NCBI RefSeq assembly: GCF_002155905.1
Contig: NZ_MUMF01000247.1
Span: forward strand, 1-32,243
DNA: 32,243 nucleotides
Origin: Streptomyces tricolor
GTDB lineage: Bacteria > Actinomycetota > Actinomycetes > Streptomycetales > Streptomycetaceae
Direction: 5' to 3'
Of the stretch, positions 1-32,243 are shown one piece after another (position 1 is the first letter of the stretch; each line of letters starts with the position of its first letter). Under the pieces are notes generated by a model. That model was not told the origin of the DNA. It saw nothing but the letters and a program-made list of their open reading frames with translations, and did no database searches. Position numbers and translations under genes: made by a program.

Positions 1-94
1 CCCCGCCGGCCCTCGCGTCGTACCGGAGGCGAGGGCGGACGTCGGGGCCGAGCGGAAGCGGACCCTCGGGCCCCGCCGTGGGCCCGGTGACCCG

Positions 95-1224
95 GTGAAG
101 ACCCTGCTGCACCGGCACCGGGAGCTGTGCGAACGGGCCGTGGATCCGCTGGAGATCGCGGCGGGGCTGGAGGCACACGGTCTCACCGACCGGGCCGCCG
201 CGCGGTTCCGCCACCGGGACGTGTTCTCGCTCGCCGAGGAACTGTACGCGCGCGTGCCGCGCACCACCGAGCCGCGCCCGCGGCGCCAACCCCTGCCGGC
301 GCCCCGGGTCCGTGCGGGCTGGGTCCTGCTCACCCTCCTGCCCGGAGCGCTCGGCGCGGCCACGGTGACCGGGCTGCGGCTCACCCACGGCCATCCCCGC
401 CTGCTCGTGGCACTCGGCGGCCTCCTCGCCGTCGCCCTCGCCACGCGCGCCGCACTGCGCCACGGCCCGCTCGCCGGTCCGCCCGGCACACGCGCGTGGG
501 ACACCGCGCTCGCCACGCGCGCACGGCGCACCGAGGCCGGCCCGCGCGGCGCACCGCGATCGGCACGCGCGCGTGGACGCTCTGGCTGCTCGGCTACGCC
601 CTCGCGGGCGACGGCCTCCTCCGCGCCGTCCTCGCAGGCGGCCCCGACACGCTGCCCACCGGCGCCCCGGACGGCCCCTGGCCCCTGGCCACCGCGCCCG
701 TCCTCGCCCTCCTGTCGGCCTGCGCCCCGGCGGCCTGGTCCGCCCATCTCCTCGCCGCCGGCGCCCGCCGCAGACTCGCCGGCAGCCGAGGCCTGGAGGA
801 CTTCACGGCCGCGGTGAAACCGCTGCTGCTCGGCGTGTCCGCCCTGTTCCTGGGCGCCCTGGCCGCACTGCTGGCCCTGTGCGGCACGGTCCTGCACGCA
901 CCCGCGGCCCTTCCGCAGGCCCTCACCCTGGGCGCCCTGCTCCTCCTCGCCCGCCTGCTCACCGTGCACCGACACCGCCGCGCCCCCGCCCTGGCGCTGG
1001 GCGCGGCGGCGGCCACGGAGGCGGCGGCCCTGGCGCTGCCGCTGGCCGGCCGGCTGCCCGGCTGCGCCGTCCTGGCGACCCCCGTCGACACCCTCGTCGG
1101 CGCCTGGGGCGAGGCCGCCGTACCGGCCCTCGCCTGCGGCACCGCCGCCCTGGCCCTGCTGTGGCACGCCGGCCGCACCCTCACCCGGGCCTCGGCCCAC
1201 GCGCCCACCGGAGCACCCGAGTGA
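95..1224 (+). pseudogene. multi-pass membrane protein gene with a -1 frameshift
   Basis: Two overlapping frames make one protein. The first part, read from the GTG at 95, begins MKTLLHRHRELCERAVDPLE and has hydrophobic segments near residues 75-95 and 103-118. Near 541-560 the plausible sequence moves to the frame ending at 1224, where it reads IGTRAWTLWLLGYAL and continues with several Leu/Ala-rich membrane segments up to the TGA at 1222-1224. Adding one C to the CCC run at 541-543 would join the frames as GPARRTAIGT. This is therefore either a sequencing error or a recent deletion. The conserved-looking N-terminus resembles integral membrane proteins common in Streptomyces near epimerase and spherulin-4 genes, possibly in polysaccharide export; the function is inferred only from the neighbours. 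The frame stays open upstream to the window edge, so a start before position 1 cannot be excluded. Confidence 0.7.
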
Positions 1225-1292
1225 ACCTTCCGCCACCGGCCCGGTCCACCCGCCGGAGGCATCCGCACCACCCCTCTGAAGGAGAACACCAG

Positions 1293-1406
1293 ATGACCAC
1301 CTCCCGAGCCGGAGCGCCTGGCACCGCCGGCGCCTCCGGAGCAGCCGCAGGAGCCGTCGAAACGGCCGGTACCACCGGCGCGCACACCCCGGGAGCCGCC
1401 CGATGA
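1293..1406 (+). CDS. small 37-aa ORF coupled to the epimerase gene
   Basis: The ATG at 1293 has a strong ribosome binding site, GAAGGAG (1278-1284), at normal spacing. The ORF ends in TGA at 1404-1406, which overlaps the epimerase ATG at 1403 (ATGA). The product is only Ala, Gly, Thr, Pro and Ser with a few charged residues (MTTSRAGAPGTAGASG...) and has no recognisable domain. It could be a short leader that couples translation into the epimerase gene, the shrunken remnant of a gene that sits here in relatives, or a true small protein. I do not recognise a family. The good Shine-Dalgarno and the stop-start overlap are the only support. Confidence 0.45.
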   Translation: MTTSRAGAPGTAGASGAAAGAVETAGTTGAHTPGAAR

Positions 1407-2362
1407 GGGTCCTGCTGATCGGAGCCAACGGATTCATCGGCCGCTTCGTCGCCGACCGCCTGCTCGCCGACCCGGCCGTCCAGCTCACCGCGCTCGGCCG
1501 CGGCGACGACGCCGACGTCCGCTTCGACCTCGCCACCGGCAGCCCGGGCGCGCTCACCCGCTTCCTCGACGCGGTCCACCCCGGGGTCGTCATCAACTGC
1601 GCCGGCGCCACCCGCGGCGGCGCCCGCGAACTCACCCGGCACAACACCGTCGCCGTGGCCACCGTCTGCGAGGCGCTGCGCCGCAGCGGATGCGGTGCCC
1701 GCCTGGTGCAGATCGGCTGCGGTTCCGAGTACGGGCCCAGCCAGCCCGGCTCCTCCACCGCCGAGGACGCCGTACCGCGCCCCGGCGGCCCGTACGGCGT
1801 CAGCAAGCTCGCCGCGACCGAACTGGTCCTCGGCTCCGGCCTGGACGCCGTCGTCCTGCGGGTCTTCTCGCCGGCCGGCCCGGGCACCCCGGCCGGCTCC
1901 CCGCTGGGCCGCCTGGCGGAGGCCATGCGCCGCGCCATGCAGGCCGGCGACGGCGAACTCAAACTCGGCGGCCTCGGCGTCCAGCGCGACTTCGTGGACG
2001 TACGCGATGTCGCGCGGGCCGTGCACGCCGCCTCGCTCTCCGCCGCACAGGGGGTGATCAACATCGGCTCCGGCCGCGCCGTCCGGCTCAGAGACGCCGC
2101 CGCCGTCCTCGCGCGCGTGGCCGGATACGGCGGTGCCCTCCACGAACTCGACACCCCGCCCGGGCCGCTGCGCAGCGCCATCGGCCATCCCCGGGCCGAC
2201 TCCGAGCACCCGGCCCCGGTGGCGTACCCGTACCCGGACGGCTGCGGCAGCTGGCAGCAGGCCGACGTGCGCACCGCGCGCGACCGGCTCGGCTGGCGGC
2301 CCCGCATCAACCTCGAGGAATCCCTGGCCGACATCTGGATGGAGGCGGCATGCCGCATCTGA
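1403..2362 (+). CDS. NAD-dependent epimerase/dehydratase (extended SDR)
   Basis: This 319-residue protein is a typical extended short-chain dehydrogenase, the family that makes modified nucleotide sugars. The Rossmann dinucleotide-binding motif GANGFIG is at residues 7-13. The catalytic pair Tyr131 and Lys135 is in YGVSK, and RDFVDVRDVARA near residue 195 is the usual conserved block of sugar-nucleotide epimerases. The length is normal. It starts inside the stop of the 37-codon ORF and ends 13 bp inside the next gene, so it belongs to one transcription unit with the membrane protein and the spherulin-4-like gene. Its substrate is probably a UDP- or dTDP-sugar but cannot be told from sequence alone. 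A role in a surface glycan is inferred from context. Confidence 0.88.
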   Translation: MRVLLIGANGFIGRFVADRLLADPAVQLTALGRGDDADVRFDLATGSPGALTRFLDAVHPGVVINCAGATRGGARELTRHNTVAVATVCEALRRSGCGARLVQIGCGSEYGPSQPGSSTAEDAVPRPGGPYGVSKLAATELVLGSGLDAVVLRVFSPAGPGTPAGSPLGRLAEAMRRAMQAGDGELKLGGLGVQRDFVDVRDVARAVHAASLSAAQGVINIGSGRAVRLRDAAAVLARVAGYGGALHELDTPPGPLRSAIGHPRADSEHPAPVAYPYPDGCGSWQQADVRTARDRLGWRPRINLEESLADIWMEAACRI

Positions 2363-3099
2363 CCGGCACCACCGCGGGCGCCACCGGCACCGGCGTCCGC
2401 ACCGCCCTCGGCGTTCCCGGCTTCGCCCACCCGCTCGTCGCCCCGGCCCAGTGGGCGGAACTGGCCCGCCCCGGCACCCCGCTGGACTGGGTGGTGCTCG
2501 ATGTCGCCGCCGGTCCCGGCAGCCGTCCCGACCCGCACTGCCTGGAGGCCGCGGGCCGGCTGCGGGCCGCGGGCGTGCGCGTCCTCGGCCACCTCGATCT
2601 CACCTACGGCGCCCGGGTCTTCGGCGATCTGCTCTCCGACGCCCACCGCCACCTCGACTGGTACCGGGTCGACGGCTTCCTGCTGGACCGCTGCCCCACC
2701 GAGCGCACCGGGCTGCCCGAGGTCCGCCGTGCGATCACCACGCTCCGGGCGATCAGTGACACCGCCCACATCGTCCTCGGCCACGGCCGCCACCCGCACC
2801 CCGGCTACGCCGAGAACGCCGACCAGCTGGTGACCTTCGCCGGCTCCTGGTCCGACTACCGCTGGTCGCAGGTGGCCGAGTGGACCGCCGACTACCCGCC
2901 CGACCGCTTCTGCCACTTCGTGCACAGCGTGCCCCGCGGCCACCTGGACGAGGCGCTGCGGATCGCCCGCTGGCAGGGCGCGGCGACGGTCTACTTCACC
3001 GACCGCACGGACAGGGGCGGTCGGGCGGACCCCTGGGAGGGCATGCCCGGCTACTGGGACGAAATCGTCTCGCGGGTCGGAACGGGTGTCTCGGAATGA
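2350..3099 (+). CDS. spherulation-specific family 4 protein (spherulin-4 / GH135-like)
   Basis: The ATG at 2350 follows GGAGGCG (2341-2347) and lies inside the end of the epimerase gene. The 249-residue product resembles the spherulin-4 family of TIM-barrel proteins. Residues such as LDWVVLDVAAGPG, GVRVLGHLDLTYG and DWYRVDGFLLDRCP are the strand ends with Asp/Glu-type residues expected of that family. Fungal members (GH135, Sph3) cleave galactosaminogalactan-type glycans, and in bacteria the family is often next to exopolysaccharide genes. No clear signal peptide is visible, so it may act in the cytoplasm or leave by another route. The epimerase and membrane protein upstream fit a glycan synthesis and trimming operon; the substrate is inferred, not shown. 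Confidence 0.8.
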   Translation: MPHLTGTTAGATGTGVRTALGVPGFAHPLVAPAQWAELARPGTPLDWVVLDVAAGPGSRPDPHCLEAAGRLRAAGVRVLGHLDLTYGARVFGDLLSDAHRHLDWYRVDGFLLDRCPTERTGLPEVRRAITTLRAISDTAHIVLGHGRHPHPGYAENADQLVTFAGSWSDYRWSQVAEWTADYPPDRFCHFVHSVPRGHLDEALRIARWQGAATVYFTDRTDRGGRADPWEGMPGYWDEIVSRVGTGVSE

Positions 3100-3162
3100 A
3101 GAAGGCCGTGGCAGTGTTACGAGGAGAACAACTGTAGTGATTGACCGACCAACGGAGTCCCC

Positions 3163-4341
3163 GTGTCGCTGCCACCCCTGGTCGAGCCGGCTTCCGAGCT
3201 CACCGTAGACGAGGTCCGCAGGTACTCCCGCCACCTGATCATCCCCGACGTGGGCATGGACGGGCAGAAGCGGCTGAAGAACGCCAAGGTGCTCTGTGTG
3301 GGCGCCGGGGGCCTGGGCTCGCCGGCGCTGATGTACCTGGCCGCGGCGGGCGTGGGCACGCTCGGCATCGTGGAGTTCGACGAGGTCGACGAGTCGAACC
3401 TGCAGCGCCAGATCATCCACAGCCAGTCGGACATCGGCCGCTCCAAGGCCGAGTCCGCGCGCGACAGCGTCAAGGGCATCAACCCGTACGTGAACGTGAT
3501 CCTTCACGAGGAGCGGCTGGAAGCCGACAACGTGATGGAGATCTTCAGCCAGTACGACCTGATCGTCGACGGCACCGACAACTTCGCGACCCGCTACCTG
3601 GTCAACGACGCGTGCGTGCTGCTGAACAAGCCGTACGTGTGGGGTTCGATCTACCGCTTCGACGGCCAGGCCTCGGTGTTCTGGTCCGAGCACGGCCCCT
3701 GCTACCGCTGCCTCTACCCGGAGCCCCCGCCCCCCGGCATGGTCCCCTCCTGCGCCGAGGGCGGCGTCCTGGGCGTGCTGTGCGCGTCCATCGGCTCCAT
3801 CCAGGTCAACGAGGCCATCAAGCTTCTCGCGGGCATCGGCGAGCCGCTGGTCGGCCGCCTGATGATCTACGACGCCCTGGAGATGCAGTACCGCCAGGTC
3901 AAGGTCCGCAAGGACCCCAACTGCGCGGTCTGCGGCGAGAACCCCACCGTCACCGAGCTGATCGACTACGAGGCCTTCTGCGGCGTCGTCTCCGAGGAGG
4001 CCCAGCAGGCCGCGGCCGGTTCGACGATCACTCCGAAGCAGCTCAAGGAGTGGATCGACGACGGCGAGAACCTCGAGATCATCGACGTCCGCGAGCCGAA
4101 CGAGTACGAGATCGTCTCCATCCCGGGTGCCAAGCTGATCCCGAAGAACGAGTTCCTCATGGGCACCGCCCTGGAGGGCCTCCCGCAGGACAAGAAGATC
4201 GTCCTGCATTGCAAGACGGGTGTCCGCAGTGCGGAAGTCCTCGCGGTCCTGAAGTCCGCGGGCTTCGCCGACGCGGTCCACGTCGGCGGCGGCGTGATCG
4301 GTTGGGTCAACCAGATCGAACCGCACAAGCCGGTCTACTGA
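3163..4341 (+). CDS. moeZ: MoeZ: adenylyltransferase/sulfurtransferase
   Basis: This 392-residue two-domain protein has an E1/ThiF-like adenylation domain in residues ~15-260 and a C-terminal rhodanese domain in ~285-390. The nucleotide-binding loop GAGGLG begins at residue 48. Zinc is held by CYRC (180, 183) and CAVC (254, 257). The rhodanese loop HCKTGVRS carries the sulfur-accepting Cys350. The family adenylates the C-terminal Gly-Gly of small sulfur carrier proteins (ThiS, MoaD, CysO types) and makes them thiocarboxylates for thiamine, molybdopterin, cysteine or specialised sulfur metabolites. The GTG at 3163 has GGAG at 3153-3156. The last codons, CCG GTC TAC TGA, lie inside the attachment core of the integrated element, which leaves the protein unbroken. 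Confidence 0.95.
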   Translation: MSLPPLVEPASELTVDEVRRYSRHLIIPDVGMDGQKRLKNAKVLCVGAGGLGSPALMYLAAAGVGTLGIVEFDEVDESNLQRQIIHSQSDIGRSKAESARDSVKGINPYVNVILHEERLEADNVMEIFSQYDLIVDGTDNFATRYLVNDACVLLNKPYVWGSIYRFDGQASVFWSEHGPCYRCLYPEPPPPGMVPSCAEGGVLGVLCASIGSIQVNEAIKLLAGIGEPLVGRLMIYDALEMQYRQVKVRKDPNCAVCGENPTVTELIDYEAFCGVVSEEAQQAAAGSTITPKQLKEWIDDGENLEIIDVREPNEYEIVSIPGAKLIPKNEFLMGTALEGLPQDKKIVLHCKTGVRSAEVLAVLKSAGFADAVHVGGGVIGWVNQIEPHKPVY

Positions 4342-4344
4342 TCA
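4329..4344. repeat. attL core
   Basis: GCCGGTCTACTGATCA covers the last codons and the stop of moeZ. It is identical to the copy at 18418-18433. Sequence before the core is unrelated between the two sites. Sequence after it is related but diverged, as expected when the element carries its own version of the target gene's end. Confidence 0.85.
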
Positions 4345-4346
4345 AC

Positions 4347-4411
4347 GGTTCCGTCGACCAGCGGGACCGAAGAAGCCCATGGCTCTGACCTCGTCGGATG
4401 CCGTGGGCTTC
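4347..4411 (+). terminator. moeZ terminator supplied by the element
   Basis: Two hairpins follow the moeZ stop. The first pairs GGTTCC (4347-4352) with GGGACC (4363-4368), using one G-T pair. The second has a 12-bp stem, GAAGCCCATGGC (4372-4383) with GCCGTGGGCTTC (4400-4411), and one T-G pair. The same two-hairpin layout follows the right att core with different bases. Confidence 0.7.
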
Positions 4412-4442
4412 TGTCGTTGTTGGTTGGCGTCGACTGACGCCG

Positions 4443-4461
4443 GACGGCCCAGCGACGGCCC
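4443..4461. promoter_or_regulatory. putative left arm-type integrase sites (two GACGGCCC boxes)
   Basis: GACGGCCC occurs at 4443-4450 and 4454-4461, exactly 11 bp apart. The same box at the same 11-bp step occurs near attR (18345 and 18356), with a further copy at 18327. Paired boxes on both arms at about one helical turn are what arm-type sites of tyrosine integrases look like. Binding is inferred. Confidence 0.5.
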
Positions 4462-4485
4462 GGGGTAGCACCTCTTCGCAAGATG

Positions 4486-4686
4486 TCATCGGAACAGCCC
4501 CGGGACGGGGCAGATCTCCAGTGGCTCGCCTGGCCGGTCGGTCCAGCTCCACCAGACATGCTGATCGGTACACCGCCACAGCATCCGGCAGCCCCGTCGG
4601 CCATCGTCCTCCCGCTTGGAGAGGACGAAGCCACCGGACTGCATGGGCTGGCTGCACCTGGGACAATCAGGGGTCTCGTCGGTCAT
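4486..4686 (-). CDS. small zinc-ribbon-like protein
   Basis: This 66-residue protein, beginning MTDETPDCPRCSQPM, has CPRC near the N-terminus and a second Cys pair around CRMLWRC in the middle, followed by WWSW. This suggests a small metal-binding ribbon. The ATG at 4686 was chosen over the longer frame to 4824 because the region above it has poor coding character. The sequence TTAGTTACGGT ends 7 bases before this ATG, which would suit a promoter giving a leaderless message, as no Shine-Dalgarno is visible. It faces back toward moeZ at the left end of the element. The function is unknown; it is probably AICE cargo. Confidence 0.6.
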   Translation of the reverse strand: MTDETPDCPRCSQPMQSGGFVLSKREDDGRRGCRMLWRCTDQHVWWSWTDRPGEPLEICPVPGLFR

Positions 4687-4981
4687 GGGAAGCACCGTAA
4701 CTAAGTGACCTCTTCGTCCCGAAGCAACTTGGGTGGGGGTGCCGCCTTGGGCTGATCTGGCTCTCACCTGGTGCAACGGTGCTTGTCCGCCGCTGTGCGT
4801 CTGCGTTGTCACGCAGTTAGACACTCACTCGGGAGGCGGACCGCCCGGAAGGTGTTGCGCGGGTTGTACGGGGGAGCCTGCTGCCTGCGTCAGATGTCTG
4901 TGCCATCAGGGCGCGGGAAACCATGCTGCCTACAGGTGGCCGTGTGCGTATCGTCGGTCTGAACCGTGGGGGTGGAAGCCT

Positions 4982-5377
4982 GTGTTGTACGCGCACGAGG
5001 TGGTCCTCAACGAACTCGCACAGGGGCTCAGAACTGTGGCAGAGGGCGTCGAGTGGTTCGAGGGACTATCAGAGGGCGACCGACGCAAAGTCCTGCACGC
5101 CTTGGTGCTGTTCTGCGGGCAGGCCCGCGCCCGCGAAGAGGACGTACCGGAGAGCATCGCGCGTTCCGGCATCCGTCCTACTCACACGCCGGCGGTGATG
5201 CTCACGAAGTGGCGCTTCGGGATGGAAGCGCTTCCGGCCTACGAACTAACTAAATCCTTCCGCCTGCTCGTCGCCCTCTTCAGCATCGCTGACACCCGCA
5301 GGCGGGCGCTGCACTGCGCCGATGGATGTGGCCACGCGTGGCACAACCTGCCGGATCCGCCACAGGACGCAACCTGA
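4982..5377 (+). CDS. DUF5958-like protein
   Basis: This 131-residue protein begins VLYAHEVVLNELAQGLRTVA and contains GVEWFEGLSEGDRRKVLHAL, then TPAVMLTKW and a late DGCGHAWHN segment. It resembles a family of unknown function (DUF5958) that I associate with Streptomyces. The GTG at 4982 was chosen because GGTGGAAG lies just upstream at the right distance, and because the longer frame from 4733 is Cys-rich and looks non-coding. No membrane segment or catalytic motif is visible. It is a single-gene unit between the zinc-ribbon gene and decayed DNA. The biochemical role is not known. Confidence 0.7.
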   Translation: MLYAHEVVLNELAQGLRTVAEGVEWFEGLSEGDRRKVLHALVLFCGQARAREEDVPESIARSGIRPTHTPAVMLTKWRFGMEALPAYELTKSFRLLVALFSIADTRRRALHCADGCGHAWHNLPDPPQDAT

Positions 5378-5502
5378 AATGTCTTCTTGCCCTGGGTCTT
5401 GCCGGGGATCTTGGTGAGCTGGGTTTTTGCTGGTCAGGTGCGGTGGGCTCGTGCGCCTGGTGGTCGTCGTTGGTCGTCATTGGCCACTGTCGAGCGGCCT
5501 CG

Positions 5503-5521
5503 GACGGCTCAGAGACGGCCC
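5503..5521. repeat. extra GACGGC box pair, possible relic attachment arm
   Basis: GACGGCTC at 5503 and GACGGCCC at 5514 repeat the box pair of the left arm with the same 11-bp step. A GTCGTCGTTGGTCGT stretch shortly before (from 5463) recalls GTCGTTGTTGGTTGG before the left-arm pair (from 4413). The surrounding 5378-5526 carries no gene I can support. It may be the remains of an older left end of a related element. Confidence 0.4.
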
Positions 5522-5526
5522 AGCCA

Positions 5527-5810
5527 TCAAGGCTCCGACCCGGTCTCTACGTTCGCCAGCGCCGACGTATAGCGCTGCACAGCACTTCGAACCAACTCAC
5601 GCAGAGATACCGCAGCCTCCACAACCAGCCTCTTCGTCTCCTTAGGCGCTGAGTCCCCAGACCGTGTGCCACACGTGCGGGTCTCGGAGGCCGGCGAAGC
5701 GTGGGTGCCCGACTCCGGCCGCCACCGCCGTGTACGTGGCAGAAGCCGTTCCAGCCCGCAGGGTTCCGGCATGCTCGCCCTTGCCGTGTCACAGCAGCAC
5801 AACGCCCCAT
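5527..5810 (-). pseudogene. frameshifted gene with a CxAxTxxGxxCxN...CxxH motif
   Basis: The ATG at 5810 opens with MGRCAAVTRQGRACRNPAGW and continues to GFCHVHGGGG. This is a well-known small zinc-site pattern (Cys, Cys, Cys, His) of short actinobacterial and phage proteins. Just after this, near 5715-5730, the plausible coding frame changes. The other frame reads APKETKRLVVEAAVSLRELV and ends at 5527, and it has normal amino acid composition. One missing base would join the two into a protein of ~94 residues. The uncorrected first frame instead runs into Arg- and Trp-rich sequence ending at 5547. It is either a decayed gene or a sequencing error. The function is unknown. Confidence 0.5.
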
Positions 5811-5898
5811 GAACCGATTCTGACGTGGCCAGGGCGAGCAGGTGCGCCAGTTCGGACCTTTGGTTGTGACAGTTGTCCGGCCCTACGCTCACGGCAAT

Positions 5899-6024
5899 CA
5901 GCTTGGGAAGCTGCGAGCACTAGCGGTCCATTCGACTGCTGACCTTGGCGAACAGTCTGAGAGCTACCTGTCGGCCTCGGCTACGTTCACCGTGGTTCCC
6001 CGTTGTTCCCCGCTCGATCTGGTG
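5899..6024. repeat. att-like repeat, copy A (hairpin plus GTTCCCC boxes)
   Basis: It begins with the perfect hairpin CAGCTTGGGAAGCTG (5899-5913). Ninety-two bases on comes CGTGGTTCCCCGTTG, with GTTCCCC boxes at 5995 and 6005, then CTCGATCTGGTG. Copy B at 7329-7456 has the same hairpin and boxes in the same order, 94 bases apart, while the DNA between has diverged. On the minus strand the hairpin reads AGCTTCCCAAGCT, like the anticodon arm of tRNA-Gly(CCC). Confidence 0.6.
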
Positions 6025-6033
6025 CGGCCGGGA

Positions 6034-6468
6034 TCATCCGCGTTGAAACCCGATGTCACCGAACACGCAGACGACGCGCCCATAGTCTTCGATCTGTTGC
6101 TGTTGTTCGTCGGGACGAGGTGCGTGCTCGTTGTCTCCACACCTGAGGACTGTTCCGTCGTCTCCCTCAAATGCGGAGACAACGCCTCCATGATGGCTAC
6201 AGGCTCCTGGGCGGCCGATGGAGTCTGACGGCCACCCGTCTGAGCACTCGTAGCCCTGATACGTCCAGCGAACTGGCGTGTGCGTGGCGGATGGAACTCC
6301 AGAGCTGACCGGCGGATCCTCGTCGTCATCGTTCCACCCACTGAGTTGGGCTGTGATCGGGAGGACGACGAAGATCCCTACGCCGATAAGGCCGGCCACG
6401 GAGTAGGCCACCACCCGAGCGACCCGCCATGCGCGGCTCTCGACGAGCCTTTGCAGGAGACTGCGCAC
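6034..6468 (-). CDS. membrane-anchored DUF3761-like protein
   Basis: This 144-residue protein has a cationic N-terminus and a single membrane segment at about residues 20-45 (VVAYSVAGLIGVGIFVVLP). An acidic linker (NDDDEDPP) follows, then a C-terminal domain with CSDGWPSDS and GACSHHGGV. The Cys-Asp-Gly ... Ala-Cys-Ser-His-His-Gly-Gly pattern is that of DUF3761, a small domain often exported or membrane-tethered, with two Cys that could bind metal or form a disulfide. The start used is the GTG at 6468, preceded by a weak AGAAG. It lies between the two att-like repeats and ends 10 bp from copy A, so it may have arrived with that older element. The function is unknown. Confidence 0.72.
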   Translation of the reverse strand: MRSLLQRLVESRAWRVARVVAYSVAGLIGVGIFVVLPITAQLSGWNDDDEDPPVSSGVPSATHTPVRWTYQGYECSDGWPSDSIGRPGACSHHGGVVSAFEGDDGTVLRCGDNEHAPRPDEQQQQIEDYGRVVCVFGDIGFQRG

Positions 6469-6730
6469 GGAAGACTTCTAGCAGAGCAAGCGGCTGCAGC
6501 GGGCCCATTCGCCGACGTTGGCGGCAGCTCCAGAGCGTCAAGCGGCGGACTACTGGTCGTCGTGTCTGGCATTCCGCAGACCCACCAACACGCTTTCCAA
6601 GTCTGTTGGTAGGGGGAAGGGGCGCAGCCGTGTCCGTTCACCTGCGTTCATGGGCGAACGAGGGCCGGGCTGGCCCCTGGCGATGGACCCGTCTGTACGG
6701 CGGTGAACGTAGCTGAATGAGACGGAAACT
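6469..6730. other. gene-poor stretch without supported coding
   Basis: Several frames are open, but none has convincing codon bias, a good ribosome site or a recognisable motif. A plus-strand frame ends ...RWTRLYGGERS at 6716, shortly before a strong hairpin, and may be the tail of a decayed gene. A 33-codon minus-strand ORF (6550-6651) is equally weak. Confidence 0.4.
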
Positions 6731-6762
6731 GAGACGGCCTGGCACGGGGGCCAGACCGTCTC
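6731..6762 (+). terminator. strong hairpin, probable terminator
   Basis: GAGACGG (6731-6737) pairs with CCGTCTC (6756-6762), and inside it CTGG pairs with CCAG around a G-rich loop. No T-run follows, which is normal for Streptomyces terminators. It would stop transcription between the decayed region and the small gene at 6918. Confidence 0.55.
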
Positions 6763-6917
6763 TACCTGGCGCGACCTTCTGATCCGTAGCGCTATATAGA
6801 TCCGTCGGAGACGGTCATACAGGCCACGCATCGGACCCACGGGGACGCTACGGAGGGGCGGTTGCTGTGGTTGCTGTATCCGGCTGCTGTACAGCACTCT
6901 CCTGGTGGGGGGACGGC

Positions 6918-7171
6918 ATGGAATGGGAACTACTCGAACAGCTCCTGGTCGGCAACGACGAGGCCTCCATGGCCGCTCTGGCTGCACTTCGCTGCTGCGG
7001 TTCTCACGTGGTCTGGGACAGGCCACCTCTTCTGAGCTGCTCGGCCGGCGTCAGCAGCCGGTTCGCGTGGGCATCAGAGCTGCCGAAGACTCCTGGCGGT
7101 TCATGTTGTTCCTTACGGGAGACGGCGGCACGCTGATCGCGTGCACCGCCGTGCGTCGGACCCACGCCTGA
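6918..7171 (+). pseudogene. small gene with a -1 frameshift, unknown function
   Basis: The ATG at 6918 follows a GGGGGGA ribosome site (6907-6913) and reads MEWELLEQLLVGNDEASMAA, ALAALRCCGSHVVWDR. Around 7020-7040 the plausible frame moves back one base and continues SELLGRRQQPVRVGIRAAED, SWRFMLFLTGDGGTLIACTA, VRRTHA, ending at 7171. The two parts fit one protein of ~84 residues with an amphipathic helical start and a beta-rich end. Because one frame supplies a good start and the other a good end, a single-base deletion is more likely than two separate genes. I do not recognise the family. Confidence 0.45.
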
Positions 7172-7188
7172 ACCTCAGCCGACGACAG

Positions 7189-7328
7189 TCAGCCACGGCG
7201 GCGGGTGCGCCGACCGATCAGGCGCGCGTATGCCTCGCTCCACCCGCCACCGGGCTCAGCCACGCTGCTGGCGCCGTCGACCAGAGCGGGCCCCGACAGC
7301 CGGCGCGCGACCACGGCGCCGCAGCCCT
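7189..7328 (-). pseudogene. C-terminal gene fragment cut at the att-like hairpin
   Basis: This minus-strand stretch has strong G/C third-position bias and reads CGAVVARRLSGPALVDGASS, VAEPGGGWSEAYARLIGRRT, RRRG, then TGA at 7189. The reading frame continues upstream only into the hairpin of repeat copy B (7329-7343) and the repeat itself, where the composition stops looking like protein. The simplest reading is the 3' end of a host or element gene joined to foreign DNA by recombination at the hairpin. No domain can be named from so short a piece. A short gene starting at an internal GTG is the alternative. Confidence 0.4.
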
Positions 7329-7456
7329 CAGCTTGGGAAGCTGCGATCATTTGGGGCTGGTTCGGGCGCCGACCTGATCGAACGGCAGAGACGCAGCCTT
7401 CGGAGGCTGGCCCTCTTTCACCCGTGGTTCCCTGCTGTTCCCCACTCGATCTGGTG
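7329..7456. repeat. att-like repeat, copy B (hairpin plus GTTCCCC boxes)
   Basis: The hairpin CAGCTTGGGAAGCTG is at 7329-7343. GTTCCCT and GTTCCCC boxes are at 7427 and 7437 (10-bp step), followed by CTCGATCTGGTG at 7445-7456. The layout matches copy A, 1430 bp to the left, in the same orientation. See the findings for its likely origin. Confidence 0.6.
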
Positions 7457-7621
7457 TGCTTGTGGTGTGGCTTGCCGATGGCCATCACTTGTTCCTGAAG
7501 GTCCTAAAGTGACCACTTCGGAGTGCACCTGGATCCGATGCCCGAGTAGTAACCTGTGGCCTGCGTAATCGACCTGATGACTCGTTAGGGCCTTTGGCCC
7601 GGTGAACGACTAGGGGGAAAC
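7457..7621 (+). promoter_or_regulatory. leader of the two-gene low-GC module
   Basis: This gene-free leader holds a short palindrome, AAGTGACCACTT (7507-7518), which could bind a dimeric regulator. It also holds a perfect hairpin, GGGCC-TTT-GGCCC (7588-7600), which ends 10 bases before the GGGGGA ribosome site (7611-7616) of the first gene. The hairpin could affect translation. No clear -35/-10 pair was identified. Confidence 0.3.
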
Positions 7622-8065
7622 GTGCTCACGGAGGCACTCGTGGCGATCGCAGCGGCGGGAGGTACCTCGGTGGTGCAGGCCGCTGGCACTGACGCATGGA
7701 CAAGCTTCAGGCATCGGCTTGGAACCATGATGGGGCGAGGCGACGAGCAGCGAACAGAAGCCGAAATCGAACGCCTCGAGCGGAGTGCCGCGACGATCGC
7801 CGGAACTGCCCCGGAGCAGCTGAACCGTGTCCGAGCCCTGCAAGAGGCTGTTTGGCAAGCACGTCTCGAAGACTGGTTGGAGTCTGTGAGTGCAGCGGAG
7901 CGGGAGAATGCGGCTGGCGAACTGAGCCGCATTATCTCCGCGTTCACGGAGAGCAGGGCGTCGGAAGGGTCGCGATACCAAGGCGATGTACGTCAGAGCG
8001 CGAAGGCCTCCGGTGAAGCCCGAATCTACCAGCTCGGTCAGGGTGAGATGAGGATTTCAGAGTAA
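7622..8065 (+). CDS. small helical protein, first gene of a putative conflict module
   Basis: The GTG at 7622 follows GGGGGA at ideal spacing. The 147-residue product has a hydrophobic N-terminus (LVAIAAAGGTSVVQAA, residues ~6-21), then a long charged helical region (MMGRGDEQRTEAEIERLERS onward). Near the C-terminus it ends with GEARIYQLGQGEMRISE. A closely similar motif, ESRVYQVAEGSMYI, opens the protein of the next gene, whose ATG overlaps this stop (TAATG). Small proteins of this general shape occur in Streptomyces beside larger effector or NTPase genes, which suggests an adaptor or sensor, but no named domain can be assigned. Its G+C is lower than the element's core genes, which suggests a separate origin. 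Confidence 0.75.
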   Translation: MLTEALVAIAAAGGTSVVQAAGTDAWTSFRHRLGTMMGRGDEQRTEAEIERLERSAATIAGTAPEQLNRVRALQEAVWQARLEDWLESVSAAERENAAGELSRIISAFTESRASEGSRYQGDVRQSAKASGEARIYQLGQGEMRISE

Positions 8066-9372
8066 TGGCCGCCGAGGATCCGCGTAACATTCGAGTTGAT
8101 ATCGAGGCCTTCGGGGAAAGCCGGGTGTATCAGGTCGCCGAGGGGAGCATGTATATCGGCGACGTTGATTCCACGGTTTCGACTGCGCGACGATTGGCTG
8201 CCATGCCCGTGCAGCAAGCCGTCGAAAGTATCCTCTCGATGGCGAGTTCCGAAAGAGCTGCCGTACTTGCCGAGATGATCCCGTCTGCTGCGGCTCCCAG
8301 GATTGCGGGGTTGCCGACGGTGGATGCCGTTGAGGTGCTCACGGGGATCGATGAACGGTTGGCGCTCGAGAGACTGCTGGCGATGAGCGCTAATATCGCT
8401 AGGAGACTCGTGCTTGCAATTGCAGAGCCGCAGCGTACCAATATTTTGGGTGGCCTGAATTTTGAACAGGCGCTTCGCATTGTCGGGGAAGTTGATGCGG
8501 AAAACGGTAAGTGGTCATTCGATCTTGACACTTTGAAAGAATTTTCGACCTGCTTGCCCACGCAGGTGATTGGCAAGATTCTTGACCATATTCCCCCTGA
8601 GGCTGCGGCACAGGTCGTCGACGTTGACCGTCCTGGAGGCCTGATCACTTGGTGCGCCATGGACTCTCAGGCCCGTATGTCCCTCGTCGCTTACATGCCA
8701 CGCGAGTGGACTGAGCTAGCGTTACATGCATTTTCGGAACCGGGTGATGCTCTTAAGCAATTGTGTGCATCCTATGGCACCAGCGTCCCGACGCCAGGTG
8801 ACATTGTAGGGCATATGCCCATTTCGCGCCTGGTGGACTTCATGTCTGAATCGGAGATGGGTCCCGGCGTCTATTGTTCTCTGGCACCTGAAGTTCGAGT
8901 GAACCTCATCGCGCACATGGATGTTCAAGGGCTGGCCAATATGTTTGCCCGGTTGGGAGATTGGCTAGCTGAGTGCGTGTGGACCATGATGATGATAGAT
9001 CAATCGCAGCCCTTTCGGCCGCCCCTGGCATGCCGATTTATTGCAGTGGCGTTGAGGGTTTCAGGGGTTGACTCTGATAGTGTCTTGAATCGCATTCCCC
9101 GAGAATATGCTGCGGCCTTGTGGGATTCAATCTGGTCCTATGATGCGGCTCAAGAAATTGGAGGACTGAAGGGAGAGGAGGCTTATCAGAGGTTCTCGGC
9201 AGTTCCAGATTCGTACAAGTCGCAGGTTGCGTGGCACCTCTCGGGAGAGGTGCGTGCCGCAATGATTGATTTCCTGGAATCCAAACGATGGAAAAACGCG
9301 ATGCGTGAACGCGATCTCAAAACATTGAGCGATGAGCATCGGTGGCACCGCTTCCCAGATCCCCTCCGGTGA
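8065..9372 (+). CDS. helical-repeat protein with MgtE_N-like repeats, second gene of the module
   Basis: This 435-residue protein has no membrane segment. It opens with the partner's motif (ESRVYQVAEGSMYI, residues ~18-31). From residue ~42 to ~150 come short helical units such as MPVQQAVESILSMASSERAA and IAGLPTVDAVEVLTGIDERL. Their spacing of Pro, Ala-Val and Leu recalls the superhelical N-terminal repeats of MgtE, though no transporter domain follows. Similar units recur later (MPREWTELALHAF, MPISRLVDFMSE), and the C-terminus is charged. No nuclease, NTPase or protease motif is visible. The ATG overlaps the previous stop by one base, so the pair is translationally coupled. Many codons end in A or T, unlike all neighbours, which indicates recent transfer. 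A scaffold or sensor role, possibly in defence, is inference. Confidence 0.75.
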   Translation: MAAEDPRNIRVDIEAFGESRVYQVAEGSMYIGDVDSTVSTARRLAAMPVQQAVESILSMASSERAAVLAEMIPSAAAPRIAGLPTVDAVEVLTGIDERLALERLLAMSANIARRLVLAIAEPQRTNILGGLNFEQALRIVGEVDAENGKWSFDLDTLKEFSTCLPTQVIGKILDHIPPEAAAQVVDVDRPGGLITWCAMDSQARMSLVAYMPREWTELALHAFSEPGDALKQLCASYGTSVPTPGDIVGHMPISRLVDFMSESEMGPGVYCSLAPEVRVNLIAHMDVQGLANMFARLGDWLAECVWTMMMIDQSQPFRPPLACRFIAVALRVSGVDSDSVLNRIPREYAAALWDSIWSYDAAQEIGGLKGEEAYQRFSAVPDSYKSQVAWHLSGEVRAAMIDFLESKRWKNAMRERDLKTLSDEHRWHRFPDPLR

Positions 9373-9752
9373 GCAGCTAATGGCTACTGCGTAGGCGAGA
9401 TAGGTAACAAGGTCGACGTAGCGGCTATGGGGTGGCGCTGCTGTGGTGCGAGTGGTCATGGCCCCGTAAGCTTCCGGTGCGTCGGGCAGTCTGTGGACCT
9501 GCCCGGTAAAGCATGACGTTGGGGCCATGATTTGCGAGGCTCGCGCCAAAGTGGCTGCCTAAAGCCGTGGAGCCGACCGCCCCAGCCACGACGTACCCCT
9601 TCTCTGACGGCAAGCGGCTGATTGCTGTGCGCGCGGCACGGGCGCCGGCCGGGCTGGAGCGGGGCGGAGACAGGAGCGCAGGCCCGGCCGGGGGCCGGGC
9701 CGCGCGCGGTGAGCGGAGCGAGCCGCCTTGAACCAGTAGAGAAAGTTGTAAC
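9373..9752. other. 380-bp non-coding stretch with a large palindrome
   Basis: No supported gene is present; open frames here lack start signals and read as low-complexity Arg/Ala/Pro. The main structure is GGCCCGGCC-GGG-GGCCGGGCC at 9681-9701, a perfect 9-bp stem. It probably ends transcription from the module on the left, from the minus-strand gene on the right, or both. Confidence 0.45.
9681..9701. terminator. perfect 9-bp-stem hairpin
   Basis: GGCCCGGCC (9681-9689) pairs fully with GGCCGGGCC (9693-9701) over a three-base loop. It lies between convergent units (9372 ending rightward, 9753 ending leftward), so a bidirectional terminator is the simplest role. Confidence 0.5.
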
Positions 9753-10004
9753 TCACTGGCTGGGCTCGGCACGTTGGTCAGCTCTTGGGTTTTCAGTCTG
9801 TGTGATGCGGCGGCCGTGTTCGGCAGCTCGTAGCAGTGACTGGGCTACCCGTTCGGCGTCGTCGGGGTGCAGGTAGATCTCTTGGGTCCACAACACTGCC
9901 AGTCGCACCGTGCCGTTCAGCAGGTTGGTTGCTACGTCCACCTCGACGCCGTTGCCCGTGGTGTCAGTGACTTTCAGGTCCAGGTCGCTGCTGTAGGCGC
10001 TCAT
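9753..10004 (-). CDS. small protein of unknown function
   Basis: This 83-residue protein begins MSAYSSDLDLKVTDTTGNGV and continues EVDVATNLLNGTVRLAVLWT, QEIYLHPDDAERVAQSLLRA. The pattern is a beta-rich first half followed by one helix, without Cys, His clusters or membrane segments. An upstream ATG at 10016 would add four residues; 10004 is preferred because the added residues (MLSY) carry no coding signal, and neither start has a strong ribosome site. It reads leftward after the anti-sigma-type pair and is separated from it by a hairpin at 10022-10051. I do not recognise the family. Confidence 0.65.
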   Translation of the reverse strand: MSAYSSDLDLKVTDTTGNGVEVDVATNLLNGTVRLAVLWTQEIYLHPDDAERVAQSLLRAAEHGRRITQTENPRADQRAEPSQ

Positions 10005-10021
10005 GTAGCTGAGCATGCATG

Positions 10022-10051
10022 AGGCCCGGCTTCAGGTGCGAGGCCGGGCCT
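10022..10051 (-). terminator. terminator of the anti-sigma-type operon
   Basis: AGGCCCGGC (10022-10030) pairs with GCCGGGCCT (10043-10051) over a 12-base loop. The first arm in the direction of transcription contains the last codons of the 10032-10451 gene, so the stop codon lies in the loop, a common bacterial layout. Confidence 0.6.
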
Positions 10052-10451
10052 TCAACATCAACTGGGGTGGGTCCCCGGAGGTTGGGGTTTGAAGTCGTGG
10101 GCACGTCGGGAGTTCTCTGCCTGTGCGGTGTGCGAGCGGCAGGTAGGTCACTGGTCGGATGGTCCAAGTGACGCGGGTGGCGGCGTGTGTGACTGAAACC
10201 GTGCAGGGCTCCGACCGTAGTGGGGCTCGCCTGGTCTCGGCGCGGCCGTCGTGCAGCCATTCCCATGCCTCGTCGGAAGCGTCCGAGTCCAATGCCGGCG
10301 AGACGGTACGGAGAGCGACCGCGACCCATCGGTCGGCCTGTGGTGCCGAATAGGCGTCGAAGGATGCCAGGAGTGCTGGCCCCTGCGCCTCGGTGAGGTC
10401 TTCCGTCCAGCATTCACACCAGAAGCCGCGGCGGGTATTGGAGGTCAGCAC
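10032..10451 (-). CDS. partner protein of the anti-sigma-type ATPase, unknown function
   Basis: The GTG at 10451 follows GGGGAGG and overlaps the end of the ATPase gene (GTGCTGA). This is tight coupling, and it decides the start against the much longer frame from 10877. The 139-residue product reads VLTSNTRRGFWCECWTEDLT, then GPALLASFDAYSAPQADRWV, DEAWEWLHDGRAETRRAPLR and a C-terminal beta-rich part. It is rich in Trp and has two close Cys (WCECW). It looks like a compact cytoplasmic protein, and its coupling to a HATPase gene suggests a partner or target of that ATPase. The family is not recognised. Confidence 0.7.
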   Translation of the reverse strand: MLTSNTRRGFWCECWTEDLTEAQGPALLASFDAYSAPQADRWVAVALRTVSPALDSDASDEAWEWLHDGRAETRRAPLRSEPCTVSVTHAATRVTWTIRPVTYLPLAHRTGRELPTCPRLQTPTSGDPPQLMLKARPRT

Positions 10452-10873
10452 GGATGACCTCCCCGTCGAGCGTCCGCGTACAGCTCCGCGGTGACCGTGT
10501 GGCCCTGGTCGGTGTCGTGGACGACGACCCGGTGGGCAATGGCGCTGACCATGCCCAGTCCTCGGCCGTGCTCGGCGTCCTGGTCCTGGTGCTCGACCTT
10601 GGGGGCCGTGTCCGTGCCGCCGTCGTCCGTGACAGACACCGCGACCACCTGGGCCGAGACCGCGACGGCCAGGTGGAAGCTGCCGTACTCCCGGCCGCTG
10701 GCCGTGTGGAGGATCGCGTTCGCGCTCAGCTCGCTCACGATCAGTTCGGCGTCTTCGGCTAAGGGAGAGCCGCGCAGGATGTCGCGGGTCCACCGGCGGG
10801 CCCGGCTCACTTCTTCGGGGAAGCCTGGGCAACTCAGTCCCCAGACCCGAGCTGTACTCGTATACTCGTGCAT
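10445..10873 (-). CDS. HATPase, anti-sigma factor type (RsbW/SpoIIAB-like)
   Basis: This 142-residue protein has the GHKL ATPase motifs. They are the N-box ELIVSELSANAILHTA, the Asp-Gly G1 box VSVTDDGG, and the G2 box HGRGLGMVSAIA. Such single-domain proteins bind ATP and act as anti-sigma factors or serine kinases of anti-anti-sigma factors in Streptomyces. The ATG at 10873 has GAAGGA six bases upstream; an earlier in-frame ATG at 10903 has no such signal. An operator-like inverted repeat (10864-10879) covers this start codon, so the GntR repressor of the element probably controls it. No sigma factor is in the element, so it would have to act on a host partner or on the gene it overlaps. Confidence 0.85.
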   Translation of the reverse strand: MHEYTSTARVWGLSCPGFPEEVSRARRWTRDILRGSPLAEDAELIVSELSANAILHTASGREYGSFHLAVAVSAQVVAVSVTDDGGTDTAPKVEHQDQDAEHGRGLGMVSAIAHRVVVHDTDQGHTVTAELYADARRGGHPC

Positions 10874-10879
10874 ACAAGT
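10864..10879. promoter_or_regulatory. GntR operator candidate O1, over the ATPase start
   Basis: ACTCGT-GCAT-ACAAGT is an inverted repeat with a 4-bp spacer, overlapping the start codon and ribosome site of the HATPase gene. A further ACTCGT half-site lies at 10856-10861. A related CTAG-ACGAGT half occurs at 10920-10929, inside the end of the Nudix gene. Confidence 0.55.
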
Positions 10880-10919
10880 TCCTTCATGCTGGTAGGCCGC
10901 CATGTGCAGCGGGTTCGGG

Positions 10920-11351
10920 CTAGACGAGTTTCACGCCGTCGTGGGCGCGGACGGCCGGCGGGGTCGTAGCGTCGAGTGCGTCGAGCACGCGTATCGCGTA
11001 CGCCTCATCGGCAAGCTCGGTGACCTCTTCGCGGGTGGCCCAGCGCAGTGCGCGGGTCTCGTCACCGGTGGTGGGCACACCGTCGGCGGCTTCGCGGCGG
11101 AAGACCAGCGAGACGATCAGGCCCTTCATGTTCTTGTAGACGCCGGTCAGGGTCGCCGGAAGGGCGATCTTGATGCCGGTCTCTTCGAGGACTTCCCGTT
11201 GGAGGGCTTCCGGGATGGTCTCCTCGCGTTCGAGGATGCCGCCCGGCGGCTCCCACTTGCCGTTGTCCCGGCGCTGGATCAGGAGGGCCCGGCCTTGGTC
11301 GTCCACGACGACCCCGGCGACGCTCACGGAGTGCGGGCGTTCAGTGCTCAT
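10920..11351 (-). CDS. Nudix hydrolase
   Basis: This 143-residue protein has a complete Nudix box, from GGILEREETIPEALQREVLE to ETGI, with the Glu residues that bind Mg. The family hydrolyses nucleoside diphosphates linked to another group (damaged nucleotides, ADP-ribose, NADH and others); the substrate cannot be read from the sequence. The ATG at 11351 has GAGGA just upstream and removes a Cys- and Pro-rich extension that looks non-coding. It is divergent from the GntR gene, with a shared regulatory region of 85 bp. Nudix genes beside KorSA-like regulators are a known feature of AICEs (called nud), which supports this being part of the control module rather than cargo. Confidence 0.88.
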   Translation of the reverse strand: MSTERPHSVSVAGVVVDDQGRALLIQRRDNGKWEPPGGILEREETIPEALQREVLEETGIKIALPATLTGVYKNMKGLIVSLVFRREAADGVPTTGDETRALRWATREEVTELADEAYAIRVLDALDATTPPAVRAHDGVKLV

Positions 11352-11406
11352 GTTCCTCGGCCCTCTCGGCTGGCTAGGCTCTCCACCGTAGCAACAGCAC
11401 TCGCCC

Positions 11407-11422
11407 ACTCGTCTAGATACCT
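11407..11422. promoter_or_regulatory. GntR operator candidate O2, before gntR
   Basis: ACTCGT-CTAG-ATACCT has one consensus half-site and one weak half with the usual 4-bp spacer. It sits directly before the AAAGGAG ribosome site of the GntR gene and between the divergent Nudix and GntR genes. This position suits autoregulation. Confidence 0.45.
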
Positions 11423-11436
11423 AAAGGAGTACTCAC

Positions 11437-12225
11437 GTGAGCCCTCTCCCTTCGGGCCTCCTCGGTGATCTCGACCCCACGAGCGATCGTGCGGTCTTCC
11501 GGCAGATCGCCGACCAGCTGCGCGAGGCCATCGACCGTGGGCGATTCCGTGAGGGCGAGAAACTGCCCTCCGAAGCCGACCTTGTCGACCACTTCGGGGT
11601 GTCCCGGATGACGGTCCGCAACGCCTTCTCCATCCTCCAGGGTGAAGGCCTGGTGCACGCCGAGCACGGCAGGGGAGTCTTCGTACGACCACGACCGCCC
11701 GTGCGGCGGCTCGCCTCCGACCGCTTCGCCCGTCGGCACAGGGAGCAGGGCAAGTCCGCGTTCATCGTGGAGGCCGACGCGGCCGGCAGTCACCCCCAGG
11801 TAGACAGCCTGGAGGTCAAGGAGGAGAAGGCCAGCCAGGACGTCTCCGCCCGGCTGGGCTCCGTGCGGCGCGTGCTGGCTCGTCGGCGCCGGTACCTGCT
11901 CGACGGGCGGCCAGTGGAGTTCGCCACCTCCTACCTCCCGCTCGACATCGCCCGCGGAACCCCCATCGCCGAACCCAACCCCGGGCCCGGAGGTATCTAC
12001 GCCCGCCTGGAAGAGCTGGGCCACCGCCTCGACCACTTCGAGGAAGAGATCCGCGCCCGGATGCCCTCGCCGACTGAGGTCAAAACACTCCGGCTGGCCG
12101 CCGGCGTCCCGGTCATCCATCTCATCCGGACCGCCTTCGACACCGAGGGTCGTGCCGTGGAGGTCTGCGACACGGTGATGGCGGCGGACGCCTACGTCCT
12201 CTCGTACCAGCTTCCGGCAACCTGA
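11437..12225 (+). CDS. GntR/UTRA-family transcription regulator (KorSA-like)
   Basis: This 262-residue protein has a GntR winged helix at residues ~10-80 (VFRQIADQLREAIDRGRFRE, GEKLPSEADLVDHFGVSRMT and VRNAFSILQGEGLVHAEHGR). A UTRA-like effector-binding domain fills most of the C-terminal two thirds, with RARMPSPTEVKTLRLAAGVP near residue 208. The GTG at 11437 follows AAAGGAG. In pSAM2-type elements the matching protein, KorSA, represses replication, excision and transfer genes and its own gene. Repeats of the form ACTCGT-4 bp-ACGAGT lie before this gene, the SCO3933-family gene, the SpdD-like gene and the HATPase gene, so the same role is likely here. The effector, if any, is unknown. Confidence 0.9.
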   Translation: MSPLPSGLLGDLDPTSDRAVFRQIADQLREAIDRGRFREGEKLPSEADLVDHFGVSRMTVRNAFSILQGEGLVHAEHGRGVFVRPRPPVRRLASDRFARRHREQGKSAFIVEADAAGSHPQVDSLEVKEEKASQDVSARLGSVRRVLARRRRYLLDGRPVEFATSYLPLDIARGTPIAEPNPGPGGIYARLEELGHRLDHFEEEIRARMPSPTEVKTLRLAAGVPVIHLIRTAFDTEGRAVEVCDTVMAADAYVLSYQLPAT

Positions 12226-12287
12226 TCGTCACGATTCGCGGTGGTGCGCGGGGACGTTCTCCCGAACTCGTACACCCCAACACGCTT

Positions 12288-12303
12288 ACTCGTATAGACG
12301 AGT
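12288..12303. promoter_or_regulatory. GntR operator candidate O3 (perfect)
   Basis: ACTCGT-ATAG-ACGAGT is the best copy of the repeat, with perfect 6-bp arms. It lies in the 167-bp gap between gntR and the transfer operon, 74 bp upstream of O4, so that two sites flank the likely promoter. Confidence 0.65.
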
Positions 12304-12361
12304 GGGCGAGTTGTGGGGCAAGGTGACTCCGCGATCCCGATCAAGGGGTTCGCAGAACCCA

Positions 12362-12377
12362 TCTTGTATAGACGAGT
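12362..12377. promoter_or_regulatory. GntR operator candidate O4, before the transfer operon
   Basis: TCTTGT-ATAG-ACGAGT shares spacer and right arm with O3. It ends 4 bp before the AGGAG ribosome site (12382-12386) of the TTG-started gene. Repressor bound here would block transcription of the transfer operon. Confidence 0.6.
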
Positions 12378-12392
12378 AGATAGGAGTGTGTC

Positions 12393-12749
12393 TTGCGCAC
12401 CATCCGCGTGGAGACCTCCGGCGCCACGATCCTGCTCACCGAGGCGCCTGAGCCCAAGGTCCGCGACCGGCAGACCGGCGAGATCGCCAAGGACGCCAAC
12501 AGCGGTGAGGCGCTGATGACCATCGGCGTCGTCTACATCGAGGACGGCGAGTCGTCGCTCATCAAGGTCACCGTCCCGGAGGGCGGCATCTCCGAGGGGC
12601 TGACCCTGGGGGCGCCGGTCTCGCTGCCGGGCCTCGTCGCCCGGCCGTGGGAGTCCGTCTTCAACGGCCAGCAGCGCCACGGCATCGCCTACCGCGCTGC
12701 CGCCGTCACTCCGGCCGCATTCCCGGCCACGACCGGGGCCGCCGCCTGA
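12393..12749 (+). CDS. SCO3933-family regulatory protein
   Basis: This 118-residue protein begins MRTIRVETSGATILLTEAPE and contains PKVRDRQTGEIAKDANSGEA and an FNGQQRHGIAYRA segment near the C-terminus. It matches the SCO3933-type family carried by AICEs directly before the FtsK-like gene. The start is TTG at 12393, six bases after AGGAG; a rare start codon behind an operator suggests tightly limited expression. The protein is beta-rich and soluble with no DNA-binding motif that I can see, so its regulatory label rests on family naming. Its stop overlaps the next start (TGATG). It occupies the place of a small accessory or pra-like gene in the transfer operon. Confidence 0.85.
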   Translation: MRTIRVETSGATILLTEAPEPKVRDRQTGEIAKDANSGEALMTIGVVYIEDGESSLIKVTVPEGGISEGLTLGAPVSLPGLVARPWESVFNGQQRHGIAYRAAAVTPAAFPATTGAAA

Positions 12750-14125
12750 TGTCCGACCTGACGACGCTTTTCGAAGTGGGTGGTCCTGTCGCCGCACTCG
12801 GCGGCGGGGCCGCCTACGCCCGGGCCAAGCACCCGGCGGCGTACTGGTCCACGGTCGGCCTGCCGGTGTCCACCGTCCGGCTGCTCAGCTCGTACGGCTC
12901 GGTCATGGAGGCATGCGGCCTGACGGTGGCACCCTCCCGGCTGCGGGTGCTCGCCGTGAAGGCCATGACACAGCGCGAGATACGGCCCGTACCGCCGCGC
13001 CGGGGCCTCATCCGGCCCACCACGACCGGGCTGCGGATACGCCTCCGCCTGGCGCCGGGCCAGGAACCCGCCGACGTCGCCGCCTCCGCCGAACGGCTGC
13101 GGCACGCCTGGGGCGTTCACGCCGTGTACGTCACGACCGTCAAGCCGGGGGTCGTCGAGCTGCGGCTCGTCGGCTATGACGTCTTACGGCGGGTGTGTAT
13201 GCCGCGCAAGGTCGCAGGCAGCTTCCTCAAGGTGCCGGTCGCACTGCGAGAGGACGCCATGCCGTTCATACGCGACTACCGCACCATTCCCCACCAGCTC
13301 ACCCTAGGCGCGACCCTGTCCGGCAAGTCCATGTACCTGCGCCACCTCATCGCCGGACTCGCCCCTCAGCCGGTCGCCCTCGTCGGGATCGACTGCAAGC
13401 GGGGCGTCGAGCTGGCTCCCTTCGCACCCCGGCTCTCCGCACTCGCCACCGACCCGGAACAGGCGGCTGAACTCCTGCCCGTACTGGTCAAGGAAATGGA
13501 GGACCGATACGACCTGATCAAGGTCCGGCAGGGCATCGCCCCCGGCACCCCGGACGAGGAAATCACCTCTGACATCTGGGGCCTGCCCGAGCACGAACGC
13601 CCGGTGCCGGTAGTGCTGTTCGTGGACGAGGTGGCCGAACTCTTCATGATCGCCACCAGGAAGGACGAGGAACGGCGCGACGAGATGGTCACGCAGCTCA
13701 TCCGCCTCGCCCAGCTCGGCCGCGCCGCCGGCATGTACCTGGAGGTGTGCGGGCAGCGCTTCGGTGCCGAACTCGGCAAGGGCGCCACCATGCTCCGCGC
13801 CCAGCTCACCGGCCGCGTCTGCCACCGGGTCAACGACGAAGCCTCAGCCAAGATGGCACTCGGCGACATCGCCTCCGAAGCGGTCATGGCCGCCTGCTCC
13901 ATCGCCCCCGAACGGCCCGGCCTGGCCGTGGCCGGTGACACCTCCGGCGGCTGGTCCCGCATCCGCACGCCGTACCTCTCCCTGGGCGATGCCGCCGAGA
14001 CCTGCCGCAGGTCGGCGAACCTCGTGCCCGACCTCACTGCGCTGAAGCCCTTCCGCCCTGACGTGCCTGAGCGTCCGGTCGAGAGCGCGACCCCGGTCGT
14101 CCTGCCTCACCCGGTAGCCGACTGA
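12749..14125 (+). CDS. FtsK/SpoIIIE-type DNA translocase (TraSA-like)
   Basis: This 458-residue protein has a Walker A motif, LGATLSGKS, at residues ~186-194 and a Walker B motif, VVLFVDEVAEL, at ~288-298. They lie inside an FtsK-like motor domain (~175-430). The N-terminus has weakly hydrophobic stretches rather than clear membrane helices. In Streptomyces elements this single protein pumps double-stranded DNA between mycelial compartments and replaces a whole type IV system. The ATG at 12749 overlaps the preceding stop by one base; the longer frame from 12647 is discarded because it covers the SCO3933-family gene. It is the key conjugation gene of the element and reads intact. Confidence 0.92.
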   Translation: MSDLTTLFEVGGPVAALGGGAAYARAKHPAAYWSTVGLPVSTVRLLSSYGSVMEACGLTVAPSRLRVLAVKAMTQREIRPVPPRRGLIRPTTTGLRIRLRLAPGQEPADVAASAERLRHAWGVHAVYVTTVKPGVVELRLVGYDVLRRVCMPRKVAGSFLKVPVALREDAMPFIRDYRTIPHQLTLGATLSGKSMYLRHLIAGLAPQPVALVGIDCKRGVELAPFAPRLSALATDPEQAAELLPVLVKEMEDRYDLIKVRQGIAPGTPDEEITSDIWGLPEHERPVPVVLFVDEVAELFMIATRKDEERRDEMVTQLIRLAQLGRAAGMYLEVCGQRFGAELGKGATMLRAQLTGRVCHRVNDEASAKMALGDIASEAVMAACSIAPERPGLAVAGDTSGGWSRIRTPYLSLGDAAETCRRSANLVPDLTALKPFRPDVPERPVESATPVVLPHPVAD

Positions 14126-14159
14126 CCTTCCCCCGCCCGACTCCGGAAGGAGCCGCATC

Positions 14160-14780
14160 ATGCGCGCCCACCTGGCCCGCGTCGACGCGGTGCTCGTTCA
14201 AGCGCTCATCGCTGCCGCGCTGTCCTTCACCCACCTTCACGACGTCGCCGTGGCGGCCGGACAGGACGGATGGAAGGCGTGGGCCTACCCCGTCTCCGTC
14301 GACCTGTTGCTCGTCGCCGCCTGGCGTCGACTGCGCTCGGGTCATGGCAAAGCGGCGGCCTGGTGCTGGTTCGTCATCGCCCTCGCCGCCTCCCTCGGTG
14401 CCAACGTCGCCACCGCCGGCCTCCTCGACCTCGGGAACGTCCCGGCCTGGCTGCGCATCCTCGTCGCGGGCTGGCCCGCTGTCGCCTTCCTAGGCGGAAC
14501 CCTCCTCGCGCACAGCACGCCCAAGACGGACCCCGCACCGGAGGTCATCAAGGACCAGGAGGACGAGTCCGAAGCCGCACCCGAACCACCCGCGCAACCC
14601 GTCATCGAGGCACCACCGCAGCACCCGCCCGTACCCGTCCCCTCCGCCCTGGTCGCCCACGCCCGCAAGGTCGCCGCCGAGCATCACGCCCGTACCGGCG
14701 CCCCGATCGACACCCCAACCCTCCGCGCCCGCCTTGGCGTCCCGGTTCCGATGGCCGAGGCCATTGCCGCCCACCTCTGA
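14160..14780 (+). CDS. DUF2637 membrane protein (Spd-like)
   Basis: This 206-residue protein has about four membrane segments in its first 120 residues (VLVQALIAAALSFTHL, YPVSVDLLLVAAW, WCWFVIALAASLGANVAT, WLRILVAGWPAVAFLGGTLL). An acidic, Pro-rich linker follows (~125-165), then a small helical C-terminal domain with RARLGVPVPMAEAIAAHL that could contact DNA. DUF2637 proteins are standard AICE members and are thought to help spread of the element within the recipient mycelium. GGAAGGAG stands before the ATG at 14160, 34 bp after the translocase gene. Function is assigned from family and position. Confidence 0.85.
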   Translation: MRAHLARVDAVLVQALIAAALSFTHLHDVAVAAGQDGWKAWAYPVSVDLLLVAAWRRLRSGHGKAAAWCWFVIALAASLGANVATAGLLDLGNVPAWLRILVAGWPAVAFLGGTLLAHSTPKTDPAPEVIKDQEDESEAAPEPPAQPVIEAPPQHPPVPVPSALVAHARKVAAEHHARTGAPIDTPTLRARLGVPVPMAEAIAAHL

Positions 14781-14791
14781 GAGGGGACCGC

Positions 14792-14983
14792 GTGTCTGCC
14801 AACCGCAGCTTCCGCAACGTCACCCGCATCGGCCCCGTCCAGGTCGGCACCTCCTACGACGGCCGGGGCCGTGAGAAGCACACCGCGGCCTGCACTGCCC
14901 CGCGCTGCGGCTTCTCCGCCGACTACGACAGCCGCGCTGCCGCCGAACTGGCCGCCCGCACCCACCGCTGCCCCGTCCGCTGA
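14792..14983 (+). CDS. small mobile-element transfer protein
   Basis: This 63-residue protein reads MSANRSFRNVTRIGPVQVGT, SYDGRGREKHTAACTAPRCG, FSADYDSRAAAELAARTHRC, PVR. It is basic and has Cys at CTAPRC and a further HRC, a possible metal site. Proteins of this size and pattern occur at this place in AICEs, between the DUF2637 gene and small Spd genes, and are annotated as mobile-element transfer proteins. The GTG at 14792 follows GAGAGGGGA and starts 11 bp after the previous stop. The mechanism is unknown. Confidence 0.8.
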   Translation: MSANRSFRNVTRIGPVQVGTSYDGRGREKHTAACTAPRCGFSADYDSRAAAELAARTHRCPVR

Positions 14984-14999
14984 AAGGACCCGGACAACC

Positions 15000-15194
15000 G
15001 TGACCGTCAGCCTGCCGCTCGTGGTCGTCCTCGGCTTCTTCGCCTGGGGAGCGATCAAGTTCCTCGGCGTCCGCACCTGGATCGTCGTCCTGATCGCCCT
15101 GTTCGGCTTCTGGCTCTCGCACACCTTCCTCGCCCCCGCCATCGAGTCCGGCACGCGCTCCGGCGTGAGCGTCGTAAACAGCTTACATGACTAG
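15000..15194 (+). CDS. small two-helix membrane protein
   Basis: This 64-residue protein consists almost entirely of two membrane segments (LPLVVVLGFFAWGAIKFLG and TWIVVLIALFGFWLSHTFLA) with a short polar tail ending VVNSLHD. The GTG at 15000 follows AAAGGACC. Such tiny membrane proteins are common in the spread region of Streptomyces elements and are assumed to act with the translocase at the membrane. Operator O5 covers its last codons and the start of the next leader. Confidence 0.75.
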   Translation: MTVSLPLVVVLGFFAWGAIKFLGVRTWIVVLIALFGFWLSHTFLAPAIESGTRSGVSVVNSLHD

Positions 15195-15200
15195 ACGAGT
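15185..15200. promoter_or_regulatory. GntR operator candidate O5, before the SpdD-like gene
   Basis: ACATGA-CTAG-ACGAGT keeps the right arm and spacer type of the other sites, with a weak left arm. It is followed by AGATAAGGAAAGG and the GTG at 15220. This AGATA(A)GG tail also follows O4, which suggests both were copied together with their ribosome sites. Confidence 0.5.
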
Positions 15201-15219
15201 AGATAAGGAAAGGTCAACC

Positions 15220-15465
15220 GTGTCCCTGCCCAAGTACCCGGACAACCCCACCCCGCCGTCCGCCCACACCCACATCCCGACCGGCCCGGCACCGGTCCGA
15301 CGCGGCCTGCCGTCGCTCCCCATCGATCAGAAGACGGTCGTGGCGGTGCTCGTCGGTGGAGTCGTCCTCACCGCGCTTCTGGCGGCCGTCGCCATCACAG
15401 CGATTTCCGTGGCCGTCGCCGCCGTCGTCTTGCGCTCCCTGGTCCGCGACCAGCACCGGCGCTGA
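15220..15465 (+). CDS. SpdD-like small membrane protein
   Basis: This 81-residue protein has a Pro-rich N-terminus (SLPKYPDNPTPPSAHTHIPT), one long hydrophobic segment (VVAVLVGGVVLTALLAAVAI, ~42-70) and a basic end (RSLVRDQHRR). Size, layout and position before the replication gene fit SpdD of AICEs. The GTG at 15220 was chosen because AAGGAAAGG precedes it; an ATG at 15187 overlaps the previous gene and would add operator-derived residues. A strong hairpin follows the gene. Confidence 0.78.
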   Translation: MSLPKYPDNPTPPSAHTHIPTGPAPVRRGLPSLPIDQKTVVAVLVGGVVLTALLAAVAITAISVAVAAVVLRSLVRDQHRR

Positions 15466-15478
15466 CCGGCCGGCCTGA

Positions 15479-15521
15479 CCCGGGGCGGCCACGACACGGC
15501 CAAGCATCCGGCCGCCCCGGG
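15479..15521 (+). terminator. 12-bp-stem hairpin between spdD and repSA
   Basis: CCCGGGGCGGCC (15479-15490) pairs perfectly with GGCCGCCCCGGG (15510-15521) over a 19-base loop. It lies 39 bp before the replication gene, so it either separates transfer from replication transcription or is part of a replication origin. The terminator is the simpler reading. Confidence 0.6.
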
Positions 15522-15560
15522 CCCCTCCCTCCTGACCGATCCAGCCAGAAGGAGACCGCC

Positions 15561-16907
15561 ATCTTTACCCGCACCACCCCGCCCCCGCTCCCGGAACTCG
15601 CAAGGCTGGCCGAACACGGCACCCTGCCCGGTATCCTCCGGCAGCTCACCGGGCTCGGCGGCTGCACCCACCCGATCCGCCTCGACGGCCACCGCACCGA
15701 GTACGGCGTCGACACCACCACCGGTGAGATCGGCCGCGTCCTCCACCACCTCGACTCGGCCACTCTCCCGGCCGGCCAACTCCTCGTGCGCTGCAACAAC
15801 CGCCGCACCACCCGCTGCCCGGCCTGCGCAGAGGTCTACCGCCGCGACACCTTCCATCTGATCACCGCCGGACTGCGTGGTGGCAAGGGCACCCCGGAAC
15901 ACGTCGCCGCCCATCCCCGCGTCTTCGCCACGTTCACCGCCCCCGGCTTCGGCCCGGTGCACAACCGCCGCACCGACGGCCGCCCCTGTCGCTGCGGCAC
16001 CCACCACGACCAGGACGACGACACCCTTGGCACCCCGCTGAACCCGGACAGCTACGACTACGAAACGGCCGTCCTCTGGAACGCCCACGCCGGACAGCTC
16101 TGGCGGCGCTTCTCGACCTACCTCCGCCGAGAGGTCGCCAAGCGTGCGGGCCTGTCACAGCGCCGGTTCCGCGACCACGCCCGCGTCTCCTTCGCCAAGG
16201 TCGCCGAGTACCAGAAGCGCGGAGCCGTCCACTTCCACGCCGTGATCCGCCTCGACGGCCCCGGCGGCGGAGACACCCCGCCCCCGCCCTGGGCAACAGC
16301 CGAACTCCTCACCGACGCCATCCGGGCCGCCACCACCAAGGTCCGCGTCGACGGCCCGGTCATCGACGGCCGCGCCCACACCTTCACCTTCGGCCGCCAA
16401 CTCGACGTCCGCGCGATCCGCTCCGCCGACTTCAATGACGACCAGGAGCTGACCGAGCGGGCCGTAGCGGCGTACATCGCCAAGTACGCCACCAAGGGCG
16501 CCGAGACCGCCACGGGCGCCCTTGACCGCCCACTTAAGTTCGCCGCCGAACTCGCCCAACTCGACATCAGCGACCACGCCCGCCGCCTCATCCGAACCGC
16601 CTGGAGCCTCGGCGCACGCAAAGACTTGGAACACCTCCGCCTGCGCGCCTGGGCACACATGCTCGGCTTCTGCGGCCACTTCTCCACCAAGTCCCGCCGC
16701 TACTCCACCACCCTCGGCGCCCTCCGCGACGCCCGCGCCGAATGGCGCCGCGCACAAGCGACAGCACCCAACGGCCCGGAGACCGAGACGACGTACGTCC
16801 TCGCCCACTGGGTGTTTGCCGCCACCGGCCTGTCCGACACCGAAGTCTGGCTTGCCGCATCCCTCGAACCCGCCCCCGGAACGGAAGGAGAGCCAACCCG
16901 TGGATAA
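15561..16907 (+). CDS. repSA: RepSA-type replication initiator with an apparent ATC start
   Basis: This 448-residue protein has the two signatures of an HUH rolling-circle initiator: HFH at residues 224-226 (AVHFHAVIRL) and the Tyr-rich catalytic helix YIAKY at 305-309 (AAYIAKYATKGAE). There are Cys pairs (CPAC, CRCG) in the first 150 residues. The coding sequence clearly begins before the first standard start codon (GTG 15786, residue 76). Residues 1-75 read IFTRTTPPPLPELARLAEHG, TLPGILRQLTGLGGC and on, with strong codon bias. No ATG, GTG or TTG exists in frame between an upstream stop and 15786, but AGAAGGAG (15547-15554) lies six bases before ATC 15561. ATC is therefore the best start, or ATG has mutated. 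The end overlaps the excisionase gene by 8 bp. Confidence 0.85.
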   Translation: MFTRTTPPPLPELARLAEHGTLPGILRQLTGLGGCTHPIRLDGHRTEYGVDTTTGEIGRVLHHLDSATLPAGQLLVRCNNRRTTRCPACAEVYRRDTFHLITAGLRGGKGTPEHVAAHPRVFATFTAPGFGPVHNRRTDGRPCRCGTHHDQDDDTLGTPLNPDSYDYETAVLWNAHAGQLWRRFSTYLRREVAKRAGLSQRRFRDHARVSFAKVAEYQKRGAVHFHAVIRLDGPGGGDTPPPPWATAELLTDAIRAATTKVRVDGPVIDGRAHTFTFGRQLDVRAIRSADFNDDQELTERAVAAYIAKYATKGAETATGALDRPLKFAAELAQLDISDHARRLIRTAWSLGARKDLEHLRLRAWAHMLGFCGHFSTKSRRYSTTLGALRDARAEWRRAQATAPNGPETETTYVLAHWVFAATGLSDTEVWLAASLEPAPGTEGEPTRG

Positions 16908-17139
16908 CCGGCGCCTCGCCGTTGCGGACGTGTCGACCGCACGGCGGGTTCTGCCCGAGCGATACCTCACGCCGGAAGACCTGGTGACGATGTTCGACCT
17001 TCCCAGCGTCGAGACCGTCTACCAGTGGCGGCGCAAGCGCACCGGTCCTCGCGGATTCCGAGTCGGTCGGCACCTTCGGTTCGACCCGGTGGATGTGCGG
17101 GCGTGGGTGGACTCCCAGCGCGAAGGGGTCGCCGCCTGA
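16900..17139 (+). CDS. xis: excisionase / helix-turn-helix protein
   Basis: This 79-residue protein contains RYLTPEDLVTMFDLPSVETV, YQWRRKRTGPRGFRVGRHLR and FDPVDVRAWVDSQ. It is a MerR-like winged helix of the excisionase type, with the usual Tyr-Gln-Trp recognition helix and the FDPxDVxAW ending. It bends DNA at the att sites and tips the integrase toward excision. The GTG at 16900 has GAAGGAG upstream and overlaps the end of the replication gene; its stop overlaps the integrase ATG (TGATG). The rep-xis-int order is that of pSAM2-type elements. Confidence 0.88.
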   Translation: MDNRRLAVADVSTARRVLPERYLTPEDLVTMFDLPSVETVYQWRRKRTGPRGFRVGRHLRFDPVDVRAWVDSQREGVAA

Positions 17140-18374
17140 TGGCTGGGCACATTCAAGACCGCTGGTACAAGACTGAGGTCGGGTCGGACGGCAAGACACG
17201 CAAGGTCAGGACCGACCGGTACGGCACGGGGATGCGCTACCGCGCCCGCTTCATCGGCCCGGACGGCACCGAGAAGTCCAAGAGCTTCCCCGACCGTCAG
17301 AAGCGGCTCGCCGAGCAGTGGCTCTCGCAGGTCGAGGCGGATATGGCACGCGGGCAGTACATCGATCCGCAGGCCGGCCGCCTCACTGTGAGGCAGCACG
17401 CCGAACGGTGGCTGGCGTCGCTCACCATGGACCCCGGCACCTTCGTGGGCACCGAGCAGCGCATCCGCCTACACGTACTGCCCTACCTGGGCAGCTGCAC
17501 ACTGGGCTCACTCCGGCCGACGCACATCCGCGAGTGGCTGCGGAAGCTGCATGACGGGGGAGTGGCACCCGCCTATCAGCGGGTGATCTTCGCCAATCTC
17601 TCCACCATGCTGACAGCGGCTGTGGACGACCGTCTGATCCCTGAAAACCCCTGCCGGTCGTCATCTGTCCGCGCGCCGAAGCTCGACCCTCGTCGGGTCG
17701 TTCCTTGGCAGCGCGAGCGTGTCCTCGCGGTCCGCTCGGCGCTGTCCGCGCAGTACCGGCCCATGGTGGACCTCGCCGGTGGATGCGGCTTACGCCAGGG
17801 TGAGGTCCTGGGCCTGGCGGTGGAAGATGTGGACTTCAGCGACGGCGTGATTCACGTCGTGCGGCAGGTCAAGCTGATCCGCAACCGGCCGGTGTTCGCG
17901 CCGCCCAAGGGGGCCAAGGAGCGGACCGTCCCGCTGCCCGAGAGCGTCGCTCAATCGATCGAGGAGCACATCAGCCAGTATCCGCCGGCCTCCGTGACGC
18001 TGCCTTGGCGCGCTGTCGATGGAGCACCGGTGACTGCTTCTCTGATCTTCCACAGGGACCAGGGCCGCCCGATCAACCGCAACGACTTCAACCGCGGGGC
18101 CTGGCGTCCAGCCCTCGACGCAGCGGGCGTCCCTCTCGGCCGGGCGAGCGGAATGCACGCGCTGAGGCACTTCTATGCCTCCGTCCTCCTAGATGCGGGC
18201 GAGAGCATCAAGGCTCTCTCCGAGTACCTGGGCCACCATGACCCGGGCTTCACCCTCCGGACGTACACCCACCTGATGCCCAGCAGCGAGAAGCGGACCC
18301 GGGAGGCGGTGAACCGAGCCTTCGCGGACGGCCCGGACACGGATGACGGCCCCACGACGGCCCAGGGGGAGTGA
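17139..18374 (+). CDS. int: tyrosine site-specific integrase
   Basis: This 411-residue phage-type integrase has an N-terminal arm-binding part (~1-80), a SAM-like core-binding domain (~82-180) and a catalytic domain (~190-385). The catalytic residues are visible: Arg219 in GLRQGE, His340 and Arg343 in HALRH, His366 in LGHHD and the nucleophile Tyr376 in RTYTHL. The ATG at 17139 overlaps the excisionase stop, and the stop is 43 bp before the attR core, the usual arrangement. It is inferred to catalyse insertion at the moeZ 3' end. Its last codons contain three GACGGCCC boxes that match boxes beside attL, so the end of the gene doubles as the right att arm. Confidence 0.95.
   Translation: MAGHIQDRWYKTEVGSDGKTRKVRTDRYGTGMRYRARFIGPDGTEKSKSFPDRQKRLAEQWLSQVEADMARGQYIDPQAGRLTVRQHAERWLASLTMDPGTFVGTEQRIRLHVLPYLGSCTLGSLRPTHIREWLRKLHDGGVAPAYQRVIFANLSTMLTAAVDDRLIPENPCRSSSVRAPKLDPRRVVPWQRERVLAVRSALSAQYRPMVDLAGGCGLRQGEVLGLAVEDVDFSDGVIHVVRQVKLIRNRPVFAPPKGAKERTVPLPESVAQSIEEHISQYPPASVTLPWRAVDGAPVTASLIFHRDQGRPINRNDFNRGAWRPALDAAGVPLGRASGMHALRHFYASVLLDAGESIKALSEYLGHHDPGFTLRTYTHLMPSSEKRTREAVNRAFADGPDTDDGPTTAQGE
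18327..18363. promoter_or_regulatory. putative right arm-type integrase sites (three GACGGCCC boxes)
   Basis: GACGGCCC occurs at 18327, 18345 and 18356, all inside the last codons of int. The last two are 11 bp apart, as in the left pair. They end 54 bp before the attR core. Confidence 0.5.
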
Positions 18375-18417
18375 CGATGCGGGAAACCGCCTGGTCACGG
18401 GGCACATCACCTGACTT

Positions 18418-18433
18418 GCCGGTCTACTGATCA
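18418..18433. repeat. attR core
   Basis: GCCGGTCTACTGATCA is identical to 4329-4344. It still contains the final Pro-Val-Tyr-stop codons of moeZ, here without the rest of the gene. The original chromosomal sequence downstream of moeZ resumes after it. Confidence 0.85.
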
Positions 18434-18436
18434 CGG

Positions 18437-18500
18437 GCCTCGCCCACCAGCGAGGCTGACGAAGCCCACGGCTCTGACCAGCTCGGACGCCGTGGGCTTC
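18437..18500 (+). terminator. original chromosomal moeZ terminator, now orphaned
   Basis: A 7-bp hairpin, GCCTCGC (18437-18443) with GCGAGGC (18450-18456), is followed by a perfect 12-bp hairpin, GAAGCCCACGGC (18461-18472) with GCCGTGGGCTTC (18489-18500). This is the host counterpart of the pair at 4347-4411. Confidence 0.7.
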
Positions 18501-18558
18501 TGCCGTTGCCGGTCGGCGTCGGCCGCCCAGTAGCATCCCGGCATCGAAGGGGGCGGTC

Positions 18559-18885
18559 ATGGCGCTGGGTCGTAAGGGAGCACGGCGCATAGTCGTCGAC
18601 GGCACGGTCTACCGCTGGCGGCTGCGCGGCAGACCCGCCTACAGTCAGGCCCTCTGCTGGTCGCCGTGCACGTACGCCGTGGAGCATGCGGATCGTCCCG
18701 GGACGACGCTTGTTGTCACGACGAACCAGCCTCACCCTGGCAACTGGCTCGGGAGCCTGGGCAACCCGGTACTGCCGTCCGATGTCGCCGATGCCGTCGC
18801 AACCGCCCTGCGACAGGGGTGGGTGCCCACTCGCCCGGGCTCACCGTTTCGGCTCGACCGGTCCGCCGGCTTCTCCCCCTGCTGA
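18559..18885 (+). CDS. conserved small protein of unknown function
   Basis: This 108-residue protein reads MALGRKGARRIVVDGTVYRW, RLRGRPAYSQALCWSPCTYA and on to VVTTNQPHPGNWLGSLGNPV. It is beta-rich and soluble, with no catalytic motif seen. The ATG has GAAGGGGG upstream, and TAGCAT at 18531-18536 could be a -10 box. It is the first host gene after the element and was probably the direct neighbour of moeZ before insertion. It converges on the peptidase gene with a one-base gap. The family is not recognised beyond a general resemblance to Streptomyces hypothetical proteins in this neighbourhood. Confidence 0.75.
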   Translation: MALGRKGARRIVVDGTVYRWRLRGRPAYSQALCWSPCTYAVEHADRPGTTLVVTTNQPHPGNWLGSLGNPVLPSDVADAVATALRQGWVPTRPGSPFRLDRSAGFSPC

Positions 18886-18886
18886 G

Positions 18887-20449
18887 TCAGGAGCAGACCT
18901 TGCCGTTCTTCGGCACGGTGCCGTTCAGCAGGTAGGTGTTGACCGTCGAGTCGACGCAGTCGCTCCCGTTGCCGTACGCCCCGTGTCCCTCGCCCTTCCA
19001 GGTGAGTTGGACGCCCACGCCCCGGCCCAGTTCCTCGGCCATCCTGCGGGTGCCCTCGTACGGGGTGGCGGGGTCGCCGGTGGTGCCGATCAGCAGGATC
19101 GGCGCTGCTCCCGGTGCGCTGACCTCCGGAGTGTCGTACTGGCCCGGCACCGGCCAGTCGTGGCACCAGCCGGCCGTGTCCCAGCCCAGGTAGTCCCCGA
19201 ACACCGGTGAGATCCGCCGGAACTCCGCCAGCCGCCGCTTCGTCTCGGCGAGGGCCGGCCGCTGCTTCTCGTCCAGGCACGATATGGCCCGCTGGGCGTG
19301 GGACATCGTGCCGTAACGGCCCGAGGGATCCCGGTCGTTGTACTGGTCGGCGAGTGCCAGCAGCCCCGAACCGTCGCCCTTCCCGGCGGACGTGAGGGCG
19401 CTGGTCAGCCTCGGCCACATCGACTCGCTGTACAGCGGCAGGATGATCCCGGTGACCGCGAGCGTCTGGGTGAGCTTGCGTCCGGACGACGTCGGCAGCG
19501 GCTGGGCGTCGAGCCGGGTCAGCAGGTCGGCGATCTTCCGGGAGCCCTGCTCGGGGTCCTGGCCGGTGGACTTGAGGTAGTCGTCCAGGGCCCGCTGGAA
19601 GCCGCGGGCCTGGTTCTGGGCGTGGCCCACCGTGTCCGCGGTCGGGTCGACCACCGCGTCGAGCACCAGCCGGCCCACTCGCCGCGGGAACAAGTGGGCG
19701 TAGACGCCGCCGAGTTCGGTGCCGTAGGACATGCCGAAGTAGTGCAGCCTGTCGTCGCCGAGGACCTGGCGCATCAGGTCCATGTCGCGGGCGGTGTCGG
19801 TGGTGGACACATGGGCCAGCAGCGGCCCGGCGGCCTGCCGGCAGCCCTTGCCGAAGTCGGCGGCGTCCTGGAGGTACGCCTTCTCCTCGGCCGGGGTGTC
19901 CGGTGTGGCGTCCACCGACTCGGCGGCCTCGATCTCCCGGTCGCCGCGGCAGCGGACGCCCTGGCTCGCGCCGACCCCGCGGGGGTCCCAGCTCACCAGG
20001 TCGTAGCGCTTGTGGAGGGCGGAGACGGAGGTCGCGAAGTACGGCATCGACGCCACGCCCGAGCCGCCGGGTCCGCCGAAGTTGAACACCAGTGAGCCGA
20101 TGCGGTCGCCGCCGGTCGCGCGGGAGCGGATGAGGGCGAGACCGATCGTCCTGCCGTCCGGCCGGGACCAGTCCAGCGGCACCTTGAGCGTCGCGCACCG
20201 CCACGCGTCGCCCGGTGCGGAGGAGCCTCCGGTGGCCTTGCAGCGCCGCCAGTCGAGGCGCTGAGAGGTGAGGGAGGCCGGAAGGGCCGTCGGTACGGCC
20301 GGAGAGCGCGACGCCGACGGGGCAGCCGAGCCGCTCCCCTTGCCCTCGTCCCTGCCGCCGTCCCCGTCGGACGAGCCGCCGCAGCCGGCCAGCAGCAGCC
20401 CTGCCGCCACCGCGGCCGTCCACCGCAGGAACCGCATCATCCGCACCAC
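18887..20449 (-). CDS. lipoprotein alpha/beta-hydrolase peptidase (Tap/Slp family), copy 1
   Basis: This 520-residue protein has a lipoprotein signal whose lipobox LLAGC ends at Cys23, so it is exported and anchored outside the cell membrane. The hydrolase fold carries the oxyanion stretch FNFGGPGGSG (~123-131), the nucleophile Ser241 in GMSYG, Asp459 in TGDPATP and His489 in GHGAY. It belongs to the tripeptidyl aminopeptidase-like family, which includes the mycelium-associated proteinases SlpD and SlpE of S. lividans, and probably trims short peptides outside the cell. The next gene upstream is a clear paralogue. The GTG at 20449 could be replaced by ATG three codons later. A Ser/Gly/Asp-rich linker follows the lipid-bearing Cys. 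Confidence 0.9.
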   Translation of the reverse strand: MVRMMRFLRWTAAVAAGLLLAGCGGSSDGDGGRDEGKGSGSAAPSASRSPAVPTALPASLTSQRLDWRRCKATGGSSAPGDAWRCATLKVPLDWSRPDGRTIGLALIRSRATGGDRIGSLVFNFGGPGGSGVASMPYFATSVSALHKRYDLVSWDPRGVGASQGVRCRGDREIEAAESVDATPDTPAEEKAYLQDAADFGKGCRQAAGPLLAHVSTTDTARDMDLMRQVLGDDRLHYFGMSYGTELGGVYAHLFPRRVGRLVLDAVVDPTADTVGHAQNQARGFQRALDDYLKSTGQDPEQGSRKIADLLTRLDAQPLPTSSGRKLTQTLAVTGIILPLYSESMWPRLTSALTSAGKGDGSGLLALADQYNDRDPSGRYGTMSHAQRAISCLDEKQRPALAETKRRLAEFRRISPVFGDYLGWDTAGWCHDWPVPGQYDTPEVSAPGAAPILLIGTTGDPATPYEGTRRMAEELGRGVGVQLTWKGEGHGAYGNGSDCVDSTVNTYLLNGTVPKNGKVCS

Positions 20450-20590
20450 CCCCGTGACAGGCCCGCCGCATCGTGCCGCGCCGGGCGTTCAGGCCATGGT
20501 AGGCGCCCCGGGCCCGCCGCGCGTCAGCCTGTGGATAACCTTCTGACCTGCTATTTCTTCCGTCTGTGGCCGAGTCTTGTCGGGGGCCTG

Positions 20591-20633
20591 TCAGGAGCGG
20601 ACGGTGCCGCAGTCAGGAGCAGACGGTGCCGCC
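20591..20633. repeat. 22-bp tandem duplication at the end of the second peptidase gene
   Basis: TCAGGAGCGGACGGTGCCGC (from 20591) is followed directly by TCAGGAGCAGACGGTGCCGC (from 20613). The second copy holds the stop and last codons of the gene ending at 20613. The first is an extra copy just downstream. Confidence 0.75.
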
Positions 20634-22157
20634 CCTCGGCAGCTTCCCGTCCAGCAGGTAGCCGTTCACCGCGCCCTGCACGCACTTGTTCTTGCTGTCG
20701 TACGCGCCGTGCCCCTGGCCCTTGTACGTCAGCTCGATGCCGACGCCCTTGCCGAGCGCGCCCACCATCTTCCTCGCGCCCTCGTACGGCGTGGCCGGGT
20801 CGCCGGTGTTGCCGATGACGAGGATGGGCGCCGCCCCCGGCGCGCTGACGTCGGGATGGTCGGCCGCGCCCGGCACCGCCCAGTCGGTGCAGCTGACCAT
20901 GCCCCAGGCCAGGTACTCCCCGAACAGCGGGGAGGCCGCGCGGAACTCGGGCAGCTTCTGCAGGACGTGGTCCGTGGTGTAGCGGGGTTTCTCGTCGGAG
21001 CAGTTGATCGCGAGGTTCGCCGCGGTGAGGTTGCTGTACTCGCCGTTCTCGTTGCGGCCGTTCATCGAGTCGGACAGCAGCATCAGGATCTTCCCGTCGC
21101 CGTCGTACGCCTCCTCCAGCCCCTCGGTGAGGTACTCCCAGAAGTCCTTGGAGTACAGGGACTGCGCGATGCCGCTGGTGGCGGCGGTCTGGGTCAGCTC
21201 GCGCGGGAAGATCCCCGGGATCGGCTTCTTCTCCAGGTCGGCGAGGAGTTTCGCGATCCGGTCCTTCACCTCCTGCTCGGTGTCGCCGATCGGGCAGTCG
21301 GTGGTCTTGGAGGTGCAGTCCTTCGCGAAGTTGTCGAGGGCGAGCTGGAAGCCCTTGGCCTGGCCGAGGGCGCTCTGCTCCGGGGTCTGCGTGGGGTCCA
21401 CGACGGCGTCGAAGACGGCCCGGCCGACGTTCTTCGGGAAGAGGTGGGCGTAGACGCCTCCGAGTTCGGTGCCGTAGGAGATGCCGAAATAGTGCAGTTT
21501 CCTGTCGCCGAGGACCTGGCGCATCAGGTCCATGTCGCGGGCCGCGTCCGTGGTGCGCACATGCGGCAGGATCTTCTCGGAGTTCTTCTCGCAGGCCGCG
21601 TTGAACCGCTTGGTGCGCTCCAGGAGCTGGGTGCGTTCGGCGCCGTCCTCGGGGGTCGCGTCCTGCTGGAAGTACTCGTCCAGCTGGGCGTCGCTCTCGC
21701 ACTCGACCGGGGCGCTGCGGCCGACCCCGCGCGGGTCGAAGCTGACCAGGTCGTAGCGGGTGTGCAGGGCGCCGTAGTCCGCGCCGAACGCGGGCAGCGT
21801 GGTGACGCCGCTGCCGCCCGGGCCGCCGAAGTTGAACACGAGCGAGCCGATCCGCTTGTTCGCCGGACCGCTGGCCTCGGCGCGGATCAGGGCGATGCCG
21901 ATCGTGTCGCCCTTCGGCCTGCTCCAGTCCAGCGGCGCCCGCATGGTGGCGCACTGCCACTTGGTGCCGTTCGGCAGCGGCGACGGGGCGCTGCCGCCGC
22001 CCTCCGCCTCGGACGGGGCCGGGCAGTCCTTCCAGTCCAGCTTCTGCGCCGTGAGATCCTCGTCCTTCGCGCCGTCGCCGCAGCCGGCCAGTACGGCCGA
22101 GAGCAGCACAGCGGTGGTGGTCAGCGCGACGGCGCGCAGCCGGGAGGAGTTCGCCAT
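20613..22157 (-). CDS. lipoprotein alpha/beta-hydrolase peptidase (Tap/Slp family), copy 2
   Basis: This 514-residue paralogue of the following gene has a lipobox (VLAGC) ending at Cys26, the same FNFGGPGGSG stretch, the nucleophile Ser227 in GISYG, and the late TGDPATPYEG and GQGHGAY motifs for Asp and His. Both proteins end in a short loop with Cys (GGTVCS here, NGKVCS in the other), and an earlier Cys may pair with it outside the cell. The two genes are tandem, 163 bp apart, in the same direction, which indicates duplication followed by divergence in the middle third. The start at 22157 has GGGAG almost directly before it, closer than usual, so the exact start is uncertain. Confidence 0.9.
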   Translation of the reverse strand: MANSSRLRAVALTTTAVLLSAVLAGCGDGAKDEDLTAQKLDWKDCPAPSEAEGGGSAPSPLPNGTKWQCATMRAPLDWSRPKGDTIGIALIRAEASGPANKRIGSLVFNFGGPGGSGVTTLPAFGADYGALHTRYDLVSFDPRGVGRSAPVECESDAQLDEYFQQDATPEDGAERTQLLERTKRFNAACEKNSEKILPHVRTTDAARDMDLMRQVLGDRKLHYFGISYGTELGGVYAHLFPKNVGRAVFDAVVDPTQTPEQSALGQAKGFQLALDNFAKDCTSKTTDCPIGDTEQEVKDRIAKLLADLEKKPIPGIFPRELTQTAATSGIAQSLYSKDFWEYLTEGLEEAYDGDGKILMLLSDSMNGRNENGEYSNLTAANLAINCSDEKPRYTTDHVLQKLPEFRAASPLFGEYLAWGMVSCTDWAVPGAADHPDVSAPGAAPILVIGNTGDPATPYEGARKMVGALGKGVGIELTYKGQGHGAYDSKNKCVQGAVNGYLLDGKLPRGGTVCS

Positions 22158-22245
22158 ACTCCCATCGTGCGGGCGTGCGCGCCGGGGCGCGCGGGACGCG
22201 GGCCGTACGAGGTACGCCCCCCGAGGGGCGCTCGCGGCGGCGCTG

Positions 22246-25137
22246 TCACAGGGCTCCCTTGCGGGTGAGGTGGTTGAAGGCCAGCCAGCCCGGCAGGACC
22301 GGCAGCCACAGGGTCAGCAGCCGGAACAGCAGGACGGCCGGGGCGGCGACCTCCTTGGGCAGGCCCACGGCGATCAGACCGACGGTGAGGGTCGCCTCGA
22401 CCGCGCCCACGCCACCGGGGGTGGGCGCCGCGGAGCCGAGCGCGTTGCCGGCGAGGAAGACGACGGCGACGCTGGCGATGCTCAGCGACACCGTTCCGTC
22501 ACCGAAGGCCCGGATGGAGGCGTCCAGGCACATCACGAAGCAGGCGGTCAGCAGCAGCATGCCGCCGATGCCGGTGATGAGTTTCTGGGGCCGCTGCAGC
22601 ACGTCGAGCATGCGCGGTACGACACCCGCGAACAGCGACCTCACGCGCGTGACGACGAATTTCCGCAGGAACGGCACGGAGGTGACCACGAGGACCAGCA
22701 CCGCCACGGTCAGCAGGCCCGCGATGACCGTCCGGGACGGCGACAGCGACGGCGTCTTCTCGGTGCCGGTCAGATAGCCGAAGGACAGCAGCATCAGGAT
22801 GTGGCAGCCGAGCCCGAACAGCTGGGAGGCGCCGACACTCGCCACCGCGAGCCCGGGGCGTACGCCGGCGCGTTGCAGGAAGCGGGTGTTGAGGGCCACA
22901 CCGCCGACCGCGGCCGGTGCCACGATCTTCACGAACGACCCGGCGACCTGCGCCGCCACGGTCCGCGGGAACGGCACCCGTTCCGGCACGAACCCCAGCA
23001 GGGCCATCGCCGCGGCGACGTAGCTGAGCGCGGAGAACAGCACCGCGGCGATCACCCAGCCCCACTGGGCCTGCGCGAACAGCGTGCCGAACTCGATGTG
23101 GGTGAGCTGCGTCAGCAGGTAGTACGCGCCGATCGCACCGGCGATGAAGCTGATCAGCGTGCGCGGGCGGACCCGCTCCAGCCGGGCCGGCTCCACGGGC
23201 GCCTGGGGCCTGATCCGCAGCACCTCGTGCCGGATCTGGGTGAGCAGATCCTCCTCGCGGGCCTCTTCGAGGGCTTCGTCTATGGCCCGCTTCTCCGCGC
23301 GCTGCTCGGCGCGGACCGTCTTCTTGTCGGGCTTCTCCAGGGCGGGCGCGGCCGTCTCGGACGCCTCCTCCAGGCGGGCCAGCTTGGCCTGCCGGGAGGC
23401 TTCCAGCACCGCCTCGCGTTCGCGCTGGGCCCGCTCCCGGGCCAGCCGGCGCAGCGTCGCGCGCGTGGAGCGCGTCAGCGCGATCGGCTGGAGCATCGGC
23501 AGACAGTCGGCGACCGCGTCGGGGCCGAGCACCGCGACGGCCGAGGCCACCGCCCGCTCGGCGCCCACCCGCAGACCCAGCGTGGTGACCAGCTGGGCGA
23601 CGTCCATGCGCAGCAGCAGCTCGCCGGCCGCGATCTCGCCGCCGCGCAGCTCGGTGAGGATCACCCTGCCGGAACGATCCACCAGAATCGCGTCCCCGGC
23701 CAGCCTGCGGTGCGCGATGCGCCGCGACTGCAGCGCCCGCACCTGGTGCCAGGTGTTGTGCAGCAGCTCGTCGGTGATCTCCTCGTCGGCCAGCGAGTCC
23801 AGCGTGCGCCCGCCGGTGTGCTCGTAGACGAGCATGACCGCGTCCGGGCCCAGCTCGGAGGTGGCGATCAGCTTGGGCGCGTTGGCGCCCGCCGCGATCG
23901 CCGCGTACGCCAGCAGCGCCTCCTGCTCCAGGGCCTGGCGCAGCGACTGGAGGCTGGAGCGGGTGGCGAAGCCGCGCAGCGTCAGATTGCGCCACGCGCG
24001 GTAGAAGAAGCCCTGCGCCTGCTGCTCCCGGTCCACGACCGTGACGTCCAGCGGCGGGCCGTCCTCCAGGGTGACGAAGTAGCGCCGGCCCCGGTCGCCG
24101 TTCTCCGTCTCCACGGCCTCCTCACGGGCCGTGGAGACCGGGTGGAAGCCGACGTGCCTGAGGCCCGCCATCAGGGTCTGGCCGGTCGGGCGGACGTTGG
24201 GCGAGCCGACCGCGTACAGGGTGCCGTAGGCGACGCTCCAGCCGATCAGGACCGTCAGGATGATCGAGAAGGGGGTCGTGTAGCCGGTGACCAGCATCGA
24301 GAACGCGTCGAGCAGCAGCACGATCCACAGCACCGCGCGCCATCGGGGCCTGCGCGACATGCCGACGGCCGTCATATAGGCGATGACGGGCGCCAGATAG
24401 CCATGCACCGGGTCGGTCAGGGCGTGGATGTCGCCCGGCGAGGGCTGGGTGAGCGCCTCCTGGATCGAGTCCGGGGCGGCCCGGGCGACCCACAGGTCGG
24501 TGGCGAGCGTCACGCCGTGGGCCAGGACGGCCGCGAGGACGCCGTCGGCGATGCGCAGCCCGTCCCGTTTGATCAGCCGTTCGATCGCGAAGGCGACCGG
24601 CACCAGCAGGATCGCGATGCTGGACGCCAGCCCTGCGATCTTGATCAGCAGGTCCGGGGCCTGCCCGGTGCCCTTGTTGATGTCCTGTTCGAGGCCCGAG
24701 GTGGTGCCGTGCGCGAACGCGGCGACCGCGAGCAGCACCACGATGGCGAGCACGCCCACCAGAAGCCGCATGAGGTCGGACGGACGGTGCACGCGCGCGG
24801 GGAGGAGCGGTTCGTCGCCCTCCACCTGCTCGGCGTGCGGGTCGTCGTCTGCGCACGGCGGGTGGTCCGGGGGCCGGTGCCCGGGGCCGAAGGCCCCTTC
24901 GCCCGCCTCGCCGCCACGCGCGCGCGTGGCGGCGTTCTCGTGAGCCTCGGTGTCGTGCGGCTCGGTGCCGTGCGCCTCGGGGTCGCCTCCTCCCGGACGC
25001 GTGCCGTCGTCCGTGCGCGGACCGGTGTCTTCCTGATGCGCGCCGGTGCCGCTCTCGCCCGCGCGGGCGGTACCGGGGCGCGCGGAGGCGTCAGGGGTGC
25101 CCGCCGCTCCTTCGGGGTGCACACCCTGCTCCTTCAT
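22246..25137 (-). CDS. kinase-like domain fused to LPG-synthase-type membrane region
   Basis: This protein of ~963 residues has several parts. (1) An acidic, disordered N-terminus of ~100 residues. (2) About six membrane helices. (3) A soluble middle resembling the C-lobe of an aminoglycoside-phosphotransferase/ABC1-type kinase, with HRRLAGDAILV where active kinases have a HxDxxxxNIL loop, and LTELRGGE in place of the metal-binding Asp motif. (4) A charged linker rich in Glu, Arg and Lys. (5) A C-terminal LPG synthase-type transmembrane region of about eight helices (YF0104/flippase type). The kinase-like residues look altered, so it may be a pseudokinase. ATG 25137 is preferred, with AAGAAGAG upstream; a GTG at 25161 would add eight residues. 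It may move or modify a lipid at the cell membrane; this is inference. Confidence 0.82.
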   Translation of the reverse strand: MKEQGVHPEGAAGTPDASARPGTARAGESGTGAHQEDTGPRTDDGTRPGGGDPEAHGTEPHDTEAHENAATRARGGEAGEGAFGPGHRPPDHPPCADDDPHAEQVEGDEPLLPARVHRPSDLMRLLVGVLAIVVLLAVAAFAHGTTSGLEQDINKGTGQAPDLLIKIAGLASSIAILLVPVAFAIERLIKRDGLRIADGVLAAVLAHGVTLATDLWVARAAPDSIQEALTQPSPGDIHALTDPVHGYLAPVIAYMTAVGMSRRPRWRAVLWIVLLLDAFSMLVTGYTTPFSIILTVLIGWSVAYGTLYAVGSPNVRPTGQTLMAGLRHVGFHPVSTAREEAVETENGDRGRRYFVTLEDGPPLDVTVVDREQQAQGFFYRAWRNLTLRGFATRSSLQSLRQALEQEALLAYAAIAAGANAPKLIATSELGPDAVMLVYEHTGGRTLDSLADEEITDELLHNTWHQVRALQSRRIAHRRLAGDAILVDRSGRVILTELRGGEIAAGELLLRMDVAQLVTTLGLRVGAERAVASAVAVLGPDAVADCLPMLQPIALTRSTRATLRRLARERAQREREAVLEASRQAKLARLEEASETAAPALEKPDKKTVRAEQRAEKRAIDEALEEAREEDLLTQIRHEVLRIRPQAPVEPARLERVRPRTLISFIAGAIGAYYLLTQLTHIEFGTLFAQAQWGWVIAAVLFSALSYVAAAMALLGFVPERVPFPRTVAAQVAGSFVKIVAPAAVGGVALNTRFLQRAGVRPGLAVASVGASQLFGLGCHILMLLSFGYLTGTEKTPSLSPSRTVIAGLLTVAVLVLVVTSVPFLRKFVVTRVRSLFAGVVPRMLDVLQRPQKLITGIGGMLLLTACFVMCLDASIRAFGDGTVSLSIASVAVVFLAGNALGSAAPTPGGVGAVEATLTVGLIAVGLPKEVAAPAVLLFRLLTLWLPVLPGWLAFNHLTRKGAL

Positions 25138-25323
25138 GGTCTCTTCTTGGTCTCGTATCACCAGTCACCGCCCGCACGATGGTGGCATGCCCCGCCGGTG
25201 CGCGCGGGCATCAGGGTGCGGATGCGCGGGCGCACAGTCTGCCCGAAGGACCGTCCGGGGGCGAGAGGACCGCTCCCCGCGCACCCGGCCGGAACCCCGG
25301 CGGGGTGCGGCAGGATGGGGGGA

Positions 25324-25710
25324 ATGAGCGAGCAGAGCCCTCCCGAAGACGCCCGCGCGGGGTACGCGGACGCGTTGCCGGAGTACGCCGAGCGGGTCCT
25401 GGACGTCGCCGAGCGGATTCCACCGGGCCGGGTCATGACGTACGGCGATGTCGCCGAGTGGCTGGAGGAGGGAGGACCGCGCCAGGTGGGCCGGGTGATG
25501 GCCCTCTACGGCGGTGCGGTCCCGTGGTGGCGCGTCGTCCGCGCCGACGGTGTGCTGCTGCCCGGACACGAACTGCGCGCGCTCGCCCACTACCGCGCGG
25601 AGGGCACCCCGCTGAAGCAGGCGGGCAGGATCACCGAGGGCCATCTGCCGCGGCTCGACATGCGACGGGCCCGGTGGGACGGTGGCGCGGACGCGGAGGG
25701 TCACACCTGA
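25324..25710 (+). CDS. alkyltransferase-like (ATL) protein
   Basis: This 128-residue protein has the DNA-binding domain of O6-alkylguanine-DNA alkyltransferase: VAERIPPGRVMTYGDVAEWL with a helix-turn-helix and Arg finger near residues 54-58 (QVGRVM). The active-site motif PCHR is replaced by PWWR at residues 67-70, with Trp in place of the reactive Cys. ATL proteins of this type bind alkylated guanine, cannot repair it themselves and hand it to nucleotide excision repair. The ATG at 25324 follows a G-rich ribosome site. It stands directly before adnA, as the mycobacterial homologue Rv3204 stands beside adnA. Confidence 0.9.
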   Translation: MSEQSPPEDARAGYADALPEYAERVLDVAERIPPGRVMTYGDVAEWLEEGGPRQVGRVMALYGGAVPWWRVVRADGVLLPGHELRALAHYRAEGTPLKQAGRITEGHLPRLDMRRARWDGGADAEGHT

Positions 25711-25871
25711 CAGCTTCCGCCATCGGATGCCGCCACGGCAGACCTGTGGCCCTTTCGGGCGACACGGGGGACGTCCGCGGCATGCCGTACGTTCGTGAGG
25801 TGTGGGACGCGCGTGGCGCGAGCGCCGCGAGGGAAGACCCGGAAGCTCTGCTTCCGTCCGGAGCGGCGGCG

Positions 25872-25887
25872 TAGCGTCGGCAACACG
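25872..25887 (+). promoter_or_regulatory. possible leaderless promoter of adnA
   Basis: TAGCGT (25872-25877) matches a Streptomyces -10 box and lies 9 bases before the GTG at 25887, which has no ribosome site. Transcription starting at or beside the GTG would give a leaderless message. No good -35 was found. Confidence 0.35.
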
Positions 25888-28800
25888 TGTCCCCCTCACC
25901 CCGCGGCCACCGCCTCGCGCGCGTGACCGCCTGCCCGCCAGCACAACCACCAGGACCGGCCGATCACGTGAGCCCCTCTTCCTCCACCAGGCGCCTGCCG
26001 CACCCTCCGGTGCGGCAGGGGAGCCGTGGCGCTTACCGACTGGTCCGTACCCCGCCGGCCGTCGTGGACCCCCCTCGTCTGGACGCGGCGCAGCGCGCCG
26101 TGGTTGACCACCGCGGCGGACCCCTGCTCGTCCTGGCCGGCCCGGGCACCGGCAAGACCACCACCCTGGTCGAGTCCGTCGCCGCGCGGATCGCCCGCGG
26201 CGGCGACCCCGAGCGGATCCTCGTGCTCACGTTCAGCCGGAAGGCCGCCGTCGACCTGCGCGACCGCATGGCCCTGCGCATGGGCGCCGCCCGCGCGCCC
26301 AGGGCGACCACCTTCCACTCGTACTGCTACGCGCTGGTCCGCGCCCACCAGGACAGCGGCCGGTTCACCGAACCGCTGCGCCTGCTCTCCGGCCCCGAGC
26401 AGGACGTCACCGTCCGCGAGCTGCTCGCCGGCCAGCCGGAGCTGGAGCGGCTCGGCCTGACCCATGTGCGCTGGCCGGACGAACTGCGCGCCTGCCTGAC
26501 CACGCGCGGCTTCGCCGACGAGGTCCGCGCCGTCCTCGCCCGCAGCCGCGAGCTGGGCCTCGGCCCGGACGCCCTGGACGCCTTCGCGCGCCGCATCGGC
26601 CGCCCCGACTGGCGGGCGGCGGCCGCGTTCCTCGCCGAGTACCTCGACACCCTCGACCTCCAGGGCGTGCTCGACTACGCCGAACTGGTCCACCGCGCGG
26701 TCCTGCTCGCCCGCCGCCCGGAGACCGCGGCCCGGCTCGCGGCCCGGTACGACGCCGTGTACGTCGACGAGTACCAGGACACCGACCCCGCCCAGGTCCG
26801 GCTCCTGCGCGCGCTGGCCGGCGACGGGCGCACCCTGGTCGCCTTCGGCGACCCCGACCAGTCGATCTACGCCTTCCGGGGCGCCGACGTGAACGGCATC
26901 CTCGACTTCCCGGCCGCCTTCCCGCGCGCGGACGGCCGCCCCGCCCCCGTCGAGGTGCTGCGCACCTCCCGCCGCTCCGGCGCCGCCCTGCTCGCCGCGA
27001 CCCGCATGATCACCCGGCGGATGCCGGTGCCCCGGCTGCCCGCCGACAAGGTCCGCGCCCACCGCGAGCCGGCCGCCGTACGCGACGGCGGCCGGGTCGA
27101 GGTCCACACCTACCCCACGCCCGGCGCCGAACTGGACAACATCGCGGACCTGCTGCGCCGCGCGCACCTGGAGGACGGCATCCCCTGGAGCGACATGGCC
27201 GTCCTGGTGCGCGCCGGCTCCCGCCTCCCGACCCTGCGCCGGGCCCTCACCGCGGCCGGCGTCCCCCTGGACATCGACGGCGACGACCTGCCCCTGCGGC
27301 ACGAGCCCGCGGTGGCGCCCCTGCTCACGGCCCTCCGCGCGGTCGCCACGGCGGAGACACGGAACCGCGAGGAGCCGCCGGCAGCGCCGGCCGTGGAGGG
27401 CGACGCCGCACCGCAGGAACCGGCCGCATCGCCGGCCGCAGAAGGCGACGCGGCACCGGGAGAGCCGTCGGCCGTCGAGGGTGACGCGGCACCGGAGAAG
27501 CCGCCGGCGGTGTCGGCCGCGGAAAGCGACGCGTCCCCGCAGGCAGCAGCCGCCGGCGACGCCGGACCCCGAATCCCGGACGCCTCCGCCTGCTGGCTCG
27601 ACACCGAGACCGCCCTCACCCTGCTCACCTCCCCGCTCGCCGGCATGGACGCCGCCGACCTGCGCCGCCTCGGGCGCGCCCTGCGCGAGGAGGAGCGGGC
27701 CGCCGGGAACCCGCTGCCGCCCCCGTCCGACGAACTGCTCGCGCGGGCGCTCGCCGAGCCCGAGCGCCTGACCGTGCACGACCCGGCGTACGCGCGCGGG
27801 GCACAGCGCCTCGGCGCGCTGCTGCGCAAGGCCCGCGAGCGCCTCGCGGGCGGCGGCACGGCCGAGGAGGCGCTGTGGGACCTGTGGGAGGGCACGCCCT
27901 GGCCCGCACGCCTGGAGCGGGCCGCCCGACGCGGCGGCGCGGCCGGCCGCAACGCCGACCGGGACCTGGACGCCGTCTGCGCCCTGTTCGCCACCGCCGC
28001 GCGCGCGGAGGAGCGCACCGGAGGCCGTGGCGCCCTGAACTTCCTGGAGGAGATCGAGGCCGAGGACATAGCCGCCGACACGCTCGCCCGCCGCGCGGTA
28101 CGGCCCGACGCCGTCCGCGTGATGACCGCGCACCGCGCCAAGGGCCTGGAGTGGCGGCTCGTCGTCGTCGCCGGAGTCCAGGAGGGCCTGTGGCCCGACC
28201 TGCGGCGCCGCGGCTCGCTGCTGGAGGCCGACCGCATCGGCCGCGACGGACTCGCCGAGCCGCTCACCCCCGCCGCGCTGCTCGCCGAGGAGCGCCGCCT
28301 GTTCTACGTCGCCGCCACACGCGCGCGTGACCGGCTCGTCGTCACCGCCGTGAAGGCACCGGCCGACGACGGCGACCAGCCGTCCCGGTTCCTGACCGAG
28401 CTGGGCGTCGAGCCCCGGGACGTCACCGGGCGCCCCCGCCGCCCGCTGTCCGTCGCCGCGCTCGTCGCCGAGCTGCGCGCCACCACCGTCGACCCGCGCG
28501 CGTCGGCCGCGCTGCGGGAGGCCGCCGCCCGCCGGCTCGCCCGGCTCGCCGCACTCGCCGACGAGGACGGCCGCCCGCTGGTGCCCTCCGCGCACCCCTA
28601 CCGCTGGTGGGGCATGTTCGACCCGACCGAGAGCAAGGTGCCGCTGCGCCACCGCGACCAGCCCGTGGTGCTCTCCGGCAGCGCCCTCGACCAGCTCGCG
28701 AACACCTGCGCGCTGCAATGGTTCCTGGGCCGCGAGGTGAAGGCCGACGCCCCCGCCACCACCGCACAGGGCTTCGGCAACGTCGTCCACGTCCTCGCCG

Positions 28801-29465
28801 ACGAGGTCGCCTCCGGCCGCACCCCCGCCGACCTCGACGTCCTCATGGAGCGCCTCGATTCCGTGTGGAACGCGCTCGCCTTCGACGCGCCCTGGAAGTC
28901 GCGGCAGGAGAAGGACAACGCGCGCGTGGCGCTCGAACGCTTCCTGAACTGGCACGTCCTGGACCGGGCCGGCCGCACCCCGGTGGCCAGCGAGCAGGAC
29001 TTCGACGTCACCCTCGAAGCGGGCGACTACCAGGTCCGCATCCGGGGCCAGATCGACCGCGTGGAGACGGACGCCGAGGGCCGGGCCTACGTCGTCGACT
29101 TCAAGACCGGCAAGCAGGCGCCCACCGCGCGCGAGGTGGAGCGGCACCCGCAGCTCGCCGTCTACCAGCTCGCCGTCCGCGAAGGCGCCGTCGACACGGC
29201 CTTCGACGGCGTACGCCCCGAACCGGGCGGCGCCGAACTGGTCCACCTCCGGCAGGGCGCCGCCAAGCGCGACGGGGGCGAGGCCCTGCCCAAGGTGCAG
29301 ACCCAGGAGCCGCCGGCGGGGGAGTGGGTCGGCGAGCTGCTGGCCACCGCCGCCGGAAAGGTCCTCGACGAGCGGTTCACACCGAGCACCGGCCAGCACT
29401 GCACCCACTGCGCGTTCCGCGCCTCCTGCAGCGCCCGTCCGGAGGGCCGGCACGTGGTCGAGTGA
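25887..29465 (+). CDS. adnA: AdnA-like UvrD-family helicase-nuclease
   Basis: This 1192-residue protein has helicase motifs in order: Walker A GPGTGKTTT (residues ~85-93), Walker B with DEYQDTD, GDPDQSIYAFRG, VMTAHRAKGLEW and YVAATRARDRL. A RecB-type nuclease domain follows at the C-terminus, with GQIDRVE, VVDFKTGK and QLAVYQLA. CALQW and CTHCAFRASC provide four Cys for an Fe-S cluster of the AddB type. With AdnB it forms the actinobacterial end-resecting motor-nuclease. The protein is longer than mycobacterial AdnA (~1055), partly because of an Ala/Pro/Glu-rich repeat insert at ~495-560. The start is uncertain: the GTG at 25887 fits a leaderless promoter, while the GTG at 25968 would remove 27 poorly structured residues. 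Confidence 0.9.
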   Translation: MSPSPRGHRLARVTACPPAQPPGPADHVSPSSSTRRLPHPPVRQGSRGAYRLVRTPPAVVDPPRLDAAQRAVVDHRGGPLLVLAGPGTGKTTTLVESVAARIARGGDPERILVLTFSRKAAVDLRDRMALRMGAARAPRATTFHSYCYALVRAHQDSGRFTEPLRLLSGPEQDVTVRELLAGQPELERLGLTHVRWPDELRACLTTRGFADEVRAVLARSRELGLGPDALDAFARRIGRPDWRAAAAFLAEYLDTLDLQGVLDYAELVHRAVLLARRPETAARLAARYDAVYVDEYQDTDPAQVRLLRALAGDGRTLVAFGDPDQSIYAFRGADVNGILDFPAAFPRADGRPAPVEVLRTSRRSGAALLAATRMITRRMPVPRLPADKVRAHREPAAVRDGGRVEVHTYPTPGAELDNIADLLRRAHLEDGIPWSDMAVLVRAGSRLPTLRRALTAAGVPLDIDGDDLPLRHEPAVAPLLTALRAVATAETRNREEPPAAPAVEGDAAPQEPAASPAAEGDAAPGEPSAVEGDAAPEKPPAVSAAESDASPQAAAAGDAGPRIPDASACWLDTETALTLLTSPLAGMDAADLRRLGRALREEERAAGNPLPPPSDELLARALAEPERLTVHDPAYARGAQRLGALLRKARERLAGGGTAEEALWDLWEGTPWPARLERAARRGGAAGRNADRDLDAVCALFATAARAEERTGGRGALNFLEEIEAEDIAADTLARRAVRPDAVRVMTAHRAKGLEWRLVVVAGVQEGLWPDLRRRGSLLEADRIGRDGLAEPLTPAALLAEERRLFYVAATRARDRLVVTAVKAPADDGDQPSRFLTELGVEPRDVTGRPRRPLSVAALVAELRATTVDPRASAALREAAARRLARLAALADEDGRPLVPSAHPYRWWGMFDPTESKVPLRHRDQPVVLSGSALDQLANTCALQWFLGREVKADAPATTAQGFGNVVHVLADEVASGRTPADLDVLMERLDSVWNALAFDAPWKSRQEKDNARVALERFLNWHVLDRAGRTPVASEQDFDVTLEAGDYQVRIRGQIDRVETDAEGRAYVVDFKTGKQAPTAREVERHPQLAVYQLAVREGAVDTAFDGVRPEPGGAELVHLRQGAAKRDGGEALPKVQTQEPPAGEWVGELLATAAGKVLDERFTPSTGQHCTHCAFRASCSARPEGRHVVE
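27385..27560 (+). repeat. four degenerate coding repeats inside adnA
   Basis: The encoded units are AVEGDAAPQEP, AAEGDAAPGEP, AVEGDAAPEKP and AAESDASPQ, each starting 12-18 codons after the last. The DNA repeats too (GAGGGCGACGCCGCACCG and variants). The repeats sit between conserved helicase segments and so form a flexible loop. Confidence 0.75.
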
Positions 29466-29564
29466 GGCGCCCGCGCCGCGCGTGACGTACCGCACCCCAC
29501 GCGCTGACCTGCACTTCTTCCGCCCCGGGCGACCGATTCGTCCTCGACTGTCAGTGCCCGCCGC

Positions 29565-29579
29565 TAGCCTCTTTCGACA
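29565..29579 (+). promoter_or_regulatory. possible leaderless promoter of adnB
   Basis: TAGCCT (29565-29570) lies 8 bases before the ATG at 29579, with a weak -35-like TCGACT at 29544. No ribosome site precedes the ATG. This mirrors the layout before adnA and suggests adnB has its own leaderless transcript. Confidence 0.35.
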
Positions 29580-32243
29580 TGTCCGCCCGTATCACCGACC
29601 CCGAGCAGCTCAAAGAGCTCCTCGGCATCCCGTTCACCCCGGAGCAGACGGCCTGCATCACCGCGCCGCCCGCCCCGCAGGTGATCGTGGCCGGCGCCGG
29701 GTCGGGCAAGACCACCGTGATGGCGGCCCGCGTGGTCTGGCTCGTCGGCACCGGACAGGTCGCCCCGGACCAGGTCCTCGGCCTGACCTTCACCAACAAG
29801 GCCGCCGGCGAGCTGGCCGAACGCGTCCGCAAGGCACTGATCAAGGCCGGCGTCACCGATCCCGACGCCCTCCCGGCACCCGGCCACCACCCCGCGACGA
29901 CGGCGCTTCGCGCCGACACCGCCTGGCCGGACCCCGACAACCCGCCGGGCGAGCCCGTCATCTCGACGTACCACGCCTTCGCCGGCCGGCTGCTCACCGA
30001 CCACGGCCTGCGCATCGGCCTGGAACCCACCTCGCGGCTGCTGGCCGACGCCACCCGCTACCAGCTCGCCGCGCGCGTGCTGCGCGAGGCCCCCGGCCCC
30101 TACCCGGCACTGACCCGCTCCTTCGCCGACCTGGTCAGCGACCTGCTCGCCCTCGACTCCGAACTCGCCGAACACCTCGTCGACCCGGAGGAACTGCGCG
30201 CCTGGGACGCCGGCCTGCTGCGCACCCTCGAAGGCGCCAAGCTCACCAACGCCGACCTGCGCAAGGTCCCGGAGACCGCCGCGGCCCGCCGGGAGCTGGC
30301 CGACCTCGTCCAGCGCTACCGGGCCGCCAAGCGCCAGCGGGACCTGCTCGACTTCGGCGACCAGATCGCCCTGTCGGCCCGCCTCGCCCGCATCCCCGAG
30401 GTGGGCCGCCTGCTGCGCGAGGAGTTCCGCGTCGTGCTCCTGGACGAGTACCAGGACACCTCCGTGGCCCAGCGCGTCCTCCTCGCGGGCCTGTTCGGCG
30501 GCGGCACCGGCCACCCGGTGACCGCCGTCGGCGACCCCTGCCAGGCCATCTACGGCTGGCGCGGCGCCTCCGTCGCCAACCTGGACGACTTCCCCGACCA
30601 CTTCCCCCACGCCGACGGCCGGCCCGCCACCCGGCAGGCGCTCAGCGAGAACCGCCGCAGCGGCGGGCGCCTGCTCGACCTCGCCAACGGCCTCGCCGCG
30701 CCCCTGCGCGCCATGCACGCGGGCGTGGAGGCCCTCCGCCCGGCCCCCGGCGCCGAGTACGACGGCACGGTCCGCTGCGCCCTGCTGCCCACCCACGCCG
30801 AGGAGATCGACTGGATCGCCGACTCCCTCGCCCACCTCGTGCGCACCGGCACCCCGCCCGGTGAGATCGCCGTCCTGTGCCGGACCGCGACCGACTTCGC
30901 CGAGATCCAGGGCGCCCTCGTCGCCCGCGACGTCCCCGTCGAGGTGGTCGGCCTCTCCGGGCTGCTGCACCTGCCCGAGATCGCCGACCTCGTCGCCGTC
31001 TGCGAGGTCCTGCAGGACCCCGGAGCCAACGCCGCCCTGGTCCGCCTGCTCACCGGACCGCGCTGGCGCATCGGCCCCCGCGACCTCGCCCTCCTCGGCC
31101 GCCGGGCCCGCCTGCTGGTCGCCCACGCGCGCGCGGACGCCGCCGACGACCCGGACCGCCGGCTCGCCGCCGCGGTCGAGGGGGTCGACCCGGCCGAGGT
31201 GATATCGCTCGCGGACGCCCTGGACACCTTCCTGGAAGCGTCCACGGACGAAAGTGACGACGGGCTGCCGTTCTCGCCGGACGCGCGCGTGCGCTTCGCC
31301 CGGCTCGCCGCCGAGCTGCGCGACCTGCGCCGCTCGCTGTCCGACCCGCTGATGGACGTCCTGCACCGCGTCCTCGCCGTCACCGGCCTGGAAGTGGAGC
31401 TGTCGGCGTCCCCGCACGCGCTCGCCGCCCGCCGCCGCGAGACCCTGTCGAACTTCCTGGACGTCGCCGCCTCCTTCGCCGCGAGCGACGCCGAGGCCAC
31501 CCTGCTCGCCTTCCTCGGCTTCCTGCGCACCGCCGCCCAGTACGAGAAGGGCCTCGACAACGCCCTGCCCGGCGGCGAGAACACCGTCAAGGTGCTCACC
31601 GCGCACAAGTCCAAGGGCCTGGAGTGGGACGTCGTCGCCGTCCCCGGACTGGTGACCGGCACCTTCCCCAGCGCCCAGGGCCGCGAGAAGTGGACCGCCC
31701 AGGCCAAGGTGCTGCCGCACGCCCTGCGCGGCGACACCGACACCCTGCCCGACGTCGACAGCTGGGACTCGCGCGGCATGAAGGCCTTCCACGAGGCCAT
31801 GAAGGACCACCAGCACACCGAGGAGCTGCGCCTCGGCTACGTCACCTTCACCCGCCCCCGCTCCCTGCTGCTCGGCTCCGGCCACTGGTGGGGGCCCAGC
31901 CAGAAGAAGCCGCGCGGCCCCTCCGACTTCCTCCGCGCCCTGTACGACCACTGTGCGGCCGGGTACGGCGAGATCGAGGCATGGGCGGACGAGCCCGCCG
32001 AGGACGAGGAGAACCCGGCCCTGCACACGGCCACCGCCGACCAGGTGTGGCCGCTCCCGCTGGACGCCGCCGCCCTGGCCCGCCGCCGCGCCGCCGCCGA
32101 CACCGTCCTCGCCCACCTGGACGCCCTCGCCGCCCGGCCAGCCTCCCGCCGCCCGGCCCTGCACGACCCCGCCGGCGACGAACACCCGGACTGGCCCGCG
32201 CCACCGGACGACGACCCGTACGGCGACGACCCGTACGGCGACG
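29579..32243 (+). CDS. adnB: AdnB-like UvrD-family helicase-nuclease (3' end beyond window)
   Basis: 888 codons are present, with no stop before the window edge. It opens MSARITDPEQLKELLGIPFT, with the Q-motif FTPEQTACI, then Walker A GAGSGKTTV at residues ~40-48, LTFTNKAAGEL, Walker B with DEYQDTS, GDPCQAIYGWRGAS, VLTAHKSKGLEWD and LGYVTFTRPRS. These are the complete UvrD-type motor motifs. The RecB-like nuclease expected at the C-terminus of AdnB would lie past the window. The visible end has a short repeat, DDDPYGDDPYGD. It starts 113 bp after adnA and pairs with it; in mycobacteria AdnB is the lead motor of the complex. Confidence 0.9.
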   Translation, partial: MSARITDPEQLKELLGIPFTPEQTACITAPPAPQVIVAGAGSGKTTVMAARVVWLVGTGQVAPDQVLGLTFTNKAAGELAERVRKALIKAGVTDPDALPAPGHHPATTALRADTAWPDPDNPPGEPVISTYHAFAGRLLTDHGLRIGLEPTSRLLADATRYQLAARVLREAPGPYPALTRSFADLVSDLLALDSELAEHLVDPEELRAWDAGLLRTLEGAKLTNADLRKVPETAAARRELADLVQRYRAAKRQRDLLDFGDQIALSARLARIPEVGRLLREEFRVVLLDEYQDTSVAQRVLLAGLFGGGTGHPVTAVGDPCQAIYGWRGASVANLDDFPDHFPHADGRPATRQALSENRRSGGRLLDLANGLAAPLRAMHAGVEALRPAPGAEYDGTVRCALLPTHAEEIDWIADSLAHLVRTGTPPGEIAVLCRTATDFAEIQGALVARDVPVEVVGLSGLLHLPEIADLVAVCEVLQDPGANAALVRLLTGPRWRIGPRDLALLGRRARLLVAHARADAADDPDRRLAAAVEGVDPAEVISLADALDTFLEASTDESDDGLPFSPDARVRFARLAAELRDLRRSLSDPLMDVLHRVLAVTGLEVELSASPHALAARRRETLSNFLDVAASFAASDAEATLLAFLGFLRTAAQYEKGLDNALPGGENTVKVLTAHKSKGLEWDVVAVPGLVTGTFPSAQGREKWTAQAKVLPHALRGDTDTLPDVDSWDSRGMKAFHEAMKDHQHTEELRLGYVTFTRPRSLLLGSGHWWGPSQKKPRGPSDFLRALYDHCAAGYGEIEAWADEPAEDEENPALHTATADQVWPLPLDAAALARRRAAADTVLAHLDALAARPASRRPALHDPAGDEHPDWPAPPDDDPYGDDPYGD

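Follow-up and report, generated by a model that had tools for sequence, protein, structure and literature searches.

Stacked putative att modules of several tRNA specificities, two of them of the tRNA-Gly(CCC) type, in the cargo end of a moeZ-targeting AICE of Streptomyces tricolor

Introduction

Integrons hold arrays of short units that are bounded by recombination sites and reassorted there. The locus described herein is similar in that it appears to be an array of short units bounded by, and reassorted at, recombination sites. However, its sites are AICE-type modules of a core and an arm, with tRNA-anticodon cores and several specificities, and are not attC. The two integrases P0001 and P0002 scored 24 and 64.2 bits, respectively, against the integron integrase model TIGR02249, far short of its cut-off of 265.

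Closer counterparts have been described among AICEs. Accretion at one tRNA gene (tRNA-Arg) produced tandem elements and remnants between direct repeats, and cis-mobilisation was proposed (PMC9513070). The present locus also shows several elements or remnants in tandem, bounded by direct repeats. However, the accretion described in the relevant passages of that paper involves one specificity and one chromosomal site, whereas several specificities are found here, inside elements and plasmids and away from the tRNA gene. Integrase switching was reported for the AICE family AICE03, members of which target tRNA-Val or rlmN (PMC9513070). The present locus likewise combines a similar backbone with another integrase and another target; in contrast, earlier att modules left inside the element go unmentioned in the passages of PMC9513070 on switching. 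Fean6303 has attL and attL2 and is excised from either (PMC3218068). It resembles our locus in its two left sites, but both are of a single specificity in the account of these sites given there. AICE accretion and integrase switching are already published, and we found no description of att stacks with several specificities in open-licence PMC papers.

We analyzed a 32,243-nucleotide stretch of S. tricolor (contig NZ_MUMF01000247.1; hereafter, the window), in which an earlier note had pointed to two diverged att-like repeats.

Results

The window element has a translocase, a RepSA-type initiator, an integrase, and flanking direct repeats, and is an AICE of the pSAM2-like kind (Table 1). Matches to FtsK_SpoIIIE (E 1.5e-33), RepSA (E 3.7e-138), and Phage_integrase were all above the Pfam cut-offs. 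With the NCBIfam models, RepSA reached 493 bits (below the cut-off of 700) and TraB 28.6 (below the cut-off of 800). The gene at 3163-4341 encodes MoeZ (NCBIfam, above cut-off). The backbone proteins of the window were 82-97% identical to those of the tRNA-Gly loci L089, L068, L069, and L074, which served as queries; family names were checked on the window proteins, and the proteins of other loci were assigned through similarity to those. In contrast, the window integrase shared only 30% identity with the Gly-type integrase P0001. This combination is consistent with a history of integrase switching and backbone deletion. An empty moeZ counterpart was sought among close relatives of the window integrase. 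The sole other moeZ-core element among them was L127 (integrase, 86%), the cargo region of which was mostly unalignable to the window, with one short aligned stretch (window 9420-9715); therefore, no empty site was found. Of modules, L127 had a degenerate arm-like stretch and nothing more.

Table 1. Positions of features in the window (+, forward strand; -, reverse strand)
Feature	Position	Strand	Description
Left AICE end	4329..4468	+	moeZ core GCCGGTCTACTGATCA and apparent distal arm with GACGGCCC-type direct repeats
Possible relic att arm	5375..5530	+	TGGTCGTC repeats, GGACGGCTCAGAGACGGCCCAG; tentative; similar stretches in other loci
Putative Gly(CCC)-type att module A1	5899..6045	+	core CAGCTTGGGAAGCTG (5899-5913) and arm with two TTCCCC boxes
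Cargo ORF, unit 1	6034..6468	-	144 aa; weak DUF3761 similarity, 18.4 bits (Pfam cut-off 29)
Putative Ser(GGA)-type att module	6585..6737	+	core CCAACACGCTTTCCAA and arm GTTCACCTGCGTTCATG ... TGAGACGGAAACTGAGACGG
Putative Arg(ACG)-type att module	6776..6896	+	core CTTCTGATCCGTAG and arm GGTTGCTGTGGTTGCTGTA...CTGCTGTACAGCA
Second small cargo gene	6918..7171	+	apparent frameshift against flank relative in L085, reading to same end; by eye
LM, conserved left-flank module	7151..7328	+	oriented repeat of ~150-185 bp, CCTCAGCCGACGACAGTCAGCCACGACGG...
Putative Gly(CCC)-type att module A2	7329..7475	+	core CAGCTTGGGAAGCTG and arm
Cargo ORFs past A2	7622..9372	+	147 aa without Pfam match; 435 aa with MgtE_N match
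AICE backbone	12393..16907	+	SCO3933-family protein, FtsK/SpoIIIE translocase, DUF2637 protein, RepSA initiator
Tyrosine integrase of moeZ element	17025..18374	+	Phage_integrase, E 4e-23 (Pfam)
Right copy of moeZ core repeat	18418..18433	+	exact 16-bp direct repeat with 4329

The earlier note had described both repeats as beginning with a match to the anticodon arm of tRNA-Gly(CCC), which we confirmed at both positions. The 8.83-Mb genome has three copies of the 15-bp core CAGCTTGGGAAGCTG: at 5899, at 7329, and in the anticodon arm of the intact host tRNA-Gly(CCC) gene (anticodon called by ARAGORN). When aligned, the two modules of approximately 145 bp agree at 103 of 142 positions (73%). The pair of boxes that it had noted further on, approximately 10 bp apart, is also present in both copies; the TTCCC boxes lie 94 and 104 bases from the start of CTTGGG in A1 and 96 and 106 bases in A2, in which the first box reads GTTCCCT. 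CTCGATCTGGTG is common to both, as described. The Gly arm contains direct repeats approximately one helical turn apart (TTCCCC twice and TGGTGCG twice), which is the usual appearance of integrase arm sites. A profile trained without A1, with A2 in the training set, detected A1 at E = 9e-29, and A1 and A2 shared 70-81% identity with the ends of L057, L089, L095, and L098. Gly arms of types A, B/C, and D have one core in common.

The same module lies at the ends of tRNA-Gly(CCC) elements. In the plasmid locus L007, it is fused to the 3' half of tRNA-Gly(CCC). L089 and L095 show the whole element arrangement within one stretch, in the order tRNA 3' half, core and arm, cargo, SCO3933-like protein, FtsK-type protein, DUF2637 protein, RepSA, tyrosine integrase, and intact tRNA-Gly (the tRNA in L089 was checked with ARAGORN). 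The ends of L057, L082, L093, and L098 were the same once these loci were extended. A Gly core with the tRNA 3' half follows 10 of the 11 Gly-type integrase genes (at least 75% identity to P0001), belonging to an intact tRNA gene in seven cases and, in three, to the module of an element that follows in tandem; the distance from integrase to core was 76-126 bp, and 1020 bp in L095. No Gly core was present in the 281 bp to the right of the Gly-type integrase of L069. This integrase family has no LGH motif and was missed by a tyrosine-integrase regular expression requiring LGH; its members were then found through similarity and profile searches.

The core is identical to part of a tRNA gene, and the same core and arm occur at element ends, as expected of att sites. 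Based on these comparisons, the two repeats are predicted to be distal att halves (a core and putative integrase arm sites) of AICEs whose integration site is the anticodon arm of tRNA-Gly(CCC), as the earlier note had proposed. It is extremely improbable that they represent a generic intergenic repeat or a regulatory element with no connection to integrases. Many copies have no adjoining integrase gene, which would suit such a repeat; however, this explanation is contradicted by the fusion of 34 of 118 type-A sites to tRNA-Gly halves, the position at element ends, the identity of the core with an anticodon arm, and the nearly uniform orientation of the other core types. As a separate observation, mechanical ORFs in L074 and L071 continue across the tRNA-Gly 3' half, which they read as '...GDENRTRALSLGS'; such readings could give rise to spurious protein predictions.

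The core with the box pair was found in 55 of 392 Streptomyces genomes, at 68 places, and the backward-read pattern in none of the same 392 genomes. Sixty of the 68 places were fetched as loci; the window was among the remaining eight. A scan of GTDB species genomes yielded 117 stretches, and all 80 of those listed were from Streptomyces; 28 of the 80 duplicated earlier loci and were dropped, leaving 52 loci for replication. Plasmid records gave seven Streptomyces matches, four of which covered at least 80% of the query, and phage records queried with the L007 copy gave no module match. Three exact core matches in viral contigs were set aside, their flanks being, by eye, unlike the module.

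Elements with other integrases also carry the Gly module. A full-size integrase from a different family (24-48% identity to P0001) lay to the right of the type-A module in 19 loci, and in none of these did the module have a tRNA half; the same was true of L009, which has only an integrase fragment. The elements' own direct repeats (16-74 bp) were found in nine of the 19 and always lay outside the Gly module, by 442-4335 bp. Their targets were moeZ (the window), Ser-GGA (L059 and L079), Arg-ACG (L043), Arg-TCT (L084), and Arg-CCT (L047, L049, L053, and L100). The anticodon was confirmed by ARAGORN in L059, L079, L043, L084, and L049; L053 and L100 were named from the identical repeat, L047 was assigned without a whole-locus ARAGORN scan, and no tRNA was found in L112, an extension of L100. 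A core first labelled 'Leu' was relabelled tRNA-Arg(CCT) after an ARAGORN call in L117, an extension of L049. The other 10 elements gave no convincing repeat of their own: eight had none, L051 a distant 16-mer only, and L048 a self-match only. The claim that both Gly copies lie inside a moeZ-targeting element was, thus, borne out, with the moeZ direct repeats outside them and a different integrase.

The earlier note had further suggested that the host tRNA-Gly(CCC) gene be checked for an element with such arms. None was found within the 17.9 kb examined, which held no further core and no arm. A Gly-type integrase was sought in the window genome and none was close (best, 31%); therefore, the Gly modules of the window are probably dormant. 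No integrase was found in the segment between the two Gly cores (5899-7328), which would fit an integrase-free segment between matching att sites, as in cis-mobilisable or accreted arrays.

The two Gly modules are not alone. The cores of the window follow one another in one orientation, in the order moeZ (4329), Gly (5899), Ser (6585), Arg (6776), and Gly (7329). The Ser(GGA) module shared 76 and 73% identity with the left ends of the tRNA-Ser(GGA) AICEs L059 and L079, respectively, and the Arg(ACG) module 73% with the left end of the tRNA-Arg(ACG) AICE L043. Comparison with these ends indicates that the Gly modules are two putative layers of a stack in the cargo end of the moeZ AICE, together with Ser(GGA) and Arg(ACG) modules. 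The A1 unit was also present in L055, L059, L064, L148, and, in a shorter form, L202, and every DNA match started at the core. The suggestion that the left part of the element may be a graveyard of earlier insertions holds in an enlarged form, with Ser(GGA) and Arg(ACG) modules between the Gly copies; "graveyard" may be too passive a term, as the cargo flanking the modules has been reassorted between elements.

Two further stretches of the window are described here. The TGGTCGTC and GACGGCYCAG direct repeats at 5375-5530 resemble the moeZ arm at 4329-4468. LM was also found in L052, L055, L069, L074, and others. The matches listed have the same orientation with a single exception, and LM often follows directly on an Arg(CCT) or Gly B/C arm and directly precedes a Gly core. 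The idea that LM is the left half of attP was dropped, this repeat being present elsewhere too.

Similar stacks were present among loci that were selected for a Gly module and oriented by it, to which the following counts refer. At least one core of another type (with at most one mismatch) occurred in 30 of the 60 fetched loci (one in 17, two in 11, and three in two), a count that takes in genuine tRNA genes and the ends of the elements themselves. Among 131 loci, at least one module was recognized in 118 and at least two in 65. The gaps between neighboring modules (n=106) had a median of 935 bp, with quartiles of 658 and 1651, and L070 had nine modules in 15 kb, one with a degenerate arm. The units listed hold one to several ORFs by a crude GC criterion. 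Across the 131 loci, forward and reverse cores numbered 38 and 0 for Ser, 48 and 0 for Arg(CCT), 15 and 2 for Arg(ACG), and 8 and 0 for Arg(TCT), with genuine tRNA genes and the ends of the elements themselves again counted. In nine loci chosen for integrases 63-82% similar to that of the window, a scan that left out L136 (6 kb, contig end) found none of the cores at up to two mismatches. Stacks are not universal because these nine loci are without cores and L127 has the degenerate arm-like stretch only.

We then compared the cargo on the two sides of the modules. Among 6441 pairs of type-A sites, which are not independent of one another, cargo was shared on the right only in 85, on the left only in 42, and on both sides in none; by BLAST, the numbers were 53 (left), 90 (right), and 0 (both). 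When the right flank was counted from +170 in 114 type-A sites (four of the 118 had no flanks and were dropped), they were 53, 88, and 0 pairs, respectively. Since no type-A pair shared both flanks, the cargo has been reassorted at the modules. At control points 500-1500 bp to the left of the site, the ratio of both to either was 0.16-0.75 (BLAST). To the right, it was 0.04 at +300, 0.18 at +500, and 0.00-0.07 from +650; these low values, with many units ending from +650, agree with short units and do not discriminate. Left, right, and both counts were 16, 13, and 0 for Ser modules and 10, 6, and 0 for Gly B/C modules, and shared flanks of Arg-type modules were too few to judge reassortment. 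In the 52 other loci, one unit was found with several different left neighbors.

These results bear on the view that the modules are fossil ends only, in which integrase switches add a new integrase-core-arm block, the old arms are inert debris, and cassette-like exchange is absent. Switching between integrases in one AICE family is published (PMC9513070), the own repeat lay outside the Gly module in every case in which it was found, and the copies in the window have diverged in a genome without a close cognate integrase. However, full reassortment of both flanks and varied left neighbors require exchange at the modules, beyond burial, and L052 has three tandem units at tRNA-Gly with no detected integrase. 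We regard this view as rather unlikely.

The positions of the breakpoints point to the module itself. Of 133 alignment ends, 56 fell at the core, versus 0-9% at shifted points other than +145; the arm end (+145) was also a breakpoint peak (58/107, and 22/55 in the 52 other loci). In those 52 loci, 19 of 56 alignments broke at the core versus 8 of 333 at control points. Since left-shared similarity ends at the core, while right-shared similarity starts at the core or, in other pairs, nearer the arm boxes, the alignments show exchange at the module, from which we infer exchange by an integrase at the core. The spacer from +20 to +80 was often near background even when the right cargo was 95% alike. 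In one genome, a Gly-type unit was present twice (L092 and L093; 94% over 1108 bp), behind a tRNA-Gly half in one case and unrelated sequence in the other.

Part of the breakpoint signal could stem from homologous recombination in the arms because these are conserved. It is unlikely that integrase-free homologous recombination between the conserved arms of approximately 130 bp accounts for the shuffling of cargo. The arms are generally approximately 75% alike, and some pairs are similar only from near the arm boxes, in line with such recombination. However, homologous recombination works poorly on stretches of 130 bp with 75% identity. Moreover, left-shared similarity ends at the core even before unlike arms: L055 and L091 share 94% identity across 994 bp, a match that stops 11 bases after CTTGGG begins, and the arms beyond are of different types.

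Discussion

We consider it probable that distal att halves were stacked inside elements with other integrases, that the flanking cargo was accreted or swapped by integrases at matching cores, and that deletion of the partner backbone followed. An incoming AICE, or an excised unit, would meet a resident AICE with a matching core, and the integrase would join both there. Similar tra-rep-int blocks would recombine homologously, and the partner's block would be lost, leaving the core, the arm, and a little cargo. Integrase switching would set a new end outside the older end, and rounds with different integrases would build up the stack. Two matching cores would let units be cut out or swapped.

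A further-reaching proposal is that Streptomyces AICEs run a poly-specific, integron-like form of gene capture. Short units of cargo, each with an att module at its head for one of several integrases that target tRNAs or other genes, would be inserted, excised, and swapped by whichever integrase is present, and the stack would be a living cassette array and not debris. We put this forward only tentatively. Ten hand-picked cargo proteins were submitted to PADLOC. Anti-phage models matched five of these, with clear matches for two, an AbiU-like protein in L010 and a ThsB-like one in L052; the two window cargo proteins among those ten had no match. L010, a 21-kb linear plasmid from Streptomyces sp. 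NBC_01635, has an AIPR/AbiU-like gene and a DUF4265 gene lying between two Gly modules. The tandem units at tRNA-Gly(CCC) in L052 carry a TIR-CHAT-TPR protein and the ThsB-like TIR protein.

Stacking of distal att halves, with the exchange of cargo at matching cores, would explain the exchange of cargo among AICEs. It would also provide a sequence-based means of splitting AICE cargo into units and of reading past specificities, and would supply natural substrates for the action of one element's integrase on the sites of another.
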